NCBI RefSeq assembly: GCF_000716545.1
Contig: NZ_JNWZ01000002.1
Coordinates: 133,091-197,090, forward strand
DNA: 64,000 nt
Origin: Kitasatospora phosalacinea
GTDB lineage: Bacteria; Actinomycetota; Actinomycetes; Streptomycetales; Streptomycetaceae
Direction: 5' to 3'
Shown here: in pieces, positions 1 to 64,000 of the stretch
Position numbering within the stretch: the stretch's first letter is position 1
Layout of the letters: every line of letters begins with the position of its first letter
Notes under the pieces: model-generated
What the model was told of the DNA's origin: nothing
What the model saw: only the letters and a program-made list of their open reading frames with translations
Databases searched by the model: none
Translations under genes and position numbers: made by a program

Positions 1-55
1 CGTCGGGCGTCCCGCCCCACGGGGTAGAACCATCTCTCCACGGAGGCACACCCCG

Positions 56-1114
56 ATGTCCGACCCGCAGACTGTTTCCGTACCCGGCAGGATCATGTCG
101 GCGGAGATGGCCGAGCAGCCGGCCGTCCTGCAGCGCATCCTCGACGAGGGGGCGCCCGCGATCCGTGAGATCGCCGCGCAGATCGCCGCCCGCAACCCGC
201 GCTTCGTCCTGCTGACCGCCCGCGGCACCTCCGACAACGCCGCGCTGTACGCCAAGTACCTGATCGAGGTGCTGCTCGGCAAGCCGGCCGGCCTGACCTC
301 GATGTCCACCACCACCGCGTACGGCGCCAAGCCGGACCTCACCGACTGCCTGGTCGTCACGGTCAGCCAGTCCGGCGGCTCGCCCGACCTGGTGGCCTCC
401 ACCAAGGCGGCCCGCGAGGCCGGCGCGATCACCCTGGCGGTCACCAACAACGCCGCCTCGCCGCTCGCCGAGGTCTCCGAGTTCCACATCGACGTGCTGG
501 CCGGGCCGGAGAAGGCGCTGCCCGCCACCAAGACCTACACCGCCGAGCTGCTGGCGCTGTACCTGTTCGTCGAGGGCCTGCGCGGCGGCGACGGCTCCGC
601 GGCGAAGGCGCTGCCCGAGCTGGCGGCCGGCATCCTGGCCCGCCAGGGCGAGGTCAAGGACCTGGCCGAGCGCTACCGCTTCGCCCAGCGCCTGGTCATC
701 ACCTCGCGCGGCTACGGCTACCCGACCGCCCGCGAGGCGGCGCTGAAGCTGATGGAGACCACCTACATCCCGGCGTCGCCGTTCTCCGGCGCCGACCTGC
801 TGCACGGCCCGCTGGCCATGGTGGACAACGTCTCGCCGGTCATCGCGATCGTCCCGGACGGCAGGGGCGGAGAGGCCCTGCAGCCCGTCCTGGACCGCCT
901 GCGCGGCCGCGGCGCGGACCTGGTGGTCATCGGGCAGCGGGAACAGGTGGACGCCGCCAGCGCGGGCTTCGCGCTGCCGGCCGGCGTGCCCGAGGAGGTC
1001 CAGCCGATCCTGGAGATCCTGCCGCTGCAGCTGCTGGCCTACGAGGTCACCATCGCCCGCGGCCAGGACCCGGACGCCCCGCGCGCGCTCGCCAAGGTCA
1101 CCGAGACGCACTGA
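56..1114 (+). CDS. SIS-domain sugar-phosphate isomerase-like protein
   Basis: The 352-residue protein consists of two SIS (phosphosugar-binding) domains like the isomerase half of GlmS and the AgaS/NagB-II group; the amidotransferase domain of full GlmS (about 600 aa) is absent. The sugar-phosphate loop SQSGGS lies at residues 104-109, and a second conserved stretch follows SRGYGYPTAREAALK near residue 217. The ATG start has GGAGG ten bases upstream. It probably acts in the cytoplasm on amino-sugar phosphates (isomerisation, deamination or dehydration). In S. coelicolor the DasR/das aminosugar genes lie close to the equivalent position, which fits. The exact substrate cannot be read from the sequence. 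A strong hairpin terminator follows it. Confidence 0.85.
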   Translation: MSDPQTVSVPGRIMSAEMAEQPAVLQRILDEGAPAIREIAAQIAARNPRFVLLTARGTSDNAALYAKYLIEVLLGKPAGLTSMSTTTAYGAKPDLTDCLVVTVSQSGGSPDLVASTKAAREAGAITLAVTNNAASPLAEVSEFHIDVLAGPEKALPATKTYTAELLALYLFVEGLRGGDGSAAKALPELAAGILARQGEVKDLAERYRFAQRLVITSRGYGYPTAREAALKLMETTYIPASPFSGADLLHGPLAMVDNVSPVIAIVPDGRGGEALQPVLDRLRGRGADLVVIGQREQVDAASAGFALPAGVPEEVQPILEILPLQLLAYEVTIARGQDPDAPRALAKVTETH

Positions 1115-1143
1115 GACACGCCCGGGCGCGCCCGGGACGCGAA

Positions 1144-1179
1144 GGAGCCGCCCCCGCGAGGTTCTGCGGGGGCGGCTCC
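1144..1179 (+). terminator. Intrinsic terminator-like hairpin after the SIS gene
   Basis: Perfect 14-bp stem (1144-1157 with 1166-1179) and an 8-nt loop, without a U tract, as is usual in Streptomyces. It lies 30 nt past the SIS stop. Confidence 0.75.
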
Positions 1180-1389
1180 GCCGTACCCGGGCACGGGCCG
1201 GGAAACACTACGGGCCACGGCGCCGACACAGGACCCTCAACCTGTGCGGCACCGCAGCCCGGAGCTGTATGCCGGAGGCGGGGACCGTCCGAGGGTTGTG
1301 CGGGACCCTCGAACGACGCCTCCGACCGAGGAGCGGCCTCGCGCGGTCAGGGCAGTTGCGCGGAGGGCCTCTCCTTGGTGCGTGTTCAT

Positions 1390-1446
1390 TGTGGACTAGA
1401 CCAATCTGGGTTGTCCAGAGGCGCTCCGCAATTGGTCTGGACAACG
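1390..1446. promoter_or_regulatory. Paired DasR-like (GntR/HutC) operator elements before pdtaS
   Basis: Two 16-bp elements, TGTGGACTAGACCAAT (1390-1405) and ATTGGTCTGGACAACG (1431-1446), each match 12 of 16 positions of the DasR dre consensus ACTGGTCTAGACCACT. The outer pieces AGACCAAT (1398-1405) and ATTGGTCT (1431-1438) are inverted copies, and GTTGTCCAGA (1410-1419) pairs perfectly with TCTGGACAAC (1436-1445). Seen: nested inverted repeats ending 32 bp before the pdtaS start. Inferred: an operator for a GntR/HutC regulator. The pairing could instead form an RNA hairpin. The rest of the 1180-1478 stretch shows nothing recognisable apart from a possible -10 TACGCT at 1467-1472. Confidence 0.45.
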
Positions 1447-1478
1447 TGGCCCGGGGCGGTCGGCGATACGCTCACCGT

Positions 1479-2999
1479 GTGCCCTCGCTGAACGAACTCG
1501 TCCGCCGCCACACCACCCTCACCGGTGCCGACGTGGAGTGGCTGCACCTCCTGGTCTCGGAGTGGCAGCTGCTCTCCGACCTCTCCTTCGCCGACCTGGT
1601 GCTGTGGATCCCCACCTGGGACGGCATCCGCTACGTCTCGGTGGCCCAGATGCGGCCCAACACCGGCCCCACCTCGTACCAGGACGACATGGTCGGCCAC
1701 CTGGTGCCGCGCGGCCGTCGGCCGCTGCTGGACGCCGCCTACGACGAGGGCCGGATCGTCCGCGAGGGCGACCCGGAGTGGCGGGAGGAGGTGCCGGTGC
1801 GGGTGGAGTCCATCCCGGTGCGCCGGGACGGCAAGGTGCTCGGCGTGATCGCCCGCAACACCAACCTGCTGACCGTCCGCACCCCCAGCCGGCTGGAGCT
1901 CACCTACCTGCAGAGCGCCTCCGACCTGGCCCAGATGATCGCGGCCGGCAGCTTCCCCTTCCCGGGCGCCGAGCAGGCCGACATGGACGCCGCGCCCCGG
2001 GTCGGCGACGGCCTGATCCGGCTCGACGTGGAGGGCGTGGTCACCTACGCCAGCCCCAACGCGCTCTCCGCCTACCACCGGCTCGGACTGACCACCGACC
2101 TGGTGGGCAGTCACCTCGGGAGGAGCACCGCCGAACTGGTGCCGCCCAGCCGCGGCGCGGTGCACGAGGCGCTGGTGAAGATGGCCAGCGGCTGGGCGCC
2201 CCGGCAGACCGAGGTCGAGGCCCAGGGCGGCGTGGTGACGCTGCGGACCATCCCGCTCAAGCCCAAGGGCACCCCCACCGGCTCCCTGGTGCTCTGCCGG
2301 GACGTCACCGAACTGCGGCGCCGGGACCGCGAGTTGATGACCAAGGATGCCACCATCCGGGAGATCCACCACCGGGTGAAGAACAACCTGCAGACCGTCG
2401 CCGCGCTGCTGCGGCTGCAGTCCCGCCGGATGGACTCGGACGCCGGCCGGGCCGCCCTGGACGAGGCCGTCCGCCGGGTCGGCTCGATCGCCATCGTCCA
2501 CGAGACGCTCTCCCAGGCCCTGGACGAGTCGGTCGCCTTCGACGAGATCGCCGACCGGGTGCTGGCCATGGTGATGGAACTCTCCCAGGACGGCCGGGTG
2601 GTGGCCCGCCGCAGCGGCTCCTTCGGCATCCTGTCCGCCGAGGTCGCCACCCCGCTGGCGATGATCCTCACCGAGCTCACCCAGAACGCCCTGGAACACG
2701 CCTTCGGCCCCAGCGCCTCCGGCAACCTGGAGCTCAGCGCGCTGCGCGGCCGCGCCCCCTCCGGCGGCAAGGGCTGGTCGGACACCTGGAACAACGGCGC
2801 CAAGCCCGAGGAGTACCTGCTGATCACGGTGCAGGACGACGGCCGCGGCATGCCCGAGGGCTTCGACCCGCAGCAGGCCGGCAACCTCGGCCTGCAGATC
2901 GTCCGCACCCTGGCCACCGGCGAACTCGGCGGCGCCTTCGACATGGTGGCCGCGCCCGGGGGCGGTACCAAGGTGGTGCTGGAGATCCCCGTCCGGTAG
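1479..2999 (+). CDS. pdtaS: PdtaS-type cytoplasmic sensor histidine kinase
   Basis: A 506-aa soluble kinase with the PdtaS layout: an N-terminal GAF-like sensor (about 1-160), a PAS domain (about 180-290), a HisKA_2 dimerisation/phosphoacceptor helix with EIHHRVKNNLQ (phosphoacceptor His near 297) and a C-terminal HATPase_c with DDGRGMP. No membrane segment. In mycobacteria PdtaS phosphorylates PdtaR, an ANTAR antiterminator; no PdtaR is in this window. The reading frame extends upstream, but the family N-terminus aligns with the GTG at 1479. TACGCT lies 7 nt before this codon, so the transcript is probably leaderless. It sits between an aminosugar gene and wblE and is preceded by DasR-like palindromes. 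The family assignment is firm; the signal is unknown. Confidence 0.9.
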   Translation: MPSLNELVRRHTTLTGADVEWLHLLVSEWQLLSDLSFADLVLWIPTWDGIRYVSVAQMRPNTGPTSYQDDMVGHLVPRGRRPLLDAAYDEGRIVREGDPEWREEVPVRVESIPVRRDGKVLGVIARNTNLLTVRTPSRLELTYLQSASDLAQMIAAGSFPFPGAEQADMDAAPRVGDGLIRLDVEGVVTYASPNALSAYHRLGLTTDLVGSHLGRSTAELVPPSRGAVHEALVKMASGWAPRQTEVEAQGGVVTLRTIPLKPKGTPTGSLVLCRDVTELRRRDRELMTKDATIREIHHRVKNNLQTVAALLRLQSRRMDSDAGRAALDEAVRRVGSIAIVHETLSQALDESVAFDEIADRVLAMVMELSQDGRVVARRSGSFGILSAEVATPLAMILTELTQNALEHAFGPSASGNLELSALRGRAPSGGKGWSDTWNNGAKPEEYLLITVQDDGRGMPEGFDPQQAGNLGLQIVRTLATGELGGAFDMVAAPGGGTKVVLEIPVR

Positions 3000-3041
3000 C
3001 GGGCGGGGGCGGGGTTCCGGGCGGGGCCCGGAGACAGAAAC

Positions 3042-3080
3042 GAGGCCCCGCCGACCGGGGGGGTGGGTCGGCAGGGCCTC
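3042..3080. terminator. Bidirectional terminator hairpin between pdtaS and wblE
   Basis: 15-bp stem with one mismatch (3042-3056 with 3066-3080) between convergent genes. Nothing else is apparent in 3000-3344. Confidence 0.7.
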
Positions 3081-3344
3081 TCGACCCGGTCCGGCCGTCG
3101 GGGGGAGTCGGCCGGAACGGGGGCTTCTGGTGTGGCGCGACGCCCGCCCCGTGCTTGCACACGGTGAGCGCCACAGGCCAACGATATTGCTCTGAGTGAA
3201 CAGTATCAAGTGCCGGGGCGGCTCGCGTCGTCGACCCCGCGGATCGAGCGGGGCCCGTTCGGGAAGGCTCGGCCGGCCAATCGCGGCCGAACCCTTGATC
3301 GTGGGTTGATCCGTACTGCTACTGACGGTGCGTCAGCTGATGCG

Positions 3345-3596
3345 TCAGGCGGTGCGGGCGCGGTTGCGGGCAGCGCGGCGCTTCATCGCGCGACGCTCGT
3401 CCTCGCTCATGCCACCCCAGACGCCGGCGTCCTGGCCGGTTTCGAGCGCCCACTGCAGGCACTGCTCCATCACGGGACAACGGCGGCACACGGCCTTGGC
3501 TTCCTCGATCTGCAGCAGAGCAGGGCCGGTGTTCCCGATCGGGAAGAACAGCTCCGGGTCCTCTTCGCGGCAGACAGCGCGGTGGCGCCAGTCCAT
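3345..3596 (-). CDS. wblE: WhiB-family Fe-S regulator WblE (WhiB1 orthologue)
   Basis: An 83-aa WhiB protein with the four cluster ligands Cys9, Cys37, Cys40 and Cys46 and the GVWGG turn at 58-62, followed by a basic C-terminus. It binds a [4Fe-4S] cluster, works as a small nucleoid/sigma-associated transcription factor, and in its M. tuberculosis orthologue WhiB1 reacts with nitric oxide. The frame is open upstream, but the ATG at 3596 matches the conserved N-terminus MDWRHRAVC and has a good GGAGG site. A Rex-operator-like palindrome lies 61 bp upstream, which suggests control by NADH/NAD+ balance. Transcribed alone, convergent with pdtaS. Confidence 0.95.
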   Translation of the reverse strand: MDWRHRAVCREEDPELFFPIGNTGPALLQIEEAKAVCRRCPVMEQCLQWALETGQDAGVWGGMSEDERRAMKRRAARNRARTA

Positions 3597-3656
3597 GGTC
3601 GTCCAACTCCTCCGGTCGCGGGCGGTGGCCCGTGACTCACTCGAATGGCTTGTGAA

Positions 3657-3672
3657 TGTGAACGCTTTCACG
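3657..3672. promoter_or_regulatory. Rex operator (ROP)-like site upstream of wblE
   Basis: TGTGAACGCTTTCACG matches the S. coelicolor Rex consensus TGTGAACGCGTTCACA at 14 of 16 positions. It lies 61 bp before the wblE start codon, where a repressor of initiation would sit. Confidence 0.65.
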
Positions 3673-3938
3673 AATCCCGCAACAGCAAAAGGGACCTAAG
3701 GCCCATCGGGCCCGGGCGGTCTTCGCTGAGGGGGGTTCGGCGATTCGAGGGGCTCTCCCGCGGTGTCCTGCTGCGGTGCGTCCCGATCGCCATGTAGAGG
3801 TTCGCAAACCTCGAAGCCGGATACAACCCCCTTCGGCAAGAAATTTTTGATTCTTCGGTGTCGCCTACCTCACAGGCGGTACTTCTATGGGGTGAAGGGG
3901 CTCGAACGTTCGAGTGCAAGGTAGCGACCCCCTTCTGG
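3673..3938. other. Non-coding stretch between wblE and the diacylglycerol kinase with two palindromes
   Basis: No convincing gene. Two inverted repeats stand out: GAGGTTCGCAAACCTC (3797-3812, 6-bp arms) and the perfect 14-bp palindrome CTCGAACGTTCGAG (3901-3914). They may be upstream regulatory sites for wblE or chance structures; the second is 24 bp beyond the kinase stop codon. Confidence 0.4.
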
Positions 3939-4910
3939 TCACACAATCACACGCAGTGCCCGCCGTACGCCTGTGAAACTGACGCGACTCCTGTCTCCAA
4001 GGTGGTCCCCGTCCACCTGAAACGGGGCCGGTTCCTCTGAAACCAAGGTGAAGTGCCGAACGTCGTGATAGGAGACGAGGTGTTTCCCGGAGGGGCCGGC
4101 CGGGCGTTCACCGCCCTCCGCGGCGGGCAGCGGACGAAGGATCTGACGGACCGTTCGAGCGGTCCGGAACGCGGTCATTCGAGTGATGCCGAAGATGTCC
4201 AGATCGGTTTCGAAGGACGCGGAGGGCGACGGGAGGACCGGACGGGAACCCAGGAACGTCCACGGTGAAGTGTTCGACACTATGGCCATCACCATGCCCG
4301 GGACCGGGTCCCGGCCATTGATCTCCAGGGAGATCGGCCCCGAACGGCGGTGTTCACGCTCGGTGATGTAGTGCCGGAGCGCCTCGACGACGTAGAGCGC
4401 GTGCGTGGACCTGCGCCCCGCACGGCGCTGGCGCTCCACCCGGCCGACCACGCCCGCGTCGAAGCCCAGGCCCGCGGTGAAGGTGAACCAGCGGTCCGGC
4501 TCCCCGTCGGTCAGCGCCTTGCCCAGGCCGATCGACCGCTCGCGGCGGGCCGCCAGCGCGTCCAGCAGCGCGCCGGTCGCCTCCACCGGGTCGTTCGGCA
4601 GGCCCAGCGCGCGGGCGAACACGTTGGTCGAACCGCCCGGCACCACCGCCAGCCTCGGCACCCGCTCGCCCGGGCCGTGCGCCAGCAGGCCGTTCACCAC
4701 CTCGTTGACGGTGCCGTCGCCGCCCAGCGCCACCACCAGGTCCACCGAGCCGTCCTCGGCCGCCTGCCGGGCCAGGTCGCGCGCGTGGCCCCGGTACTGG
4801 GTCTGCGCGACGTCCAGCTTCAGGTCGCTGCGCAGGGCATGGGTCAGGACGTCCCGGGTCCGGCCACTGGTGGTGGTCGCCTTCGGGTTCACGACCAGGA
4901 GAGCGCGCAT
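3939..4910 (-). CDS. Diacylglycerol/sphingosine kinase-like lipid kinase
   Basis: The 323-aa protein has the DAGK/LCB5 catalytic fold, with the nucleotide-binding GGDGTVNEVVNG at 63-74 and a conserved PGGSTNVFAR around residue 100. Family members phosphorylate diacylglycerol (or related lipids) with ATP and recycle lipid to phosphatidic acid at the inner membrane face. Length is normal for the family (about 300). A -10-like TAGGCT on the minus strand ends 7 nt before the ATG, so translation is probably leaderless. It diverges from a small membrane-protein gene 51 bp away. The substrate is not defined by sequence. Confidence 0.85.
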   Translation of the reverse strand: MRALLVVNPKATTTSGRTRDVLTHALRSDLKLDVAQTQYRGHARDLARQAAEDGSVDLVVALGGDGTVNEVVNGLLAHGPGERVPRLAVVPGGSTNVFARALGLPNDPVEATGALLDALAARRERSIGLGKALTDGEPDRWFTFTAGLGFDAGVVGRVERQRRAGRRSTHALYVVEALRHYITEREHRRSGPISLEINGRDPVPGMVMAIVSNTSPWTFLGSRPVLPSPSASFETDLDIFGITRMTAFRTARTVRQILRPLPAAEGGERPAGPSGKHLVSYHDVRHFTLVSEEPAPFQVDGDHLGDRSRVSFTGVRRALRVIV

Positions 4911-4917
4911 GGTGATC

Positions 4918-4955
4918 AGCCTACGACCCGCCCGACGCGGGCCGACCGTTACCCT
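4918..4955. promoter_or_regulatory. Back-to-back leaderless promoters
   Basis: In a 51-bp divergent gap, the minus strand carries TAGGCT (4923-4918) 7 nt before the kinase ATG, and the plus strand carries TACCCT (4950-4955) 6 nt before the GTG at 4962. Both are -10 boxes placed for leaderless transcripts; no good -35 is visible for either. Confidence 0.55.
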
Positions 4956-4961
4956 GGCCGG

Positions 4962-5387
4962 GTGACCGCTGAATCCGCCACCGCCACCGCTCCCGCCGCC
5001 CGGCCCGTCCCGCTGCTCGTCGGCGCGGCGCTCACCGCGCTGGAGGGCGCGGCCATGGCCGGCTGGGGCGTCTACAACCTGGCCGCCGGCTTCACCGGCG
5101 CCGACGACTTCGGCCGCGCCGAGCTGGGCGGCGCCGTCCTGCTGCTGATGGGCCTGCTGCCGGTCCTGGCCGGCCGCGCGCTGCTGCGCGGGCAGCGCTG
5201 GGGCCGCAGCCCCGCCGTGTTGACCAACTCGATCTGCCTGCCCGTCGCGTACTACATGTGGCAGTCCGGCGGCGGGATGATCGCCGTCGGCGCCGCGATC
5301 GGACTGCTCGGCCTGGTCGGCATCGGCACGCTGCTCAACCCCAGGGTCACCGCCCTGCTGTACGGCACCCCCGACGAGCAGCGGTAG
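4962..5387 (+). CDS. Small integral membrane protein of unknown function
   Basis: 141 aa, mostly hydrophobic with four likely membrane segments (about 17-38, 53-72, 80-100 and 106-126). It resembles uncharacterised actinobacterial membrane proteins often found beside this lipid kinase; no catalytic motif is seen. The GTG start was chosen because TACCCT lies 6 nt upstream and the Ala/Thr-rich N-terminus leads directly into the first helix; the frame is open further upstream but overlaps the divergent kinase gene. Confidence 0.75.
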   Translation: MTAESATATAPAARPVPLLVGAALTALEGAAMAGWGVYNLAAGFTGADDFGRAELGGAVLLLMGLLPVLAGRALLRGQRWGRSPAVLTNSICLPVAYYMWQSGGGMIAVGAAIGLLGLVGIGTLLNPRVTALLYGTPDEQR

Positions 5388-5404
5388 CCGCGCGCGACGG
5401 CCGC

Positions 5405-5450
5405 ACGCCGCAGGGCCCGTCCCCGGGGTCGGGGACGGGCCCTGCGGCGT
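5405..5450. terminator. Bidirectional terminator
   Basis: 20-bp perfect stem (5405-5424 with 5431-5450) and 6-nt loop between convergent genes; the strongest hairpin in the window. Confidence 0.85.
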
Positions 5451-5480
5451 CGTACGGGCCGTGCGGGGGCGCGGGAGCGC

Positions 5481-6479
5481 CTACTCCTCGACCAGCAGCT
5501 TCTCGCGTAGCTGGGCCAGGGTGCGGGCCAGCAGCCGGGAGACGTGCATCTGCGAGATGCCGACCTCGGCCGCGATCTGCGACTGCGTCATGTTCCGGAA
5601 GAACCGCAGCACCAGGATCTTCTGCTCCCGGGGCGGCAGCTGGGCCAGCAGCGGCTTCAGCGACTCCCGGTACTCGACGCCCTCCAGCGCCTCGTCGGTG
5701 GCGCCCAGGGTGTCCGCCACGGCCGGCGACTCGTCGTCGCTGTCCGGCACGTCCAGCGAGAGGGTGGAGTACGCGTTGGCGGACTCCAGGCCCTCCAGCA
5801 CGTCCTCCTCCGAGATGCCCAGGTGCTCGGCGAGCTCGTGCACCGTCGGCGACCGGCCGTGCCGCTGGGACAGCTCGCTGGTCGCCGTGGTCAGCGACAG
5901 CCGCAGCTCCTGCAGGCGGCGCGGCACCCGCACCGCCCAGCCCTTGTCCCGGAAGTGCCGCTTGATCTCGCCGACGATGGTCGGCGTCGCGTACGTGGAG
6001 AACTCCACCCCGCGCTCGTGGTCGAACCGGTCCACCGACTTGATCAGGCCGATGGTGGCGACCTGGGTCAGGTCGTCCAGCGGTTCGCCGCGGTTGCGGA
6101 AGCGGCGGGCCAGGTGCTCCACCAGCGGGATGTGCATCCGGACCAGCTGGTTGCGGATCTCCACCCGCTCCGCGGACCCCTCCGGCAGCTCGGACAGCCG
6201 TACGAACAGCGCCCGGGCCGCCTCGCGGTCCGGGGCGCCGCTGCGGTGCCCCTGGGCCGGCACGGTCGAACGGACGACCTCGGTGGCGGCCGCCGGGCCG
6301 TCGTCCACCGCGGGCTCGACCGCGGGCGCCGTCTCGGGCCGCTCGGGCTTCGGATCGGTCGGCTGGCTCATCCGGTGGGAGTCCTTCGGGAGGGCTTCGT
6401 CAGGGGTGGCGGGGCGGGCGACGCTCGCCTGCGGCGGTACGACGGCAACTGTGCGGTCCAGATCACTCACGGCGATCAC
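5481..6479 (-). CDS. sigH: SigB/SigF-family RNA polymerase sigma factor (SigH-like)
   Basis: 332-aa group 3 sigma factor with region 2 (DDLTQVATIGLIKSVDRFD near 135-155), region 3 and the region 4 helix-turn-helix TQSQIAAEVGISQMHVSRLL close to the C-terminus. The first 70-80 residues are a Pro/Ala/Glu-rich extension not found in B. subtilis SigB. Two starts are possible: GTG at 6479, 28 nt after the anti-sigma stop, and ATG at 6371 with GAAGG upstream; the S. coelicolor SigH product is known to occur in several sizes, so both may be used. It is translated downstream of its likely anti-sigma factor, an arrangement typical of stress sigma factors inhibited by an RsbW-like partner. Likely role: osmotic/stress response and development. 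Confidence 0.9.
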   Translation of the reverse strand: MIAVSDLDRTVAVVPPQASVARPATPDEALPKDSHRMSQPTDPKPERPETAPAVEPAVDDGPAAATEVVRSTVPAQGHRSGAPDREAARALFVRLSELPEGSAERVEIRNQLVRMHIPLVEHLARRFRNRGEPLDDLTQVATIGLIKSVDRFDHERGVEFSTYATPTIVGEIKRHFRDKGWAVRVPRRLQELRLSLTTATSELSQRHGRSPTVHELAEHLGISEEDVLEGLESANAYSTLSLDVPDSDDESPAVADTLGATDEALEGVEYRESLKPLLAQLPPREQKILVLRFFRNMTQSQIAAEVGISQMHVSRLLARTLAQLREKLLVEE

Positions 6480-6507
6480 CCGTTCCGTTCCGAGAACACG
6501 TCACTGG

Positions 6508-6921
6508 CTACGGCTGGCCCGGCGACCCGCCGCGCTTCTTGTGCAGGCTGATGGAGACCGTGTTGTCCGAGGCGACCGTCGAGTCCACCTCGCCGGCCAG
6601 CGCGGAGAGCACCGTCCAGGCGAAGGTGTCCCGCTCCGGGGCCCGGCCGTCGGTGGTCGGTGCGGACACCGTGACCCGCAGCGCGTCGCCCACCAGGCGG
6701 AACTCGCAGCTCAGGATCGAGCCCGGAACGGCCTGTTGGAGCAGGATCGCGCAGGCCTCGTCCACCGCGATGCGGAGGTCCTCGATCTCGTCCAGGGTGA
6801 AGTCGAGCCGTGCCGCGAGGCCGGCCGTCGCCGTCCGCAGCACCGAGAGATAGGCGCCCGCCGCGGGGAGCCGGACCTCAACGAAGTCCTTCACTCCGGG
6901 CTCGCTGTCGATCTGGGACAC
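6508..6921 (-). CDS. rshA: RsbW/SpoIIAB-like anti-sigma factor (RshA/PrsH-like)
   Basis: 137-aa GHKL-fold protein. The ATP-binding N-box is EDLRIAVDEACAILLQ near residue 50-65. It is an anti-sigma serine-kinase family member and most likely binds the sigma factor encoded 28 nt downstream. The GTG at 6921 was chosen over an upstream frame-open codon because AGGAGG lies 5-6 nt before it. The G1/G2 boxes are weak, so kinase activity cannot be assumed. Confidence 0.88.
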   Translation of the reverse strand: MSQIDSEPGVKDFVEVRLPAAGAYLSVLRTATAGLAARLDFTLDEIEDLRIAVDEACAILLQQAVPGSILSCEFRLVGDALRVTVSAPTTDGRAPERDTFAWTVLSALAGEVDSTVASDNTVSISLHKKRGGSPGQP

Positions 6922-7005
6922 CCTCACCTCCTGGGTGACGCACGGTGCTTGCGGCCGGGGAGCTGCCAACACCACTGGCTCGGTTCAACTGCCTTGTGCC
7001 CCGAG

Positions 7006-7035
7006 ACGTTACCGCGCTCGGGGGCGGTCTGTCGT
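7006..7035 (-). promoter_or_regulatory. Candidate promoter of the anti-sigma/sigH operon
   Basis: On the minus strand ACGACA (7035-7030), an 18-bp spacer and TAACGT (7011-7006), about 85 bp before the anti-sigma start. This resembles a vegetative promoter with a weak -35. Confidence 0.4.
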
Positions 7036-7089
7036 GATCCCGCGTCACCGTCACGGGAACGAGGGATCACCGTTCGAACGGGACCGCGG

Positions 7090-7587
7090 TCAACGCGGCC
7101 CGGAGCCCAGCTCGGCGAGCGCGCCGTCGGTCAGCCGGAAGACCGTCCACTCGTCCATCGGCACCGCGCCGAGCGACTTGTAGAAGCCGATCGACGGCTC
7201 GTTCCAGTCCAGCACCGACCACTCCAGCCGCTGGTACCCGCGCTCCACGCAGATCCGGGCCAGCTCGGTCAGCAGCGCCTTGCCGTGGCCGCCGCCGCGC
7301 TTCTCCGGGCGGACGTACAGGTCCTCCAGGTAGATGCCGTGCGTGCCGCGCCAGGTCGAGAAGTTGCGGAACCAGAGCGCGAAGCCGACCGGCTCGCCGG
7401 ACTCCTCCTCGGCGATCAGGCCGAACACCGCGGGGTGCTCGCCGAACAGCGCGTCGTGGAGCTGCTCCTCGGTGGCCACCGCCTCGTGGAGCGCCCGCTC
7501 GTACTCGGCGAGTTCGCGGATCATGGCGTGGACGGAGGGGACGTCGGCGGGGGTCGCGGTGCGGATCATACGGTCGAGCGTACTCAT
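7090..7587 (-). CDS. GNAT N-acetyltransferase (diamine acetyltransferase-like)
   Basis: 165 aa with the single GNAT domain; acetyl-CoA binding motif RPEKRGGGHGKALL near 92-105, preceded by YLEDLYV as in the SSAT-like group, and the WNEPSIGFYKSLGA motif B region. It should transfer acetyl from acetyl-CoA to a small amine. ATG at 7587 has AAGGGG upstream; an alternative ATG six codons in (7569) begins MIRTATPADV and is also plausible. Monocistronic between the sigH operon and the DUF1648 gene. Substrate unknown. Confidence 0.85.
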   Translation of the reverse strand: MSTLDRMIRTATPADVPSVHAMIRELAEYERALHEAVATEEQLHDALFGEHPAVFGLIAEEESGEPVGFALWFRNFSTWRGTHGIYLEDLYVRPEKRGGGHGKALLTELARICVERGYQRLEWSVLDWNEPSIGFYKSLGAVPMDEWTVFRLTDGALAELGSGPR

Positions 7588-7717
7588 CTCACCCCTTCAT
7601 CCGGAATCGCCTTTATGCCCGGGGCGGCACCACCGGAAACGGTCTCCGGACGGTGCGCCCCGGGCACGGGCGGCTTCCCGGGGGCGGGGCCGGGGGCGGG
7701 GCCGGGTTTCCCGGGGG

Positions 7718-8704
7718 TCAGGCGGACTGCCGGGCCCGCAGCGCGTTCAGCAGGGCGGCGCCGCGCTCGGCGTCGTCGACGCTGACGGCGAAGTCGTGGC
7801 CGGTGGCCAGGACCCGCACCACCAGGCACGCGCCGGAGCGCAGCATCACGGTGGTGCCGCGCGGGCCGAGCCGGTAGCCCCAGCCGCCGGCCCGGGCGGC
7901 GGTGCGGTGCTCGACCCGGGCGGACTCCAGCTCGTTCAGCGCCCAGCGGCGGGTCGGCAGGCCGAACACGCCGAGCGACACCTCCAGTCCGGCCGCGGAG
8001 ATCCGGGCGCGCACGGTGGAGCAGCAGGCGGCGGACAGGAAGAGCAGCGTGAGCACGGCGGACGCCGGCCAGCCGGGGAGCGCCCCGAGCAGGCCGGTCG
8101 CGGTGCCCGCCAGGGCCGCGACGGCGGCCGGGCCGCTGACCGCCGCCATCGCCAGCAGCCACGGGTTGGCGGCCCGGGAGAACCACACCAGCCGCTCGCC
8201 CTCGGGGAGTTCCAGCACCGGGCCGGCCGGTGTCGGCGCGGGGGCGGCGGCGGCCGCCGGCCCGCGCCCGCCCAGCAGCCGCACCGCCAGGGCGGTCAGC
8301 AGCGCGGCCGCGAGCGTGCCGAGGAGCAGGCCGAGCGGCAGTTCGGCCCCGTGCCAGTCGGTGCGGTCGAGGTTGGCGCGGACCACGGCGCTCTGCACGC
8401 CGACGAACAGCACGCCGCCCGCGCCCAGGAGGGCCAGGACCCAGAGCCGGAGCAGCGGGTCGCCCCAGCGCAGGCCCAGCAGCCCCAGGGCGCCCAGCAC
8501 CAGCCAGATCAGCGCCGGGGCCAGGCAGGCCGCCCACAGCGGCATCGAGCCGTCCGCGGTGGCGCCGCCCCAGTGGGTGGCCGGCCGGTCCGGCATCCTC
8601 CCGCTCGCGGCCCAGGGGAGGACGGCGGCCAGCACCGCGGTGCCCGCCACCCAGGCCGTCGGCCGGAGCAGGCCGCCCGGCCCCGCGCTCTTGCGTTCGC
8701 TCAC
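7718..8704 (-). CDS. DUF1648-family membrane protein
   Basis: 328 aa. An N-terminal DUF1648-like segment with PDRPATHWG near residue 35 (common in proteins paired with YtrA regulators) and several membrane helices, followed by two further helices and a soluble C-terminal domain that resembles bacterial PH-like/YdbT-type folds. The GTG start overlaps the TGA of the upstream GntR gene (GTGA), so the two are translationally coupled. Function unknown; pairing with a YtrA-type repressor suggests a cell-envelope response. Confidence 0.8.
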   Translation of the reverse strand: MSERKSAGPGGLLRPTAWVAGTAVLAAVLPWAASGRMPDRPATHWGGATADGSMPLWAACLAPALIWLVLGALGLLGLRWGDPLLRLWVLALLGAGGVLFVGVQSAVVRANLDRTDWHGAELPLGLLLGTLAAALLTALAVRLLGGRGPAAAAAPAPTPAGPVLELPEGERLVWFSRAANPWLLAMAAVSGPAAVAALAGTATGLLGALPGWPASAVLTLLFLSAACCSTVRARISAAGLEVSLGVFGLPTRRWALNELESARVEHRTAARAGGWGYRLGPRGTTVMLRSGACLVVRVLATGHDFAVSVDDAERGAALLNALRARQSA

Positions 8705-9048
8705 GGTATCCCCCTGATCAGCTCGACGAGTTCGGCCCTGCTGTACCCGGCCCGGGCGGCCTCCGCGACCAGCGCGCGGGCCTGCTCCAGCAGCCCGGAG
8801 CGCCGTTCGGCGCCGTCGGCGACGGTCACGCCCCGGCCCCGGCGGAACTCCAGCACCCCGTCCTCGCGCAGCTCGCGCAGGCCGCGCAGCACGGTGTTGA
8901 CGTTCACGTCGAGCGCCTGCGCGAGGTCGCGCGCGGAGGGCAGCCGGTCGCCCGGGCGGCACTCGCCCTCGGCGACGGCGCGGCGGACGGCGGCGGCGAC
9001 CTGCTCGTGCAGGGGCCGGGTGTCCTTGGTGTCCAGTCTCAGCAACAT
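8701..9048 (-). CDS. GntR-family (YtrA subfamily) transcriptional regulator
   Basis: 115 aa, the short YtrA type: a winged helix (about 10-78, with GDRLPSARDLAQALDVNVNTVLRGL) and a C-terminal tail of about 35 residues in place of an effector domain. The ATG at 9048 was chosen because the conserved MLLRLD N-terminus starts there, and because a 25-bp palindrome covers it. It overlaps the downstream DUF1648 gene by four bases. Predicted to repress its own two-gene operon. Confidence 0.9.
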   Translation of the reverse strand: MLLRLDTKDTRPLHEQVAAAVRRAVAEGECRPGDRLPSARDLAQALDVNVNTVLRGLRELREDGVLEFRRGRGVTVADGAERRSGLLEQARALVAEAARAGYSRAELVELIRGIP

Positions 9049-9071
9049 GGTGCTAATGAAACTAGCACCAT
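9047..9071. promoter_or_regulatory. GntR/YtrA-type autoregulatory operator over the start codon
   Basis: Perfect 9-bp arms ATGGTGCTA (9047-9055) and TAGCACCAT (9063-9071) around a 7-nt centre. The left arm contains the regulator's own ATG, and a -10-like TAGTTT lies inside, so bound repressor would block initiation of a leaderless or nearly leaderless mRNA. Confidence 0.65.
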
Positions 9072-9160
9072 TGGATTCTCGGGGGAAGCGGGGGAAGCGG
9101 GGGAGGCGCGGAAGCGAGGGCGGGGAGGCGGGGAGCGGTGGCGGTCGGGGTCCGGAAACG

Positions 9161-9214
9161 CCGGACACCCGGCTGCCGGGCCCCGTGGCGGGGCGGTGGC
9201 GGCCGGGTGTCCGG
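9161..9214 (-). terminator. Terminator of sodN
   Basis: 13-bp perfect stem (9161-9173 with 9202-9214) beginning 17 nt past the sodN stop. Confidence 0.6.
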
Positions 9215-9230
9215 TGGGGCTGACGCGGGG

Positions 9231-9626
9231 TCAGGCCTTCTTGGTCTCCCAGAAGATCGCGTCGATCTCGGCGATCAGGTCCAGCAGGGCCTGGCCGGTC
9301 GCCGGGTCGGTGGACGCCTTGGCGGCCGAGGCGGCCTTGCCGGCCCGGTTGAACAGGTCGTGCAGGCCCGGGTAGGCCTCGAAGTGCGGGGCCTTGAAGT
9401 AGTCGGTGTGCAGCACCGAGAGGTGGTGCTTGACCAGCTCGGCGCGCTCCTCCTTGATGACGATGGCGCGAGCGCGGAACTCGGCGTCCTCGTTGGCCTG
9501 GTACTTCTCCTGAGTGGCCTTCACGGACTCGGCCTCGATGCGGGCCTGGGCCGGGTCGTACACGCCGCAGGGCAGGTCGCAGTGGGCGTGGGCGGTGACT
9601 CGCGGAGCAAACAGACGAGAGAACAT
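9231..9626 (-). CDS. sodN: Nickel superoxide dismutase SodN
   Basis: 131-aa precursor of the cytoplasmic nickel SOD, which converts superoxide to oxygen and hydrogen peroxide. A 14-residue leader ending at Ala14 is removed to expose His15, the first residue of the nickel hook HCDLPCGVYDP; ligands are the N-terminal amine and His15 imidazole, Cys16 and Cys20. The 117-residue helical mature part is the family size. AAGGAAGG precedes the ATG. The maturation protease sodX diverges 104 bp away. In S. coelicolor sodN rises with nickel, and its mRNA is targeted by an sRNA from sodF; sodF is not in this window, so that link cannot be checked. Confidence 0.97.
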   Translation of the reverse strand: MFSRLFAPRVTAHAHCDLPCGVYDPAQARIEAESVKATQEKYQANEDAEFRARAIVIKEERAELVKHHLSVLHTDYFKAPHFEAYPGLHDLFNRAGKAASAAKASTDPATGQALLDLIAEIDAIFWETKKA

Positions 9627-9730
9627 GGGGGTCCTTCCTTAGATCGTCTTCCCGGGCCCGACATTACCCCCACGGCGGGCCGAAATCCCCGTCGCCCCGG
9701 GGGCCTAGGGCAAAAGAAGGAGTTCGAACC

Positions 9731-10138
9731 ATGCGATATGGGACACCGCTCGGCGTCGTCGACGTCGCCGGCCCGTCGATGCGCCGGCTGCTCTCCGACG
9801 GCGACCGGGTGCTGGTGCGCTACGGGGCGCGGCTGCGGCCCGGGGCGATCGCGCTGTTCCGGCACCCGCTGCGGCAGGACCTGCTGGTGGTCAAGCGCGC
9901 GGCGGGGCGGCGGCCGGGCGGCTGGTGGATGCTCTCCGACAACCCGCTGGTGCGCACCGACAGCCGCGAATACGGCGCGGTGCCGGACGAGTTGGTGCTC
10001 GGCCGGGTGCTGCTGCGGCTGGCCCCCCGGCCGGCCTGGCTGGCACCGGGGCCCCGGGTGGAGCGCGTGCTGCGGGGACGCGCGCCGCGGTTCGCCGAGC
10101 GGCTGGGCGTCAGCGTGCCGTTCGACGGGGAACCGTGA
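9731..10138 (+). CDS. sodX: Nickel-type SOD maturation protease SodX (S26 family)
   Basis: 135-aa signal-peptidase-like S26 protease with the nucleophile in GPSM (Ser16) and the general base Lys55 in LVVKRAAG. It lacks the membrane anchor of ordinary signal peptidases, which fits cytoplasmic trimming of the SodN leader. GAAGGAG lies 8-9 nt before the ATG. Its position next to sodN makes the assignment secure. Confidence 0.93.
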   Translation: MRYGTPLGVVDVAGPSMRRLLSDGDRVLVRYGARLRPGAIALFRHPLRQDLLVVKRAAGRRPGGWWMLSDNPLVRTDSREYGAVPDELVLGRVLLRLAPRPAWLAPGPRVERVLRGRAPRFAERLGVSVPFDGEP

Positions 10139-10174
10139 CGCGGCACCTCGTGCCGTGACACCGGCGCCGCGGCG

Positions 10175-10762
10175 TCAACCCTGGGCGGCCGACGCCCGTT
10201 GGGCCTCCTGGCGCTTGCGGGCGCGGTAGGCGGCGACGTTGGCGCGGGTGGCGCAGCGGTCGGAGCAGTAGCGGCGGGAGCGGTTGGTGGAGGTGTCGAG
10301 GTAGGCGTTGCGGCAGGGGGCGGCCTGGCAGATGCCGAGCCGGTCGACGCCGAGGCCGGTGAGGTGGATGGCCAGGCCCATGCAGGCGACGGCGGCGTAG
10401 TTGGCGGCGGCGGTGGGAGCGTTGTCGGCCAGGTGCAGGTGCCAGTTGGGGCGGCCGGTGTCGTCCAGGTCGTCGTGGCCGGAGACCAGCGGGCTGACGG
10501 GGTACTCCACCATCAGGCTGTTGAGCAGGTCGACGGCCCGGACGTCCTCGCCCCCGGCGGCGGCCTCGAACACCCCGCGCAGCCGGGTGCGGACGGCGCG
10601 CAGCCGCGGCAGGTCGGCCTCGTCGGCGAGCATGGCGGCCCGGGAGGGGGAGCCGAACAGGGACCGGACGGCGTCCACCGAGGTGAGGCCGTCGGTGCCG
10701 CGGTCGGGTTCCTCGCTGTTGACCAGCCGGACGGCGAAGTCGGCGTACGAGGCGAGCTCCAC
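10175..10762 (-). CDS. CGNR zinc-finger protein (ABATE domain)
   Basis: 195 aa: an N-terminal ABATE domain and a C-terminal CGNR-type zinc finger with CQAAPCRNAYLDTS and RYCSDRCATRANVAAYR (about 146-185), the likely DNA-binding part. The GTG start has GGAAGGA nine bases upstream. Family members are stress-associated transcription regulators of unknown ligand. The 151-bp gap upstream contains -10-like TACCCT/TAATAC sequences but no clear operator. Confidence 0.88.
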   Translation of the reverse strand: MELASYADFAVRLVNSEEPDRGTDGLTSVDAVRSLFGSPSRAAMLADEADLPRLRAVRTRLRGVFEAAAGGEDVRAVDLLNSLMVEYPVSPLVSGHDDLDDTGRPNWHLHLADNAPTAAANYAAVACMGLAIHLTGLGVDRLGICQAAPCRNAYLDTSTNRSRRYCSDRCATRANVAAYRARKRQEAQRASAAQG

Positions 10763-10913
10763 GGGGGTCCTTCCGGACGGGGGTGTAACGGGTCGAATGA
10801 CTCCAGGGTATTACAGGTGCGGGCGGACGCGCCGGTGCCCGCCGGGCGCGGGAGCGCGGGGCGGGCACCGGGGGCGTACGGGCGTACGGTCGGGAGGCGT
10901 ACGGGGGCGCGGG

Positions 10914-11708
10914 TCAGAGCACCTTGGAGAGGAAGGCGCGGGTGCGCTCGTGCTGCGGGTTGCCGAGCACCTCGCGCGGGTGGCCGGACTCGACGACCAC
11001 GCCGCCGTCCATGAACACCAGCGCGTCGCCGACCTCGCGGGCGAAGCCCATCTCGTGGGTGACCACGATCATGGTCATGCCCTCTTCGGCGAGGCCGCGC
11101 ATCACGTCCAGCACCTCGCCGACCAGCTCGGGGTCGAGCGCCGAGGTGGGCTCGTCGAACAGCATCAACTTGGGCTGCATGGCCAGCGCCCGGGCGATGG
11201 CGACGCGCTGCTGCTGGCCGCCGGAGAGCTGCGAGGGGTAGTTGCCGGCCTTGTCGGCCAGGCCGACCCGCTCCAGCAGGGCCATCGCGCGGTCCCGGGC
11301 GGCGGCCCGGTTCTCCTTCTTGACCTGCACCGGCGCCTCGGTGACGTTCTCCAGCGCGGTCATGTGCGGGAACAGGTTGAAGCGCTGGAAGACCATGCCG
11401 ATGTCCTGGCGCTTGAGCGCGACCTCGCGGTCCCTGAGCTCGTAGAGCCTGTCGCCCTTCTGCCGGTAGCCGACCAGTTCGCCGTCGACGTACAGCCGGC
11501 CGGCGTTGATCTTCTCCAGGTGGTTGATGCAGCGCAGGAAGGTGGACTTGCCGGAGCCGGACGGGCCGACCAGGCAGAACACCTCGCTCTGCCGCACCTC
11601 CAGGTCGATGCCCTTGAGCACCTCGACCTGGCCGTAGGACTTGTGCACGCCCTCGGCCCGGACCATCGGACGGCCGGGTGCCTCCTGCGGCTTGGACAGG
11701 TCGGTCAT
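10914..11708 (-). CDS. Polar amino acid ABC transporter ATPase
   Basis: 264-aa GlnQ/HisP-type ATPase: Walker [10 protein letters not shown] (48-56), signature LSGGQQQR, Walker [13 protein letters not shown] and the switch His in VTHEMGF. Last gene of a three-gene operon (binding protein, permease, ATPase); its ATG overlaps the permease stop (ATGA), so the two are coupled. It powers import of a polar amino acid; specificity depends on the binding protein and is not determined. Confidence 0.93.
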
Positions 11709-12715
11709 GCGTCCTTCCTCCCGTCCGGGGCGCCGCCCGGCGCGCCGTCGGTCGCCGCGCTCCCCGCCGGTGCCGCGGACGCCGCCGGCTTCGCCGGGGC
11801 GCGGCCGGCGAAGAGGGCGCGCACCCGCTGCAGCGGGGTGGGCGGCAGCGTCCGGTTGGCGCCGCGGGCGTAGTACCGCTCCAGGTAGTACTGGCCGACC
11901 GTCAGGATCGAGGTCAGCAGCAGGTAGTAGATCGAGACCGCGATCATCGCGGCGATCGGCTTGTAGGTGCGGGTGGAGATGTCGTGGCCGGCGGTGAACA
12001 GCTCCACCAGCGAGATCACCTGCACCAGCGAGGTGGTCTTCAGCATCGAGATGGTCTCGTTGCCGGTCGGCGGGATGATCACCCGCATCGCCTGCGGCAG
12101 CACGATCCGGCGCAGCGCGGTGGCCCGGCTCATGCCGAGCGCGTGCGCGGCCTCGGACTGGCCCTCGTCCACCGACTGGATGCCGGCCCGGACGATCTCC
12201 GCCATGTAGGCGGCCTCGTTGAGGCCGAGGCCGAGCAGCGCGGCGGTGAACACCGGCACCAGGGTGTTGGACTCCTGGGACCAGAAGGAGGGGCCGAACG
12301 GGACGCCGAGCGAGATCTCCTTCCACAGGAAGCCGATGTTGTTCCAGAGCACCAGCTGCACCAGTACCGGGGTGCCGCGGAAGACCCAGATGTAGAACCA
12401 GGCGGCGCCGGAGAGCACCGGGTTCTTCGACAGCCGCATGACGGCCAGCAGCACGCCGCCGACCACGCCCATCAGCATGGCCAGGACGGTCAGTTCCAGG
12501 GTGGTCCAGATGCCGTGGACGACGGTGGGGTCGCGCAGCACGGCGCCGACGAAGTCCCAGTCCAGGGCGGGGTTGGTGAACAGGACGTGCAGCAGCATCG
12601 CGCCGAGCACGGCGACGACGGCGACGGTGACCCAGCGGCCGGGGTGGCGGACGGGGACGGCCTTGATGGCCTCGGGCCGGCCCCGGCTCGCCGGTTCCTG
12701 GTCGGTCTTTTCCAC
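11705..12715 (-). CDS. Polar amino acid ABC transporter permease
   Basis: 336 aa, HisMQ-type permease with five to six membrane helices, the EAA loop [21 protein letters not shown] in the second half, and an unusually long Ala/Gly/Pro-rich C-terminal tail of about 35 residues. GTG start with GAGG upstream, 36 nt after the binding-protein stop. A homodimer would form the channel because the operon has only one permease. Confidence 0.92.
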
Positions 12716-12751
12716 GTGATTACCTCGTCGGGGGGTTCGGGCGGCGGAGCG

Positions 12752-13693
12752 TCAGCTCTGGGCGGCGTTGATCTCGGAGGTGCTGATCGCTCCGGCGGAC
12801 ACGCCCCACTTGTCGAGGATGGTCTTGTAGGTGCCGTCCGCCATCAGCGACTGGATCGCGCCCTGGACCGCCTTGCTGAGCGGCGAGCCCTTGGCCAGGA
12901 TCACGCCGTAGGGGGCGGCGCCGTAGGTGTCGCCGAGCTTCTCCAGCTGGCCGCCGGTCTGCTTGAGGGCGTAGTCGACGACCGGGGAGTCGGCCAGCAT
13001 CACCTGGTCGCGGCCGGAGACCAGCGACTGGGCGACGTCGGTCTGCAGGGCGAAGCGGTCGCCGTCGTTCGGGACGGGGCTCTTGCCGGCCTTGGCGCAG
13101 TCCGGGTTGCGGGTGTCCTTGATCTCGTCGGCCTGGGTGGTGCCGTCCTGGACGGCGACCTTCTTGCCGCACAGGTCGTCCAGCGCGATCTTGTCCGGGT
13201 TGCCCTTCTTCACCGCGGCGGAGGTGCCGGCCGAGAAGTAGGTGACCATGTCGACCTGCTCCTCGCGCTCCTTGGTGTCGGTGAACGAGCTCATGCCGAG
13301 CTGGTACTTGTTCGACTGGATGCCGGGGATGATGTCGGTGAACCCGGCGCTCTGGAACTCGGCGGTCAGGCCCAGCTTCTGGGCGATGGCCGTGCCGAGG
13401 TCGACGTCCATGCCGACGATCTTGCCCTTCTCGTCCTTGAACTCGTTGGGCGCGTAGGAGGTGTCCGAGCCGACCACCAGCTTGCCGCCGGCCTTGACGT
13501 CGGCCGGAACCAGCCCGGCCAGCGCCGGGTCGGCCGCCGCGGCGGGGACGGCCTGGGTGGGGATCGGTGCGGCGCCCGAGGTGGTGGTGGCGGTGGAGGC
13601 GCTGCTGCCGCAGGCGGTGAGCAGCAGTGCGCCGGCCGCGAGGGCGGCGGCCGCGCCGAGCGGCCGGGTCAGGGGTGTACGGGCAGCGGGCAT
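12752..13693 (-). CDS. Amino acid ABC transporter substrate-binding lipoprotein
   Basis: 313 aa, family 3 solute-binding protein. Basic N-terminus, hydrophobic core and lipobox LLTAC with Cys28 as the lipid-modified residue; then the bilobed domain with GSDTSYAPNEF and MDVDLGTAIAQKLGL. The frame is open well upstream, but ATG at 13693 has GAGGAG before it and is followed by the signal peptide. First gene of the transporter operon; palindromes resembling an ARG box lie in its leader region. Confidence 0.92.
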   Translation of the reverse strand: MPAARTPLTRPLGAAAALAAGALLLTACGSSASTATTTSGAAPIPTQAVPAAAADPALAGLVPADVKAGGKLVVGSDTSYAPNEFKDEKGKIVGMDVDLGTAIAQKLGLTAEFQSAGFTDIIPGIQSNKYQLGMSSFTDTKEREEQVDMVTYFSAGTSAAVKKGNPDKIALDDLCGKKVAVQDGTTQADEIKDTRNPDCAKAGKSPVPNDGDRFALQTDVAQSLVSGRDQVMLADSPVVDYALKQTGGQLEKLGDTYGAAPYGVILAKGSPLSKAVQGAIQSLMADGTYKTILDKWGVSAGAISTSEINAAQS

Positions 13694-13880
13694 GGGGATC
13701 TCCTCTTGGGGATCGGACGGGGTGCCGCGCCGCCTGGTGACGCGGCGCGGTACAGCGTGGTCGGTGCTCGCCACCCTCCGCCGAGGTGACAGGTGGATCC
13801 GATGTGTGGGGAATCCTGCCACTGTGGGTGGGAAATCGGAGCCCGTGCCAGATCAAAATCGGATAACAGGACCGCCGACT

Positions 13881-13935
13881 GTCCGGTATCCGGACATTTC
13901 TCCTGGTCATGTCACCTGGTGCATAATCATGCACC
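13881..13935. promoter_or_regulatory. Two palindromes upstream of the amino acid transporter operon
   Basis: GTCCGGTATCCGGAC (13881-13895, 6-bp arms) and GGTGCATAATCATGCACC (13918-13935, 7-bp arms, 4-nt centre). The core of the second, TGCAT-N4-ATGCA, has the spacing and symmetry of an ArgR box. They lie 188-242 bp before the binding-protein start and 48 bp beyond the preceding gene. Regulator identity is inferred. Confidence 0.4.
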
Positions 13936-13982
13936 GGGTGACCGGCCGACCCGGCACCCCCCCCGCGCCGGGACGGCGCCGC

Positions 13983-14960
13983 CTAGAAACCGCCGTTCAC
14001 CACGGCGCTCTGCACCGCGCCGTCGGTCAGGCCCCACTTGGCCAGGATCCGGTCGTACTCGCCGCTGCGGATCAGCTGGTCCAGCGCCTTCGCCACGGCG
14101 TCGCGCAGCGCGGTGTCCTGCTTGGCGAACGCGATCCCGTACGGCGCCACCTGCAACTGCGCGCCGACCACCTGGAACTGCGTGCCGCCCCGCCCGTTCT
14201 TCACCGCGTGCGCCGCCACCGGCGCGTCGTTCAGGTCCGCCGCGGCCCGGCCCTGCCCGACCAGGGCCAGCGCCTGGTCGTCGGTGTCGGTCTCGGTCAC
14301 GGTCAGCTTGCGGCCGGTCTTCTCGCACACCCCGGTCTGCCGCTCCAGCAGCGCGGCCTGGGTGGTCTCGCGCTGCACCGCGACCGTCCGCCCGCACAGG
14401 TCGTCCAGCCCGGAGATCCGCTGCGGGTTGCCCTTGGCCACCACGACCGAGGTGCCGGTCACGAAGTAGTCGACGAAGTCCAGGCCGTCGTTGACCTTGC
14501 GGGCCTCCTCGTCGACGCCGTCCCGGCGCTGCGGGGTGTCGGTCATCCCCGACATCACCAGGTCGTACTCGCGGGCCTGCAGCCCCAGCCGCAGCCGGTT
14601 GAACGGCACGTCGCTGAACTGCACCCGCATCCCCAGCACGTTGCCCAGCGCGTCGGCCAGGTCCACGTCCAGGCCGTCCGGCCGGTTGCCCTCCGACTTG
14701 AAGCCGACCGGCGCGTACGTCAGGTCCGCGCCGATCCGCAGCACCCCCGCCGCCCGCACCTGCTCGGGCAGTTGGGAGCGCGGGTCGGACCCCTGGCCGG
14801 CGTCGCCGCCGGACGGGGCGGCGGAGCCGCAGCCGGTCAGCAGCAGCGCGCCGGTCACCGCGGCGGCGGTGAGGGCGCCGGCCCGGTTCGCGGCGGGCCG
14901 GCCGGCGCCGGTGGTCCGGGGGCGGGCGCCGGGTCTGGCGGGGGGAGTGGCCGTCGACAT
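13983..14960 (-). CDS. Second amino acid-binding lipoprotein
   Basis: 325 aa, family 3 solute-binding protein with lipobox LLTGC (Cys44) after a long Pro/Arg/Ala-rich N-terminus. The binding domain (GADLTYAPVGFKSEG, LDVDLADALGNVLGM) resembles the neighbouring operon's protein in layout but is clearly diverged. AGGAGG lies upstream of the ATG. No permease or ATPase adjoins it directly, so it may feed the transporter encoded downstream; the 289-bp gap argues for its own regulation. Confidence 0.9.
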   Translation of the reverse strand: MSTATPPARPGARPRTTGAGRPAANRAGALTAAAVTGALLLTGCGSAAPSGGDAGQGSDPRSQLPEQVRAAGVLRIGADLTYAPVGFKSEGNRPDGLDVDLADALGNVLGMRVQFSDVPFNRLRLGLQAREYDLVMSGMTDTPQRRDGVDEEARKVNDGLDFVDYFVTGTSVVVAKGNPQRISGLDDLCGRTVAVQRETTQAALLERQTGVCEKTGRKLTVTETDTDDQALALVGQGRAAADLNDAPVAAHAVKNGRGGTQFQVVGAQLQVAPYGIAFAKQDTALRDAVAKALDQLIRSGEYDRILAKWGLTDGAVQSAVVNGGF

Positions 14961-15521
14961 CGGGATCCTCCTGTGGGAGAGGGGGGCGGGCCCCCGCCGC
15001 TGCGCGCTGGTGTGCGCGACCGGTGCGACGGGGCAGGACGTGGCCCGACGTGCGCGGGAACGTCCGGACAACGGTGGTCGAACACCGGATATTGCCATCC
15101 CGACCTGCTCGGCCGGGTAGCGGGTGTGTCAGAATCTCGTATCGGGTGACCCCCGACGCAGAACTCAGACCGCCGGTTCGCCACAGGGCCGGGGGTGCCC
15201 AGGAACGGAAGCCGTCACCGGCTCCGTATCCGGAGCACCAGCTCCCCTCCGTGTCTGCGTTCACTCCTGCGAGTGCCCTGCGGACCCCTCGCTTCGGGGG
15301 CCACGCGGACAAGAAGGACCCGGCACAGGTGCGGTGCCGGCGTCCGGACGAACAACGCAGAACACCTAAACCCTCACCCCGAGGGCGCCGCCCGACGGCT
15401 GCGCCCCGACCCGGACACGGGTGCGCCGCAGGCGGCGCGCCCGTACTCGCGCATCGGCGCGCGGACGGGTCGAAAGCCCGTCGGACGCGCGCCTTCGCCG
15501 ATACATGACGAAGAGGTCATT
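14961..15521. other. 561-bp divergent intergenic region
   Basis: It holds the promoters of the second binding protein (minus) and of malic enzyme (plus). Seen: GCTCCGTATCCGGAGC (15221-15236), a palindrome whose core resembles the one at 13881; several GC-rich inverted repeats at 15380-15450; and a long hairpin at 15453-15502. No riboswitch class was recognised. Confidence 0.5.
15453..15502 (+). promoter_or_regulatory. Long hairpin in the malic enzyme 5' leader
   Basis: GGCGCGCG (15456-15463) pairs with CGCGCGCC (15486-15493), the inner GACGGG with CCCGTC around a 7-nt TCGAAAG loop, and the outer ATC/GAT with a 6-nt bulge. The helix ends about 10 nt before the AGAGG ribosome site of the malic enzyme gene. 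It could be an attenuator or a translation-control element; GC-rich DNA also folds by chance. Confidence 0.4.
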
Positions 15522-16715
15522 GTGGCAGCGGAGATCATCACCGACACCCAGAGCACGGACGACCCGGTCGACGCCGTCTTCGCGCTCCACCGCGGCGGCA
15601 AGATGGAGGTCCGGGCGACCGTCCCGGTCCGCGACGCGGACGACCTGTCGCTCGCCTACACCCCGGGCGTGGCCCGGGTCTGCACCGCCATCGCCGAACA
15701 GCCCGCCCTGGTCAACGACTACACCTGGAAGGCCAACACCGTCGCGGTCGTCACCGACGGCACCGCGGTGCTCGGCCTCGGCGACATCGGCCCGGAGGCC
15801 TCGCTGCCCGTGATGGAGGGCAAGGCCATCCTGTTCAAGCAGTTCGGCGGCGTCGACGCGGTGCCGATCGCGCTGGCCTGCACCGGCGTCGACGAGATCG
15901 TCGAGACCGTGGTCCGGCTCGCCCCGTCCTTCGGCGGCGTCAACCTGGAGGACATCTCCGCCCCCCGCTGCTTCGAGATCGAGAAGCGGCTCCAGGAGCG
16001 GCTCGACATCCCGGTCTTCCACGACGACCAGCACGGCACCGCGATCGTCACCACCGCCGCCCTGTGGAACGCCGCCGCGGTGACCGGCCGCCGGGTCGGC
16101 GACCTGCGCGCGGTCATCTCCGGGGCCGGCGCGGCCGGCATCGCGATCGCCAAGATGCTGCTCGCCGCCGGCATCGGCGACGTCGCCGTCTGCGACCGCC
16201 GCGGCGTGGTCCACCAGGGCCGCGAGGACCTCACCGACGTCAAGGCGGAGATCGCGGCGCTCACCAACCGCACCGGCCTCAAGGGCAGCCTGACCGACGC
16301 GCTGAACGGCGCGGACGTGTTCATCGGCGTCTCCGGCGGCACCGTCCCGGAGGAGGCCGTGGCCACCATGGCGCCCGGCTGCTTCGTCTTCGCGATGGCC
16401 AACCCCACCCCGGAGATCCACCCCGAGGTCGCCCACCGGTACGCGGCGGTGGTCGCCACCGGGCGCTCCGACTTCCCGAACCAGATCAACAACGTGCTGG
16501 CCTTCCCGGGCATCTTCGCCGGCGCGCTCTCGGTCCGGGCCAGCCGGATCTCCGAGGGCATGAAGCTCGCCGCGGCCAAGGCCCTGGCGGGCGTCGTCGC
16601 CGACGAGCTGACGCCGCAGAAGGTCATCCCGTCGCCCTTCGACGAGCGGGTCGCCCCGGCGGTCACCCGTGCCGTCGCGGAGGCCGCCAAGGCGGAGGGG
16701 CTCGCCCGGATCTGA
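15522..16715 (+). CDS. NAD(P)-dependent malic enzyme, short form
   Basis: 397 aa; decarboxylates malate to pyruvate with reduction of NAD or NADP. N-terminal malic domain with SLAYTPGVARVC (catalytic Tyr) and the Lys-containing VMEGKAILFKQFGG, metal-binding FHDDQHGTA, then a Rossmann domain with SGAGAAGIAIAKMLL. No phosphotransacetylase-like domain follows, unlike the long MaeB form. GTG at 15522 with AGAGG upstream was preferred to the long open frame behind it. Monocistronic; links the TCA cycle to pyruvate and lipid precursor supply. Confidence 0.93.
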   Translation: MAAEIITDTQSTDDPVDAVFALHRGGKMEVRATVPVRDADDLSLAYTPGVARVCTAIAEQPALVNDYTWKANTVAVVTDGTAVLGLGDIGPEASLPVMEGKAILFKQFGGVDAVPIALACTGVDEIVETVVRLAPSFGGVNLEDISAPRCFEIEKRLQERLDIPVFHDDQHGTAIVTTAALWNAAAVTGRRVGDLRAVISGAGAAGIAIAKMLLAAGIGDVAVCDRRGVVHQGREDLTDVKAEIAALTNRTGLKGSLTDALNGADVFIGVSGGTVPEEAVATMAPGCFVFAMANPTPEIHPEVAHRYAAVVATGRSDFPNQINNVLAFPGIFAGALSVRASRISEGMKLAAAKALAGVVADELTPQKVIPSPFDERVAPAVTRAVAEAAKAEGLARI

Positions 16716-16730
16716 CGGGGAGCGCGGCAC

Positions 16731-16768
16731 CGGGAGCCGCCCCGGGACTCGTCCGGGGGCGGCTCCCG
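16731..16768 (+). terminator. Terminator of the malic enzyme gene
   Basis: 13-bp stem (16731-16743 with 16756-16768), 16 nt after the stop. Confidence 0.75.
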
Positions 16769-16853
16769 CCGCGGGCGCACGGCGGCGGCCCCGGAAAAGC
16801 AATATGGGGACGTTCACAGTGAGTCGCGGTTAACACGCGGGGGGCCGCCCGGT

Positions 16854-16859
16854 TATGGT
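16854..16859 (+). promoter_or_regulatory. -10 box of a leaderless transcript
   Basis: TATGGT ends 6 nt before the ATG at 16866 and there is no Shine-Dalgarno sequence. Confidence 0.55.
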
Positions 16860-16865
16860 CCGGGC

Positions 16866-17828
16866 ATGTTCGCTGCCTACGCCGCCCGCATCAGTCCCGA
16901 CGACCCGCTCAGCGCACTGGAGTTGGGCGAGGTGCCCGAACCGGTGGCCCGGCCGGGGTGGAGCGTGGTGACGGTGAAGGCCGCCACGCTGAACCACCAC
17001 GACCTGTGGTCGCTGCGCGGGGTCGGACTGCCCGCCGAACGGCTGCCCATGGTGCTCGGCTGCGACGCCGCCGGCGTCGACGAGGACGGCAACGAGGTGG
17101 TCATCCACTCGGTGGTCGGCCAGAGCGGCCACGGCGTGGGCCCGGACGAGTCGCCGTCCATCCTGACCGAGCGCTACCAGGGCACCTTCGCCCAGCGCGT
17201 CGCGGTGCCGACCTGGAACCTGCTGCCCAAGCCGGCGGAGCTGAGCTTCGAGCAGGCCGCCTGCCTGCCCACCGCCTGGCTGACCGCGTACCGGATGCTG
17301 TTCACCAACGCGGGCGTGAAGCCCGGCGACACGGTCCTGGTGCAGGGCGCCGGCGGCGGGGTGTCGACCGCGCTGGTGGTGCTGGCCAAGGCGGCCGGGC
17401 TGCGGGTGTGGGTCACCGGGCGGGACGAGGCGAAGCGGGCCCGGGCGGTGGAGCTCGGCGCGGACGCGGCGTTCGAGAGCGGGGCCCGGCTGCCGGAGCG
17501 GGTGGACGCGGTGATGGAGACCGTCGGCGCGGCGACCTGGTCGCACTCGGTGAAGTCGCTGCGCCCCGGCGGCACCATCGTGATCTCGGGGGCGACCAGC
17601 GGGCCGAACCCGAAGTCCACCGAGCTGAACCGGATCTTCTTCCTGCAGCTCAAGGTGGTCGGCTCCACCATGGGCTCCAAGGAGGAGCTGGCCGGCCTGC
17701 TGGCGCTGTGCGCCAACTCCGGGGTGCGGCCGGTGATCGACTCGGTGCTGCCGCTGACCGGGGCCCGGGAGGCGTTCGCCCGGCTGGAGCGCGGGGACGT
17801 GTTCGGCAAGCTGGTGCTCACCCCCTGA
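16866..17828 (+). CDS. Zinc-binding-type alcohol dehydrogenase/quinone reductase family protein
   Basis: 320-aa medium-chain dehydrogenase: GroES-like N-domain with NHHDLWSLRG, then a Rossmann domain with VQGAGGGVSTALVVLAKAAG near 152-171. The structural Cys quartet of zinc alcohol dehydrogenases is absent, so a quinone-oxidoreductase-like, zinc-poor member is likely. NAD(P)H-dependent; substrate unknown. Leaderless start. Convergent with padR across a strong terminator. Confidence 0.85.
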   Translation: MFAAYAARISPDDPLSALELGEVPEPVARPGWSVVTVKAATLNHHDLWSLRGVGLPAERLPMVLGCDAAGVDEDGNEVVIHSVVGQSGHGVGPDESPSILTERYQGTFAQRVAVPTWNLLPKPAELSFEQAACLPTAWLTAYRMLFTNAGVKPGDTVLVQGAGGGVSTALVVLAKAAGLRVWVTGRDEAKRARAVELGADAAFESGARLPERVDAVMETVGAATWSHSVKSLRPGGTIVISGATSGPNPKSTELNRIFFLQLKVVGSTMGSKEELAGLLALCANSGVRPVIDSVLPLTGAREAFARLERGDVFGKLVLTP

Positions 17829-17868
17829 CGGCCCCCGGAGACCGGGAGCCCCCGGGCGCGGCGAAGGG

Positions 17869-17903
17869 CGGAGCGCCCCCGACCCGTCCTCGGGGGCGCT
17901 CCG
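17869..17903. terminator. Bidirectional terminator
   Basis: 14-bp perfect stem (17869-17882 with 17890-17903) between convergent genes. Confidence 0.8.
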
Positions 17904-17915
17904 GGTCCGCGGGGT

Positions 17916-18941
17916 TCAGCGCTCGTACAGGGCGCGGGCGGCGGCGGCCAGCGCCCGCTGGGCGCGGGCCAGCCGGGCGGCGTCGACGCCGCGGTCGCGG
18001 GCGGTGTCCCGGACGTGGTCGCGGAACCGGTCGAGCAGGCGCTCCAGCTCGCGGGCCGGGTCGCCGGCCGGGTCGGTGCGGGCCCAGTCGGGCAGCTCGG
18101 CGGGCTCGGACGGCTCGGCGTGCCCGGCCCGTTCGGCGTCGTCGTCCCGGCCGGGGGCGTCCTTGTCGAGGTCGATCCGGACGGCCGGCTCCTCGGGCGC
18201 GCCCCAGCGCGCCGCGTCCGCCAACGAGCCCAGACCGCGGGTGAGTTCGGCCAGGCCCTCGGCCAGCCCGGCCGACCAGTCGCCGCCCGCGGCGTGCGCC
18301 CGGACCTGCTCCTCGACCCGGCGCTTGAGCCGCAGCGCCTCCTGCTGGGCGGCGGTGCGGGCGGCCCTGGACTGCTCGCGCAGCCGCTTGGTCTCGGCCT
18401 CGGCGGCCTTGGCCTGCCGGCGGGCCGCCTTCTCCTGCTCCTTGGCCCGCCGGGCCTGCTCCTTGGTCTCGGCCTTGAGCCGGGCGAACTCCTCCTTGGC
18501 CCGCTGCCAGGACTCCTGGTCGCGCCAGGGCGGCCCGCCGGGGGCGGCGGTGGCCGAGTCGGTGGCGGCCTGGTTCCACAGCTCGGCGCGCAGGTCCTTG
18601 GCGTTGTCCCGGACGTCCTGCCGGATGGCTCCGGCGAGCTGGCCGACCGAGTCGTGGATCTCGGCCTCCAGGTCGGTCAACTCGGCCGAGCGGGAGGTGA
18701 GTTCGCTCTGCCCGGCGTCGGTGAGCCGGTAGACCTTGCGGCCGCCCTCGGTGGTGTGGCTGACCAGGCCCTCCGCCTCCAGCTTGGCGAGCCGGGGGTA
18801 GACGGTGCCCGCGGAGGGCGCGTACAGGCCGTGGAAGCGCTCCTCCAGCAGGCGGATCACCTCGTAGCCGTGCCGGGGGCTCTCGTCGAGCAGCTTCAGC
18901 AGGTAGAGGCGGAGCCGTCCGTGGCCGAACACCGGTGTCAT
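17916..18941 (-). CDS. PadR-family transcriptional regulator with long coiled-coil tail
   Basis: 341 aa, about twice the usual PadR length. Residues 1-85 form the PadR winged helix (RHGYEVIRLLEERF, SAGTVYPRLAKLEAEGLV). Residues 135-235 are Lys/Glu/Arg/Ala-rich and strongly coiled-coil, and a charged C-terminal segment follows. The ATG overlaps the TGA of the upstream DUF4097 gene (TGATG). Two palindromes upstream of the operon are the likely operators, so the protein probably represses DUF4097 and itself. The signal is unknown. Confidence 0.9.
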   Translation of the reverse strand: MTPVFGHGRLRLYLLKLLDESPRHGYEVIRLLEERFHGLYAPSAGTVYPRLAKLEAEGLVSHTTEGGRKVYRLTDAGQSELTSRSAELTDLEAEIHDSVGQLAGAIRQDVRDNAKDLRAELWNQAATDSATAAPGGPPWRDQESWQRAKEEFARLKAETKEQARRAKEQEKAARRQAKAAEAETKRLREQSRAARTAAQQEALRLKRRVEEQVRAHAAGGDWSAGLAEGLAELTRGLGSLADAARWGAPEEPAVRIDLDKDAPGRDDDAERAGHAEPSEPAELPDWARTDPAGDPARELERLLDRFRDHVRDTARDRGVDAARLARAQRALAAAARALYER

Positions 18942-19834
18942 CAGGCCTCCTTGGTCAGGTCGAGCGGGGCCGTCGGCAGCTCCTTGAGCGGGCGGTCCTC
19001 CTCGGCGTCGGGGCGGCGCTGGACGGTGACCGCGCCGGTGACGGTGGTCACCGAGAGGCGGCCGCGGCCGGTGCCGAGCTGGCCGGAGAGCTTCTTGGAG
19101 CCCCAGCCGCCGCCGACGCTCAGCTCGGCGAAGGCGCTGGAGAGCGTACCGCTGGTGGTGCCGGCCTCGACCTTGGCGTCGGCCAGGGCGGGCAGTCGGA
19201 CGCCGACCGCGCCGGAGACGGTGTTGACCGTGATGTCGGTGGGGGTGGCGGCGTCCAGGTCCAGGGTGACGGCGCCGGAGACCGAGTGCGCGCGGATCTT
19301 CGTCGCGGAGCCGGCCACCAGGGTGACCGCGCCGGACACCGTGTTGACCTTCAGCTCGCCGGACAGGCCCTCGGCGTCGACGTCGCCCGAGACGGTGTTG
19401 GCGCTGACCTGGCCGGTCAGGCCGGCCAGCGTGGTGGCGCCGCTGGCGCCGTGCACCCCGACCTCGCCGGCGATCCCGGAGACCGTGGCGTCCGCCGAGA
19501 CGGTGCCGACCCGGACCACGGCGGCGGCCGGCACGGCCACCGTGACGTCGGCGCTGCGCTTGCGGCGCAGGCCGGAGAAGAAGGACTTGACCGTCTGCAC
19601 GGACTTCACGGCCGCGCCGAACTCGCTCCAGCTGAGGTCCTTGTAGGTGACGGTGAGCACGCCGTCCTCCAGCGTGACCTGCAGCGGCTCACCCTCCAGG
19701 CGGGCCGCTTCGAGCCGGGCCGGGCCCTCGGTGGGCACCACGTTCACCGTGCCGTCGACGACGCGCACGTGCAGGGTGTGCACGGCCCCGTCGAAGGCGA
19801 TCTTCTCGGCACTGTCTACCGTCCACTCGGTCAT
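18941..19834 (-). CDS. DUF4097 adhesin-like beta-repeat protein
   Basis: 297 aa with many short beta repeats of the type VNTVSGAVTL / HSVSGAVTLDL across residues 90-260, the right-handed DUF4097 (LiaX-like) repeat fold. No signal peptide or lipobox is seen, so it is probably cytoplasmic or membrane-peripheral. Related proteins in Firmicutes sense envelope stress. ATG with GGGGAG upstream. First gene of the operon with padR; two PadR-type palindromes stand 30-75 bp before it. Confidence 0.87.
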   Translation of the reverse strand: MTEWTVDSAEKIAFDGAVHTLHVRVVDGTVNVVPTEGPARLEAARLEGEPLQVTLEDGVLTVTYKDLSWSEFGAAVKSVQTVKSFFSGLRRKRSADVTVAVPAAAVVRVGTVSADATVSGIAGEVGVHGASGATTLAGLTGQVSANTVSGDVDAEGLSGELKVNTVSGAVTLVAGSATKIRAHSVSGAVTLDLDAATPTDITVNTVSGAVGVRLPALADAKVEAGTTSGTLSSAFAELSVGGGWGSKKLSGQLGTGRGRLSVTTVTGAVTVQRRPDAEEDRPLKELPTAPLDLTKEA

Positions 19835-19863
19835 TTCGGGCTCCCCGTCCTCTTGCGCGCCAT

Positions 19864-19907
19864 ACGCGATGTATCGCGTCCTTCCTGTTCTTCACGATAT
19901 ATCGCGT
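19864..19907. promoter_or_regulatory. Two PadR operator-like palindromes
   Basis: ACGCGATGTATCGCGT (19864-19879) has perfect 7-bp arms with a 2-nt centre. A second copy, TCACGATATATCGCGT (19892-19907), keeps the right arm and five of seven left-arm bases. Centres are 28 bp apart. They lie directly upstream of the DUF4097-padR operon, a classic autorepression layout. Confidence 0.65.
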
Positions 19908-19992
19908 AGCCGGGAAGTCAAGGAGCTCCGACCCCCACCCCGACCCGGAGCGCACCCCGAGGCTCCGCTCCGGGGGAACCCCGGGAACGGCC

Positions 19993-20026
19993 GCGGCCCG
20001 GAAGGCGAACTCGCCTTCCGGGCCGC
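19993..20026 (-). terminator. Terminator after the DUF6104 gene
   Basis: 15-bp perfect stem (19993-20007 with 20012-20026) and a 4-nt loop, 24 nt past the stop. Confidence 0.8.
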
Positions 20027-20049
20027 TCGACTGACGGTGCGTCAGCCGG

Positions 20050-20232
20050 TCACTCGTCGTCGTCCTCGTCGTCCAGCCGGGCCAGCCAGGTGGCCAGCCG
20101 CTCCACCGGCACCTCGAAGTCCGGGTTCAGGTCCACGAACTCCCGCAGGCGCTCGGCCAGCCACCCGAAGGTGACCTCCTCCTCGCCTCGCCGGCTCTCC
20201 AACTCCTCGATGCCGCGGTCGGTGAAGTACAC
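20050..20232 (-). CDS. Small acidic DUF6104-family protein
   Basis: 60 aa, beginning VYFTDRGIEELE and ending in an acidic DDEDDDE tail. It matches a small conserved actinobacterial family of unknown function. GTG start with GGAG ten bases upstream; the longer open frame runs into the kinase gene and is not used. A hairpin follows. It could bind a basic partner through its acidic tail, but no function is known. Confidence 0.8.
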   Translation of the reverse strand: MYFTDRGIEELESRRGEEEVTFGWLAERLREFVDLNPDFEVPVERLATWLARLDDEDDDE

Positions 20233-20291
20233 GGTGGTTCGCTCCGGGGGTGCTGGTTCTGGTCCGTCGGACCCAGGATAAGGGGCCGCGA

Positions 20292-22196
20292 TCAGCCGTT
20301 GTACTTGTAGTAGCTGAGCGAGATGGACACCGCGCCGCTGCTGGTGGTGTTGACGATCTTGACGATCGCCACGCTCCAGGTCTGGCGGTTGCGCACGCAG
20401 ACCATCCGGCCCGGCGGGAGGTCGTTGTACGGGAACTCGGCGCTCGGGTTCTTGTCGATGGCGTCCGAGCACTCCTGCGGGGTGAGGGTGTCCGTCTTGC
20501 TGAGGTAGCGGTCGAAGCCGTCCGCCACCCGCAGCTCGTCGTAGCTGGGCCGCAGGAAGACGTCGCTGCTGGAGGAGGTCGGCACCACCTTGCCGTTCAG
20601 CAGGTCGAAACCGTAGTCGGTGCTGGGCGCGGACAGCTCGCGGTCGGTGTAGACCGCGGTGAACCCGGCGGGCGCCCCGCTCTTGCGGGCGGAGGGCGAG
20701 GGCGAGGCCGAGGCCGAGGGGGACGGCGAGGCCGGCGCGGAGTGCGAGGGGCCCGGCGTCGTCGCCCGGTCCTGGCTGCCGCCGCCGACGCCCGCCGCGT
20801 CCGGCGAGGCCGCGGGGTTCTGCGCGGTCGACTGGCCGCCCTTGGCGCTGCCCCCGGCGTCGTCCTTGCCGAGCTCCTTCATCAGCACCAGGCCGCCGGT
20901 GGTGCCCGCCAGCAGCGTCACCAGCACGACCACCAGCAGGGTCTTCCAGGACACCCCGCCCCGGCGCTCGGGCTTCGCCGGGGCCGGCGCGGGGGCGGGG
21001 GCCGGTTCGGCGGCCAGCGGGAAGGCGGGCGTCGGCGGCGGGGTGTGCCGCTCGGTCAGCCGCAGCGTCGGATCGGCCGGGGCCACCGGGCCGGTGACCG
21101 CCTCCGAGGTCGGAGCGGGCGGGCCGAACGCACCGGACGGGGGCGCCACCGGGGCGTGCTGCTGCACGGGGGGCACGACCGGGGGAGCGAACGGGGCGGC
21201 CGGCGGCGGGGGAGTGGCGGGCAGGGTCGGCGGCACCGCGGGCAGCGGCGTCGGCGGGGTCCTCGGCAGGTCGGAGCGCCGGGTGATCTCGGTGTTCACC
21301 TGGCCGGGCAGCCAGTCCTCGCCGAACCGCAGCTGCCCGCCGACGGCCGGGTGCTCCCGGGCCGCCTGGATGAGCTCCGCGGGCGTCGGCCGGTCCTCCG
21401 GGTCCTTCGCCAGGCAGCGGCCGACCAGCTCGCGCAGCGGCGCCGGGACGGTGCTCAGGTCCGGCTCCTCGTGCACCACCCGGTACAGCACCGCGGTGTC
21501 CGGCCCGTCGCCGAACGGCGGCGCGCCGCCCGCCACGTACGCGGTCAGCGCGCCCAGCGCGAACACGTCGGTGGCCGGGGTGATCGGCCTGCCCTGGGCC
21601 TGCTCCGGCGACATGAAGGCCGGCGAGCCGATCCGGTAGCCGGTGCCGGTCAGCGCCGTCGCGTCGGCGGCCCGGGCGATGCCGAAGTCGATCACCCGGG
21701 GCCCGTCCGAGGCCACCAGCACGTTGGCCGGCTTGAGGTCCCGGTGCACCACCCGGACGCTGTGGATCGCCTGCAGCGCCTCCGCGATGCCGCCGACCAG
21801 CAGCAGCACCGTGCGCACCGGCAGCGCCCCGTGCTCGCGCACCACCTGCTGCAGCGACGGGCCCGGCACGTACGAGGTGACCAGCCAGGGCGCGCCCGAC
21901 TCCAGACCGCCGGAGTCGATCACCTGCGCGGTGTACAGCCCGTGGATGCGCTGGGCGCTGCCCACCTCCTGCGCGAAGCGGCGGCGGAACTCCCCGTCCT
22001 CGGCGAACTCGGGGCGCACCACCTTGAGCGCCACCGGCCGGCCGCCCGGCGTGTACGACAGGTAGACCCGGCCCATGCCGCCGGCGCCGAGGCGGGCGAA
22101 CAGCCGGTAGCCGCCGACCTCCCGGGGGTCGTCCGGCAGCAGGGGCTGGAAGACCGGTGGGAGCGGGACGGCGTTCTTCGGAGTGTCGGCTGCCAT
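20292..22196 (-). CDS. Membrane-anchored Hanks-type Ser/Thr protein kinase
   Basis: 634 aa. Cytoplasmic kinase domain at about 28-285 with glycine loop GAGGMGRVY, ATP-binding Lys58, catalytic HRDLKPANV (Asp153) and DFG (Asp170), then a Pro-rich linker, one membrane helix (417-439), a Ser/Pro/Ala spacer and a small extracytoplasmic domain (about 535-634) without PASTA repeats. The ATG at 22196 has AAGGGGG upstream. Target proteins are unknown. It sits just downstream of kgd; in other actinobacteria Ser/Thr kinases control KGD through an FHA protein, so the neighbourhood is suggestive, not proof. Confidence 0.93.
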   Translation of the reverse strand: MAADTPKNAVPLPPVFQPLLPDDPREVGGYRLFARLGAGGMGRVYLSYTPGGRPVALKVVRPEFAEDGEFRRRFAQEVGSAQRIHGLYTAQVIDSGGLESGAPWLVTSYVPGPSLQQVVREHGALPVRTVLLLVGGIAEALQAIHSVRVVHRDLKPANVLVASDGPRVIDFGIARAADATALTGTGYRIGSPAFMSPEQAQGRPITPATDVFALGALTAYVAGGAPPFGDGPDTAVLYRVVHEEPDLSTVPAPLRELVGRCLAKDPEDRPTPAELIQAAREHPAVGGQLRFGEDWLPGQVNTEITRRSDLPRTPPTPLPAVPPTLPATPPPPAAPFAPPVVPPVQQHAPVAPPSGAFGPPAPTSEAVTGPVAPADPTLRLTERHTPPPTPAFPLAAEPAPAPAPAPAKPERRGGVSWKTLLVVVLVTLLAGTTGGLVLMKELGKDDAGGSAKGGQSTAQNPAASPDAAGVGGGSQDRATTPGPSHSAPASPSPSASASPSPSARKSGAPAGFTAVYTDRELSAPSTDYGFDLLNGKVVPTSSSSDVFLRPSYDELRVADGFDRYLSKTDTLTPQECSDAIDKNPSAEFPYNDLPPGRMVCVRNRQTWSVAIVKIVNTTSSGAVSISLSYYKYNG

Positions 22197-22331
22197 GCGG
22201 CTGGTCCCCCTTGGATGAGCGTGTCGAAGACGGCCGTCCGCGCGGCGTCGGAAGCGGCGGACCATAACCTATCGATCCGTCAGACCCCCCGCAGCACGCG
22301 CCGGTCCGCAGAGCGTCACGGTCCGGAAACG

Positions 22332-22372
22332 GAACCGCTCCCGCCCCCGGGAGCCGGGGGCGGGAGCGGTTC
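22332..22372 (-). terminator. Terminator of kgd
   Basis: 17-bp perfect stem (22332-22348 with 22356-22372), 23 nt after the kgd stop. Confidence 0.85.
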
Positions 22373-22394
22373 GCGGCGCTCCGCGGTCAGCGCG

Positions 22395-25300
22395 TCAGAG
22401 CGAGAACACCTCTTCGATCAGCGCCTGCTGCTCGACGGCGTGCCGCTTGGCGGAACCCACGGCCGGGGCCGAGGACGCCGGGCGGGCCACCCGGCGCAGT
22501 CGGGCGTTGCCGCCCGAGCGGCCGATCACGACCTGCAGGTGGTCGACCAGGTTCATCGCGATGAACGGCCAGGCACCCTGGTTCGCCGGCTCCTCCTGCG
22601 CCCAGACGAACTGGACGTTCTCGCCGTAGCGGCCCAGCTCCTCCTGCAGCTCGGCCACCGGCAGCGGGTACAGGCGCTCGACGCGGACGATCGCGGTGTC
22701 GGTGACGCCGCGCTCGGTCCGGGCCCCCTCCAGGTCGTAGTAGAACTTGCCGGAGGTGATGACGACCTTGCGGACCTGCGCCGGGTCGACCGTGCTGTCC
22801 CCGATCACCGGGCGGAACGAGCCGCTCAGGAACTCGGAGGTGGCGGACGCCGCGGCCTTCAGGCGCAGCATCGACTTCGGGGTGAAGACGATGAGCGGCT
22901 TGTGGTGCGGGTTGTGCGCCTGCCAGCGCAGCAGGTGGAAGTAGTTCGACGGCAGGGTCGGCATGGCGACCGTCATGTTGTCCTGCGCGCACAGCGCCAG
23001 GAAGCGCTCCGGGCGGGCGGACGAGTGGTCCGGGCCCTGGCCCTCCATGCCGTGCGGCAGCAGCAGGACGACACCGGAGTGCTGGCCCCACTTCTGCTCG
23101 GCGGAGGCGATGTACTCGTCGACCATGGTCTGCGCGCCGTTGACGAAGTCGCCGAACTGCGCCTCCCACATGACCAGCGCGTTCGGGCGGGTCAGCGAGT
23201 AGCCGTACTCGAAGCCCATCGCCGCGTACTCGCTGAGCAGCGAGTCGTAGACGGTGAAGCGGGCCTGGTCCTCGGTCAGGTACATCAGCGGGGTGTAGTC
23301 CTCGCCGGTGTTCCGGTCGATCAGCACCGCGTGGCGCTGGCCGAAGGTGCCGCGGCGGGAGTCCTGGCCGGCCAGCCGGACGGGGTGGCCCTCCATCAGC
23401 AGCGAGCCGATGGCGAGCGCCTCGCCGGTGGCCCAGTCGATGGTGTTGTCCTCGACCGAGGCGGCGCGGCGCTGCAACTGCGGCAGCAGGCGCGGGTGCA
23501 CGGTCAGCCAGTCCGGCAGGTTGACCTGCGAGGCGGCGATCCGCTTGACCATCTCGGCGGAGATGCCGGTCTGGATGGACACCGGGAAGTCCGCGACCGG
23601 GCGGCCGGTCTCGGCCGGGGCCGGGGCGGCGGTGGCCTCGCGGACCTCGGAGAACACCTTCTCCAGCTGGCCCTGGAAGTCCTGGAGCGCCTGCTCCGCC
23701 TCTTCCATGGTGATGTCGCCGCGACCGATCAGCGCCTCGGTGTAGAGCTTGCGCACCGAGCGCTTCTTGTCGATCAGGTCGTACATCAGCGGCTGGGTGA
23801 ACGACGGGTTGTCGGCCTCGTTGTGACCGCGGCGGCGGTAGCAGATGAGGTCGATCACGACGTCCTTGTGGAACTGCTGGCGGAACTCGAAGGCCAGGCG
23901 GGCCACGCGGACCACGGCCTCCGGGTCGTCGCCGTTCACGTGGAAGATCGGCGCCTCGATCATCCGGGCCACGTCGGTGCAGTACATCGACGAGCGCGAG
24001 GAGGCCGGGGCGGCGGTGAAGCCGACCTGGTTGTTGACCACGATGTGCACGGTGCCGCCGGTGCGGTAGCCGCGCAGCTGCGACATGTTCAGGGTCTCCG
24101 CGACCACGCCCTGGCCCGCGAAGGCCGCGTCGCCGTGGATCTGGATCGGGAGCACCGGGAAGGTGGTGCCGCCGAAGTCCAGGATGTCCTGCTTGGCCCG
24201 GGCGATGCCCTCGACCACCGGGTCGACGGTCTCCAGGTGGGAGGGGTTGGCGGCCAGCGACACCTTGATGGTCTCGCCGTCCAGGCCGGTGAAGGTGCCC
24301 TCGGAGCCGAGGTGGTACTTCACGTCGCCGGAGCCGTGCATCGACTTCGGGTCGAGGTTGCCCTCGAACTCGCCGAAGATCTTGCCGAACGGCTTGCCGA
24401 CGATGTTCGCCAGCACGTTCAGCCGGCCGCGGTGGGCCATGCCGATGACGGCCTCGTCGAGGCGGTGCTCGGCGGCGGCGTCGATGGTGGCGTCCAGCAG
24501 CGGGATGAGCGACTCGCCGCCCTCCAGCGAGAAGCGCTTCTGCCCGACGTACTTGGTCTGCAGGAAGGTCTCGAACGCCTCGGCCGAGTTCAGCCGGCGC
24601 AGGATGCGCAGCTGCTCCTCGCGCTCGGGCTTGGTGTACGGCTTCTCCAGGCGCTCCTGCAGCCACTTGCGCTGCGCCGGGTCCTGGATGTGCATGTACT
24701 CGATGCCGACGGTGCGGCAGTACGTGTTGCGCAGCAGGCCGAGGATGTCGCGGAGCTTCATCATCTTCTGGCCGCCGAAGCCGCCGACCGCGAACTCGCG
24801 CTCCAGGTCCCACAGGGTGAGGCCGTGCGTGGTGACGTCCAGGTCGGGGTGCTTGCGCTGCATGTACTCCAGCGGGTCGGTGTCGGCCATCAGGTGGCCG
24901 CGGACCCGGTAGGAGTGGATCAGCTCCATGACGCGCGCGGTCTTGTTGACCTCGTCGTCGTGGGTGGTCGCCACGTCGGTGGCCCAGCGCACCGGCTCGT
25001 ACGGGATCCGCAGGGACTCGAACACCTCGTCGTAGAAGTTGTTCGCGCCCAGCAGCAGCTGGTGGATCGAGCGCAGGAACTCGCCCGAGGCCGCGCCCTG
25101 GATGACCCGGTGGTCGTAGGTCGAGGTCAGGGTCATGATCTTGGAGATGCCCAGGCGGGCCAGCGTCTCCGGGGAGGAGCCCTGGAACTCGGCCGGGTAC
25201 TCCATGGCGCCGACGCCGACGATGGTGCCCTGGTTCTGCATCAGGCGCGGCACGGAGTGCACGGTGCCGATGCCGCCGGGGTTGGTCAGCGAGACCGTGA

Positions 25301-26141
25301 CGCCGGTGAAGTCGTCCATGGTCAGCTTGTTGGCGCGGGCCCGGCGGACGATGTCCTCGTAGGCCTGCCAGAAGCCGAAGAAGTCGAGCGTCTCGGCCTT
25401 CTTGATGGCCGCGACGACCAGCTGGCGGTCGCCGTTCGGCTTGACCAGGTCGATGGCGAGGCCCAGGTTCACGTGCTCGGGCTTCACCAGGTAGGACTTG
25501 CCGTCCTCCACCTTGTAGCTGTAGTTCATGCCCGGGTTGGCCTTCACGGCCTGGACCAGCGCGTAGCCGATCAGGTGGGTGAAGGACACCTTGCCGCCGC
25601 GGGCGCGCTGCAGGTGGTTGTTGATGACGATGCGGTTGTCGATCAGCAGCTTCGCCGGGACGGCGCGCACCGAGGTGGCGGTCGGAACCTCCAGCGAGGC
25701 GTCCATGTTGGACGCCACGGCCTTGGCCGGGCCGCGCAGCGCGATCAGCTCGGGGCCCTCGGCGGCGGCCTTCGCGGGCGCGGCGGCGGCCGGGGCCGCC
25801 GCCTTCGGCGCGGGCGGCGCGGCGGGGGCGGCCGGGAGCGGCGCGGGAGCGGCCGTCGGCTGCGCGGGCGCCGGCGCGACGGGCGCGGGGGCGGCGGGCG
25901 CGGCCGGAGCAGCGGCAGCGGGAGCGGCAACGGGGGCCGGCTGGGCGCCGACCGGAGTTGCGGCCTGGGTCACTGGAGTCACCTCGGTACCGGGCTTGTA
26001 GTCGGCGAAAAAGTCCCACCAGGCGCGGTCGACCGAGGCCGGGTCCTGGAGGTACTGCTGGTAGATCTCGTCGACGAGCCACTCATTGGGGCCGAAGCCA
26101 GTGGAACTTGCCGAGCTGGGGGTTTCTTGGTGTGGCGACAC
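22395..26141 (-). CDS. kgd: Multifunctional 2-oxoglutarate dehydrogenase E1/E2 (KGD)
   Basis: 1248-aa fused E1o-E2o of the actinobacterial type. Residues 15-50 are the E1 N-terminal helix ([14 protein letters not shown]), 60-130 an Ala/Pro linker, 130-360 the succinyltransferase domain with DHRVIQGA (His344), and about 370-1248 the ThDP-dependent E1 with [10 protein letters not shown] and VVNNQVGF. No lipoyl domain is fused, so succinyl transfer needs E2p of pyruvate dehydrogenase. It decarboxylates 2-oxoglutarate in the TCA cycle. GTG start. A near-perfect DasR-type palindrome lies 219 bp upstream. In relatives the enzyme is inhibited by unphosphorylated GarA/OdhI; that gene is not in the window. 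Confidence 0.95.
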
Positions 26142-26357
26142 GGGGCAACCGCCCTCTTCCGCTTCCTTTTGGGATGGTGGACAGCGGGGATTAAGGCTAC
26201 GCCTCCCGCGAGTGATCGCGCAGTCCCCGGTGGGCAGGCGTCGCCCAGATCACATTGCCGGACCGGTTTTTGGCCGGATCCGTGCGTTAGGAATGCCGGA
26301 AATCAGGGAACTCGACCGCTGATCGGTCGTGATCATACCGGCATGAAATCGGACGAA

Positions 26358-26377
26358 CCAGTGGTCTGGACCACTGG
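26358..26377. promoter_or_regulatory. DasR-type (dre-like) operator upstream of kgd
   Basis: CCAGTGGTCTGGACCACTGG: perfect 9-bp arms and a 2-nt centre. The inner 16 bp (26360-26375) differ from AGTGGTCTAGACCACT by one base. It lies in the 301-bp gap between the histidine kinase stop and the kgd start; the rest of that gap shows only a -10-like TAGCCT (26199-26194). Confidence 0.65.
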
Positions 26378-26442
26378 GCGGGCCCGGCCGGACCCCGGTC
26401 CGGAGCGGCCGCGCCCCGGTTCGTACCGATTCCGCCACAGTC

Positions 26443-27600
26443 TCAGGCCGGCACCGGCGACTCACCCGGAAGGGTGACCTCGATCCGGCAGCCCGCCGCC
26501 GCCTCCGCCACCCGGATCCGGCCGCCGTGCAGGTCCACCGCCCAGCGCGCGATCGCCAGCCCCAGCCCCGTCCCGCCGTCGCTGCCGGGGCCCAGCGCGG
26601 TCGGCGAACCGCTGCGGCCGAACCGCTCGAAGACCCGCTCGCGGTCCTCCGCCGGGATGCCCGGGCCCTGGTCCTCGACCTCCAGCAGCAGCCCGCCGCC
26701 CTCCGCCGCCCGGGCCCGCACCGTCACGGTGCCGCCGGCCGGCGAGTGCTTGCAGGCGTTGTCCACCAGGTTGGCCACCACCTGGTGCAGCCGCTCCGCG
26801 TCCGCCACCGCCGCCAGGTCCGGCGGCCGCACGTCCAGCGCCAGCCGCACGTCCCCGCGCCGGTCGTACGCGCCCCCGGCCGTCGCGCCGTCCACCGTCA
26901 CCCCGCGCAGCACCCCGTCCAGGAACGGGCCGACCAGGAACGGGCGGGAGTCCAGCGGGACGACCCCGTCGTCCAGCTTCGACAGGTCCAGCAGGTGGGT
27001 GACCAGCCGGCCCAGGCGCTCGGTCTGCTCCAGCGCGGTGCCCAGGTTCTTCGGGTCCGGCTTCACCACCCCGTCCACCACGTTCTCCAGCAGGCCGCGC
27101 AGCGCCGCGATCGGGGTGCGCAGCTCGTGCGAGACGTTCGCGATCAGCTCGCGGCGGTGCCGGTCGGCGGCCTCCAGGTCGCCCGCCATCCGGTTGAAGG
27201 TGTCGGCCAGCTCGCCGATCTCGTCCCGCGAGGACACCTCGACCCGGGCGCTGTAGTCGCCCTCCGCCATCGACCGGGCCGCCGCCGTCATGTCGCGCAG
27301 CGGCGCGGTCAGGCCGTTCGCCAGGAACTGCATGAACAGCAGCGAGGCGATCAGCGAGAAGATCATGATGATCCGGATCTGGGTCTCCGACCGGATCGCC
27401 ACCACCACCATCCCGGTGGCCAGCACCACCGAGACGACCACCAGCAGGGCCAGCTTGCCCTTGATCGAGCGGACCGGGTCGAACGGGCGGATGTCCGCCC
27501 ACACCCGGCGCGCGGCCCGCACCGCGAGCGGGGGGCGCGCGAGCGGGGGCCCGGAGTCGGCCGGGTCGGCTTCCCCGTTGCGTTGCTGCGGAAAGGTCAT
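26443..27600 (-). CDS. Sensor histidine kinase
   Basis: 385 aa: two membrane helices (48-69 and 76-97) with almost no extracytoplasmic loop, HAMP (about 98-150), HisKA with NVSHELRTP (His158) and HATPase_c (N-box NLVDNACKHSP, GTGLGLAIA). The tiny loop suggests that it senses a signal in the membrane. It follows the response-regulator gene by about 105 nt and is its cognate kinase. Orthologous to the kinase next to kgd in S. coelicolor. The signal is unknown. Confidence 0.93.
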   Translation of the reverse strand: MTFPQQRNGEADPADSGPPLARPPLAVRAARRVWADIRPFDPVRSIKGKLALLVVVSVVLATGMVVVAIRSETQIRIIMIFSLIASLLFMQFLANGLTAPLRDMTAAARSMAEGDYSARVEVSSRDEIGELADTFNRMAGDLEAADRHRRELIANVSHELRTPIAALRGLLENVVDGVVKPDPKNLGTALEQTERLGRLVTHLLDLSKLDDGVVPLDSRPFLVGPFLDGVLRGVTVDGATAGGAYDRRGDVRLALDVRPPDLAAVADAERLHQVVANLVDNACKHSPAGGTVTVRARAAEGGGLLLEVEDQGPGIPAEDRERVFERFGRSGSPTALGPGSDGGTGLGLAIARWAVDLHGGRIRVAEAAAGCRIEVTLPGESPVPA

Positions 27601-27705
27601 GGTGTCCCTGCGACTCGTCCTCGGTGACTCGTCCCGGGTGTGTCCCGGTGAGGGGCCGGGCCGCCGTCGCGCAGACCGCGCGGGGCCCGGACCGGCGGCG
27701 GCCGG

Positions 27706-28446
27706 TCAGGAGAGCGGGGCCTCCAGCGCGTACCCGACGCCGTGCACCGTGCGGATCCAGCTCGCCCCGATCTTCCGGCGCAGCGCCTTCACGTGGCTGT
27801 CCACCGTGCGGGTGCCGGACGCGTCGGTCCAGTCCCACACCTCGGCCAGCAGCTGCTCGCGGGTCAGCACCGCGCGCGGCTGCGCCGCCAGGCAGGCCAG
27901 CAGGTCGAACTCGGTCGGCGTCAGGTGCACGTCGCCCGAGCCCAGCCGGACCCGGCGCTGCACGTGGTCGATCTCCAGCTCGCCGAAGCGCAGGGACCCC
28001 AGCGCGGGCGTGCGGGCCGCCTGCTGGGCGCGCTCCACCCGGCGCAGCAGCACGTTCACCCGGGCCGCCAGCTCGCGCATCGAGAACGGCTTGGTCATGT
28101 AGTCGTCCGCGCCGACGCCCAGACCCACCAGCAGGTCCGTCTCGTCGTCCCGCGCGGTCAGCATCAGCACCGGCACCGGGCGCTGCGCCTGGATCCGGCG
28201 GCAGACCTCCAGGCCGTCGAAGCCCGGCAGCATGATGTCCAGCACCACCAGGTCGGGCTGCCAGGTGTGGAACCCGTCCACCGCGCCCGGCCCGTCGTGG
28301 GCCACCGCCACCTTGAAGCCCTCGGCTCCCAGCCGTGCCGCGATCGACTCCGCGATGGTCGGCTCGTCCTCCACGACGAGCACCCGTCGCTGGGTGCCCA
28401 CCGGTCCACTGCTGATCGTCTCTTGCTGCATCTCTGTCACGGTCAC
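27706..28446 (-). CDS. OmpR-family response regulator
   Basis: About 246 aa: receiver domain (acidic pair Glu26/Asp27, phosphoacceptor Asp70, Lys119) and an OmpR/PhoB winged helix (about 155-245, ending HGVGYAL). GTG at 28446 with GGGGGCGG upstream is the best start; ATG five codons in (28431) is an alternative. Operon with the histidine kinase downstream. The 28447-28740 gap separates it from the divergent membrane protein and shows no clear operator. Confidence 0.92.
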   Translation of the reverse strand: MTVTEMQQETISSGPVGTQRRVLVVEDEPTIAESIAARLGAEGFKVAVAHDGPGAVDGFHTWQPDLVVLDIMLPGFDGLEVCRRIQAQRPVPVLMLTARDDETDLLVGLGVGADDYMTKPFSMRELAARVNVLLRRVERAQQAARTPALGSLRFGELEIDHVQRRVRLGSGDVHLTPTEFDLLACLAAQPRAVLTREQLLAEVWDWTDASGTRTVDSHVKALRRKIGASWIRTVHGVGYALEAPLS

Positions 28447-28740
28447 GCCACCGCCCCCAGGGCTCGCGGGCCGGCCGTCCGGGGACGGCGGGCTCCGCTC
28501 GTAGTCGTCTTGTTTCCGTCGTGCTGTTCCGTCGTGGGTGTGCCCCGCCGGCGGTCGCGTCAGGTTTGGCAGGTCCCCGTTCGGGCGGGCACGGGCCGAT
28601 ACCTTACCCGCAGCACTTGCGAGCTGTAACGGTACGTGCACGAGCGGGGCCCGCTCGGGTAGGGGCCTTCACAGAAGTTCCTCAGACACCTCTCACCCGC
28701 CCCCCTTATGGTGGGCGGGACGAGGCGTTCGGGAGGCACC

Positions 28741-29442
28741 ATGACCAGCGCGGAACTGCGACGACGACTGATCGGGCCCGGGCTGCGGGCGGTGCCCACC
28801 CCGCGCGCCAACCCGTTCGCACTCGGTTACCTCGCACTGCTGCTCGGCACCACGCTCTACGCCCGCCTCGGCGACCCGGAGACGGTGCACCGGCTCCAGG
28901 CCCTCTCCTCCACCGACGCGCACAACCTGCTCGCCCACCCCGCGCTCTCCCTCGTCGGCAGCGGCCTGTGGGTGGCCGGGCCGGTCTGGATGCCCTACTT
29001 CTGGGCCTTCGCCCTCACCGTCGCCCCCTTGGAACGACGCATCGGCGGGCTCCGTGCCCTCGGCGTCTTCGCGGCCGGCCACGTCGTCGCGACCCTGCTC
29101 TCGCAGACCGTCGTGGTCGCCGCGGTCGCCACCGACCACGCCGAGGCCGAGCTGCTGGACGCGGTGGACATCGGCGTCTCGTACGGGGTGCTCGGCTCGC
29201 TGGGCGCGCTCGCCGGGCTCCTCGGCCCGGTCGGCCGCCGGGTCGCCCTGGGGGCGGGGCTCGCCCTGATCGGCCACCAGGTGGTCAGCGACCCGGACCT
29301 GGTCACCGCGGTCGGCCACCCTGCGGCGCTGGCGGTGGGGGTCGCCCTCTGGCCGCTCGTCCGCGGCCGCGGGCCGCGGCGCGGGGGACGGGCGCCGGCC
29401 CGGGCCCGCGCCCGCGCCCGCGTGGCCTCCACCGAGGGGTGA
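28741..29442 (+). CDS. Rhomboid-like membrane protein (paralogue 1)
   Basis: 233 aa with six likely membrane helices and an Arg/Ala-rich C-terminal tail. The order AGHVVAT (His114), VDIGVSYG (Ser147) and AVGHP (His193) resembles the HxxxN / GxSx / GH arrangement of rhomboid serine proteases, although the classic GASG is GVSY. ATG with GGGAGG upstream. A clear paralogue lies at 59502-60161. Proteolysis is possible but unproven. Diverges from the two-component system. Confidence 0.75.
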   Translation: MTSAELRRRLIGPGLRAVPTPRANPFALGYLALLLGTTLYARLGDPETVHRLQALSSTDAHNLLAHPALSLVGSGLWVAGPVWMPYFWAFALTVAPLERRIGGLRALGVFAAGHVVATLLSQTVVVAAVATDHAEAELLDAVDIGVSYGVLGSLGALAGLLGPVGRRVALGAGLALIGHQVVSDPDLVTAVGHPAALAVGVALWPLVRGRGPRRGGRAPARARARARVASTEG

Positions 29443-29540
29443 CCGCGACGGGGGGCGGGTGCCCGCCGAGCGGAGGGCGGGGTTCCGGGTGTGTTCACTC
29501 GGGGTGAACGGGGAGCGGGGAACATTCGGGGATCGCCAGA

Positions 29541-29561
29541 CCTTAGTCAGGTCAGCTCAAC
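29541..29561. promoter_or_regulatory. HAIR-like HspR operator upstream of lon
   Basis: CCTTAGT-N7-GCTCAAC matches CTTGAGT-N7-ACTCAAG at 10 of 14 arm positions, with exact spacing, 21 bp before the lon start codon. lon is a known HspR target in Streptomyces lividans. Confidence 0.55.
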
Positions 29562-29582
29562 TTCACTGACTGGGGAGAGATC

Positions 29583-31976
29583 ATGGCATCGACGTCCGTT
29601 CCGCTCACTCTGCCTGTGCTGCCGCTCGACGACGAGGTGGTGCTCCCTGGCACGGTGGTTCCGCTGGAACTTTCGAACCCCGAGGTGCGGGCCGCCGTGG
29701 AGGCGGCCCGGGCCGGGAGCGGAGGGGGGAAGCCGCAGGTGCTGCTGGTGCCGCGGCTGGACGGGTCGTACGCGGCGGTGGGGGTGCTGGCGACGGTCGA
29801 GCAGGTGGGGCGGCTGGCGGACGGCGACCCGGCGGCGCTGGTCCGGGCCGTGCGGCGGGTGCGGATCGGGGCCGGGACGACCGGGCCGGGGGCCGCGCTG
29901 TGGGTGGAGACCACGCCGTTCAAGGAGTCGGACCCGGGGCTGCCGGTGGCGGGGCGGGCGGCCGAGCTGGTCAAGGAGTACAAGGCGCTGTCCGCGCAGT
30001 GGCTGCGCCGCCGCGGGGCCTGGCAGATCGTCGACCGGATGGCCGCGATCGAGGACGTCGGCGAGCTGGCCGACAACATCGGCTACGCGCCGTTCGCGAC
30101 CGCCGAGCAGAAGCTGAAGGTGCTGCTGGAGGCGGACCGCCCGGCCCGGCTGGAGTACGCGCTGAGCCTGCTGCGCGAGCACCTCGCGGAGGAGGAGGTC
30201 AACGACACCATCCGCAAGGACGTCGAGGAGGGCGTGGCCAAGCAGCAGAAGGAGTTCCTGCTGCGCCGCCAGCTGGAGGCGGTGCGCAAGGAACTGGCCG
30301 AGCTGAACGGCGAGGCCGATTCCGAGGAGGAGGACTACCGGGCCCGGGTCGAGGCGGCCGCGCTGCCCGAGAAGGTCCGGGAGGCGGCGCTCAAGGAGGT
30401 CGACAAGCTGGAGCGCGCCAGCGACCAGTCGCCCGAGGGCTCGTGGATCCGCACCTGGCTGGACACCGTCCTCGAACTGCCCTGGAACGAGCGCTCCGAG
30501 GACGCGTACGACATCGCCGGGGCCCGCGCCGTGCTGGACGCGGACCACACCGGGCTGGCGGACGTGAAGGACCGGATCGTCGAGTACCTGGCGGTGCGCA
30601 AGCGCCGGGCCGACCGGGGCCTGGGCCGGATCGGCGGCCGCCGGGGAGGCGCGGTGCTGGCGCTGGTCGGCCCGCCCGGGGTCGGCAAGACCTCGCTCGG
30701 CGAGAGCGTCGCGAAGGCGATGGGCCGCTCGTTCGTCCGGGTCGCGCTCGGCGGCGTGCGGGACGAGGCGGAGATCCGCGGCCACCGGCGGACGTACGTG
30801 GGCTCGATCCCCGGCCGGATCGTCCGGGCGGTCAAGGAGGCCGGGACGATGAACCCGGTGGTGCTGCTGGACGAGATCGACAAGGTCGGCTCGGACTACC
30901 GGGGCGACCCGGCGGCGGCCCTGCTGGAGGTGCTGGACCCGGCGCAGAACCACACCTTCCGGGACCACTACCTGGAGGTCGAGCTCGACCTCTCGGACGT
31001 GGTGTTCCTGGCCACCGCGAACGTGCTGGAGGCCATCCCGGAGCCGCTGCTGGACCGGATGGACCTGGTCCGCCTCGACGGCTACACCGAGGACGAGAAG
31101 GTCGCCATCGCCCGTGACCACCTGCTGCCGCGCCAGCTCGCCAAGGCGGGCCTGGGCACGGACGAGCTGGCGGTGGACGAGGCGGCGCTGCGGCGGCTGG
31201 CCGCCGAGTACACCCGGGAGGCGGGCGTCCGGAACCTGGAGCGGTCGATCGCGCGGATCCTGCGCAAGGTCGCCGCGCAGGCCGAGCTGGGCGAGCGCGA
31301 GCTGCCCGCCGCGGTCGGGGCGGACGACCTGCGGGCGCTGCTGGGACGGCCGCACCACGTGCCGGAGGCGGCGCAGGAGCCGGCCGAGCGGCGCACCGCG
31401 GTGCCGGGCGTGGCCACCGGCCTGGCGGTCACCGGGGCCGGCGGCGACGTCCTCTACATCGAGGCCTCGCTGGCGGACGCCGAGACCGGCTCGACCGGGC
31501 TGACCCTGACCGGCCAGCTGGGCGACGTGATGAAGGAGTCGGCGCACATCGCGCTCTCCTACCTGCGCTCGCGCGGCGCGGAGCTGGAGCTGCCGGTGAC
31601 CGGGCTGCGCGAGCGGGGCATCCACCTGCACGTGCCGGCCGGCGCGGTGCCGAAGGACGGACCGAGCGCGGGCATCACCATGACCACGGCGCTGGCCTCG
31701 CTGCTGTCCGGCCGCAAGGTGCGCACCGACGTGGCGATGACCGGCGAGGTGTCGCTGACCGGCCGGGTGCTGCCGATCGGCGGGGTGAAGCAGAAGCTGC
31801 TGGCCGCGGACCGGGCCGGGATCACCACGGTGGTCATCCCCAAGCGCAACGAGGCGGACCTGGACGACGTCCCCGCCGAGGTGCTGGAGCGCCTGTCGGT
31901 GCACCCGGTGTCGGACGTCCGCGAGGTGCTGGCGCTGGCCCTGGAGCCGGCGGAGGTGCTGGTGGCGGCGGCCTGA
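29583..31976 (+). CDS. lon: ATP-dependent protease Lon
   Basis: 797-aa LonA. N-terminal LON substrate domain (1-about 205), helical linker, AAA+ module with GPPGVGKT near 362 and DEIDKVG, and the S16 protease domain with PKDGPSAG (Ser695) and GGVKQK (catalytic Lys738), 43 residues apart as in E. coli. Degrades misfolded and regulatory proteins in the cytoplasm as a hexamer. GGGGAGAG lies before the ATG. The HAIR-like site upstream points to heat-shock control by HspR. Short codon-poor gaps on both sides; monocistronic. Confidence 0.97.
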   Translation: MASTSVPLTLPVLPLDDEVVLPGTVVPLELSNPEVRAAVEAARAGSGGGKPQVLLVPRLDGSYAAVGVLATVEQVGRLADGDPAALVRAVRRVRIGAGTTGPGAALWVETTPFKESDPGLPVAGRAAELVKEYKALSAQWLRRRGAWQIVDRMAAIEDVGELADNIGYAPFATAEQKLKVLLEADRPARLEYALSLLREHLAEEEVNDTIRKDVEEGVAKQQKEFLLRRQLEAVRKELAELNGEADSEEEDYRARVEAAALPEKVREAALKEVDKLERASDQSPEGSWIRTWLDTVLELPWNERSEDAYDIAGARAVLDADHTGLADVKDRIVEYLAVRKRRADRGLGRIGGRRGGAVLALVGPPGVGKTSLGESVAKAMGRSFVRVALGGVRDEAEIRGHRRTYVGSIPGRIVRAVKEAGTMNPVVLLDEIDKVGSDYRGDPAAALLEVLDPAQNHTFRDHYLEVELDLSDVVFLATANVLEAIPEPLLDRMDLVRLDGYTEDEKVAIARDHLLPRQLAKAGLGTDELAVDEAALRRLAAEYTREAGVRNLERSIARILRKVAAQAELGERELPAAVGADDLRALLGRPHHVPEAAQEPAERRTAVPGVATGLAVTGAGGDVLYIEASLADAETGSTGLTLTGQLGDVMKESAHIALSYLRSRGAELELPVTGLRERGIHLHVPAGAVPKDGPSAGITMTTALASLLSGRKVRTDVAMTGEVSLTGRVLPIGGVKQKLLAADRAGITTVVIPKRNEADLDDVPAEVLERLSVHPVSDVREVLALALEPAEVLVAAA

Positions 31977-32066
31977 CGGGTGCGGGCAGCCCCGGGGGCC
32001 CCGGGAGTACGCGTACTTCCGAGGCCCCTGGTGGTTGCCGAAACGAGCCCGTGGGACACTTCCCGC

Positions 32067-32594
32067 ATGCCGTCCCCTACGCAGCGCGCGCTGACCGCCA
32101 TTCCGGAGCGCTACCGCCCGTTCCTGGTCAAGCACCGCAAGCTGGTGAAGTTCCTCGTGGTCGGAGGGACCTGCTTCGTCCTCACCATGCTGATCAACTT
32201 CGCCCTGAAGATGTCCGTGCTGGAGAGCAAGCCGGTCATGGCGCTCACCATCGCGACCGTCATCACCACGTTGGTCTCGTACGTGATGAACCGCCAGTGG
32301 TCGTTCCGCGCGGCCGGGCGCAAGCGTGAGGCCGCCGGGTTCTTCGTGGTGAGCGCCCTGGCGGTGGGCGTGAACGACCTGCCGCTGGTGGCGTCCCGGT
32401 ACGTGTTCGACCTGCGCGAGCCGGACGTGAGCCACATGACCCAGGAGATCGCCGACTTCGCCAGCGGCATCATCGTGGGCACCCTGGTGGCGATGGTGTT
32501 CCGCTACTGGGCGATGAACCGCTTCGTGTTCACCCAGTTCTCCGACCGGATCACCCAGGGGCAGGAGCCGGGGCGGGAGCCCGAGCGGGTCTGA
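32067..32594 (+). CDS. GtrA-like membrane protein
   Basis: 175 aa, four membrane helices in the GtrA fold (KLVKFLVVGGTCFVLTMLINF first, SYVMNRQWSFR after helix 2, RYWAMNRFVF at the end). Family members help move lipid-linked sugars across the membrane for cell-wall or polysaccharide decoration. Start at 32067 chosen from the family N-terminus; no ribosome site is visible and GACACT lies 6 nt upstream, so it is probably leaderless. No glycosyltransferase adjoins it. Confidence 0.85.
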   Translation: MPSPTQRALTAIPERYRPFLVKHRKLVKFLVVGGTCFVLTMLINFALKMSVLESKPVMALTIATVITTLVSYVMNRQWSFRAAGRKREAAGFFVVSALAVGVNDLPLVASRYVFDLREPDVSHMTQEIADFASGIIVGTLVAMVFRYWAMNRFVFTQFSDRITQGQEPGREPERV

Positions 32595-32621
32595 CCCCGC
32601 CCCGGTCCGTACTTCGGCCGC

Positions 32622-33665
32622 CTACGTCCCGGGAGGGATGGGGCGGCCGAAGCGCGGCGTCCTGGCCACCGCCAGGAAGGTCACCCCGACGCCGACCACC
32701 GCCCAGGCCGCCAGCACCAGGAACGGCACGGTGAGGTTGGTGGAGTCCAGGTAGGCGATCGAGCGGGCCGCGGAGGTGCCGGCCCCGTTCGGGATCCACT
32801 CGCCGATCGCCCGCCAGAACGCGGGCAGCAGCGGCGGCGGGAAGACGCCGCCCGCGCTGGGGTTGCCCAGCACCACGAAGAGCAGCACCGCCAGGCCGAT
32901 GCCGACCACGTCGAACAGGCACTCCAGGGCCATGGTGACGGCGCCGACCGAGAACACCACCAGGGTGCCGAGACCGGTGAGCGCGGCGATCGAGCCGGGC
33001 AGCGCGTGCAGGATCGGTCCGATGATCAGCGCGCCGCCGAGGCCCGCCGCGACCGAGTACAGCGCCAGCGTGCCGAGCCGCAGCACCGCTCGGGCGGTGT
33101 TGGCCGGGCGGGAGCCCGCGCTGATGCCGAGGATCGAGGCGACCAGGTAGCCGCCCACGCACCAGCCGACCACCAGGTAGAAGGCGGACAGGCCCTCGGC
33201 GTCGCCGGCGGCCAGCGGGACGGTGTCGTCCACCACGACCGTCCGCCCCTGGGAGGCGGCCAGCTTGGTGACGATGCCCTCCGCGGCGGTGGCGGCGGCC
33301 GGGCCGCGGGCGTCGGCGACCAGCAGGGTGTCCTCGGTGCCGGTGGGGTCGACCACCCAGGCCGCGTAGATCTTCTGGTCCTTGATCCGCGCCCGGGCGG
33401 TGTCCCCGTCCGGCAGGGTGGAGGCGCGCACCGCGCTGTCCGGGACGGACTCCAGGCCGGCGACCAGCTTGGACGCGGCCTCCGGCGGGGCGACCACCGC
33501 GATGGACAGCTCGTGCGGTTTCGGGTGGTGCAGGGCGCCCACGTACGAGGTGATGAAGCCGAGCTGGAGCAGCAGGACGGCGACGACCAGGAAGAAGGCG
33601 CGCGGGGTGACCGCGTCGCGGAGGTCGCCGAGGAAGCCCTTTCCCGGTTCTGCCTGGTGGGCCAT
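32622..33665 (-). CDS. DUF3533/YhgE-like ABC-2 type membrane protein
   Basis: 347 aa: one N-terminal membrane helix (about 22-43), an extracytoplasmic domain (about 45-160) and five C-terminal helices, the layout of DUF3533/YhgE-Pip proteins related to ABC-2 permeases. No ATPase partner is nearby. It diverges from a MarR regulator across 116 bp containing CTTCGT-ACC-ACGAAG (33722-33736), a possible operator. It may export or sense a toxic compound with the neighbouring drug exporter; function not established. Confidence 0.75.
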   Translation of the reverse strand: MAHQAEPGKGFLGDLRDAVTPRAFFLVVAVLLLQLGFITSYVGALHHPKPHELSIAVVAPPEAASKLVAGLESVPDSAVRASTLPDGDTARARIKDQKIYAAWVVDPTGTEDTLLVADARGPAAATAAEGIVTKLAASQGRTVVVDDTVPLAAGDAEGLSAFYLVVGWCVGGYLVASILGISAGSRPANTARAVLRLGTLALYSVAAGLGGALIIGPILHALPGSIAALTGLGTLVVFSVGAVTMALECLFDVVGIGLAVLLFVVLGNPSAGGVFPPPLLPAFWRAIGEWIPNGAGTSAARSIAYLDSTNLTVPFLVLAAWAVVGVGVTFLAVARTPRFGRPIPPGT

Positions 33666-33781
33666 GGTGTGGCGTCTCCTCGCGTAGGGGGTGAAAAAGG
33701 GTGCAAAGCTTCAAATCGTTCCTTCGTACCACGAAGCGGCCGCGTGCCGGGGGAGGCGCGGGCTGCGCGATACTGTCCGCC

Positions 33782-34246
33782 ATGAGTGACCCCCTGGACG
33801 GGCCGAACCCCGCCGAACTGGCGTTTCTCGCGGTCGAGCGGGAGGTGGCGACGCTGTTCAGGCGCAGCCGGGCGCGGGCGGCCGAGATCTCCCGGCTGGT
33901 GCACCCCGAGCTGGAGGCCGGGGCGTACGTGCTGCTCGGGTTCATCCGGGAGTCCGGGCGGGCCCGGGTGACCGACGTGGGGCTGCACTTCGGGGTGGGC
34001 AAGGCCACCGTGAGCCGGCAGATCCGGGCGATCGAGGAGCTGGGGCTGCTGCGGCGGGAGACCGACCCGCTGGACCGGCGGGCCTCGCTGGTGTCGCTGA
34101 CCGAGGAGGGCGAGCGGCGGTTCGCGGCGGCCCGGGAGGAGCGGATGGCGCGCTTCCGGCAGTCGCTGGCCGGGTGGGAGCTGCCGGAGCTGGAGCAGTT
34201 CGCCCGGCTGCTGGAGCGGTTCAACGAGCTGACCGAGGGGGTCTGA
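33782..34246 (+). CDS. MarR-family transcriptional regulator
   Basis: 154 aa with the MarR winged helix (about 55-110: RVTDVGLHFGVGKATVSRQIRAIEELG and the wing DRRASLVSLTEEG). Leaderless start: TACTGT at 33771-33776 ends 5 nt before the ATG, with GATACT as an alternative box 7 nt before. It stands between the divergent DUF3533 gene and a drug exporter and probably represses both or the exporter, through the palindrome at 34288-34329. Confidence 0.9.
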   Translation: MSDPLDGPNPAELAFLAVEREVATLFRRSRARAAEISRLVHPELEAGAYVLLGFIRESGRARVTDVGLHFGVGKATVSRQIRAIEELGLLRRETDPLDRRASLVSLTEEGERRFAAAREERMARFRQSLAGWELPELEQFARLLERFNELTEGV

Positions 34247-34287
34247 GCCGTCCGGTCGGGAGGGTTTCTTTACCTGGGCTTGAAGAA

Positions 34288-34329
34288 GTTGCCTCAGTCA
34301 ACTATCCACGTATAGTTGCTTGAGGCAAC
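34288..34329. promoter_or_regulatory. 42-bp composite MarR operator overlapping the exporter promoter
   Basis: Perfect interrupted palindrome: GTTGCCTCA-N2-CAACTAT-N6-ATAGTTG-N2-TGAGGCAAC. It can be read as two 17-bp sites, AGTTG-N7-CAACT (34287-34303) and AGTTG-N7-CAACG (34314-34330). A promoter TTGCCT (34289-34294), 16 bp, TATAGT (34311-34316) lies inside it, so binding would block RNA polymerase. Confidence 0.75.
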
Positions 34330-34352
34330 GAAATTTAAGTCGAAGGAAACGC

Positions 34353-35939
34353 ATGTCGTCGACCCCCCCGGCACCCCCGCAGGACCAGATGTCCCATCGC
34401 CAGGTACTCGAAGCCCTCTCGGGCCTGCTGCTCGGCCTGTTCGTGGCCGTGCTCTCCTCCACGGTGGTCTCCAACGCCCTGCCGCGGATCCTCACCGACC
34501 TGCACGGCGGCGAGTCCGCGTACACCTGGGTGGTGACCGCCGCCCTGCTGGCGATCACCGCCGCCACCCCGCTCTGGGGCAAGCTCTCCGACCTGGTCAG
34601 CAAGAAGCTGCTGGTCCAGATCGCCATGGTGATCTACGTCCTCTCCTCGGCGCTGGCCGGCCTGTCGCAGAGCATCGGCATGCTGATCTTCTGCCGGGTG
34701 CTGCAGGGCATCGGCGCCGGCGGCGTGATCGCGCTCGGCCAGATCTGCCTGGCCGCGATGGTCCCGCCGCGCGAACGCGGCCGCTACAGCGGCTACTTCG
34801 GCGCCGTCTTCGCGCTCGCCACCATCGGCGGCCCGCTGATCGGCGGCGTCATCGTGGACACCTCCTGGCTCGGCTGGCGCTGGTGCTTCTACGTCGGCGT
34901 CCCGTTCGCACTGATCGCCATCCTGGTGCTGCAGCGCACCCTCAAGCTCCCCGAGGCCGCCGCCCGCAAGCCCAGGATCGACTACCTGGGCGCGGTGCTG
35001 ATCACCGCCGCGGTCAGCCTGCTGATGATCTGGATCTCGCTGGCCGGCAAGAACTACGACTGGGCCTCCTGGCAGACCGCCGTCATGGTGCTCGGCGGCC
35101 TGGCGCTGGCCGGCCTGTTCGTCGCCGTCGAGAAGCGCGCCGCCGAGCCGCTGATCCCGCTCGGCCTGTTCCGTCACCGCACCGTCGCGCTCGCCGCGCT
35201 GGCCAGCGCCTTCGTCGGCGTCGGCATGTACGGCACCACCACCTTCCTCGGCCAGTACTTCCAGCTCGCCAAGGAGAAGACCCCCACCCAGGCCGGCCTG
35301 CTCACCCTGCCGATGATCATCGGCCTGGCGGTCTCCTCCACGGTGGCCGGCAAGCTGATCACCAAGTACGGCAAGTGGAAGGGCTTCCTGGTCGCCGGCA
35401 CCGTGCTGCTCGCCGTCGGCCTCGGCCTGCTGGGCACCGCCCGGGCCGACAGCTCGTACCCGCTGCTCGCCCTCTACATGCTGGTGACCGGCATCGGCCT
35501 CGGCCTGACCAGCCAGAACCTGGTGCTCGCGGTGCAGAACACGGTGCCGCGCCACGAGCTCGGCGCGGCCAGCTCGACCGTCACCTTCTTCCGCACCATG
35601 GGCGGTGCGATGGGCGTGTCCGCGCTCGGCGCGCTGCTCGGCCACAAGGTCGCCAGCTACACGGCGGAGAACTTCGCCAAGGCCGGCATCCCCGCCGGCG
35701 GGACGGGCGGCGACGGCATCCCGGACCTCAAGAAGCTGCCCGCGCAGATCGTCCCGCTGGTCACCGACGCCTTCGGGCACGGCGTGGGCACGGTGTTCCT
35801 GATCGCCGCGCCGTTCGCGGCGGTGGGCTTCCTGCTGGTGCTGTTCATCCGCGAGGTGCCGCTGCGCACCTCCAACGAGGAGCGGCCCGCGGCCACCGCC
35901 GGGGCCGGGGCCAAGGCCGAGGAGCTGGTCTCCGACTGA
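34353..35939 (+). CDS. DHA2-family (14-helix) MFS drug exporter
   Basis: 528 aa, fourteen predicted membrane helices, drug:proton antiporter type. Motif C region LGAVFALATIGGPLIGG and the GKLSDLVSKK loop (motif A) are present, and helix 1 has LSSTVVSNALPRIL typical of EmrB/QacA relatives. ATG at 34353 with AAGGAA upstream. Placed directly behind marR and a strong operator, it is probably induced by the compound it exports. Substrate unknown. Confidence 0.92.
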   Translation: MSSTPPAPPQDQMSHRQVLEALSGLLLGLFVAVLSSTVVSNALPRILTDLHGGESAYTWVVTAALLAITAATPLWGKLSDLVSKKLLVQIAMVIYVLSSALAGLSQSIGMLIFCRVLQGIGAGGVIALGQICLAAMVPPRERGRYSGYFGAVFALATIGGPLIGGVIVDTSWLGWRWCFYVGVPFALIAILVLQRTLKLPEAAARKPRIDYLGAVLITAAVSLLMIWISLAGKNYDWASWQTAVMVLGGLALAGLFVAVEKRAAEPLIPLGLFRHRTVALAALASAFVGVGMYGTTTFLGQYFQLAKEKTPTQAGLLTLPMIIGLAVSSTVAGKLITKYGKWKGFLVAGTVLLAVGLGLLGTARADSSYPLLALYMLVTGIGLGLTSQNLVLAVQNTVPRHELGAASSTVTFFRTMGGAMGVSALGALLGHKVASYTAENFAKAGIPAGGTGGDGIPDLKKLPAQIVPLVTDAFGHGVGTVFLIAAPFAAVGFLLVLFIREVPLRTSNEERPAATAGAGAKAEELVSD

Positions 35940-35970
35940 CCGGCCGCCGACGCGGCCGACCGACATGCGA

Positions 35971-36003
35971 GAAGGGCCCCCGCCACTGCGGCGGGGGCCC
36001 TTC
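35971..36003 (+). terminator. Terminator of the exporter gene
   Basis: 14-bp perfect stem (35971-35984 with 35990-36003), loop ACTGC. Confidence 0.85.
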
Positions 36004-36095
36004 GTCGTGCGTGCGGTGCGTGCGTGCGCGGCGTCGTGCGTGCTGCGTCGGTGCGCGGCGTCGCGTCGTGCGGGTTGCGTCGGTGCGCGCCGCGG
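36004..36095. repeat. Degenerate tandem repeats of about 30 bp
   Basis: Three units begin with GTCGTGCG at 36004, 36033 and 36065; the second and third share TGCGTCGGTGCGCG exactly (36044 and 36076). Between two genes' 3' ends; no coding role. Confidence 0.55.
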
Positions 36096-36103
36096 CGTGC
36101 GCG

Positions 36104-36331
36104 CTACTTGGCGGCGATCAGCGAGATGCCGTACAGCACCACGGCGGCGCAGGCCGCGAAGCAGACGCCCGCGGCGACCAGGGCGGGGACGCCCCGGCCG
36201 GTGCCCGCCGCGACGGCCGCCTCCCGGCGGGACAGGGCGAGGTTGCCGAGCGCGAAGACGGCGACCACGGCGAGCGTGACGAACAGGCTGACGCCCGCGG
36301 TCTCGGCCAGTGCGGCCCACTTGATGTTCAT
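36104..36331 (-). CDS. Small membrane protein linked to the PiT transporter
   Basis: 75 aa with two membrane helices (about 12-33 and 48-72) and a short basic loop. It starts 14 nt after the phosphate transporter stop with AGAGGAA as the ribosome site, so it is the second gene of that operon. Similar small proteins accompany pitH2-type transporters in Streptomyces. Function unknown; possibly an accessory subunit. Confidence 0.75.
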   Translation of the reverse strand: MNIKWAALAETAGVSLFVTLAVVAVFALGNLALSRREAAVAAGTGRGVPALVAAGVCFAACAAVVLYGISLIAAK

Positions 36332-36345
36332 GGCGGTGGTTCCTC

Positions 36346-37509
36346 TCAGGCCGCGAGGGTGGTGGGGGCGGCGGGGGCGGGCAGCTCGACGGTGACCGGG
36401 GCCGCGTCCGCCGCGGTGACGTTGTCCGCGTGCACCGGCTGGCGGCGCGAGATCAGCCACATCGCGCCGGCGCCCAGCACCAGTGCCAGGCCGACCAGGG
36501 CCACGCCCCAGTCGCCGCGGTCGGCGACCAGCGCCGCCAGGCCGGAGACCACCGCGGCGGCCGGCAGGGTCAGGCCCCAGGTGTAGGCCATCCGCCGGAC
36601 CATGCCCCAGCGGAGCTTCCCGGACGGGCCGCCCAGGCCGGCGCCCATGATGCCGCCGGAGCAGACCTGGGTGGTGGACAGGCCGTAGCCCATGTGCGAG
36701 GAGGTCAGGATCACCGTCGCGGCCGCGGTCTCCGAGGAGAAGCCCTGCGGCGGCTTGATGTCGGCCAGGCCGGAGCCCATCGAGCGGATGATCCGCCAGC
36801 CGCCCATGTAGGTGCCCAGCGCGATGGCCAGACCCGCGCTGACGATCACCCAGACCGGCGGGCCGTCGCCCTTGTGCAGCGCGCCGGCCGAGATCAGGGT
36901 CAGCGTGATGATGCCCATGGTCTTCTGCGCGTCGTTGGTGCCGTGCGCGAGCGAGATCAGCGAGGACGAGAAGACCTGGCCCCGGCGGAAGCCCTTCTCG
37001 GTGCCCTCCTTCGGGGCGCCCCGGGTGATCAGGTAGGCCAGCTTGGTGGCGCCCCAGGAGGCCACGCCCGCGATGATCGGCGAGGCGACCGCCGGGATCA
37101 GGATCTTGGAGACCACGGTGGAGAAGTTCACCCCGTGCAGGCCGACGCCGACCACCGTGGCGCCGATCAGGCCGCCGTACAGGGCGTGCGAGGAGGACGA
37201 GGGCAGGCCCTTGAGCCAGGTCAGCAGGTTCCACAGGATCGCGCCGACCAGGGCGGCGAAGATGATCGAGGGCTGCAGTCCGGCCTTCTCGTTGACCAGG
37301 CCGCCCGAGATGGTGGTGGCGACCTTCACCGAGAGGAAGGCGCCGGCGAAGTTGAGCACCGCCGCGATGGCGACGGCGACCTTGGGCTTGAGCGCGCCGG
37401 TCGCGATGGAGGTGGCCATCGCGTTGGCGGTGTCGTGGAAGCCGTTCGTGAAGTCGAAGGCGAGCGCCGTGATGATCACAACGGCCACCAGGAACGTGAT
37501 GTGTTCCAT
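36346..37509 (-). CDS. pit: PiT-family inorganic phosphate transporter
   Basis: 387 aa, about ten helices, with the two inverted PiT signature repeats: GFHDTANAMAT near 23-33 and AHGTNDAQKTMGI near 205. Low-affinity phosphate/cation symporter of the plasma membrane, of the pitH2 type. ATG at 37509; the ribosome site is weak. A PHO box lies 60 bp upstream, so PhoP should control it. Forms an operon with the small membrane protein downstream. Confidence 0.93.
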   Translation of the reverse strand: MEHITFLVAVVIITALAFDFTNGFHDTANAMATSIATGALKPKVAVAIAAVLNFAGAFLSVKVATTISGGLVNEKAGLQPSIIFAALVGAILWNLLTWLKGLPSSSSHALYGGLIGATVVGVGLHGVNFSTVVSKILIPAVASPIIAGVASWGATKLAYLITRGAPKEGTEKGFRRGQVFSSSLISLAHGTNDAQKTMGIITLTLISAGALHKGDGPPVWVIVSAGLAIALGTYMGGWRIIRSMGSGLADIKPPQGFSSETAAATVILTSSHMGYGLSTTQVCSGGIMGAGLGGPSGKLRWGMVRRMAYTWGLTLPAAAVVSGLAALVADRGDWGVALVGLALVLGAGAMWLISRRQPVHADNVTAADAAPVTVELPAPAAPTTLAA

Positions 37510-37568
37510 ACCCAAACAATCGTCGTAGTGGTCGGACTGACGTTGCTGTCCTCGGCGAAGGTAGGGAG

Positions 37569-37590
37569 GGATGGTGAACGGGAGGTTAAC
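37569..37590 (-). promoter_or_regulatory. PHO box (PhoP operator) of the phosphate transporter
   Basis: On the minus strand two 11-nt direct repeats, GTTAACCTCCC and GTTCACCATCC, match the GTTCACC-type PhoP repeat units. A -10-like TACCTT (37563-37558) follows, so the repeats cover the -35 region. Confidence 0.75.
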
Positions 37591-37797
37591 TGGGCGCGGA
37601 GCACCGGTTCCGTTCGTGGCGCGGGAGTTGCCGGGGCCGCCGGTTTCCGTGGAGGCCGGCGCCCCGCGTGAGACGGTTCTCACACCCCCGGGCGGATGAG
37701 AATTCACCAGGCGGCCCGGAAACCGTCTGCCCCGAACAGGGGTCCGCGTGGCAGGATCGGTCCGATCGCCGACGGACAACCAGGGGAGGGCCGGCCG

Positions 37798-39300
37798 ATG
37801 GGGGCTGGACAGCGGACCGAATCGACCGGCCTGCGACCGTGGGTGCGCGCCGCGTTGCGCTGCGGAGCGGTGCTCGCCGCCGCCGCGCTCACCCTGCCGG
37901 TCCTCGCCTCGGCCGCGTACGCGGTCCCGGACCCGGGCGCCCCGACCGTCTCCGCCGGGGCCGACCCGCTGGCCGAGGCCAAGCGCACCCTCGGGCCGCT
38001 GCTCGAACAGCTGCACGGCCTGTACCAGGAGGCCGAGGCCGCCACCGAGAAGTACAACGGCACCGTCGCCGCGCTCGCCGAGAAGCAGGCCGCCGTCGAC
38101 GACCTCGACTCGCGGGCCGAGCGGCAGCAGGACGCCGTCGACGCCGGCACCGACCTGGCCTCCCAGCTCGCCTCCGCGCAGTACCGCAACAGCCAGGTCT
38201 CCGGGTACGCCGAGCTGCTGATGGCCGAGAACCCGTACGAAGCCGTGGTGATCGCCGAACTGCTGCACTCCGCCGGGCGCTCGCAGAAGGAGTTCCTGGA
38301 CCGGCTCAAGGCCGACCGGGACACCCTCACCGCGCTGCGGACCTCCGCCGAGCAGGCGCTCGCCGAGGCCAAGACGCTGGCCGCCGAGCAGGAGAAGGCC
38401 AAGAACGACGTGGCCGGCAAGCTGGCGACGGTCGAGCAGCTGGTCGGCTCGCTCACCGGCGCCCAGCGCGGGGAACTGGCCGAGCTGGAGAAGCAGCAGG
38501 CCAACGAGGCCCAGATCGCCTTCCTCGCCTCCGGGGCGCTCGGCAAGGGCGAGCGGACGCCCTCCGCGATGGGCCGCAAGGCGGTCGCCTGGGCGCTCCA
38601 GCAGCTCGGCAAGGACTACGTGTGGGGCGGCGCCGGACCGGACGTGTTCGACTGCTCCGGCCTCACCTCGCAGGCCTGGCTGCACGCCGGGCTGCCCATC
38701 CCGCGCACCAGCCAGGAGCAGTGGGCGCGGCTCAAGCACGTCGCGCTGAACCAGATCCGGCCCGGCGACCTGATCGTCTACTTCGGCGGCGCGACGCACA
38801 TCGGCATGTACATCGGCGGCGGGCTGATCGTCCAGGCCCCGCACACCGGTGACGTCGTGAAGATCTCGCAGATCGGCGCCATGCCGATCCTGGGCGCGGT
38901 GCGCCCGGACGGGGACGACGCGGCGGACGAGGCGGGCGGTGCGTGGAAGGTGCCGGACGTCAAGGTGGGCGAGACGAAGATCGAGCCGGCCAAGCCCTCG
39001 ACGCTCCCGTCCCCGCCCGCGGCGTCGCCGACGCCCACCGCGCCGAACACGCCCGGCACGCCCACCCTGCCCACCGCGCCCACCCGGCCCACCGTGCCCA
39101 CGGTGCCGGGCGGTCCGGCCTCGCCGGTGGTGCCCGGCACGCCCTCCGGGTCCGGGTCCGCTCCGGCCTCGCCGAGCGGCTCGGGCTCGGCTTCGGGTTC
39201 GGCTTCGGCTTCGGTGGGTTCGAGCGGGACGCCCAGCGGGTCGGGCTCACCCGGCGGATCGGACTCGGCGTCGCCGTCGGGGAGCCGGTCGGCGGGCTGA
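37798..39300 (+). CDS. Secreted NlpC/P60 peptidoglycan hydrolase
   Basis: 500 aa. Signal peptide about 1-42 (ending ASAAYA), coiled-coil region 55-240, NlpC/P60 domain about 255-370 with catalytic Cys286 (DVFDCSGLT), His334 and His349, then a 110-residue Pro/Thr and Ser/Gly-rich low-complexity tail. It cuts peptide cross-links in the cell wall, as RipA-like enzymes do. ATG with GGGGAGGG upstream. The repeat-rich tail may span the wall or simply be disordered. Monocistronic. Confidence 0.92.
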   Translation: MGAGQRTESTGLRPWVRAALRCGAVLAAAALTLPVLASAAYAVPDPGAPTVSAGADPLAEAKRTLGPLLEQLHGLYQEAEAATEKYNGTVAALAEKQAAVDDLDSRAERQQDAVDAGTDLASQLASAQYRNSQVSGYAELLMAENPYEAVVIAELLHSAGRSQKEFLDRLKADRDTLTALRTSAEQALAEAKTLAAEQEKAKNDVAGKLATVEQLVGSLTGAQRGELAELEKQQANEAQIAFLASGALGKGERTPSAMGRKAVAWALQQLGKDYVWGGAGPDVFDCSGLTSQAWLHAGLPIPRTSQEQWARLKHVALNQIRPGDLIVYFGGATHIGMYIGGGLIVQAPHTGDVVKISQIGAMPILGAVRPDGDDAADEAGGAWKVPDVKVGETKIEPAKPSTLPSPPAASPTPTAPNTPGTPTLPTAPTRPTVPTVPGGPASPVVPGTPSGSGSAPASPSGSGSASGSASASVGSSGTPSGSGSPGGSDSASPSGSRSAG

Positions 39301-39378
39301 GGCCGAGGGGGCCGGGCGCGGTGGACCGCCCCGGCCCCGGACTCCCGGCGGCCGCGCCCTCCGGCGCCGGGCGCTCGC

Positions 39379-41655
39379 TCAGCGTTCCGCTTCGAGGCGG
39401 ACGAGGACGGACTTGGACGTCGGGGTGTTGCTGACGTCGGCCGTGGAGTCCAGCGGCACCAGGACGTTGGTCTCCGGGTAGTAGGCGGCCGCGCCGCCGC
39501 GGGCGACCGGGTAGTGGACCACCCGGAAGTGCGGGGCGCGGCGTTCGGTGCCGTCGGTCCACTCGCTCACCAGGTCGACGAACTGCCCGTCGGCGAGGCC
39601 GAGTCCGGCGGCGTCGTCCGGGTTGACCAGGACGACGCGGCGGCCGCCGGTGATGCCGCGGTAGCGGTCGTCCAGGCCGTAGACGGTGGTGTTGTACTGG
39701 TCGTGCGAGCGCAGCGTCTGGAGCAGCAGCCGGCCGGCCGGGACGTCGGGGGCGGTCAGCGGGTTGACGGTGAAGTTGGCCTTGCCGGTGGCGGTGGGGA
39801 AGGTGCGGCTGTCGCGCGGGGCGTGCGGGAGGGCGAAGCCGCCCGGGCGGCGGACCTTGGCGTTGTAGTCCTCGAAGCCGGGGACGACCCGGGCGACGCG
39901 GTCGCGGATCCGGTCGTAGTCGAGGGCGAACTCCTCCCAGGGGGTGGGGTCCTGGGGGCCGAGGACGGCGCGGGCCAGCCGGGCGACGATGGCGACCTCG
40001 GAGAGCAGGCCGGGCGCGGGCGGGCGCAGGCCGCCGCGGGAGGAGTGGACCACGCCCATGGAGTCCTCGACGCTGACGAACTGCTGCCCGGCGGCGGTGA
40101 GGTCGCGGTCGGTGCGGCCGAGGGTGGGCAGGATCAGGGCGCGGGCGCCGGTGACCACGTGCGAGCGGTTGAGCTTGGTGGAGACGTGCACGGTGAGCCG
40201 GCAGCGGCGCATCGCGGCCTCGGTGGCGCCGGTGTCGGGGCTCGCGGAAACGAAGTTGCCGCCCATCGCGAAGAACACCTTGACCCGCCCGTCGCGCATC
40301 GCCCGGATGGTGTCGACGGTGTCGTGGCCGTGCGCGCGCGGCGGCTCGAAGCCGAACTCCTCGCCCAGGGCGTCCAGGAAGGCCGCGGAGGGGCGTTCGA
40401 AGATGCCCATGGTGCGGTCGCCCTGGACGTTGCTGTGCCCGCGGACGGGGCAGACGCCGGCGCCCGGGCGGCCCACGTTGCCGCGCAGCAGCAGGAAGTT
40501 GACCACCTCGCGGATGGTGGGGACGGAGTGCTTGTGCTGGGTGAGGCCCATCGCCCAGCAGACGATCACCTTCCGCGCGCCCAGCACCAGGCGGTGCAGC
40601 TGCTCGATCTGCTCCCAGGGCAGGCCGGTGGCGCGCAGCACGGCCGCCCGGTCCAGCTCGGCCGCCTGGGCGGCGAACTCCTGGTAGCCGGCGCAGTGTT
40701 CGGCGACGAAGTCCTCGTCGACGGCGCCCGGGGTGGTGAGCAGCAGGTGGTTGAGGGCGCGGAACAGGGCGAGGTCGCCGCCGAGCCGGATCTGCAGGAA
40801 CAGGTCGGTGAGCTTGGTGCCGCCGCCGACCAGGCCGCGCGGGGTCTGCGGGTTCTTGAACCGCTCCAGGCCGGCCTCGGGCAGCGGGTTGACGCTGACG
40901 ATCCTCGCGCCGGCCCGCTTGGCGCGCTCCAGGGCGGAGAGCATCCGGGGGTGGTTGGTGCCCGGGTTCTGGCCCGCGACGATGATCAGGTCGGCCTGGT
41001 ACAGGTCCTTGAGCGAGACGCTGCCCTTGCCGACGCCGAGCGTCTCGGTCAGCGCCGAACCCGAGGACTCGTGGCACATGTTGGAGCAGTCCGGCAGGTT
41101 GTTGGTGCCGAGCTTGCGGGCGAACAGCTGGTACGCGAAGGCGGCCTCGTTGGAGGTGCGGCCGGAGGTGTAGAAGGCGGCCTCGTCCGGGGAGCCGAGC
41201 GCGGCCAGCTCCTCGGCGATCAGCGCGAAGGCCTCGTCCCAGCCGATCGGCGCGTAGTGGGTGGCGCCCTCGGCCAGCAGCATCGGCGCGGTCAGCCGGC
41301 CCTGCTGGCCGAGCCAGTAGCCGGAGCGCTCGGCGAGGTCGGCCACCGGGTGCTCGGCGAAGAAGGCCGGGGTGATCCGGCGCTCGGTGGCCTCCTCGGC
41401 GACGGCCTTGGCGCCGTTCTCGCAGAACTCGGCCAGGTGCGGCTTGTCCGGCTCGGGCCAGGCGCAGCCGGGGCAGTCGAAGCCGCCGGGCTGGTTGATC
41501 CGGCGCAGGGTGGCCAGCGTCCGGCCCGGCGACATCTGCTCGGCGGCCATCCGCAGGGTGTGCCCGATCGCGGGCAGGCCGGCGGCGGCGCGGGCCGGGG
41601 GCGCGACGTGCGGGGCGTCCTGGTCGGGGTCGCGGTGCGGGGGCTGCTTGGCCAT
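39379..41655 (-). CDS. FdhF/YdeP-type molybdopterin oxidoreductase
   Basis: 758-aa bis-MGD molybdoenzyme of the FdhF/YdeP group. Cysteines in GGFDCPGCAWPEP (about 57-63) and a later Cys probably hold an Fe-S cluster; NMCHESSGSAL (near 190) contains the candidate molybdenum-ligand Cys. C-terminal MGD-binding domain with LQTLRSHDQYNTTVYG. Cytoplasmic (no Tat signal). YdeP is tied to acid resistance in E. coli, but the substrate is unknown. Here it ends an operon with an FAD protein and an amino acid permease, beside sulfur-salvage genes, which suggests an electron-transfer or sulfur-related reaction (inference). Confidence 0.88.
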   Translation of the reverse strand: MAKQPPHRDPDQDAPHVAPPARAAAGLPAIGHTLRMAAEQMSPGRTLATLRRINQPGGFDCPGCAWPEPDKPHLAEFCENGAKAVAEEATERRITPAFFAEHPVADLAERSGYWLGQQGRLTAPMLLAEGATHYAPIGWDEAFALIAEELAALGSPDEAAFYTSGRTSNEAAFAYQLFARKLGTNNLPDCSNMCHESSGSALTETLGVGKGSVSLKDLYQADLIIVAGQNPGTNHPRMLSALERAKRAGARIVSVNPLPEAGLERFKNPQTPRGLVGGGTKLTDLFLQIRLGGDLALFRALNHLLLTTPGAVDEDFVAEHCAGYQEFAAQAAELDRAAVLRATGLPWEQIEQLHRLVLGARKVIVCWAMGLTQHKHSVPTIREVVNFLLLRGNVGRPGAGVCPVRGHSNVQGDRTMGIFERPSAAFLDALGEEFGFEPPRAHGHDTVDTIRAMRDGRVKVFFAMGGNFVSASPDTGATEAAMRRCRLTVHVSTKLNRSHVVTGARALILPTLGRTDRDLTAAGQQFVSVEDSMGVVHSSRGGLRPPAPGLLSEVAIVARLARAVLGPQDPTPWEEFALDYDRIRDRVARVVPGFEDYNAKVRRPGGFALPHAPRDSRTFPTATGKANFTVNPLTAPDVPAGRLLLQTLRSHDQYNTTVYGLDDRYRGITGGRRVVLVNPDDAAGLGLADGQFVDLVSEWTDGTERRAPHFRVVHYPVARGGAAAYYPETNVLVPLDSTADVSNTPTSKSVLVRLEAER

Positions 41656-41721
41656 GGCGGTTCTCCGGAGGGCTCGGGTGCTTGGAGCGTATCCGGTGCG
41701 GGTGTCCGGCGGTCCGGTCCC

Positions 41722-43614
41722 TCAGCCCTCCTTCTGCAGCTCGGTGAGCAGGCGGCGGGCGACGGCGTCGTTCTGGCGGAAGGACGGGGCGTCGGTGCGC
41801 GGGCGGGCGAAGGCGGCCGGGGCGCGGGTGGTGGTGGGGGCACCGAGGGCGGTGCGGCGGGGGTGCGGGCCGCCGAGGGCGGGGTCGAGGACGCGGGCCT
41901 CGGGGTCGGTGCGGATCAGTCCTGAGCGGTAGGTGTGGCCGTCCGGATCGGTCAGCAGCTCCTCGTCGATCCGTCCGTCCCGGAGCAGTTGGCGCAGCAG
42001 CGGGTCGTTGCTGCGGTCCAGGGCGTGCTTGGGCAGGAAGGCGTCGACCAGGGCGGTGCCGTGGACGTGGTGGCCGGGCAGGGCGGGGGAGGAGGCGCGG
42101 AAGGTGCCGTGCCGCTCGTCGAGGTCGACGCGCAGGTCCGGGCCGAGGAAGTGCAGCAGTCCGGCGTCGGAGAGGGCGAGCAGCTGTTCCAGCCGGAAGC
42201 CGGGCGGGCCGGAGGCGTAGAAGGAGAAGAAGCCGTGCCACCAGCCGTCGAGGTCGGCGGCGGTGGAGCGGGCGGTGAGCTGGTGGGCGGGCAGCAGGTG
42301 GACGAGCTGGCCGTAGAGCGAGAGCAGGGCGTAGAAGGCGCCGAGGTCGGCGCTGTGCCGGAGGTCGGAGCGGCGGGCCAGGTCGGCGCGCAGGTGGGCG
42401 CGCAGGTGCTCCTGGAGCTCGGCGGGGCTGCCGACCCGCAGGCCGGCGAGCGGGCGGTCGAGCCGTTCCAGGTCGAGGCGGTCCTCGGGGGCGGGGACGG
42501 CGGCGGCGACCAGGACGGCGTGCTCGGGGCTGTCCCAGGGGTGGCGGTCGTAGCCGGCGAGGAACTCCGCCCAGGGCAGGGTGGTGCGTTCGGGGTGGCC
42601 GTGGAACAGCTCGTGGTAGTAGCCGAAGCCGATCTCCTTGGCCATGGCGGGCCACAGGTCGCGCCGGAAGTCGACGTTCTCGTGCGGGAGTTCGAGATCC
42701 GACCCGAAGTAGCGGGGCAGCGGCGGGGGCGGGCCCTGGAGCCGGTAGCCGGTCTTGGCGTGGTACGGGACGCCGCGCCGGGAGCCCGCGTGCAGCACGG
42801 GTTCGCGGCCGGAGGGGTGGTAGCGCAGGCCGCCGCCGCGGCGGGGGGTGAAGCGGCCGCCGCGGCCCTCGGTGAGCAGCGCGACCAGGTCGACGAAGGC
42901 CAGGCCGAGGCCGCGGACCACCACGTCCTCGCCGGGGGCCAGGGCGGACAGGTCGGCGTCGGCGGTGAACGCGGGCGGCAGGTAGGTGCGGCCGTGGCGG
43001 TCGGCGAAGGCGCGGGGCGCGGCGGTGACGGGGCCGGGCGCGGAGTCGAGGTGGCCGAGGGCGAGCACCACCCGGTCGGCGAGCAGCACGGTGTCGGAGA
43101 GGTGGACGCGCTGCGGGCCGTCCGGGTCGCCGGTGATCCGCAGGGCGGTGTCCTGGTGGACGAACAGCCGTACGTTGTCCGGGAGTTCTTCGGCGGCCCG
43201 GCGCAGCACCCAGTCCAGGTAGCCGCTCTGGGCGCGCCGGGTCGGGAAGTCGGTGGGGGCCAGGGCGCGCAGTTCCGCGGCCACCTCCGGGTCCTCGACC
43301 GGCCGGTACGGGGGGTGGGCGGCCGGGTCGGCGGCCCACTCGGCGAGCGAGGGGCCGGGGCGGACCGGGCCGTCCATGGTGGTGCGCTCGTCGGTGAACA
43401 TCGTGACGTCCTCGGCCATCGAGTTCATCCGCAGCAGCGGGGACTGCGCGTGCCGCCAGATCCGGCCCCCGCCGGGCGGGTGCGGGTCGACCAGGTGGAC
43501 GTCCAACCGGACGCCGGGGCCCAGCAGTTCGGACGCGTTGGCGGCGATCCGCTCCAGCAGGCCGGTGCCGCGCGGCCCGGCTCCGACCACGACCAGTACG
43601 GGCACCGCGCTCAC
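41722..43614 (-). CDS. FAD/NAD(P)-binding protein (NAD_binding_9)
   Basis: 630 aa. The N-terminal dinucleotide fold VVVGAGPRGTGLLERI is followed by RMNSMAEDVTMFTD and VVRGLGLAFVDLVALLTEGRGG, as in large FAD/NAD(P)-binding proteins of the NAD_binding_9 type. Probably a flavin oxidoreductase or monooxygenase-like protein; substrate unknown. GTG start overlaps the permease TGA (GTGA), so it is coupled to an amino acid transporter. The molybdoenzyme follows 66 bp later. Confidence 0.85.
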   Translation of the reverse strand: MSAVPVLVVVGAGPRGTGLLERIAANASELLGPGVRLDVHLVDPHPPGGGRIWRHAQSPLLRMNSMAEDVTMFTDERTTMDGPVRPGPSLAEWAADPAAHPPYRPVEDPEVAAELRALAPTDFPTRRAQSGYLDWVLRRAAEELPDNVRLFVHQDTALRITGDPDGPQRVHLSDTVLLADRVVLALGHLDSAPGPVTAAPRAFADRHGRTYLPPAFTADADLSALAPGEDVVVRGLGLAFVDLVALLTEGRGGRFTPRRGGGLRYHPSGREPVLHAGSRRGVPYHAKTGYRLQGPPPPLPRYFGSDLELPHENVDFRRDLWPAMAKEIGFGYYHELFHGHPERTTLPWAEFLAGYDRHPWDSPEHAVLVAAAVPAPEDRLDLERLDRPLAGLRVGSPAELQEHLRAHLRADLARRSDLRHSADLGAFYALLSLYGQLVHLLPAHQLTARSTAADLDGWWHGFFSFYASGPPGFRLEQLLALSDAGLLHFLGPDLRVDLDERHGTFRASSPALPGHHVHGTALVDAFLPKHALDRSNDPLLRQLLRDGRIDEELLTDPDGHTYRSGLIRTDPEARVLDPALGGPHPRRTALGAPTTTRAPAAFARPRTDAPSFRQNDAVARRLLTELQKEG

Positions 43615-44606
43615 CGCCCGACCGTGCGCCGGAACAGGGCCCGGGCCCGCTGCCAGGGCGTCGGCGGCAGGCCGTCGCGGGAGGCGCCCCGGGCGAAGTG
43701 CCGTTCCAGGTAGTACTGGCCGACGGACAGCACGCTGGTCACCGCGACGTACCAGAGGGTGACCACCATCAGCAGCGGGATCACCCGGTAGGTCTGGTTG
43801 TAGATCAGCTGGGCGGAGAACAGCAGGTCGTGGACGGCCAGCACGCTGATGATCGAGGTGCCCTTGAGGGTGCCGATCAGCATGTTCCCGGCGGGCGGCA
43901 GGATCGACCGCATCGCCTGCGGCAGCACGATCCGGCGCAGCACCCGGCCCCGGCTCAGGCCCAGCGAGGCGGACGCCTCCAGCTGGCCCTGGTCGACCGA
44001 CAGGACGCCGGAGCGCACCACCTCGGCGGCGAACGCGGCCTCGTGCAGGGTCAGGCCGATCAGGGCGGTGAGCACCGGGCCGAGCAGGTTGACCGTCTTC
44101 ACCGCGAACAGCTCGCCGCCGAACGGCAGGGTCAGCGACAGCGTCGGGTACAGCGCCCCGATGTTGAACCAGAGCAGCAGCTGGACCAGCAGCGGGGTGG
44201 CCCGGAAGATCCACACGAAGCTCCAACTCAGGCTCTGGAGCACCGGGTTGCCCGAGAGCCTGGCCGCCGCCAGCGCGGTGCCCAGGGCGAAGCCGAGGGC
44301 CGTCACCGCGCCGGTCAGCCAGAGCGTCAGCAGCAGGCCGCGCATGATCGACGGGGCGGTCAGGTAGGCGCCGACCACCGACCACTCGAAGGCCCGGTTG
44401 CCGGCCAGCGAGCGCACCAGCAGGGCGGTGGCGAGCAGCGCCAGGGCGCCGCTGACGTACCGCCCGGGGCGGCGGCGGGGCACGATCGGCAGTGCCGCCA
44501 GGGCGGCGGGGCCGGTGGCGGCGGACGGGCCGTCGGGCGCCCCGCCGGACGGGGACGGTGGCGTGGTGGACCGGAGGTCGGCGGACGGGACGGCGGGCGA
44601 GGCCAT
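43611..44606 (-). CDS. Polar amino acid ABC transporter permease
   Basis: 331 aa, HisMQ-type permease with the EAA loop [21 protein letters not shown] and a 45-residue Pro/Ser/Ala-rich N-terminal extension. No ATPase or binding protein is in its own operon; those are in the divergent operon (46851-50537), which has one permease. A two-permease, two-binding-protein, one-ATPase set matches TcyJKLMN of B. subtilis. First gene of the minus-strand operon. Confidence 0.9.
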   Translation of the reverse strand: MASPAVPSADLRSTTPPSPSGGAPDGPSAATGPAALAALPIVPRRRPGRYVSGALALLATALLVRSLAGNRAFEWSVVGAYLTAPSIMRGLLLTLWLTGAVTALGFALGTALAAARLSGNPVLQSLSWSFVWIFRATPLLVQLLLWFNIGALYPTLSLTLPFGGELFAVKTVNLLGPVLTALIGLTLHEAAFAAEVVRSGVLSVDQGQLEASASLGLSRGRVLRRIVLPQAMRSILPPAGNMLIGTLKGTSIISVLAVHDLLFSAQLIYNQTYRVIPLLMVVTLWYVAVTSVLSVGQYYLERHFARGASRDGLPPTPWQRARALFRRTVGR

Positions 44607-44733
44607 GGAGGTGCTCCAACGGGCGGCGGGGCGGGTAGTGGCCGCATGCCGTCACTCACGCGTGCCGCGTCCCTCAACGCGGCTGGGCCTGGCGGCAGTT
44701 CGACCGGGCCCGGGCAGTTCTCGCTCCGTTTCG

Positions 44734-44764
44734 ATCGTACGCGTGAGCGAGCGGAGGCTGTCAA
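44734..44764 (-). promoter_or_regulatory. Promoter of the permease-FAD-molybdoenzyme operon
   Basis: On the minus strand TTGACA (44764-44759), 19 bp, TACGAT (44739-44734): a near-consensus vegetative promoter about 125 nt before the permease start. Confidence 0.6.
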
Positions 44765-44806
44765 GGACGCGGGTGTGACGTCGGTGTTTCGTACTGGCGG
44801 GAAAGG

Positions 44807-44836
44807 TTGACGGGCCGTCGGCGGCACTGCTCAACT
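44807..44836 (+). promoter_or_regulatory. Promoter of the leader-peptide transcript
   Basis: TTGACG (44807-44812), 18 bp, TCAACT (44831-44836), ending 7 nt before the leader-peptide ATG; the -10 is weak. No Shine-Dalgarno sequence, so the peptide would be read from a leaderless mRNA. Confidence 0.45.
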
Positions 44837-44843
44837 GTTCGAC

Positions 44844-44924
44844 ATGACAGCCGAGCAGCCCGCCCTCGTGACGCGAGGCCACATCGACTTCGGTCGGGTG
44901 TGGTCCGCCGCGTGTCGCGGCTGA
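44844..44924 (+). CDS. Cysteine-containing leader peptide of the sulfur operon
   Basis: 26 codons: begins MTAEQPALVTRGHIDFGR and ends WSAACRG, with one Cys codon (TGT) third from the end. The pattern R-x-H-x-D-(L/F)-x-R-x-x-SA-x-C is that of the small putative leader peptides found ahead of sulfur, methionine and cysteine genes in Streptomyces. Stalling at Cys when charged tRNA-Cys is scarce would alter folding of the hairpins that start 7 nt after its stop. It lies 272 nt before the SsuD-like monooxygenase gene. Too short to be found by length filters. Confidence 0.7.
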   Translation: MTAEQPALVTRGHIDFGRVWSAACRG

Positions 44925-44930
44925 CCCGGC

Positions 44931-45017
44931 AGCGGGCCGCCTGACCGGCCCTGCTCCCCTTCGGGGGTCCTCCCTCGGTCGCCCCGTAGCGGGCCGGGAA
45001 GCCGTCCGCCCGGACGG
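44931..45017 (+). promoter_or_regulatory. Attenuator-like hairpins behind the leader peptide
   Basis: AGCGGGCCG / CGGCCCTGCT (44931-44954, one bulge), CCCC-TTC-GGGG (44956-44966) and CCGTCC-GCCC-GGACGG (45002-45017) follow the leader stop. They could act as terminator or anti-terminator; there is no U tract. The rest of 45018-45196 is Pro/Arg-codon-like GC-rich leader with no visible gene. Confidence 0.45.
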
Positions 45018-45196
45018 ATCGACAGGCGCACGCTGCCGCCTCCTCCTCCGCCTTTCCGCTCGCTCCCGAGCCGGCGCACCGTCACGCGCCCTACCCACTG
45101 GACTCCCACCCACCCGCCGCCGCCCCGCACCCACCCGCCGAGGCGTCCCCCGGCATGCCCGGGCCGCGGCACCGCCCCACCGGAAGAGGCTCCACC

Positions 45197-46321
45197 ATGC
45201 CCGTCGAGTTCCTCGGAATCGCCGCCACCGGCGACGGTTCGGAGACCACCGCCCGCACCACCCACGCCTTCGACCGCGACTACACGCTGCGCCTGGCCCG
45301 CGCCCACGAGGACCACGGCTGGGACCGGGTGCTGTTCGCCTACGGCGCCGGCGCGCCCGAGCCCGCCGCCTCCGCCGCGTACCTCGCCGCCAAGCTCGAC
45401 CGGCTGCAGATCCTGCTCGCGCACCGGCCCAACGTCTCGTACCCGACCTTCGCCGCCAAGACCTTCGCCACCCTGGACCGGATCAGTGACGGCCGGCTCA
45501 CCGTGCACTTCATCACCGGCGGCAACGACCACGAGCAGCAGCGCGAGGGCGACTTCCTGCCCAAGGACCGCCGCTACGCCCGCACCCGCGAGTACATCGG
45601 CATCGTCAAGAAGGCCTGGACCAGCCGCGAACCCTTCGACCACGAGGGCGAGTTCTACCGCTTCAACGACTTCGTCTCGGACGTCTTCCCGGTCCAGCAG
45701 CCCCGCCCGAACGTCTCCTTCGGCGGCTCCTCGCCCGCCGCGTTCGCCGCCGGCGGCGCCGAGGCCGACATCTACGCGCTGTGGGGCGAGCCGCTGGCCC
45801 GCACCGCCGAGCAGATCGAGCTGGTCAAGGCCGCCGCCCGGGCCGCCGGGCGCACCGACACCCCGCGGATCCAGGTCGCCTTCCGGCCGATCATCGCGCC
45901 CACCGAGGAACTCGCCTGGGAGAAGGCGCACCGCACGGTCGCCGCGATCAAGGCCCGCCGGGAGGCCGACGACCTGGTGCGCCGACGGCTGACCAGCGCC
46001 GACGGGCCGGAGAACGCCGGCTCGCAGCGGCTGGTGGAGATCGCCGAGGCCGGCGAGCGCTACGACCGCGCGCTGTGGACCCCGACCGCCGCCGCCACCG
46101 GCGGCGCCGGCAACTCCAACGCCCTGGTCGGCACCCCCGAGACGGTCGCCCAGGCGCTGCTCGACTACTACGACCTCGGCGTGGACATCCTCTCCGCCCG
46201 CGGCTACGACCACATCGGCGACGCGATCGACTTCGGCCGGTACGTCATCCCGATCGTCCGCGAGGAGGTCGCCAAGCGCGACGCCGCCAGGGCCGCCCGG
46301 ACCGAGTCCGCCGCGGCATGA
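45197..46321 (+). CDS. LLM-class flavin monooxygenase (SsuD/YtnJ-like)
   Basis: 374 aa, luciferase-like TIM barrel closest in motifs to alkanesulfonate monooxygenase SsuD: LGIAATGDGSETT at the start, RPNVSYPTFAAKTFATLDR, TGGNDHE and FGGSSPAAFAAG in place of the SsuD TGGDP and FGGSS stretches. Such enzymes use FMNH2 and oxygen to cut C-S bonds of sulfonates or S-alkyl cysteines. GAAGAGG before the ATG. First enzyme gene of an operon of six, coupled by ATGA to the acetyltransferase. No flavin reductase is adjacent; the divergent FAD protein could serve (inference). Confidence 0.9.
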   Translation: MPVEFLGIAATGDGSETTARTTHAFDRDYTLRLARAHEDHGWDRVLFAYGAGAPEPAASAAYLAAKLDRLQILLAHRPNVSYPTFAAKTFATLDRISDGRLTVHFITGGNDHEQQREGDFLPKDRRYARTREYIGIVKKAWTSREPFDHEGEFYRFNDFVSDVFPVQQPRPNVSFGGSSPAAFAAGGAEADIYALWGEPLARTAEQIELVKAAARAAGRTDTPRIQVAFRPIIAPTEELAWEKAHRTVAAIKARREADDLVRRRLTSADGPENAGSQRLVEIAEAGERYDRALWTPTAAATGGAGNSNALVGTPETVAQALLDYYDLGVDILSARGYDHIGDAIDFGRYVIPIVREEVAKRDAARAARTESAAA

Positions 46322-46854
46322 GCGCGCTGACCGTCGAGCGGGCCGTCCTCGGCGACCCCCTCACCGAGCCGCTGGTCCGCGAACTCACCCACGAGTACGT
46401 CACCCGCTACGGCCCCGGCGGCCGCGAGGAGATGGCCCGCTACGGCGCCGAGGAGTTCGCCCCGCCGCACGGCCTGCTGCTCCTGCTGCTGCGCGACGGC
46501 GAACCCGTGGCCGGCGGCGCCTACCGCCGCTACGACGCGGACACCGCCGAGGTGAAGCGGATGTGGACCGCCGCCGCGCACCGCCGGCAGGGCCTGGGCC
46601 TGCGCGTCCTGGCCGAACTGGAGGACGCCGCCCGGGAGACCGGCTACCGGCGGATCTTCCTCACCACCGGACCCCGGCAGCCCGAGGCCAAGGGCCTCTA
46701 CCTGGCGGCCGGCTACACCCCGCTGTTCGACGTCCGCGCGCGGACCGCGCCGGACGGCGGACCGCTGCCGTTCGAGAAGCACCTGACCCGCACCACCGCC
46801 CCGCATCCGCAAGACCTGGCCGCCGAGGCGGCCGGAAAGGCACCCTCCAGATGA
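46318..46854 (+). CDS. GNAT N-acetyltransferase of the sulfur operon
   Basis: 178 aa; acetyl-CoA motif AAHRRQGLGLRVLAELE (about 84-100) and LTTGPRQPEAKGLYLAAGYTPL. In the Bacillus ytm operon an analogous GNAT (YtmI/SnaA-like) N-acetylates S-substituted cysteines before monooxygenase cleavage; the gene order here (LLM, GNAT, transporter) supports the same role. Both ends overlap neighbours by four bases (ATGA), so it is tightly coupled. Confidence 0.88.
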   Translation: MSALTVERAVLGDPLTEPLVRELTHEYVTRYGPGGREEMARYGAEEFAPPHGLLLLLLRDGEPVAGGAYRRYDADTAEVKRMWTAAAHRRQGLGLRVLAELEDAARETGYRRIFLTTGPRQPEAKGLYLAAGYTPLFDVRARTAPDGGPLPFEKHLTRTTAPHPQDLAAEAAGKAPSR

Positions 46855-47780
46855 AGCGCCACCTCCCCGCCGTCGCCCTGGCCTCCGTCGCCGCGCTGGC
46901 CCTGGCGGGCTGCGGTTCCGACCCGGCGACCACCTCCAGCGCCGCGCCGCCGGTCGGCGTCCAGCCGAGCCAGGACGTCCTGTCCGGCGTGCAGAAGAAC
47001 GAGGCTGCCGCCGCGCTGCTGCCCGCCGACGTCAAGGCCGCCGGCAGCATCAAGCTCGGCGGCTCGGTCGGCGCCGCGCCCGCGGCGTACTACCCGGAGG
47101 GCAAGCACGAGGTCGCCGGGCTGGACGTCGACCTGGTCAACGGCGTCGCCAAGGTGCTGGGGATCACCGTGCAGCGCGAGGACGCCGCGTTCGAGACCAT
47201 CCTGCCCGCGCTCGGCAGCGGCAAGTACGACGTCGGCACCGGCAACTTCGGCGTCACCGAGGCCCGGCTGAAGACCGTCGACTTCGTCACCTACATCGAC
47301 GACGGCCAGGGCTTCGCGGTGCGCTCCGACAACACCGCGCTGAACTCCGTCACCGACCTCGTCCAGCTGTGCGGCCTGACCGTCGGCACCGGCGCGGGCA
47401 CCACCTTCGAGGCCACCTTGAACGCCAAGAAGGAGGTCTGCGCCCAGAACGGCAAGAAGCCGTACGAGGTGAAGTCCTTCTCCGACAACGCCGCCGTGAT
47501 CACCGGCCTCCAGCAGGGCCGCCTGGACGTGGTGATGTCCACCATCAACGGCCTGCGCTACCAGGCCAACCAGCCGACCGCGAAGACCCGCTTCCTCGGC
47601 GAGTACCACCGCCTCGACGTCGGTTTCGCGTTCAAGAAGGGCTCGACGCTCCCGCCCGCCTTCCAGGCCGCCGTCAACGAGCTGATCAAGGACGGCACGT
47701 ACCAGAAGATCCTGGCCAAGTGGGGCACCACCGACTCGGCGATCACCAAGTCCGAGATCAACCCGCCCGAGCACTCCTGA
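46851..47780 (+). CDS. Amino acid-binding lipoprotein 1 of the sulfur operon
   Basis: 309 aa, family 3 solute-binding protein with signal peptide and lipobox ALAGC (Cys21). Binding domain includes GLDVDLVNGVAKVLGI and NFGVTEARLKTVDFVTYID. The ATG overlaps the GNAT stop. Likely binds cystine, S-substituted cysteine or a similar polar sulfur compound (inference from the operon). Confidence 0.9.
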   Translation: MKRHLPAVALASVAALALAGCGSDPATTSSAAPPVGVQPSQDVLSGVQKNEAAAALLPADVKAAGSIKLGGSVGAAPAAYYPEGKHEVAGLDVDLVNGVAKVLGITVQREDAAFETILPALGSGKYDVGTGNFGVTEARLKTVDFVTYIDDGQGFAVRSDNTALNSVTDLVQLCGLTVGTGAGTTFEATLNAKKEVCAQNGKKPYEVKSFSDNAAVITGLQQGRLDVVMSTINGLRYQANQPTAKTRFLGEYHRLDVGFAFKKGSTLPPAFQAAVNELIKDGTYQKILAKWGTTDSAITKSEINPPEHS

Positions 47781-47793
47781 CCACGGAGCCCCG

Positions 47794-48737
47794 ATGACCG
47801 CCGTGACCCCCGAGAAAGCCCCGTCCCTGAGACCGCCGGCGGACGGCGTCGGCGAGCTGACGATCGTCCCGCACCGCCGCCCCTGGCGGCTGGTGACCGG
47901 CCTGGCCGCGCTGGTGCTGTCCGCCCAGTTCCTGCACGGGCTGGCCGTCAACCCCGGCTGGGACTGGCCGACCTTCCGCACCTTCGTGTTCTCCGACAGC
48001 ATCCTGCGCGCGGTCGGCGTCACGCTCCAACTCACCGCCTACGGAACCGTCCTGGGCTTCGCGCTGGGCGCGGTGATCGCCGCGCTGCGGCTGTCCGGCA
48101 GCCCGATCCTGCGCACCATCGCCTGGACGTACGTGTGGGCGTTCCGCTCGATCCCGCTGATCGTGCAGCTGGTGTTCTGGTTCAACCTGGCGTACCTGTA
48201 CCGGCGGATCGGGATCGGCATCCCGTTCGGCCCGAGCTTCGTCTCCTTCGGCACCATGGACCTGCTCGGCGCACTCGGCGCGGCCGTCCTCGGCCTCGCC
48301 CTGCACCAGGCCGCGTACGCCGCCGAGATCATCCGCGGCGGGGTGCTCGCGGTGGACGCCGGACAGCTCGAAGCGGCCGCCGCGCTCGGCATCCCGAGGT
48401 TCCGGCAGGCCTGGCGGATCGTGCTGCCGCAGGCCATGCGCGGCATCCTGCCGAACGCCGCCAACGAGGTGATCTCGCTGTTCAAGGGCACCTCGATCGT
48501 CTACGTGATGGCGATCGGCGAGCTCTTCTACCAGGTCCAGGTGATCTACGGCCGCACCGGCCGGGTGGTGCCGCTGCTGATGGTCGCCACCGTCTGGTAC
48601 GTGCTGCTGACCACCGCCCTCTCGCTCGTCCAGTACTGGGTCGAGCGCTACTTCGCCCGCGGCAGCGAACGCCACGCGCCCCCCACCCCCTGGCAGCGGC
48701 TGCGCGCCGCCGTCACCGAGATCAAGGAGAAGCGGGC

Positions 48738-48741
<4 letters not shown>
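47794..48741 (+). CDS. Polar amino acid ABC permease of the sulfur operon
   Basis: 315 aa, HisMQ-type permease with [21 protein letters not shown] as the EAA loop. Starts 13 nt after the binding-protein stop and overlaps the ATPase start (ATGA). May pair with the permease of the divergent operon as a heterodimer. Confidence 0.92.
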
Positions 48742-49514
<773 letters not shown>

Positions 49515-49544
49515 AGTCCCCTCCCGACAGAAGGAGTCATCCGC

Positions 49545-50537
49545 ATGTCCGTCTACCGCCGCCGCACCGTCGCCTCGGCCGCCGCCGCCCTCGCCGCCGC
49601 CCTGCTGCTCTCCTCCTGCGGCTCCTCCGACAACGCCTCCGCCGACCTCGGCGCCAAGAAGGAGGGCACCGCGCCCAACGGCGTGAAGGTGAACCTGACG
49701 CCCGACCAGAACCGGGTCACCACCCCGAAGGTCGACGCGATCGCCGCACTCGTCCCCGACGAGATCCGCCGAAGAGGCACCCTCCAGGTCGCGGCCAACG
49801 TCGGCACCGTCCCGCCGCTGGGCTTCTACGCGACCGACGACAAGACGGTCATCGGCACCGAACCCGACCTGGCGTACCTGATCGGCGACGTGCTCGGCCT
49901 CAAGGTCGAGATCGACCCGGTCTCCTGGGAGAACGTCTTCGTCGGCCTGGACAGCGGCAAGTACGACGCGGGCATCACCAACGTCACCGTCACCGAGGCC
50001 CGCAAGGAGAAGTACGACTTCGCCACCTACCGGCTCGACATCCTCGGCTTCGAGGCCAAGAAGGGCGGCAGCTGGAAGGTCAAGGGCCCGGCCGACGTCG
50101 CCGGCCACACCATCGGCGTCTCCTCCGGCACCAACCAGGAGAAGCTGCTGCTGGCCTGGAGCGACCAGGACGTCAAGAACGGCCTCAAGCCGGTGGACGT
50201 GAAGTACTACCAGAACGCCTCCGACTACTACCTCGCCCTCGGCTCCGGCCGGATCGACGCCTGGCTCGGCCCCAACCCGGCCGCCGCCTTCCACTCCGCG
50301 CAGACCGGCGAGACCGAGGTGATCGGCACCTACTCCGGCGCCGGCGACACCGTCCTGGGCAAGATCGCCGCCACCACCAAGAAGGACAACGGCCTGGTCA
50401 AGGCGCTCAACGAGGCCATCAACGAGACCATCAAGAACGGCACCTACGCCCAGGTCCTCAAGCGCTGGGGCCTGGACAACGAGGCCGTGCAGACCTCCGA
50501 GATCAACCCGCCCGGCCTGCCCAGGACCAACAGCTGA
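49545..50537 (+). CDS. Amino acid-binding lipoprotein 2 of the sulfur operon
   Basis: 330 aa, family 3 solute-binding protein, lipobox LLSSC (Cys25). The binding domain has GTVPPLGFYATDDKT and PDLAYLIGDVLGLKVE and differs from binding protein 1, so the transporter probably handles two ligand classes, as TcyJ/TcyK do. GAAGGAG lies before the ATG. Last gene of the operon, convergent with the STM4011 operon. Confidence 0.9.
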   Translation: MSVYRRRTVASAAAALAAALLLSSCGSSDNASADLGAKKEGTAPNGVKVNLTPDQNRVTTPKVDAIAALVPDEIRRRGTLQVAANVGTVPPLGFYATDDKTVIGTEPDLAYLIGDVLGLKVEIDPVSWENVFVGLDSGKYDAGITNVTVTEARKEKYDFATYRLDILGFEAKKGGSWKVKGPADVAGHTIGVSSGTNQEKLLLAWSDQDVKNGLKPVDVKYYQNASDYYLALGSGRIDAWLGPNPAAAFHSAQTGETEVIGTYSGAGDTVLGKIAATTKKDNGLVKALNEAINETIKNGTYAQVLKRWGLDNEAVQTSEINPPGLPRTNS

Positions 50538-50569
50538 CGCCTCCCCGGCGCACCCCCGGAGCGCATCCC

Positions 50570-51430
50570 TCACCAGCCGTGCGGGATGCGCTCCAGCACG
50601 CCGCCCGCGAACACGTCGTACAGCGGCAGCGATTCCAGGTGCACGTACCCGATGTGGCAGTCGCAGACCGCCAACGGGCAGGCGCGCGGCCGCAGTTGCT
50701 CCCGGTACGAGTCGTCGTACAGGTTGCCCAGCGGCGGCCGGACGAAGTGGCAGCGGCGCACCGTGCCGTCCCCGTCCACCGACACCACGCTCTCGCCCGT
50801 CCGGCACGGCAGGCCCGCGCTGCGGTGCGGGTGGCGGCTGTACCCGAACAGCGGGTCCAGCTCCGCCCACTCGGCCGCCCCGGCGTCGGTGTACGTCAGC
50901 CCGTCGGCCGCGTTCACCCACAGGTACACCCCCGCCGGCAGCGCCGCCCGCAGCCGCCGGGCCGCCGCCAGGTGCTCCGGCTGCCCGACCACGCCGACGC
51001 TGAACCGCACGCCCAGCGCGGTGAGTTCGGCGCACTTGGCGAGGAAGCGCTGCTCGCTCACCTGCCCCGGGTGGTACGTCACCCACAGCGCCAGCTTCGC
51101 CAGGTCCGCCTCGGCCAGCCAGCCGGTCCGGCAGCTCGCGTTGGTCTGGATCGCCACCCGCCCCAGGTGCGGCAGTCGGCTCAGCTCCACCATCGCCCGC
51201 CGGTACCAGCCGCGCACCAGCCCCTCGCCCCACGGCGTGAACAGCACCGACAGCCGCCCGTGCCGGTACGCCGCCGCCCAGGCGGTGAACCGCTCCAGCG
51301 CCGCCCGGTCGGCCCGCAGCAGCTCCGGGGTGTCGCGCCGCTTGGCGAACGGGCAGTACGGGCAGTCGTAGTCGCAGGAGGACAGCGGGCCCCGGTACAG
51401 CACGGTCAGTTCGTCCGGTGGAGTGCTCAC
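50570..51430 (-). CDS. STM4011-family radical SAM protein
   Basis: 286 aa. N-terminal radical SAM motif CDYDCPYC (Cys19, Cys23, Cys26; the C-x3-C-x2-C that binds a 4Fe-4S cluster for SAM cleavage). A Cys-rich region near 255-265 (RACPLAVCDCHIG) may hold a second cluster, as in SPASM-like enzymes. GTG start overlaps the STM4012 stop. Belongs to the conserved but uncharacterised STM4011-STM4015 set first seen in Salmonella. Last gene of the operon. Confidence 0.9.
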   Translation of the reverse strand: MSTPPDELTVLYRGPLSSCDYDCPYCPFAKRRDTPELLRADRAALERFTAWAAAYRHGRLSVLFTPWGEGLVRGWYRRAMVELSRLPHLGRVAIQTNASCRTGWLAEADLAKLALWVTYHPGQVSEQRFLAKCAELTALGVRFSVGVVGQPEHLAAARRLRAALPAGVYLWVNAADGLTYTDAGAAEWAELDPLFGYSRHPHRSAGLPCRTGESVVSVDGDGTVRRCHFVRPPLGNLYDDSYREQLRPRACPLAVCDCHIGYVHLESLPLYDVFAGGVLERIPHGW

Positions 51431-52776
51431 TTGGCCTCGTACTCCGCCATGTTGGCGCGCACCGCCGCCGAGAACAGCCGCGGCCCCACCGCGTCCGACC
51501 AGGCCAGGCCCTCCGCGCTCAGCAGCAGCCGGCCGTCCGTGCCGTCCGCCAGCCAGCCGCGGGCGGCGAACTCCGCCAGCTCGGCCGGGAAGTCCAGCTC
51601 CGGGGCGCTGCCGAAGCGCTCCCGGTAGGCCGCCAGGTCGACGCCCTCGCCCTGCAGCAGCGACTGCACCAGGTGGCGGCGGCGGGTCTCCTCGTCCGTC
51701 ATCACCCAGCCCAGCTCGGCCCGGGAGAAGTCCGGCGCGGCCACGTAGTCGTCGATGATCCGGCGCACCTCGCGGGCGTCCACCGCGTAGTCGAAGGAGT
51801 AGTGCAGCCGCGAGGTGTACGAGCGCGCCCCGCAGCCCAGGCCCACCATGCCGTCGGTCTGGCAGGCGTACTCGCCCGCGCCCGCGCTCGCGCTCGCGCT
51901 CGCCGCACCGGCCCGGCGGAACATCCGCATCGACACCTGCTCGTACCCCTCGGCCAGCAGGTGGTCGCGGCCCGCCCGGTACAGCGCCAGCCGCTGCGCG
52001 TCCCACTCCGGGCCCGACGCGTTCCCGGCGTGCCGCCCGAGGCCGGTCAGCGGGCGGACGTACAGCGGGTACAGGTACAACTCCTCCGGGCACCAACTCA
52101 AGGCAGCATCAAGGGACTTGACCCAGCTAGCGGGCGTCTGGCCGTCGATGCCGTAGATCAGGTCGATGTTCAGCACCGGGAACCCGGCCTCCCGCACCCG
52201 CCCCAGCGCCGCCTCCACCGCCGCCCGCTTCTGCGGGCGCACCGCCGACCTGGCCTCCTCGTCCAGGAACGACTGCACGCCCAGGCTCAGCCGGGTCGTC
52301 CCGCGCTCCGCCAGCACCCGCAGCCGGTCGGCCGTCGCGGTGTCCGGCGACGCCTCGACCGAGAGCGGCACCGCCCGCAGGTCCGCCCCCGTCCCCGACT
52401 CGGCGATGTCGCAGAGCCGTTCCAGCTCGGCCGCGCTCAGGTAGGTCGGCGTCCCGCCGCCGAAGGCCGCCAGCGCGAACCGGGCCCCGGGCTCCAACGC
52501 CTCCCGCACCTGCCGCGCCTGCCGCTCCAGCGCGTCCAGGTACGCCGTGGTCAGCCCCTCCGGGCTGCCGATTCGGGTGAACAGGTTGCAGAACCCGCAC
52601 CGCACCTCGCAGAACGGCACGTGCAGGTACAGCGAGAGCGCGTCCTGCTTCTCGCCCCGCCACAGCTCCGCGAGCTGCGGCCGCTCCGGCAGCGGGCGGT
52701 ACGCCGTCTTGTGCGGGTACGCGTAGACGTAGCTCTGGTACGGGGACTCGGCGGTGGCGGTGGTCGTCGCGGTCAT
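51427..52776 (-). CDS. STM4012-family HemN-like radical SAM protein
   Basis: 449 aa with the coproporphyrinogen-dehydrogenase-like layout: CEVRCGFC (Cys56, Cys60, Cys63), AFGGGTPTYLS and SVEASPDT motifs, and the HemN-type C-terminal domain. An Ala/Ser-rich insert (about 288-298) interrupts the middle. HemN relatives include heme chaperones, methyltransferases and cyclopropanases, so heme synthesis should not be assumed. ATG overlaps the preceding stop (ATGA). Confidence 0.9.
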   Translation of the reverse strand: MTATTTATAESPYQSYVYAYPHKTAYRPLPERPQLAELWRGEKQDALSLYLHVPFCEVRCGFCNLFTRIGSPEGLTTAYLDALERQARQVREALEPGARFALAAFGGGTPTYLSAAELERLCDIAESGTGADLRAVPLSVEASPDTATADRLRVLAERGTTRLSLGVQSFLDEEARSAVRPQKRAAVEAALGRVREAGFPVLNIDLIYGIDGQTPASWVKSLDAALSWCPEELYLYPLYVRPLTGLGRHAGNASGPEWDAQRLALYRAGRDHLLAEGYEQVSMRMFRRAGAASASASAGAGEYACQTDGMVGLGCGARSYTSRLHYSFDYAVDAREVRRIIDDYVAAPDFSRAELGWVMTDEETRRRHLVQSLLQGEGVDLAAYRERFGSAPELDFPAELAEFAARGWLADGTDGRLLLSAEGLAWSDAVGPRLFSAAVRANMAEYEAK

Positions 52777-54827
52777 GCGGACTCCTGCGGAGTGGCGGGA
52801 AGGACGAAGTGCGCGTACGGGACGGTCCAGACCACCTCGTGGCCGATCCGGTGGCCGGTGTAGCCGTCCTCGCCGTACGCGGTGCCGTGGTCGGAGCAGA
52901 CGATCGCGAAGCACGGGCGCCGGGCGCTCATCGCCGCGAACAGCCGCCCGACGTGCGCGTCCACGTACTCCAGCGCGGCGGCGTGCGTCTCCCGGCTGTC
53001 GCCGTCCGCGCGGGTCGCCCCCGGCAGGTGGAACCAGTTCGGCTGGTGCAGCGCCGAGACGTTGACGAACAGGAACAGCGGCTGCCCGGGGCGCTGCCCG
53101 GCCGCGACCCGCTCGGCCACCGCCACCTGCGACTCGAAGGAGGTCGGCGACGGGACGCCCAACTCCGGGGCCCAGTGGCTCTCCTGGAACAGCCCCGGCA
53201 GGACGGAGCCGAGCGGGCCCTGCTTGTTGAAGAACCCCACCCCGCCGATGCACACCGTCCGGTACCCGGCCCCGGCGAGGGCCGTCGGCAGATCCGGCGC
53301 GTCGAACACCCAGGTCCGCGACTCGGTGGTCTCCGAACCCGCGAACCGCGCCGCGAACAGCCGCGGGTGCGGCCCGTCCGGCGAGGCCGGCGTCGGCAGG
53401 AACCCGGCCAGGATCGCCTGGTGCGCGGCGTACGTGAAACTCCCCGGCGAGTGCCGCCGCTCCCAGCCGCCGGGCGGGAGCACCTTCGCGAGGTTGGGCA
53501 GGCGCCCGGCCGCGAGGAGCTCGGCGGCGACGTCGAAGCGGAGGGTGTCGAGGGTGACCAGGAGGAGGTCGTGCGAGCCGACGACCTCGTTCATGTCGGG
53601 CATCTCCCCGGACGGAACCACCGGGGGCCCGGAGCTGCTGCGCGTGGTGGCGGAACCGGAAGCAGGGACGCGCTCCGGCGGGGGACCAGCGGCGGACCGG
53701 GCCCCGCCGTTCCTCGGGCCCCTGCCGTCGCCTCCCTGCAACCGGTAGGCGGGCGAGGCGAGTTGGGCGGCGTAGGTGTCGAGGCCCGGGGCCGGCCCCT
53801 CCGGGAGGCCGGGGAGGTTCGGGAGGAGGTCGCCGAAGGCGTTGACCTCGGCGACCAGGGCGCGGCGCCAGTGGGAGTGGGGGAGGAGGTCGACGCCGAC
53901 CATGGGGGCGTGCGGGAAGCACCTCGCGGCGGCCTCCGCGGTGGCGAGCAGGTCGGGCCAGTGCTCGCCGGCGGCGGCCCGGGCGAGGGCGGTCTCGCCG
54001 CGGGCGCCGCCGAGGTGGAGGTTGGTCACGGGGTGCCGGCTGGTGCGGACCACCGCGTGGGTGGCGCGGCCGCCGACCACCAGCACCCGCAGGTCCGCCG
54101 CGCGGCCGTGCTGGCCGGACTTGGGGATCCAGCGCTCGACGTGCAGGCCCTCGGGGGCGAGCCGGTCGACGAGTTCGGCGACCTCCGCCGCGGAACGGTA
54201 GCGGCGGACGGCCAGCGAGTTGTGCAGCCCGTCCGGGGCGAGCTCCACCGAGGTGGTGGCCTGGACGCGGCCGTGCGGGCCGAACTCCAGCGCCACCACG
54301 CCGGACGCGGAGGAGCCGTGCAGCGGCTTCAGGAACACCCGGCGCATCCCGGCGTCCGCCAGCCGCTCCCGCAACTCCTCGAAGCCGGACGGGAGTCCGC
54401 CCGGCAGCGCGGGCGGCACCGGCACCCCGGCGGCGGCCAGCCGGGCGTGCGTGCGCCGCTTGTCGAACATGACGGCGATCTCCTCCGGGTCGCCGAGCAG
54501 CCGCACCCCGGGCCGGGCGGCCAGCCCGCGCAGCGCCGCGGTGACGCCCGCGTACCAGGCGGGGCCGCCCTCGACCCGGGTCGCGGCGTAGCCCGCGCCG
54601 AGGACGGGGCCGCGCAGCAGCCGGTCGGCCTCCGGGTCCTCGCCGGGGGAGTCGGGCCGGACCACCGTGCCGGGCGGCAGCTCGTACCGCCCGCGCAGCA
54701 GGTCCGACCAGGGCAGCACGGCGGGTTCCGGCCGTCCGGCGGCCCGGGCCGCGGCGGCGAACAGGGTGACCCGCCGGTGCCCCGGGCAGCCCAGGACGAC
54801 CAGGGGCGACGGCTGGTGCGTGGTCAA
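52773..54827 (-). CDS. Fused STM4014 (ATP-grasp-like) and STM4013 (sulfatase-like) protein
   Basis: 684 codons without a stop. Residues 1-365 are STM4014: ATP-grasp-like, with MFDKRRTHARLAAAGVPVP, FLKPLHGSSASGV and GVDLLPHSHWRRALVAEVNAFGDLLPNL (metal-site Glu/Asn). A Pro/Ser/Arg linker (366-408) leads to STM4013 (412-684), an alkaline-phosphatase-superfamily hydrolase with LVTLDTLRFDV, SALHQPNWFHLP and CSDHGTAYGEDG. In most genomes these are two genes. An internal ATG (53594) with GGGGAG upstream would give a normal 273-aa STM4013, so both a fusion and a separate product are possible. The first codon is TTG (54827), with poorly spaced SD. Confidence 0.85.
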   Translation of the reverse strand: MTTHQPSPLVVLGCPGHRRVTLFAAAARAAGRPEPAVLPWSDLLRGRYELPPGTVVRPDSPGEDPEADRLLRGPVLGAGYAATRVEGGPAWYAGVTAALRGLAARPGVRLLGDPEEIAVMFDKRRTHARLAAAGVPVPPALPGGLPSGFEELRERLADAGMRRVFLKPLHGSSASGVVALEFGPHGRVQATTSVELAPDGLHNSLAVRRYRSAAEVAELVDRLAPEGLHVERWIPKSGQHGRAADLRVLVVGGRATHAVVRTSRHPVTNLHLGGARGETALARAAAGEHWPDLLATAEAAARCFPHAPMVGVDLLPHSHWRRALVAEVNAFGDLLPNLPGLPEGPAPGLDTYAAQLASPAYRLQGGDGRGPRNGGARSAAGPPPERVPASGSATTRSSSGPPVVPSGEMPDMNEVVGSHDLLLVTLDTLRFDVAAELLAAGRLPNLAKVLPPGGWERRHSPGSFTYAAHQAILAGFLPTPASPDGPHPRLFAARFAGSETTESRTWVFDAPDLPTALAGAGYRTVCIGGVGFFNKQGPLGSVLPGLFQESHWAPELGVPSPTSFESQVAVAERVAAGQRPGQPLFLFVNVSALHQPNWFHLPGATRADGDSRETHAAALEYVDAHVGRLFAAMSARRPCFAIVCSDHGTAYGEDGYTGHRIGHEVVWTVPYAHFVLPATPQESA

Positions 54828-54843
54828 CTCTCCGCCGCCCCGC

Positions 54844-55794
54844 CTACTCGGAGACGGCGACGTAGCGCCAGTTGTCGCCCGGGTCCCCGGCCCCGGAGAG
54901 GTCGACGGCGACGCCGGGCAGGGCCTCGCGCAGCCGCTGCTGCATGCCCTCGGTGAGGTAGTGGTGGTGCAGGTCCAGGGTCTTCAGGTGGGTGAGCGGC
55001 TGACCCTCCAGCAGCGCGGCCGCACCCTCGTCGCCGAGCGCGCCCATGGACAGCGACAGCCCGGTCAGCCGGGGCACCACCGGGGCCTGGGCGACCAGCG
55101 CGGCGATCCGGTCCTGGGACTCGGAGTTCTGCAGCCCCAGGTACGTCAGCGCGGGCAGCCTGGCGCCGGACAGGAACGGGGCGAGGTCCTCCAGCGTCCA
55201 GTCGCCGCCGTAGTTGGCGACGCCGAGCCACAGCTCCAGCCGCTCCAGCGCCGGGAAGTCGCAGGCGCCGACCGCGCGGACGACCGAGGCGGGCAGGCCG
55301 CCCGCCTCGAAGCGCAGCGCCTTCAGCTTCTCGTGCCGCAGCGGCTTGAGGCCGAGCCGCTCCTTGTCGTCGTAGTCCTCGCTGGCGCCGCGCACCACCA
55401 GCTCCTCCAACTGCGGGAAGGTCTCGAACACCGGCGTGACGTCGCACATCTGGATCCAGGAGATCTCGCACTCCTCGAAGGTGATGTCGCCGAGGAACAG
55501 CGCGCGCAGCGCGGGCAGCCGGTCGGCGGCGGCCAGGATCAGCGGCAGCGCCTCGGACAGCGGCTCCGGCTCCTCCGGGAACCAGCGGCCGAGCACCAGC
55601 GCGGTGACCTGTGCCGGGTCGACGGTGTCCAGGAACTTCTGCCACAGCTCGGCGAAGCCCTGCTCGTCGTCCCAGTCCAGGGCGATCCGCCAGGCGGTGC
55701 CGCCCGCCGCCGGGAGCTCCCCCTTCTCCGCGGCCGCCCGGAAGTCGGTGACCGGGAGCCCGTGGAACTCCTCGACGTGGTTGTTGACGGTCAT
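54844..55794 (-). CDS. STM4015-family leucine-rich protein
   Basis: 316 aa. The middle and C-terminal parts contain leucine-rich repeat units (LPALRALFLGDITFEEC, FPQLEELVVRG, LPALTYLGLQNSE, LTGLSLSMGALGDEG, LKTLDLHHHYL), a solenoid suited to protein binding. No signal peptide. First gene of the operon; GAGGAG lies before the ATG and the next gene starts 16 nt after its stop. It may present a substrate to, or scaffold, the radical SAM enzymes (inference). The 214-bp upstream gap separates it from a divergent gene pair. Confidence 0.88.
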   Translation of the reverse strand: MTVNNHVEEFHGLPVTDFRAAAEKGELPAAGGTAWRIALDWDDEQGFAELWQKFLDTVDPAQVTALVLGRWFPEEPEPLSEALPLILAAADRLPALRALFLGDITFEECEISWIQMCDVTPVFETFPQLEELVVRGASEDYDDKERLGLKPLRHEKLKALRFEAGGLPASVVRAVGACDFPALERLELWLGVANYGGDWTLEDLAPFLSGARLPALTYLGLQNSESQDRIAALVAQAPVVPRLTGLSLSMGALGDEGAAALLEGQPLTHLKTLDLHHHYLTEGMQQRLREALPGVAVDLSGAGDPGDNWRYVAVSE

Positions 55795-56008
55795 GCGCTG
55801 CTCCTCGCTGCCGGTGTCGCTGCTCGTCGTACCGCTGCTGTGCCGTGGTGGTGCCGTGGGCCCAATGGTGGGCCGGAGACCTGTCTACCAGCCGCCCGTG
55901 ACGTTCACCCGCACGAAGGACGGGACGGGCGCCGGGTTGTCGGTGGCACGGCCTAGTTTCCGGTGCGTGGAGTTCGGCAGCGGGCCGGACCGGACCAGGG
56001 GAGGCCCC

Positions 56009-56335
56009 GTGTACCGCCAGGGAGACGTACTGATCGTGCCGGTCGCGCCGGGCGCCGTCCCGGGCGCCGTCGCGCACATGGCGCGCCAGCCGCGGGACGC
56101 CAGGGGGCGGCTGGTGCTGGCCCTCGGCGAGGTGACCGGGCACGCCCACGCGGTGGTCGGCCCGGGCGAACTCGTCCGCGAGGGCGGCCCGTTCTCCTTC
56201 GCCTGGCTGCACCTGCCGGAGGGCGGCAGGGTCGTCCACGAGGAGCACGCGGCGATCGTGCTGCCCAGCGGCTGGTTCCGGGTGGTGCGCCAGCGCGAGT
56301 ACACGCCCGGCGCGGTCCGCATGGTCGCCGACTGA
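56009..56335 (+). CDS. Small conserved protein of unknown function
   Basis: 108 aa, predicted all-beta. It contains the motifs YRQGDVLIVPV, LALGEVTGHAHAV and VVHEEHAAIVLPSGWFRVVRQREYTP; the His-rich GEVTGHAH is its most striking part and could bind metal. GTG start with GGGGAGG upstream. It precedes the DUF6745 gene by 46 bp in what appears to be one operon, divergent from STM4015. Confidence 0.78.
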   Translation: MYRQGDVLIVPVAPGAVPGAVAHMARQPRDARGRLVLALGEVTGHAHAVVGPGELVREGGPFSFAWLHLPEGGRVVHEEHAAIVLPSGWFRVVRQREYTPGAVRMVAD

Positions 56336-56381
56336 ACCCGCCCGCCCGTCACCCGCACCGGAACCAGGACACGGAGAACTG

Positions 56382-57491
56382 ATGACCAGCCAGCTGACCG
56401 GCCGCCCGGCCGACCTCTCGGTGGCCCACTGGCGGGCCGTCGCCGCCGCCACCGGCCCCGCCGACCGGGCCACCGCCGAACAGGCCGTCAAGGACGCCTA
56501 CCGGGCCGCCGGGCTGGCGGAGCCCGAGGAGTTCCGCTGGTACCCCTCGCCGCGCGCCGCCCTCGCCGAACTCCTCGACCGCGGGGACGGGTTCGGGGCG
56601 AGCGTGCGCGAGCGGGTGCGCACCGCCGCCTGGGAGCGGGCCCGCACCGCCGCCCTGGCCGCGCTCGGCCCCACCGGCTGGGCCGAGCTGTGGAACACCA
56701 CCGGCGCCGAACTCGCCGCCACCACCGCGCTGCCCGCCGAACGCGTCCGCACCGCGCTGCTCGACCACTTCGCCCCCGAGCCCGAGCCGGTCCCCGACTG
56801 GCGCGAGGCCCGCAAGTCCGAGAACCGGGCGGCCCGGCTGGCCGCCGTCCAGGGCCGCGCCACCGTCCGGCTCGCCCTGCTGGAGGCGGTGGCCGGCCAG
56901 CACGACGCCGCCTGGCTCGCCGCCTTCGACACCGCCGGCACCGGCGACGCGGCCCTCGCCGCGCTGGCCGGCGTCGCCCGCCAGACCGGCTGGTGGTGGC
57001 CGTACGAGCGCACCGTGCTGCTCACCGAACGCCCCACCGCCCTGCACCGCGACGAGGCCGGCCGGCTCGACCGCGCCGACGGCCCCGCCCTCGCCTACGC
57101 CGACGGCTTCGCCCTGCACGCCTGGCGCGGCATGCCCGTCCCCGCCGACTTCCCCGAGCGGCTGACCGGCCTCACCCCCGAGCGGATCCGCGCCGAGGAG
57201 AACGCCGAACTGCGCCGCGTCATGCTGGAGCACTTCGGCTACGACCGCTACCTCGCCGAATCCGGCGCCGAACCGCTGCACCGGGACGAGACCGGCGTCC
57301 TGTGGCGGATCCAACTCCCGAACGACGAACCGGTGGTGATGGTCGAGGTGGTCAACTCCACCCCCGAACCGGACGGCACCCACCGCACCTACTACCTGCG
57401 CGTCCCGCCCGGCACCCGCACCGCCCGGGCCGGCGTCGCCTGGACGTTCGGCGTCGAGGAGGCCGACTACCAGCCGCAGCGCGAGACCTGA
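56382..57491 (+). CDS. DUF6745-like protein
   Basis: 369 aa, rich in Ala and Arg, with a helical first half and a C-terminal beta part (LHRDETGVLWRI, EVVNSTPEPDGTHRTYYLRVPP). It looks like the actinobacterial DUF6745 family, whose members often accompany LRR or STM4015-type genes; that link is from memory. No catalytic motif, signal peptide or membrane helix. GGAGA precedes the ATG. Function unknown. Confidence 0.75.
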   Translation: MTSQLTGRPADLSVAHWRAVAAATGPADRATAEQAVKDAYRAAGLAEPEEFRWYPSPRAALAELLDRGDGFGASVRERVRTAAWERARTAALAALGPTGWAELWNTTGAELAATTALPAERVRTALLDHFAPEPEPVPDWREARKSENRAARLAAVQGRATVRLALLEAVAGQHDAAWLAAFDTAGTGDAALAALAGVARQTGWWWPYERTVLLTERPTALHRDEAGRLDRADGPALAYADGFALHAWRGMPVPADFPERLTGLTPERIRAEENAELRRVMLEHFGYDRYLAESGAEPLHRDETGVLWRIQLPNDEPVVMVEVVNSTPEPDGTHRTYYLRVPPGTRTARAGVAWTFGVEEADYQPQRET

Positions 57492-57674
57492 GCGGCGGCC
57501 GGGCGGTGGCTGTCAAGGGTGCGGGCCGATGATTCGGCTTCCGTCCGGCGCCCTCCGATTGGGAGGAATTCGCCGAAGCGGCACCGCTGTTCCGCAGGCG
57601 AGCGCCCCTGATATACCTCGGTGTCCCGGGGCAGGGGACGACCCGCCCCCGAGACGAACAGGTGGTGACGGGCA

Positions 57675-58514
57675 GTGAAGCTCCTCCGCGTGGGCCCTGC
57701 GGGCGCAGAACGACCGGTCGTACTCGCCCCCGACGGCACCGCCCGCGACCTCCGCCCGCTCACCCCCGACCTGGACGGCGCGTTCCTCGCCGGGTTCGAC
57801 CCGGCGGCGCTCGACCCCGCCACCCTGCCGGTCACCGACCTCGCCGGGGAGCGCGTCGGCCCGCCGGTCGCCCGTCCCGGCAAGATCGTCGGCATCGGCC
57901 TCAACTACCGCGACCACGCGGCCGAGGCCGGCGCCGCGATCCCGGCCGAGCCGGTGGTCTTCCTCAAGCCCGTCAACACCCTGGTCGGCCCCCACGACCA
58001 GGTGCTGGTCCCGCGCGGCAGCGAGAAGACCGACTACGAGGTCGAACTCGCCGTCGTCATCGGCCGCACCGGCCGCTACCTCGACACCCCGGCCGACGCC
58101 GCCGCGATCATCGCCGGCTACGCGGCCGTCAACGACGTCACCGAACGGGCCTTCCAGTTCGACCGCGGCGGCCAGTGGGACAAGGGCAAGTCCGCCGAGA
58201 CCTTCACCCCGCTCGGCCCCTGGCTGGTCACCCCCGACGAACTCGGCGACCCGCAGGCCCTCGACCTGCGCCTGTGGGTCAACGGCGAACTCCGCCAGCA
58301 CGGCTCCACCGCGGACATGATCTTCCCGGTCCACGAGACCGTCCGCTACCTCACCCACTTCATGCGCCTCGATCCCGGCGACGTCGTCATCACCGGCACC
58401 CCCGCCGGCGTCACCCTCGGCCGCCCGGGCACCCCCTTCCTCCGCGAGGGCGACGAGATCGCCCTGGAGGTCACCGGCCTCGGCCGCCAGGAGACGACTC
58501 TCGGGCAAGCCTGA
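57675..58514 (+). CDS. Fumarylacetoacetate hydrolase family protein
   Basis: 279 aa FAH-fold hydrolase/decarboxylase. Catalytic and metal residues are visible: GIGLNYRDHAAE (75-84), FLKPVNTLVGP, the metal pair Glu122 and Glu124 in DYEVELAVVIG, Asp154, and GTPAGV. Members cleave C-C bonds of 2-oxo or 4-oxo acids from aromatic degradation, or decarboxylate oxaloacetate. GTG at 57675 chosen from the family N-terminus. Monocistronic; no aromatic pathway genes adjoin, so the substrate is open. Confidence 0.9.
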   Translation: MKLLRVGPAGAERPVVLAPDGTARDLRPLTPDLDGAFLAGFDPAALDPATLPVTDLAGERVGPPVARPGKIVGIGLNYRDHAAEAGAAIPAEPVVFLKPVNTLVGPHDQVLVPRGSEKTDYEVELAVVIGRTGRYLDTPADAAAIIAGYAAVNDVTERAFQFDRGGQWDKGKSAETFTPLGPWLVTPDELGDPQALDLRLWVNGELRQHGSTADMIFPVHETVRYLTHFMRLDPGDVVITGTPAGVTLGRPGTPFLREGDEIALEVTGLGRQETTLGQA

Positions 58515-58603
58515 GAACGGCGGAGGGGAACGCACCGGGGGCCGGGCTCCGGCCGGCGGCAGCACGCGCCCGCCGTTCCCCGAGCCCCCGGCGGGTGCTC
58601 CCC

Positions 58604-59362
58604 TCACAGCCCCAGGTCGCGCAGGCGCCCGATGAGCACCCCCGCCGGGCTGTCCGCCGTCTCCAGCGCCAGCCAGCCGTGCAGGACCTCCGCGGTCTGG
58701 GCGTCGCGGACGGCGGTGGCCGCGGCCATCACCACGAACTGGTCGACCAGCCAGGCGCAGAGCGAGTCGGCCGGGATCTGCCGGCCCTCGTCGAGCCAGC
58801 TGATCGCGGAGGCCTCGACCACCGAGATCCAGGAGCGCACCAGCAGGGTCAGCCGCGGCCCGGCCTCCCGCACGCCGAGGTGGCGCAGGGTGCGCCGGAG
58901 CGCCGCGCGGCGCACGTCGTCGACGATGGCCGAGGTGCGCGCGGTCTCGACGACCGAGCCGCCGCGCAGCAGCGCGCCGTACCCGGCGGCGTGCTCGCCG
59001 ACGAAGTCGAAGTAGCGGTGCAGGACGGCGCCGAGCTGCTGGGTGGGGGTGCCGTCGGAGGGTTCGACGGCGAAGCGGGTGGTGAGTTCGGAGGCGGCGC
59101 TGCGCAGCGCCGCCTCGTACAGCTGCTGCTTGCCGCCGGCGAAGTAGCGGTAGACGAGCGGCCGGGAGGCCCCCGCGGCCTCCGCGACGTCGTCGAGCGA
59201 GACCTCCTCGGGCGGGCGGGCGGCGAAGAGTTCGAGGGCGACGGCGATCAGCTGCTCGCGCCGTTGCTGGACGGGCAGTCGCCGGTAGGAGGCGCGGCGG
59301 GGGCGCCCCGCGGCGGTGGGGTCGTCGACGGGTTCCTCGACGGGGGAGGGGGTCGCTGCCAT
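58604..59362 (-). CDS. TetR-family transcriptional regulator
   Basis: 252 aa; TetR helix-turn-helix at about 34-80 (RREQLIAVALELFAARPPEEVSLDDVAEAAGASRPLVYRYFAGGKQQL), preceded by a 30-residue disordered arm, and an all-helical effector domain. Leaderless start: TACCCT (59375-59370) ends 7 nt before the ATG. Diverges from the second rhomboid-like gene, which is a possible target; no palindromic operator was seen between them. Confidence 0.9.
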   Translation of the reverse strand: MAATPSPVEEPVDDPTAAGRPRRASYRRLPVQQRREQLIAVALELFAARPPEEVSLDDVAEAAGASRPLVYRYFAGGKQQLYEAALRSAASELTTRFAVEPSDGTPTQQLGAVLHRYFDFVGEHAAGYGALLRGGSVVETARTSAIVDDVRRAALRRTLRHLGVREAGPRLTLLVRSWISVVEASAISWLDEGRQIPADSLCAWLVDQFVVMAAATAVRDAQTAEVLHGWLALETADSPAGVLIGRLRDLGL

Positions 59363-59501
59363 GCGTGCCAGGGTAGACCTCGGGCGGCCCGCCGCACCCC
59401 CTCCGCACGGCCGCCACCGGCGGGTTCCCGTCGGGCGGAGCCCGGTCCGTAGCCGCAGACTGTGGGCAGGTCTCGGGTCACGTCGCGGCGAGGAGCGGCC
59501 G

Positions 59502-60161
59502 GTGCGGTGGGTGCGGGCGGTGGGGCGGTGGGTCGGGAGGTCCCCGGGGACGTATGTGTGGCTGGTGCTGCTGGCGTTGACCAGCTTCGTGGTGGCGCGG
59601 ATGGACCCGGCGGCGCTGGACTACTTCCTGCAGAAGCGTTCCACCAACGTCGACCAGCTCGGTTCGCACCCGGTGCACGCCCTGCTGGTCAGCCTGATCT
59701 GGACCGAGCAGGCGAACTTCCTGTTCTACTTCGTGGTGTTCCACGTCTTCCACGTGCCGGCCGAGCGCTGGCTCGGCACCCGCCGCTGGCTGACCGTCGC
59801 GCTCACCGCGCACGTGGTGGCGACGTTCGTCAGCGAGGGCGTGGTCGCCTGGGGCGTCAACCACCACGCGCTGCCGATGAACCTGTCGACCACGGTGGAC
59901 GTCGGCGTGTCGTACGCGCTGGCCGGGGTGGAGGGCGTGCTGACGTACCGTCTGGCCGGGGCGTGGCGCTGGACGTACGGGTGCGGGCTGGTCGGGTTCT
60001 ACCTGGTGCCGCTGCTGGTCTCGCACACCTTCACCGACCTGGGGCACTTCTGCTCGGTGCTGGTCGGTCTGGCGTTCTACCCGATCACCCGCGGCCGCCC
60101 GACCTGGGACCCGTGGCGCGGCGTCCGCCGGCTGGCGACGTCGATGGCCGACAGGGGTTGA
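59502..60161 (+). CDS. Rhomboid-like membrane protein (paralogue 2)
   Basis: 219 aa, about six membrane helices. Shares with the protein at 28741 the order AHVVAT (His104), VDVGVSYA (Ser137) and LGH (His182), the spots of the rhomboid TM2 His, GxSx and TM6 His. GTG at 59502 with AGGAG six bases upstream; the frame is open to 59316 but overlaps tetR. Proteolytic activity is possible, not shown. Confidence 0.78.
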   Translation: MRWVRAVGRWVGRSPGTYVWLVLLALTSFVVARMDPAALDYFLQKRSTNVDQLGSHPVHALLVSLIWTEQANFLFYFVVFHVFHVPAERWLGTRRWLTVALTAHVVATFVSEGVVAWGVNHHALPMNLSTTVDVGVSYALAGVEGVLTYRLAGAWRWTYGCGLVGFYLVPLLVSHTFTDLGHFCSVLVGLAFYPITRGRPTWDPWRGVRRLATSMADRG

Positions 60162-60191
60162 ATTCGCCTGCGGCTGCGACAGGATGGCCGG

Positions 60192-61904
60192 ATGGCTCAT
60201 GAACTGAACGACCCTCACCCGAGCGGCCCCACCCCGCGCCGCCTCGCCGATTCCTACGTCCGCGCGCTCGCCGACGCCGACCCGCTGACCGCGGTGTACC
60301 TCGGCCTCAACCCGGAGGACGACCGGCTCACCGACCTGTCGGCCGAGGGCATCGAAGCCACCGCCGACCTCGCCCGCCGCACCCTCGCCGCCCTGGACGA
60401 ACTGGAGGCGTCCGGCCCGGTCGAGGACGAGGCGGAACGCCGCTGCGCCCGGCTGCTGCGCGAGCGGCTGACCGCCGAACTGGCCGTCCACGACGCGGGC
60501 GAGGGCTACCGCAGCGTCCGCAACCTGGGCTCGCCGGTGCACAACACCCGCGAGGTGTTCACCCTGCTGCCCACCGACACCGACGAGGACTGGCAGCGCC
60601 TCGGCCGCCGGCTGGCCCGCTTCCCGCTCGCCATGGCCCAGTACCGGCAGAGCCTGGAGGAGGGCGTCCGGCGCGGCCTGCTGTCGGCGCCGCGCCAGGT
60701 GGAGACGGTGGTCGGCCAGTTCGGCGAGTGGATCGACGGCGAGCGGCCCGGCGGCTGGTTCGGCGAACTCGTCGCCCCCGCCCCCGAGCACCTGCGCGAA
60801 CTGCTGACCGCCACCGCGGTCGAGGCCACCACCGCCCTCGTCGAACTGCGCGACTGGATGCGCGACGTGTACGCCCCCGCCGCCCAGGGCACCCCCGACG
60901 CGGTCGGCCGGGAGCGCTACGCCCGCTGGGTGCGGTTCTGGACCGGCGCCGACCTCGACCTGGACGAGGCGTACCGCTGGGCCTGGGAGCAGTTCCACGA
61001 GCTGGACGCCCAGATGCGGGTCGAGGCGGAGAAGGTCCGCCCGGGCGCGACCCCGATGCGGGCCATGAAGTGGCTGGAGACCGACGGCCCGGCGATCCGC
61101 GGCGAGCAGCAGGTGCAGGAGTACCTGCAGGGCCTGATGGACCGGGCGATCCGCGACCTCCAGGGCACCCACTTCGACCTGGCCGAGCCGCTGCTGAAGG
61201 TGGAGTCGCGGATCGCCCCGCCCGGCAGCGCCGCCGCCCCGTACTACACCCAGCCCTCGCTGGACTTCTCCCGCCCCGGCCGGACCTGGCTGCCCACCCT
61301 GGGCCGGGAGGCGTTCCCCGAGTGGGACCTGGTCTCCACCTGGTACCACGAGGGCGTCCCGGGCCACCACCTCCAGCTCGCGCAGTGGACGTACGTCGCC
61401 GACCGGCTCTCCACCTACCAGGTCACCCTGGGCGGGGTCAGCGCCAACATGGAGGGCTGGGCGCTGTACGCCGAGCGCCTGATGGACGAGCTCGGCTACC
61501 TGACCGACCCGGGCCACCGCCTCGGCTACCTGAACGCCCAGATGATGCGGGCGCTGCGGGTGATCGTCGACATCGGCATGCACGCCGAACTGGCCTTCCC
61601 GGCCGACTCGCCGTTCGCCCCCGGCGAGCCGATGACGCCCGAGCTCGCCCGCGCGTTCTTCGGCGCGTACTGCGGCCTGTCCGCGGACTTCCTGGACAGC
61701 GAGCTGGTGCGCTACCTCGGCCTGCCCGGCCAGGCGATCGGCTACAAGCTCGGCGAGCGGGCCTGGCTGCGCGGCCGGGCCGCGGCCCGGGCGGCGGCCG
61801 AGGCGCGCGGCGAGGAGTTCGACCTCAAGGCCTGGCACATGGCGGCGCTCTCCCAGGGCTCGCTGGGCCTGGACGACCTGGTCACCGAGCTGAGCGCGCT
61901 GTAA
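60192..61904 (+). CDS. DUF885-family metallopeptidase-like protein
   Basis: 570 aa, all-helical DUF885 protein with the zinc-binding-like HEGVPGHH (386-393) followed by NMEGWALYAE, in the manner of an HExxH-type carboxypeptidase (M32-like) site. No signal peptide, so cytoplasmic. A promoter TTGAAT (60158-60163), 16 bp, CAGGAT (60180-60185) overlaps the upstream stop and ends 6 nt before the ATG, so the gene is leaderless and separately transcribed. Substrate unknown. Confidence 0.85.
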   Translation: MAHELNDPHPSGPTPRRLADSYVRALADADPLTAVYLGLNPEDDRLTDLSAEGIEATADLARRTLAALDELEASGPVEDEAERRCARLLRERLTAELAVHDAGEGYRSVRNLGSPVHNTREVFTLLPTDTDEDWQRLGRRLARFPLAMAQYRQSLEEGVRRGLLSAPRQVETVVGQFGEWIDGERPGGWFGELVAPAPEHLRELLTATAVEATTALVELRDWMRDVYAPAAQGTPDAVGRERYARWVRFWTGADLDLDEAYRWAWEQFHELDAQMRVEAEKVRPGATPMRAMKWLETDGPAIRGEQQVQEYLQGLMDRAIRDLQGTHFDLAEPLLKVESRIAPPGSAAAPYYTQPSLDFSRPGRTWLPTLGREAFPEWDLVSTWYHEGVPGHHLQLAQWTYVADRLSTYQVTLGGVSANMEGWALYAERLMDELGYLTDPGHRLGYLNAQMMRALRVIVDIGMHAELAFPADSPFAPGEPMTPELARAFFGAYCGLSADFLDSELVRYLGLPGQAIGYKLGERAWLRGRAAARAAAEARGEEFDLKAWHMAALSQGSLGLDDLVTELSAL

Positions 61905-62075
61905 CCGGACGACCGCGTCCCGGGTGGCCGATGCGGCCGGACACCCGGGACTGCCGTCCCGAATACTGACATCACCGGACAATTCGTCTTGCCGCCGTCC
62001 CGCTCGGGGGTTTCCCTGGGAAGAGCGCCGTACGCGCCCAGGCCCGATCCCCGATCTGCGGAAGGCGGCCCCACG

Positions 62076-63572
62076 GTGACCACCCAGCACGCCCCCGACA
62101 CCCCAGTGGCGGACTCGCGCCGCTGGTGGGCCCTGGCGGTCATCGCCATCGCCCAGCTGATGATCGTCCTCGACGCGACGATCGTGAACATCGCACTCCC
62201 GTCCGCGCAGAAGGCGCTCGACATCTCCGACGCCAACCGGCAGTGGGTGATCACCGCCTACACGCTGGCCTTCGGCGGGCTGCTGCTGCTCGGCGGCCGG
62301 ATCGGCGACCTCTTCGGCCGCAAGCGGACCTTCATGGTCGGCCTGCTCGGCTTCGCCCTCGCCTCCGGCATCGGCGGCTTCGCCACCACCGGCGGCGTGC
62401 TGTTCGCCGCCCGGGCCCTCCAGGGCGCCTTCGGCGCGCTGCTCGCCCCGTCCGCGCTCTCGCTGCTCTCCGTCACCTTCCGCGACCCGCGCGAACGCGC
62501 CACCGCCTTCGGCATCTTCGGCGCGCTGGCCGGCGGCGGCGCGGCGATCGGCCTGATCACCGGCGGCCTCCTCACCGAGTACCTGTCCTGGCGCTGGTGC
62601 CTGTACGTCAACATCCCGATCGCCATCGTCACCGGCATCGGCGCGTACTACCTGCTGGTGCGCGACCACGTCGACCGCTCCCGCCGGGTCCGGCTCGACC
62701 TGCCCGGCGCGGTGCTCGGCTGCGGCGGCCTGCTGGCCATCGTCTACGGCACCTCCGAGGCGGTCTCCCGCGGCTGGGACGACTGGCTGGTGCTCACCTC
62801 GCTCTGCGCCGGCGTCGCCCTGCTCGCGGTCTTCGCCCTGGTCGAGCGCCGCACCGAGCACGCCCTGCTGCCGATGCACCTGATCGGCGACCGCAACCGG
62901 GCCGGCGGCGCGCTCTCCGTCGGGCTCGCGGTGATCGGCATGTTCGGCCTGTTCCTCTTCCTCACCTACTACCTGCAGGTGATCAAGGGCTACTCGCCGA
63001 TCAAGGCCGGCGTCTCCTTCCTGCCGATGACCGCCGCCATCGTGGTCAGCGCCGCCGGCATCGCCTCCCGGCTGATGACCCGCATCCCCACCCGCAACCT
63101 GGTCGTCCCCGGCCTGCTGCTCGGCGCCGCCGGCATGGCCTGGCTCACCCAGATCAAGGTCGACAGCCCCTACGCCACCATGGTGCTGCCCGCCGAACTG
63201 CTGCTCGGCTTCGGCATGGGCCTGGTCTTCATGCCCACCATGAGCCTGGCCACCCTGAACGTCGCCCCCCAGGAGACCGGCGCCGCCGCCGCCATCATCA
63301 ACAGCGCCCAGCAGGTCGGCGGCTCGATCGGCACCGCCCTGCTCAACACCATCGCCGCCAGCGTCACCGCCACCTACCTGGCCGCCCGCAACCCCACCGA
63401 CCCGCTGGTGCAGGCCCAGGGCGCGGTGCACGGCTACGCCGTCGCCACGACCGTCGCGATGGCCATCCTGATCGGCGCCGCGGTGGTCGCCTTCCTGATG
63501 ATCAACCACCGCCCCGCCCCCGGCGAGGCCCGGGGCAAGGACGCCGCCGCCGAGGCCCGCGCCGCGGTCTGA
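62076..63572 (+). CDS. DHA2-family (14-helix) MFS exporter
   Basis: 498 aa, EmrB/QacA type. Helix 1 contains the family stretch LDATIVNIALPS, motif A is GGRIGDLFGRKRT, and fourteen helices are predicted, with an Ala/Glu-rich tail. GTG at 62076 with GGAAGG upstream. No linked regulator, unlike the MarR-linked exporter at 34353. Substrate unknown; probably drug or metabolite efflux. Confidence 0.9.
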   Translation: MTTQHAPDTPVADSRRWWALAVIAIAQLMIVLDATIVNIALPSAQKALDISDANRQWVITAYTLAFGGLLLLGGRIGDLFGRKRTFMVGLLGFALASGIGGFATTGGVLFAARALQGAFGALLAPSALSLLSVTFRDPRERATAFGIFGALAGGGAAIGLITGGLLTEYLSWRWCLYVNIPIAIVTGIGAYYLLVRDHVDRSRRVRLDLPGAVLGCGGLLAIVYGTSEAVSRGWDDWLVLTSLCAGVALLAVFALVERRTEHALLPMHLIGDRNRAGGALSVGLAVIGMFGLFLFLTYYLQVIKGYSPIKAGVSFLPMTAAIVVSAAGIASRLMTRIPTRNLVVPGLLLGAAGMAWLTQIKVDSPYATMVLPAELLLGFGMGLVFMPTMSLATLNVAPQETGAAAAIINSAQQVGGSIGTALLNTIAASVTATYLAARNPTDPLVQAQGAVHGYAVATTVAMAILIGAAVVAFLMINHRPAPGEARGKDAAAEARAAV

Positions 63573-63590
63573 CCCGTCCGGGCGCCGGAC

Positions 63591-63615
63591 CCCGCGGCCC
63601 GGCCCCGGCCGCGGG
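63591..63615 (+). terminator. Terminator-like hairpin after the exporter
   Basis: CCCGCGGCC pairs with GGCCGCGGG around a 7-nt loop, 19 nt past the stop. Confidence 0.5.
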
Positions 63616-63773
63616 ACGCCGCCCGACGCCGGAAACTCACGGAGCTCCCAGAAAGTCCTGACGGCTTTCCCAGTTCGACAACGGATATTGGGGGAAACCG
63701 CCCGGCACGTGCCCGCGCCGGAACGGCGGCGCGGGCACCACCACGACCAGGACCGGCGGGAACGGGGCAGCGC

Positions 63774-64000
63774 ATGCTACGACAGACCAGGCAGGACGGG
63801 GCGCGCCCCCTGCGGACGGCCGCACTCACCTCCTTCCTCGCCGTCGGCGTCGTCGGCGCGGTGACGGCCGCCGGGCTGTTCACCGTCCACCTGCACCACC
63901 CGGGCCGGCCGGGCACCGACACCGTCGCCCTGGCCGTCCCCGCCACGCCCACGCCCACGCCGGCCCCGCCCCCGTCTGCGACTCCGCCCCCCTCCCCGTC
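63774..64000 (+). CDS. Truncated start of a membrane-anchored or secreted Pro-rich protein
   Basis: Open to the window edge (75 codons). Basic N-terminus, one membrane helix or signal anchor (about 16-38), then a spacer turning into a Thr/Pro and Pro/Ser-rich run. This N-terminal layout is common to class F sortases and other actinobacterial envelope proteins, but the catalytic part lies outside the window, so no function is claimed. GGGAACGGGG lies upstream of the ATG. Confidence 0.6.
   Translation, partial: MLRQTRQDGARPLRTAALTSFLAVGVVGAVTAAGLFTVHLHHPGRPGTDTVALAVPATPTPTPAPPPSATPPPSP

Follow-up and report, generated by a model that had tools for sequence, protein, structure and literature searches.

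We propose that STM4015, the leucine-rich repeat (LRR) protein of the STM4011-STM4015 gene set, is a carrier that is loaded at its C-terminal glutamate, after which a radical SAM pair and a phosphodiesterase-like hydrolase act on it, a reading to which we give a probability of roughly 0.55. Its anatomical basis is directly observed and is new: a near-invariant C-terminal Glu that sits on a variable linker.

In the window (the whole stretch of 64,000 nucleotides of Kitasatospora phosalacinea DNA that was analysed), the list of open reading frames and NCBIfam profiles identify four minus-strand ORFs that represent five families: STM4015, an STM4014-STM4013 fusion, STM4012 and STM4011. All five families exceed their curated NCBIfam cut-offs (Table 1). 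Coordinates and profile scores agree with the tightly overlapping minus-strand operon described in an earlier note on this DNA, and the sequence confirms the two four-base overlaps that it reported (ATGA at 52773-52776, at the junction of STM4014-STM4013 with STM4012, and GTGA at 51427-51430, between STM4012 and STM4011) as well as its 16-nt gap between STM4015 and STM4014 (54828-54843). The five domains of what was called a five-domain operon are all present, but they are encoded by only four genes here, with STM4014 and STM4013 fused, an arrangement found in none of the other mapped loci.

Table 1. Features of the operon and its neighbours in the window
Feature	Position	Strand	Profile or alignment evidence
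STM4015 family LRR protein, 316 aa, proposed carrier	54844..55794	-	NF038076, 373 bits (cut-off 275)
Codons of C-terminal tail RYVAVSE, last Glu the proposed ligation site	54847..54867	-	
STM4014-STM4013 fusion, 684 aa, TTG start	52773-54827	-	
STM4014 domain, N-terminal part of fusion, LysX/ArgX/RimK-like ATP-grasp ligase	53739..54827	-	NF038074, 401 bits (cut-off 175)
STM4013 domain, C-terminal part of fusion, alkaline-phosphatase-superfamily hydrolase	52773..53603	-	NF038075, 416 bits (cut-off 250)
STM4012 family radical SAM protein, HemN-like	51427..52776	-	NF006067, 636 bits (cut-off 380)
STM4011 family radical SAM protein, SPASM/twitch-like C-terminal cysteines, GTG start	50570..51430	-	NF038073, 402 bits (cut-off 200)
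Small partner protein, 108 aa, GExTGHxH and HxEH motifs, C-terminal Asp	56009..56335	+	alignment of 20; phrog_27831, E 1.1e-13
DUF6745 protein, 369 aa, partner of small protein	56382..57491	+	PF20530, 378 bits

Conservation from Salmonella to Streptomyces had been claimed for the set, and it holds well beyond that range: among complete loci chosen by STM4011, 43 of 49 contain all five families, and in 41 relatives STM4015 and STM4011 occur in an identical subset of 27. The LRR protein and the ATP-grasp also occur together as a smaller unit, without radical enzymes nearby. The literature that we searched yielded no function for the set. Next to the operon lies a pair that the earlier note missed, consisting of a protein of about 100 residues and a DUF6745 protein; this pair accompanies some operons and also forms a phage cassette, and of the 27 relatives that have STM4015, 26 encode the DUF6745 protein.

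A near-invariant glutamate at the end of STM4015

At the C-terminus of STM4015, an acidic variable linker is followed by a tail of the form R-Y-[VI]-A-V-x-E, which in the window protein reads WRYVAVSE. Of 113 copies, 109 terminate in Glu; like the other tail counts and the Fisher tests on them, this figure does not represent independent events, because the sequences share descent and some tails are near-identical. Of the four copies that lack Glu, three each stand first in a Herpetosiphon array and the fourth is in locus L130. ORFs with an STM4015 match numbered 103, from which 11 at ≤100 bits (seven ending in Glu, four not) were excluded to leave 92. A set of close relatives that includes the window protein (P0001-P0120) ends in Glu throughout (120/120) and was not counted as independent. 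Besides the Glu, the R, Y and V of the tail are conserved, with Tyr at position -6 in 65 of 76 tails and Gly, Ser, Ala or Thr at position -2 in 74 of 76. When the DNA of 41 relatives was scanned with the tail pattern, 44 of 46 matches fell at STM4015 genes, as judged by eye from the coordinates. One of the other two, in L263, lies in an 18-residue frame and was counted as chance; the second, in G039, consists of the same 24 bases.

A different tail is found on the planctomycete WGR-LRR proteins, a set chosen by STM4014, and it ends in Glu in 14 of 15 cases, the exception being one weak match in L275. By comparison, other LRR proteins of the same planctomycete group end in Glu in only 1 of 24 cases among the matches listed. 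These 24 distinct closed tails derive from 30 loci among more than 200 LRR_6 matches, once three duplicates, the open L290, the unresolved L306 and L288, which lies inside the cluster, had been set aside; the seven control genomes supply 10 of the 15 WGR-LRR genes, and the remaining five come from three genomes without a control. Within the WGR-LRR set, L265 and L267 are apparently the same contigs as L075 and L051, and L276 is too short to show the LRR gene. Planctomycete tails vary widely, and the terminal Glu is the feature that they have in common with STM4015 tails. The LRR protein had been suggested to be a scaffold or substrate, and the tail counts together with both tail types support this suggestion and appear to narrow it to the C-terminal Glu.

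The ATP-grasp, radical SAM and hydrolase components

The AlphaFold2 model of STM4014 (pLDDT 94.4) has LysX/ArgX and RimK as its nearest solved folds, with LysX/ArgX on top and the best RimK tied with LysX. LysX/ArgX and RimK are ligases that act on the C-terminal end of their protein partner, a carrier or a ribosomal protein. Glutathione synthetase and D-Ala-D-Ala ligases score only 2-3 Z units below LysX, so the fold alone leaves the acceptor unfixed, and PsnB graspetide ligases appear from rank 15 in the Foldseek list. By profile, STM4014 scores below the cut-offs of both the RimK family (TIGR00768, 33.9 versus 143.4 bits) and the LysX family (TIGR02144, LysX_arch, 23.5 versus 275.6 bits). 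The modelled fold supports a ligase-type ATP-grasp, as the proposal of ATP-grasp ligation had supposed.

Both radical SAM enzymes carry the C-x3-C-x2-C motif previously read from the window, which is invariant in 55 aligned STM4012 and 10 aligned STM4011 sequences. Profile searches of the PDB match STM4012 to HemN (1olt) and NocN (9p2u). In STM4011, Cys 209, 227, 251, 256 and 258 are likewise invariant in the 10 aligned sequences, and the C-terminus weakly matches SkfB (6efn, E 2.7e-4).

The description of STM4013 as a sulfatase/phosphatase-superfamily hydrolase stands insofar as the protein passes the Pfam Sulfatase cut-off (PF00884, 37.8 versus 25 bits), but the formylglycine Cys/Ser of sulfatases is replaced by Thr. 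This residue, Thr57, occupies the nucleophile position in 42 of 42 STM4013 sequences and lines up with the Thr region of NPP, a placement taken from weak alignments with NPP and choline sulfatase. Since this active-site pattern is that of phosphodiesterases and phosphotransferases rather than of peptidases or amidases, the hydrolytic release proposed earlier is not supported as stated, and the operon contains no recognisable peptidase-like release enzyme. The broader idea of a biosynthetic or modification machine is therefore upheld in part: co-conservation, the ligase-type ATP-grasp, the radical SAM pair and the role of the LRR protein speak for it, and hydrolytic release does not.

A carrier model and its alternatives

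The carrier model draws on co-conservation, on the specificity of the tail, on the terminal Glu with its variable linker, on the pairing of LRR protein and ATP-grasp alone, and on the LysX/RimK-like fold of STM4014. We envisage that the LRR domain of STM4015 would serve as a docking body from which the acidic variable linker presents the short Glu-ended tail. STM4014 would activate a carboxylate of the C-terminal Glu and join it to an amine-bearing substrate; the ligation, the identity of this substrate, the order of steps and the product are the parts of the model that we infer. The tethered group might then undergo radical changes by HemN-like STM4012 and SPASM-like STM4011, and phosphodiesterase-like STM4013 might remove or transfer a phospho group, these being the weakest steps of the scheme. 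The product could stay on the LRR protein or be released by an enzyme from outside the operon.

Short C-terminal motifs often bind partners and LRR folds are binding folds, so the Glu tail might instead be a docking or recognition motif for STM4014, the radical enzymes or another client, with the chemistry taking place elsewhere and the LRR protein acting only as a scaffold. That R, Y and V are conserved along with E fits this explanation, but the two tail types have the terminal Glu in common and the adjoining ligase resembles enzymes that act on a C-terminal Glu; we consider it unlikely. That the radical enzymes work on something else is less probable again, given the sub-cut-off RimK score of STM4014 and the close proximity of the radical enzymes and STM4013 in 43 of the 49 complete loci.

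A RiPP- or PQQ-like pathway, in which STM4011 would cross-link tail residues of STM4015 (Tyr and Glu, for example) and STM4014 would make a graspetide-like intramolecular ester or amide, could draw on the SPASM-like cysteines, the PsnB hits and the common Tyr at -6. The tail Tyr is not invariant, however, planctomycete tails differ widely, and no conserved internal nucleophile is seen within the tail, because position -2 is nearly always Gly, Ser, Ala or Thr; we would be surprised if this pathway proved correct. Lastly, the HemN/HemW-related sequence of STM4012 could suggest a heme chaperone or heme enzyme in an operon for heme handling. The earlier note had named a lone heme chaperone as the case against its proposal, and that case failed: the genome has its own HemW elsewhere (228 bits, motif HNELYW), STM4012 scores below the HemW cut-off (TIGR00539, 134.8 versus 205.4 bits) and also below that for HemN, and HNxxYW, described as the heme-binding motif of HemW in PMC11834973, is present in none of the 55 STM4012 sequences. 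We conclude that STM4012 is not HemW, and a heme-handling operon is very improbable.

If the last residue indeed bears an adduct, STM4011-STM4015 would be a carrier-protein pathway on an LRR scaffold that extends the logic of LysW and pearlins. That logic would then apply to a large family represented in soil bacteria, Bacteroides and Salmonella, and would hint at a metabolite or protein-bound cofactor still to be discovered and at unusual carrier-protein chemistry across many bacterial phyla. More tentatively, and somewhat short of even odds, the system may represent a new class of carrier-tethered biosynthesis spanning about 10 or more phyla, in which diverse LRR carriers are Glu-loaded by a dedicated ATP-grasp with subfamilies matching the tail types, and the two radical SAM enzymes remodel the attached group, the outcome being either a cofactor that stays on the protein or a metabolite that is set free. 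Such a match between ligase and tail subfamilies would also provide natural material for learning how an ATP-grasp enzyme selects its protein tail.

Relation to known systems

The NCBIfam STM4011-STM4015 families are those of the window genes; they are names without a function, and the window differs by its STM4014-STM4013 fusion. STM4012 resembles the HemN and NocN structures by profile but differs from HemN and HemW in falling under both cut-offs and in lacking the HNxxYW of HemW. In the pair of RimK and ribosomal protein S6 (RpsF), an ATP-grasp whose fold resembles that of STM4014 extends a folded protein at its C-terminal end, whereas here there is no ribosomal protein, the RimK score is below cut-off and extra radical enzymes are present. 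LysW-type carriers are small and end in EDWGE, while STM4015 is an LRR protein of about 300 residues with a RYVAVxE tail. The LysW/LysX-ArgX system shares with STM4015/STM4014 a Glu-ended carrier and an ATP-grasp of the same fold type, and STM4011-STM4015 adds to these a radical SAM pair and a phosphodiesterase-like enzyme. According to PMC9303977, amino-group carrier proteins use the gamma-carboxylate of the C-terminal Glu. The same paper describes pearlins (TglA, TmoA), ribosomal carriers with a conserved motif ending in Asp/Glu, which are extended at the C-terminus by a residue on which the chemistry then takes place; an aminoacyl-tRNA-dependent PEARL does the loading, the tmo cluster includes a radical SAM step, and a protease brings about release (PMC9303977). 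On that account, pearlins have in common with our proposal a conserved acidic-ended carrier and a radical SAM step, and differ in their peptide carrier, PEARL loading and protease release.

The operon in the window and its distribution

The STM4011-STM4015 system in the window is real: each of the five families exceeds its curated cut-off, and the genes form the minus-strand operon described in the earlier note, whose junctions comprise a 16-nt gap and two overlaps of 4 nt. Among the loci mapped, only the window carries STM4014 and STM4013 in a single frame, and the closest STM4015 and STM4011 proteins come from Kitasatospora.

Features of the window in and around the operon
Feature	Window position	Strand	Remarks
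ABC transporter genes	47794-50537		convergent with the operon; include a permease and a family 3 solute-binding protein
STM4011	50570-51430	minus	above curated cut-off
STM4012	51427-52776	minus	above curated cut-off
STM4014-STM4013 fusion	52773-54827	minus	684 aa; both families above curated cut-offs
STM4015	54844-55794	minus	above curated cut-off
Small protein	56009-56335		about 100 residues; motifs GExTGHxH and HxEH
DUF6745 protein	56382-57491		adjoins the operon

The conservation of this set from Salmonella to Streptomyces, stated in the earlier note, was borne out. STM4011 matched 13 plasmid records, and eight of the nine regions inspected (from Streptomyces, Deinococcus, Methylobacterium, Paenibacillus and Salmonella) are arranged as 4015-4014-4013-4012-4011, with 4015 present once or twice; in the ninth, Bacteroides locus L041, 4013 and 4012 are just fragments. 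When one genome per species was scanned, at least 363 STM4011 relatives were found, from which 80 loci were taken for study, with representatives in Pseudomonadota, Planctomycetota, Myxococcota, Chloroflexota, Verrucomicrobiota, Bacteroidota, Cyanobacteriota, Actinomycetota, Armatimonadota and Acidobacteriota. All five families are present in 43 of the 49 loci longer than 20 kb; the plasmid order is also the most frequent here (exact match in 23), and several planctomycete and verrucomicrobial loci have the modules 4013-4012-4011 and 4015-4014 in a different arrangement. Since these 49 loci were selected via STM4011, its presence in them is by construction. We also searched for each family in 41 genomes near the window, sampled without this selection: STM4015 is found in 27, STM4011 in the identical 27 (as a fragment in G027), and STM4014 exceeds its cut-off in 26 of them. 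The system is patchy, since 3 of 119 Actinomycetota genomes sampled pass the STM4011 cut-off. All five genes, in a Bacteroides-type operon, also lie on an IMG/VR contig (L232), which is probably bacterial DNA inside the viral set.

A terminal glutamate in STM4015 and in planctomycete WGR-LRR proteins

When 15 STM4015 proteins spanning seven bacterial groups were aligned, 27 columns were invariant; the terminal Glu is among them and is the sole one beyond residue 270. Glu is the last residue in 109 of 113 copies of a larger set (74 of 76 once redundancy-filtered), and in the same loci the last residues of STM4011, STM4012, STM4013 and STM4014 are not fixed. The exceptions are one copy of locus L130 and the first copy, alone within its array, of three four-copy Herpetosiphon arrays (L057, L062 and L064), one of which ends SEYLQD. 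The tail consensus, R-Y-[VI]-A-V-[GSA]-E, is preceded by a segment of variable sequence in which Asp and Glu are abundant (mean 37% over positions -24 to -8), and the C-terminus lies 40-53 residues beyond the last column with at least 85% identity. At the DNA level, a pattern for the tail plus stop occurs 46 times in the 41 relatives, 44 of them at STM4015 genes, and the reversed control pattern once; the tail pattern is present in 23 of 27 operon-positive versus 0 of 14 other genomes (Fisher 8.7e-8). STM4015 genes away from the operon (L132, L133 and L135) retain the tail.

A second set was picked by STM4014: of 95 genomes searched in the family of the planctomycete G160, 14 have it above its cut-off (three of canonical type, 11 diverged). 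Two of these, G159 (L055) and G160 (L053), were already in the earlier set, and the regions of the other 12 were examined. Using search models trained on sequences with their tails cut off, we identified 15 WGR-LRR genes beside diverged STM4014, 14 of which encode a terminal Glu, in most cases within a [YF]LxxGDxE tail; a weak match in L275 is the one that does not. The canonical STM4015 genes of this set all end in Glu (4/4, three on contigs of the earlier set). By comparison, terminal Glu occurs in 1 of 24 other LRR proteins among the matches listed from seven genomes of the group (Fisher 1.4e-8 against the WGR-LRR genes, a test that ignores kinship), and these seven genomes contribute 10 of the 15 WGR-LRR genes, with Glu last in 10/10. 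Across the canonical and WGR-LRR sets, the tail type therefore changes along with the ligase subfamily, and both tail types have the terminal Glu in common. LRR and ATP-grasp genes occur without radical enzymes in the regions examined of L273 and L275, and likewise in second units of L128, L129, L131 and L138, whose genomes carry a full operon elsewhere.

The enzymes and the neighbouring genes

The earlier note had allowed that STM4012, which matches HemN and NocN (1olt, 9p2u), might simply be a heme chaperone. Its identification as HemW is rejected: it scores below the HemW cut-off, HNxxYW occurs in 0 of 55 sequences, and a true HemW is encoded elsewhere in the genome. STM4011 has five additional invariant cysteines (209, 227, 251, 256 and 258), and its C-terminal part weakly matches SkfB. 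In Salmonella, STM4011 overlaps with the gene of a Cof-type HAD hydrolase (L040, 8864-9598), and STM4011 has a long C-terminal extension in Bacteroides L041 (7965-9530) and contig L232 (5608-7161); the extension in L041 may be HAD-like, judging by a motif. STM4013 passes the Pfam Sulfatase cut-off and keeps Asp19, Thr57, Asp238, His239 and His251 in 42/42 sequences, residues expected in this superfamily to serve as metal ligands and nucleophile. In weak alignments, we read the Thr as aligned with the Thr of NPP phosphodiesterases and the Cys of choline sulfatase, and this NPP-like position would make a phosphate ester or diester the likelier substrate. In Salmonella Typhimurium, an entry in PMC3844500 lists a sigma-54 binding site at STM4013.S, in minus orientation to the ORF.

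The small protein and DUF6745 also lie beside the operon in Methylobacterium, Deinococcus, Streptomyces and several other groups, with both in 10 of 49 complete loci and DUF6745 alone in one; the pair is absent from the other 38 within the stretch examined. Among the 41 genomes near the window, DUF6745 is present in 26 of the 27 that are STM4015-positive (Fisher 1.1e-8). A viral contig scan found small-protein relatives on 276 contigs; DUF6745 is encoded on the same strand as the small gene in 61 of the 80 loci examined, and 18 of the remaining 19 have less than 1 kb past the small gene. The two genes form a cassette shared with phages, Microcystis phages included. Asp is the last residue of the small protein in 25/25 bacterial and 81/81 closed viral frames (L142-L221), and its model has a beta-rich core, a low-confidence end (residues 105-108 under 50) and no clear fold match. 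This Asp, in the low-confidence region, parallels the STM4015 Glu tail. A 131-residue DUF6745 frame lies at 8943-9338 of L137 in G013, a genome with no STM4011, STM4014 or STM4015 matches, as if the system had decayed there. A full-text search, with subscription papers mostly outside its coverage, found no paper on DUF6745.

A proposed carrier system for the operon

A carrier system is the best-supported account of the operon, one that would assign a chemistry to the anatomy observed. STM4014 would attach an amine-bearing substrate to the Glu at the end of STM4015; the tethered group would then be worked on by the radical enzymes and STM4013, and the product would stay bound to STM4015 or be freed elsewhere. 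This reading fits two sets chosen in different ways. STM4015 also occurs in tandem and orphan copies, as would suit a single set of enzymes that works on several carriers.

The idea of an LRR protein that carries a load on its C-terminal Glu, the loading being what we infer, is new within the reach of these searches. The full-text search found no paper on the system, with subscription papers mostly outside its coverage, such that prior work may exist; the gene names turned up solely as one table row each in two Salmonella papers (PMC3844500 and PMC2784778), and the available main text of a graspetide survey (PMC8939145) mentions neither LRR proteins nor HemN. The STM4011-STM4015 system would be a variant of carrier-protein chemistry, and it belongs to neither the LysW nor the RimK family.
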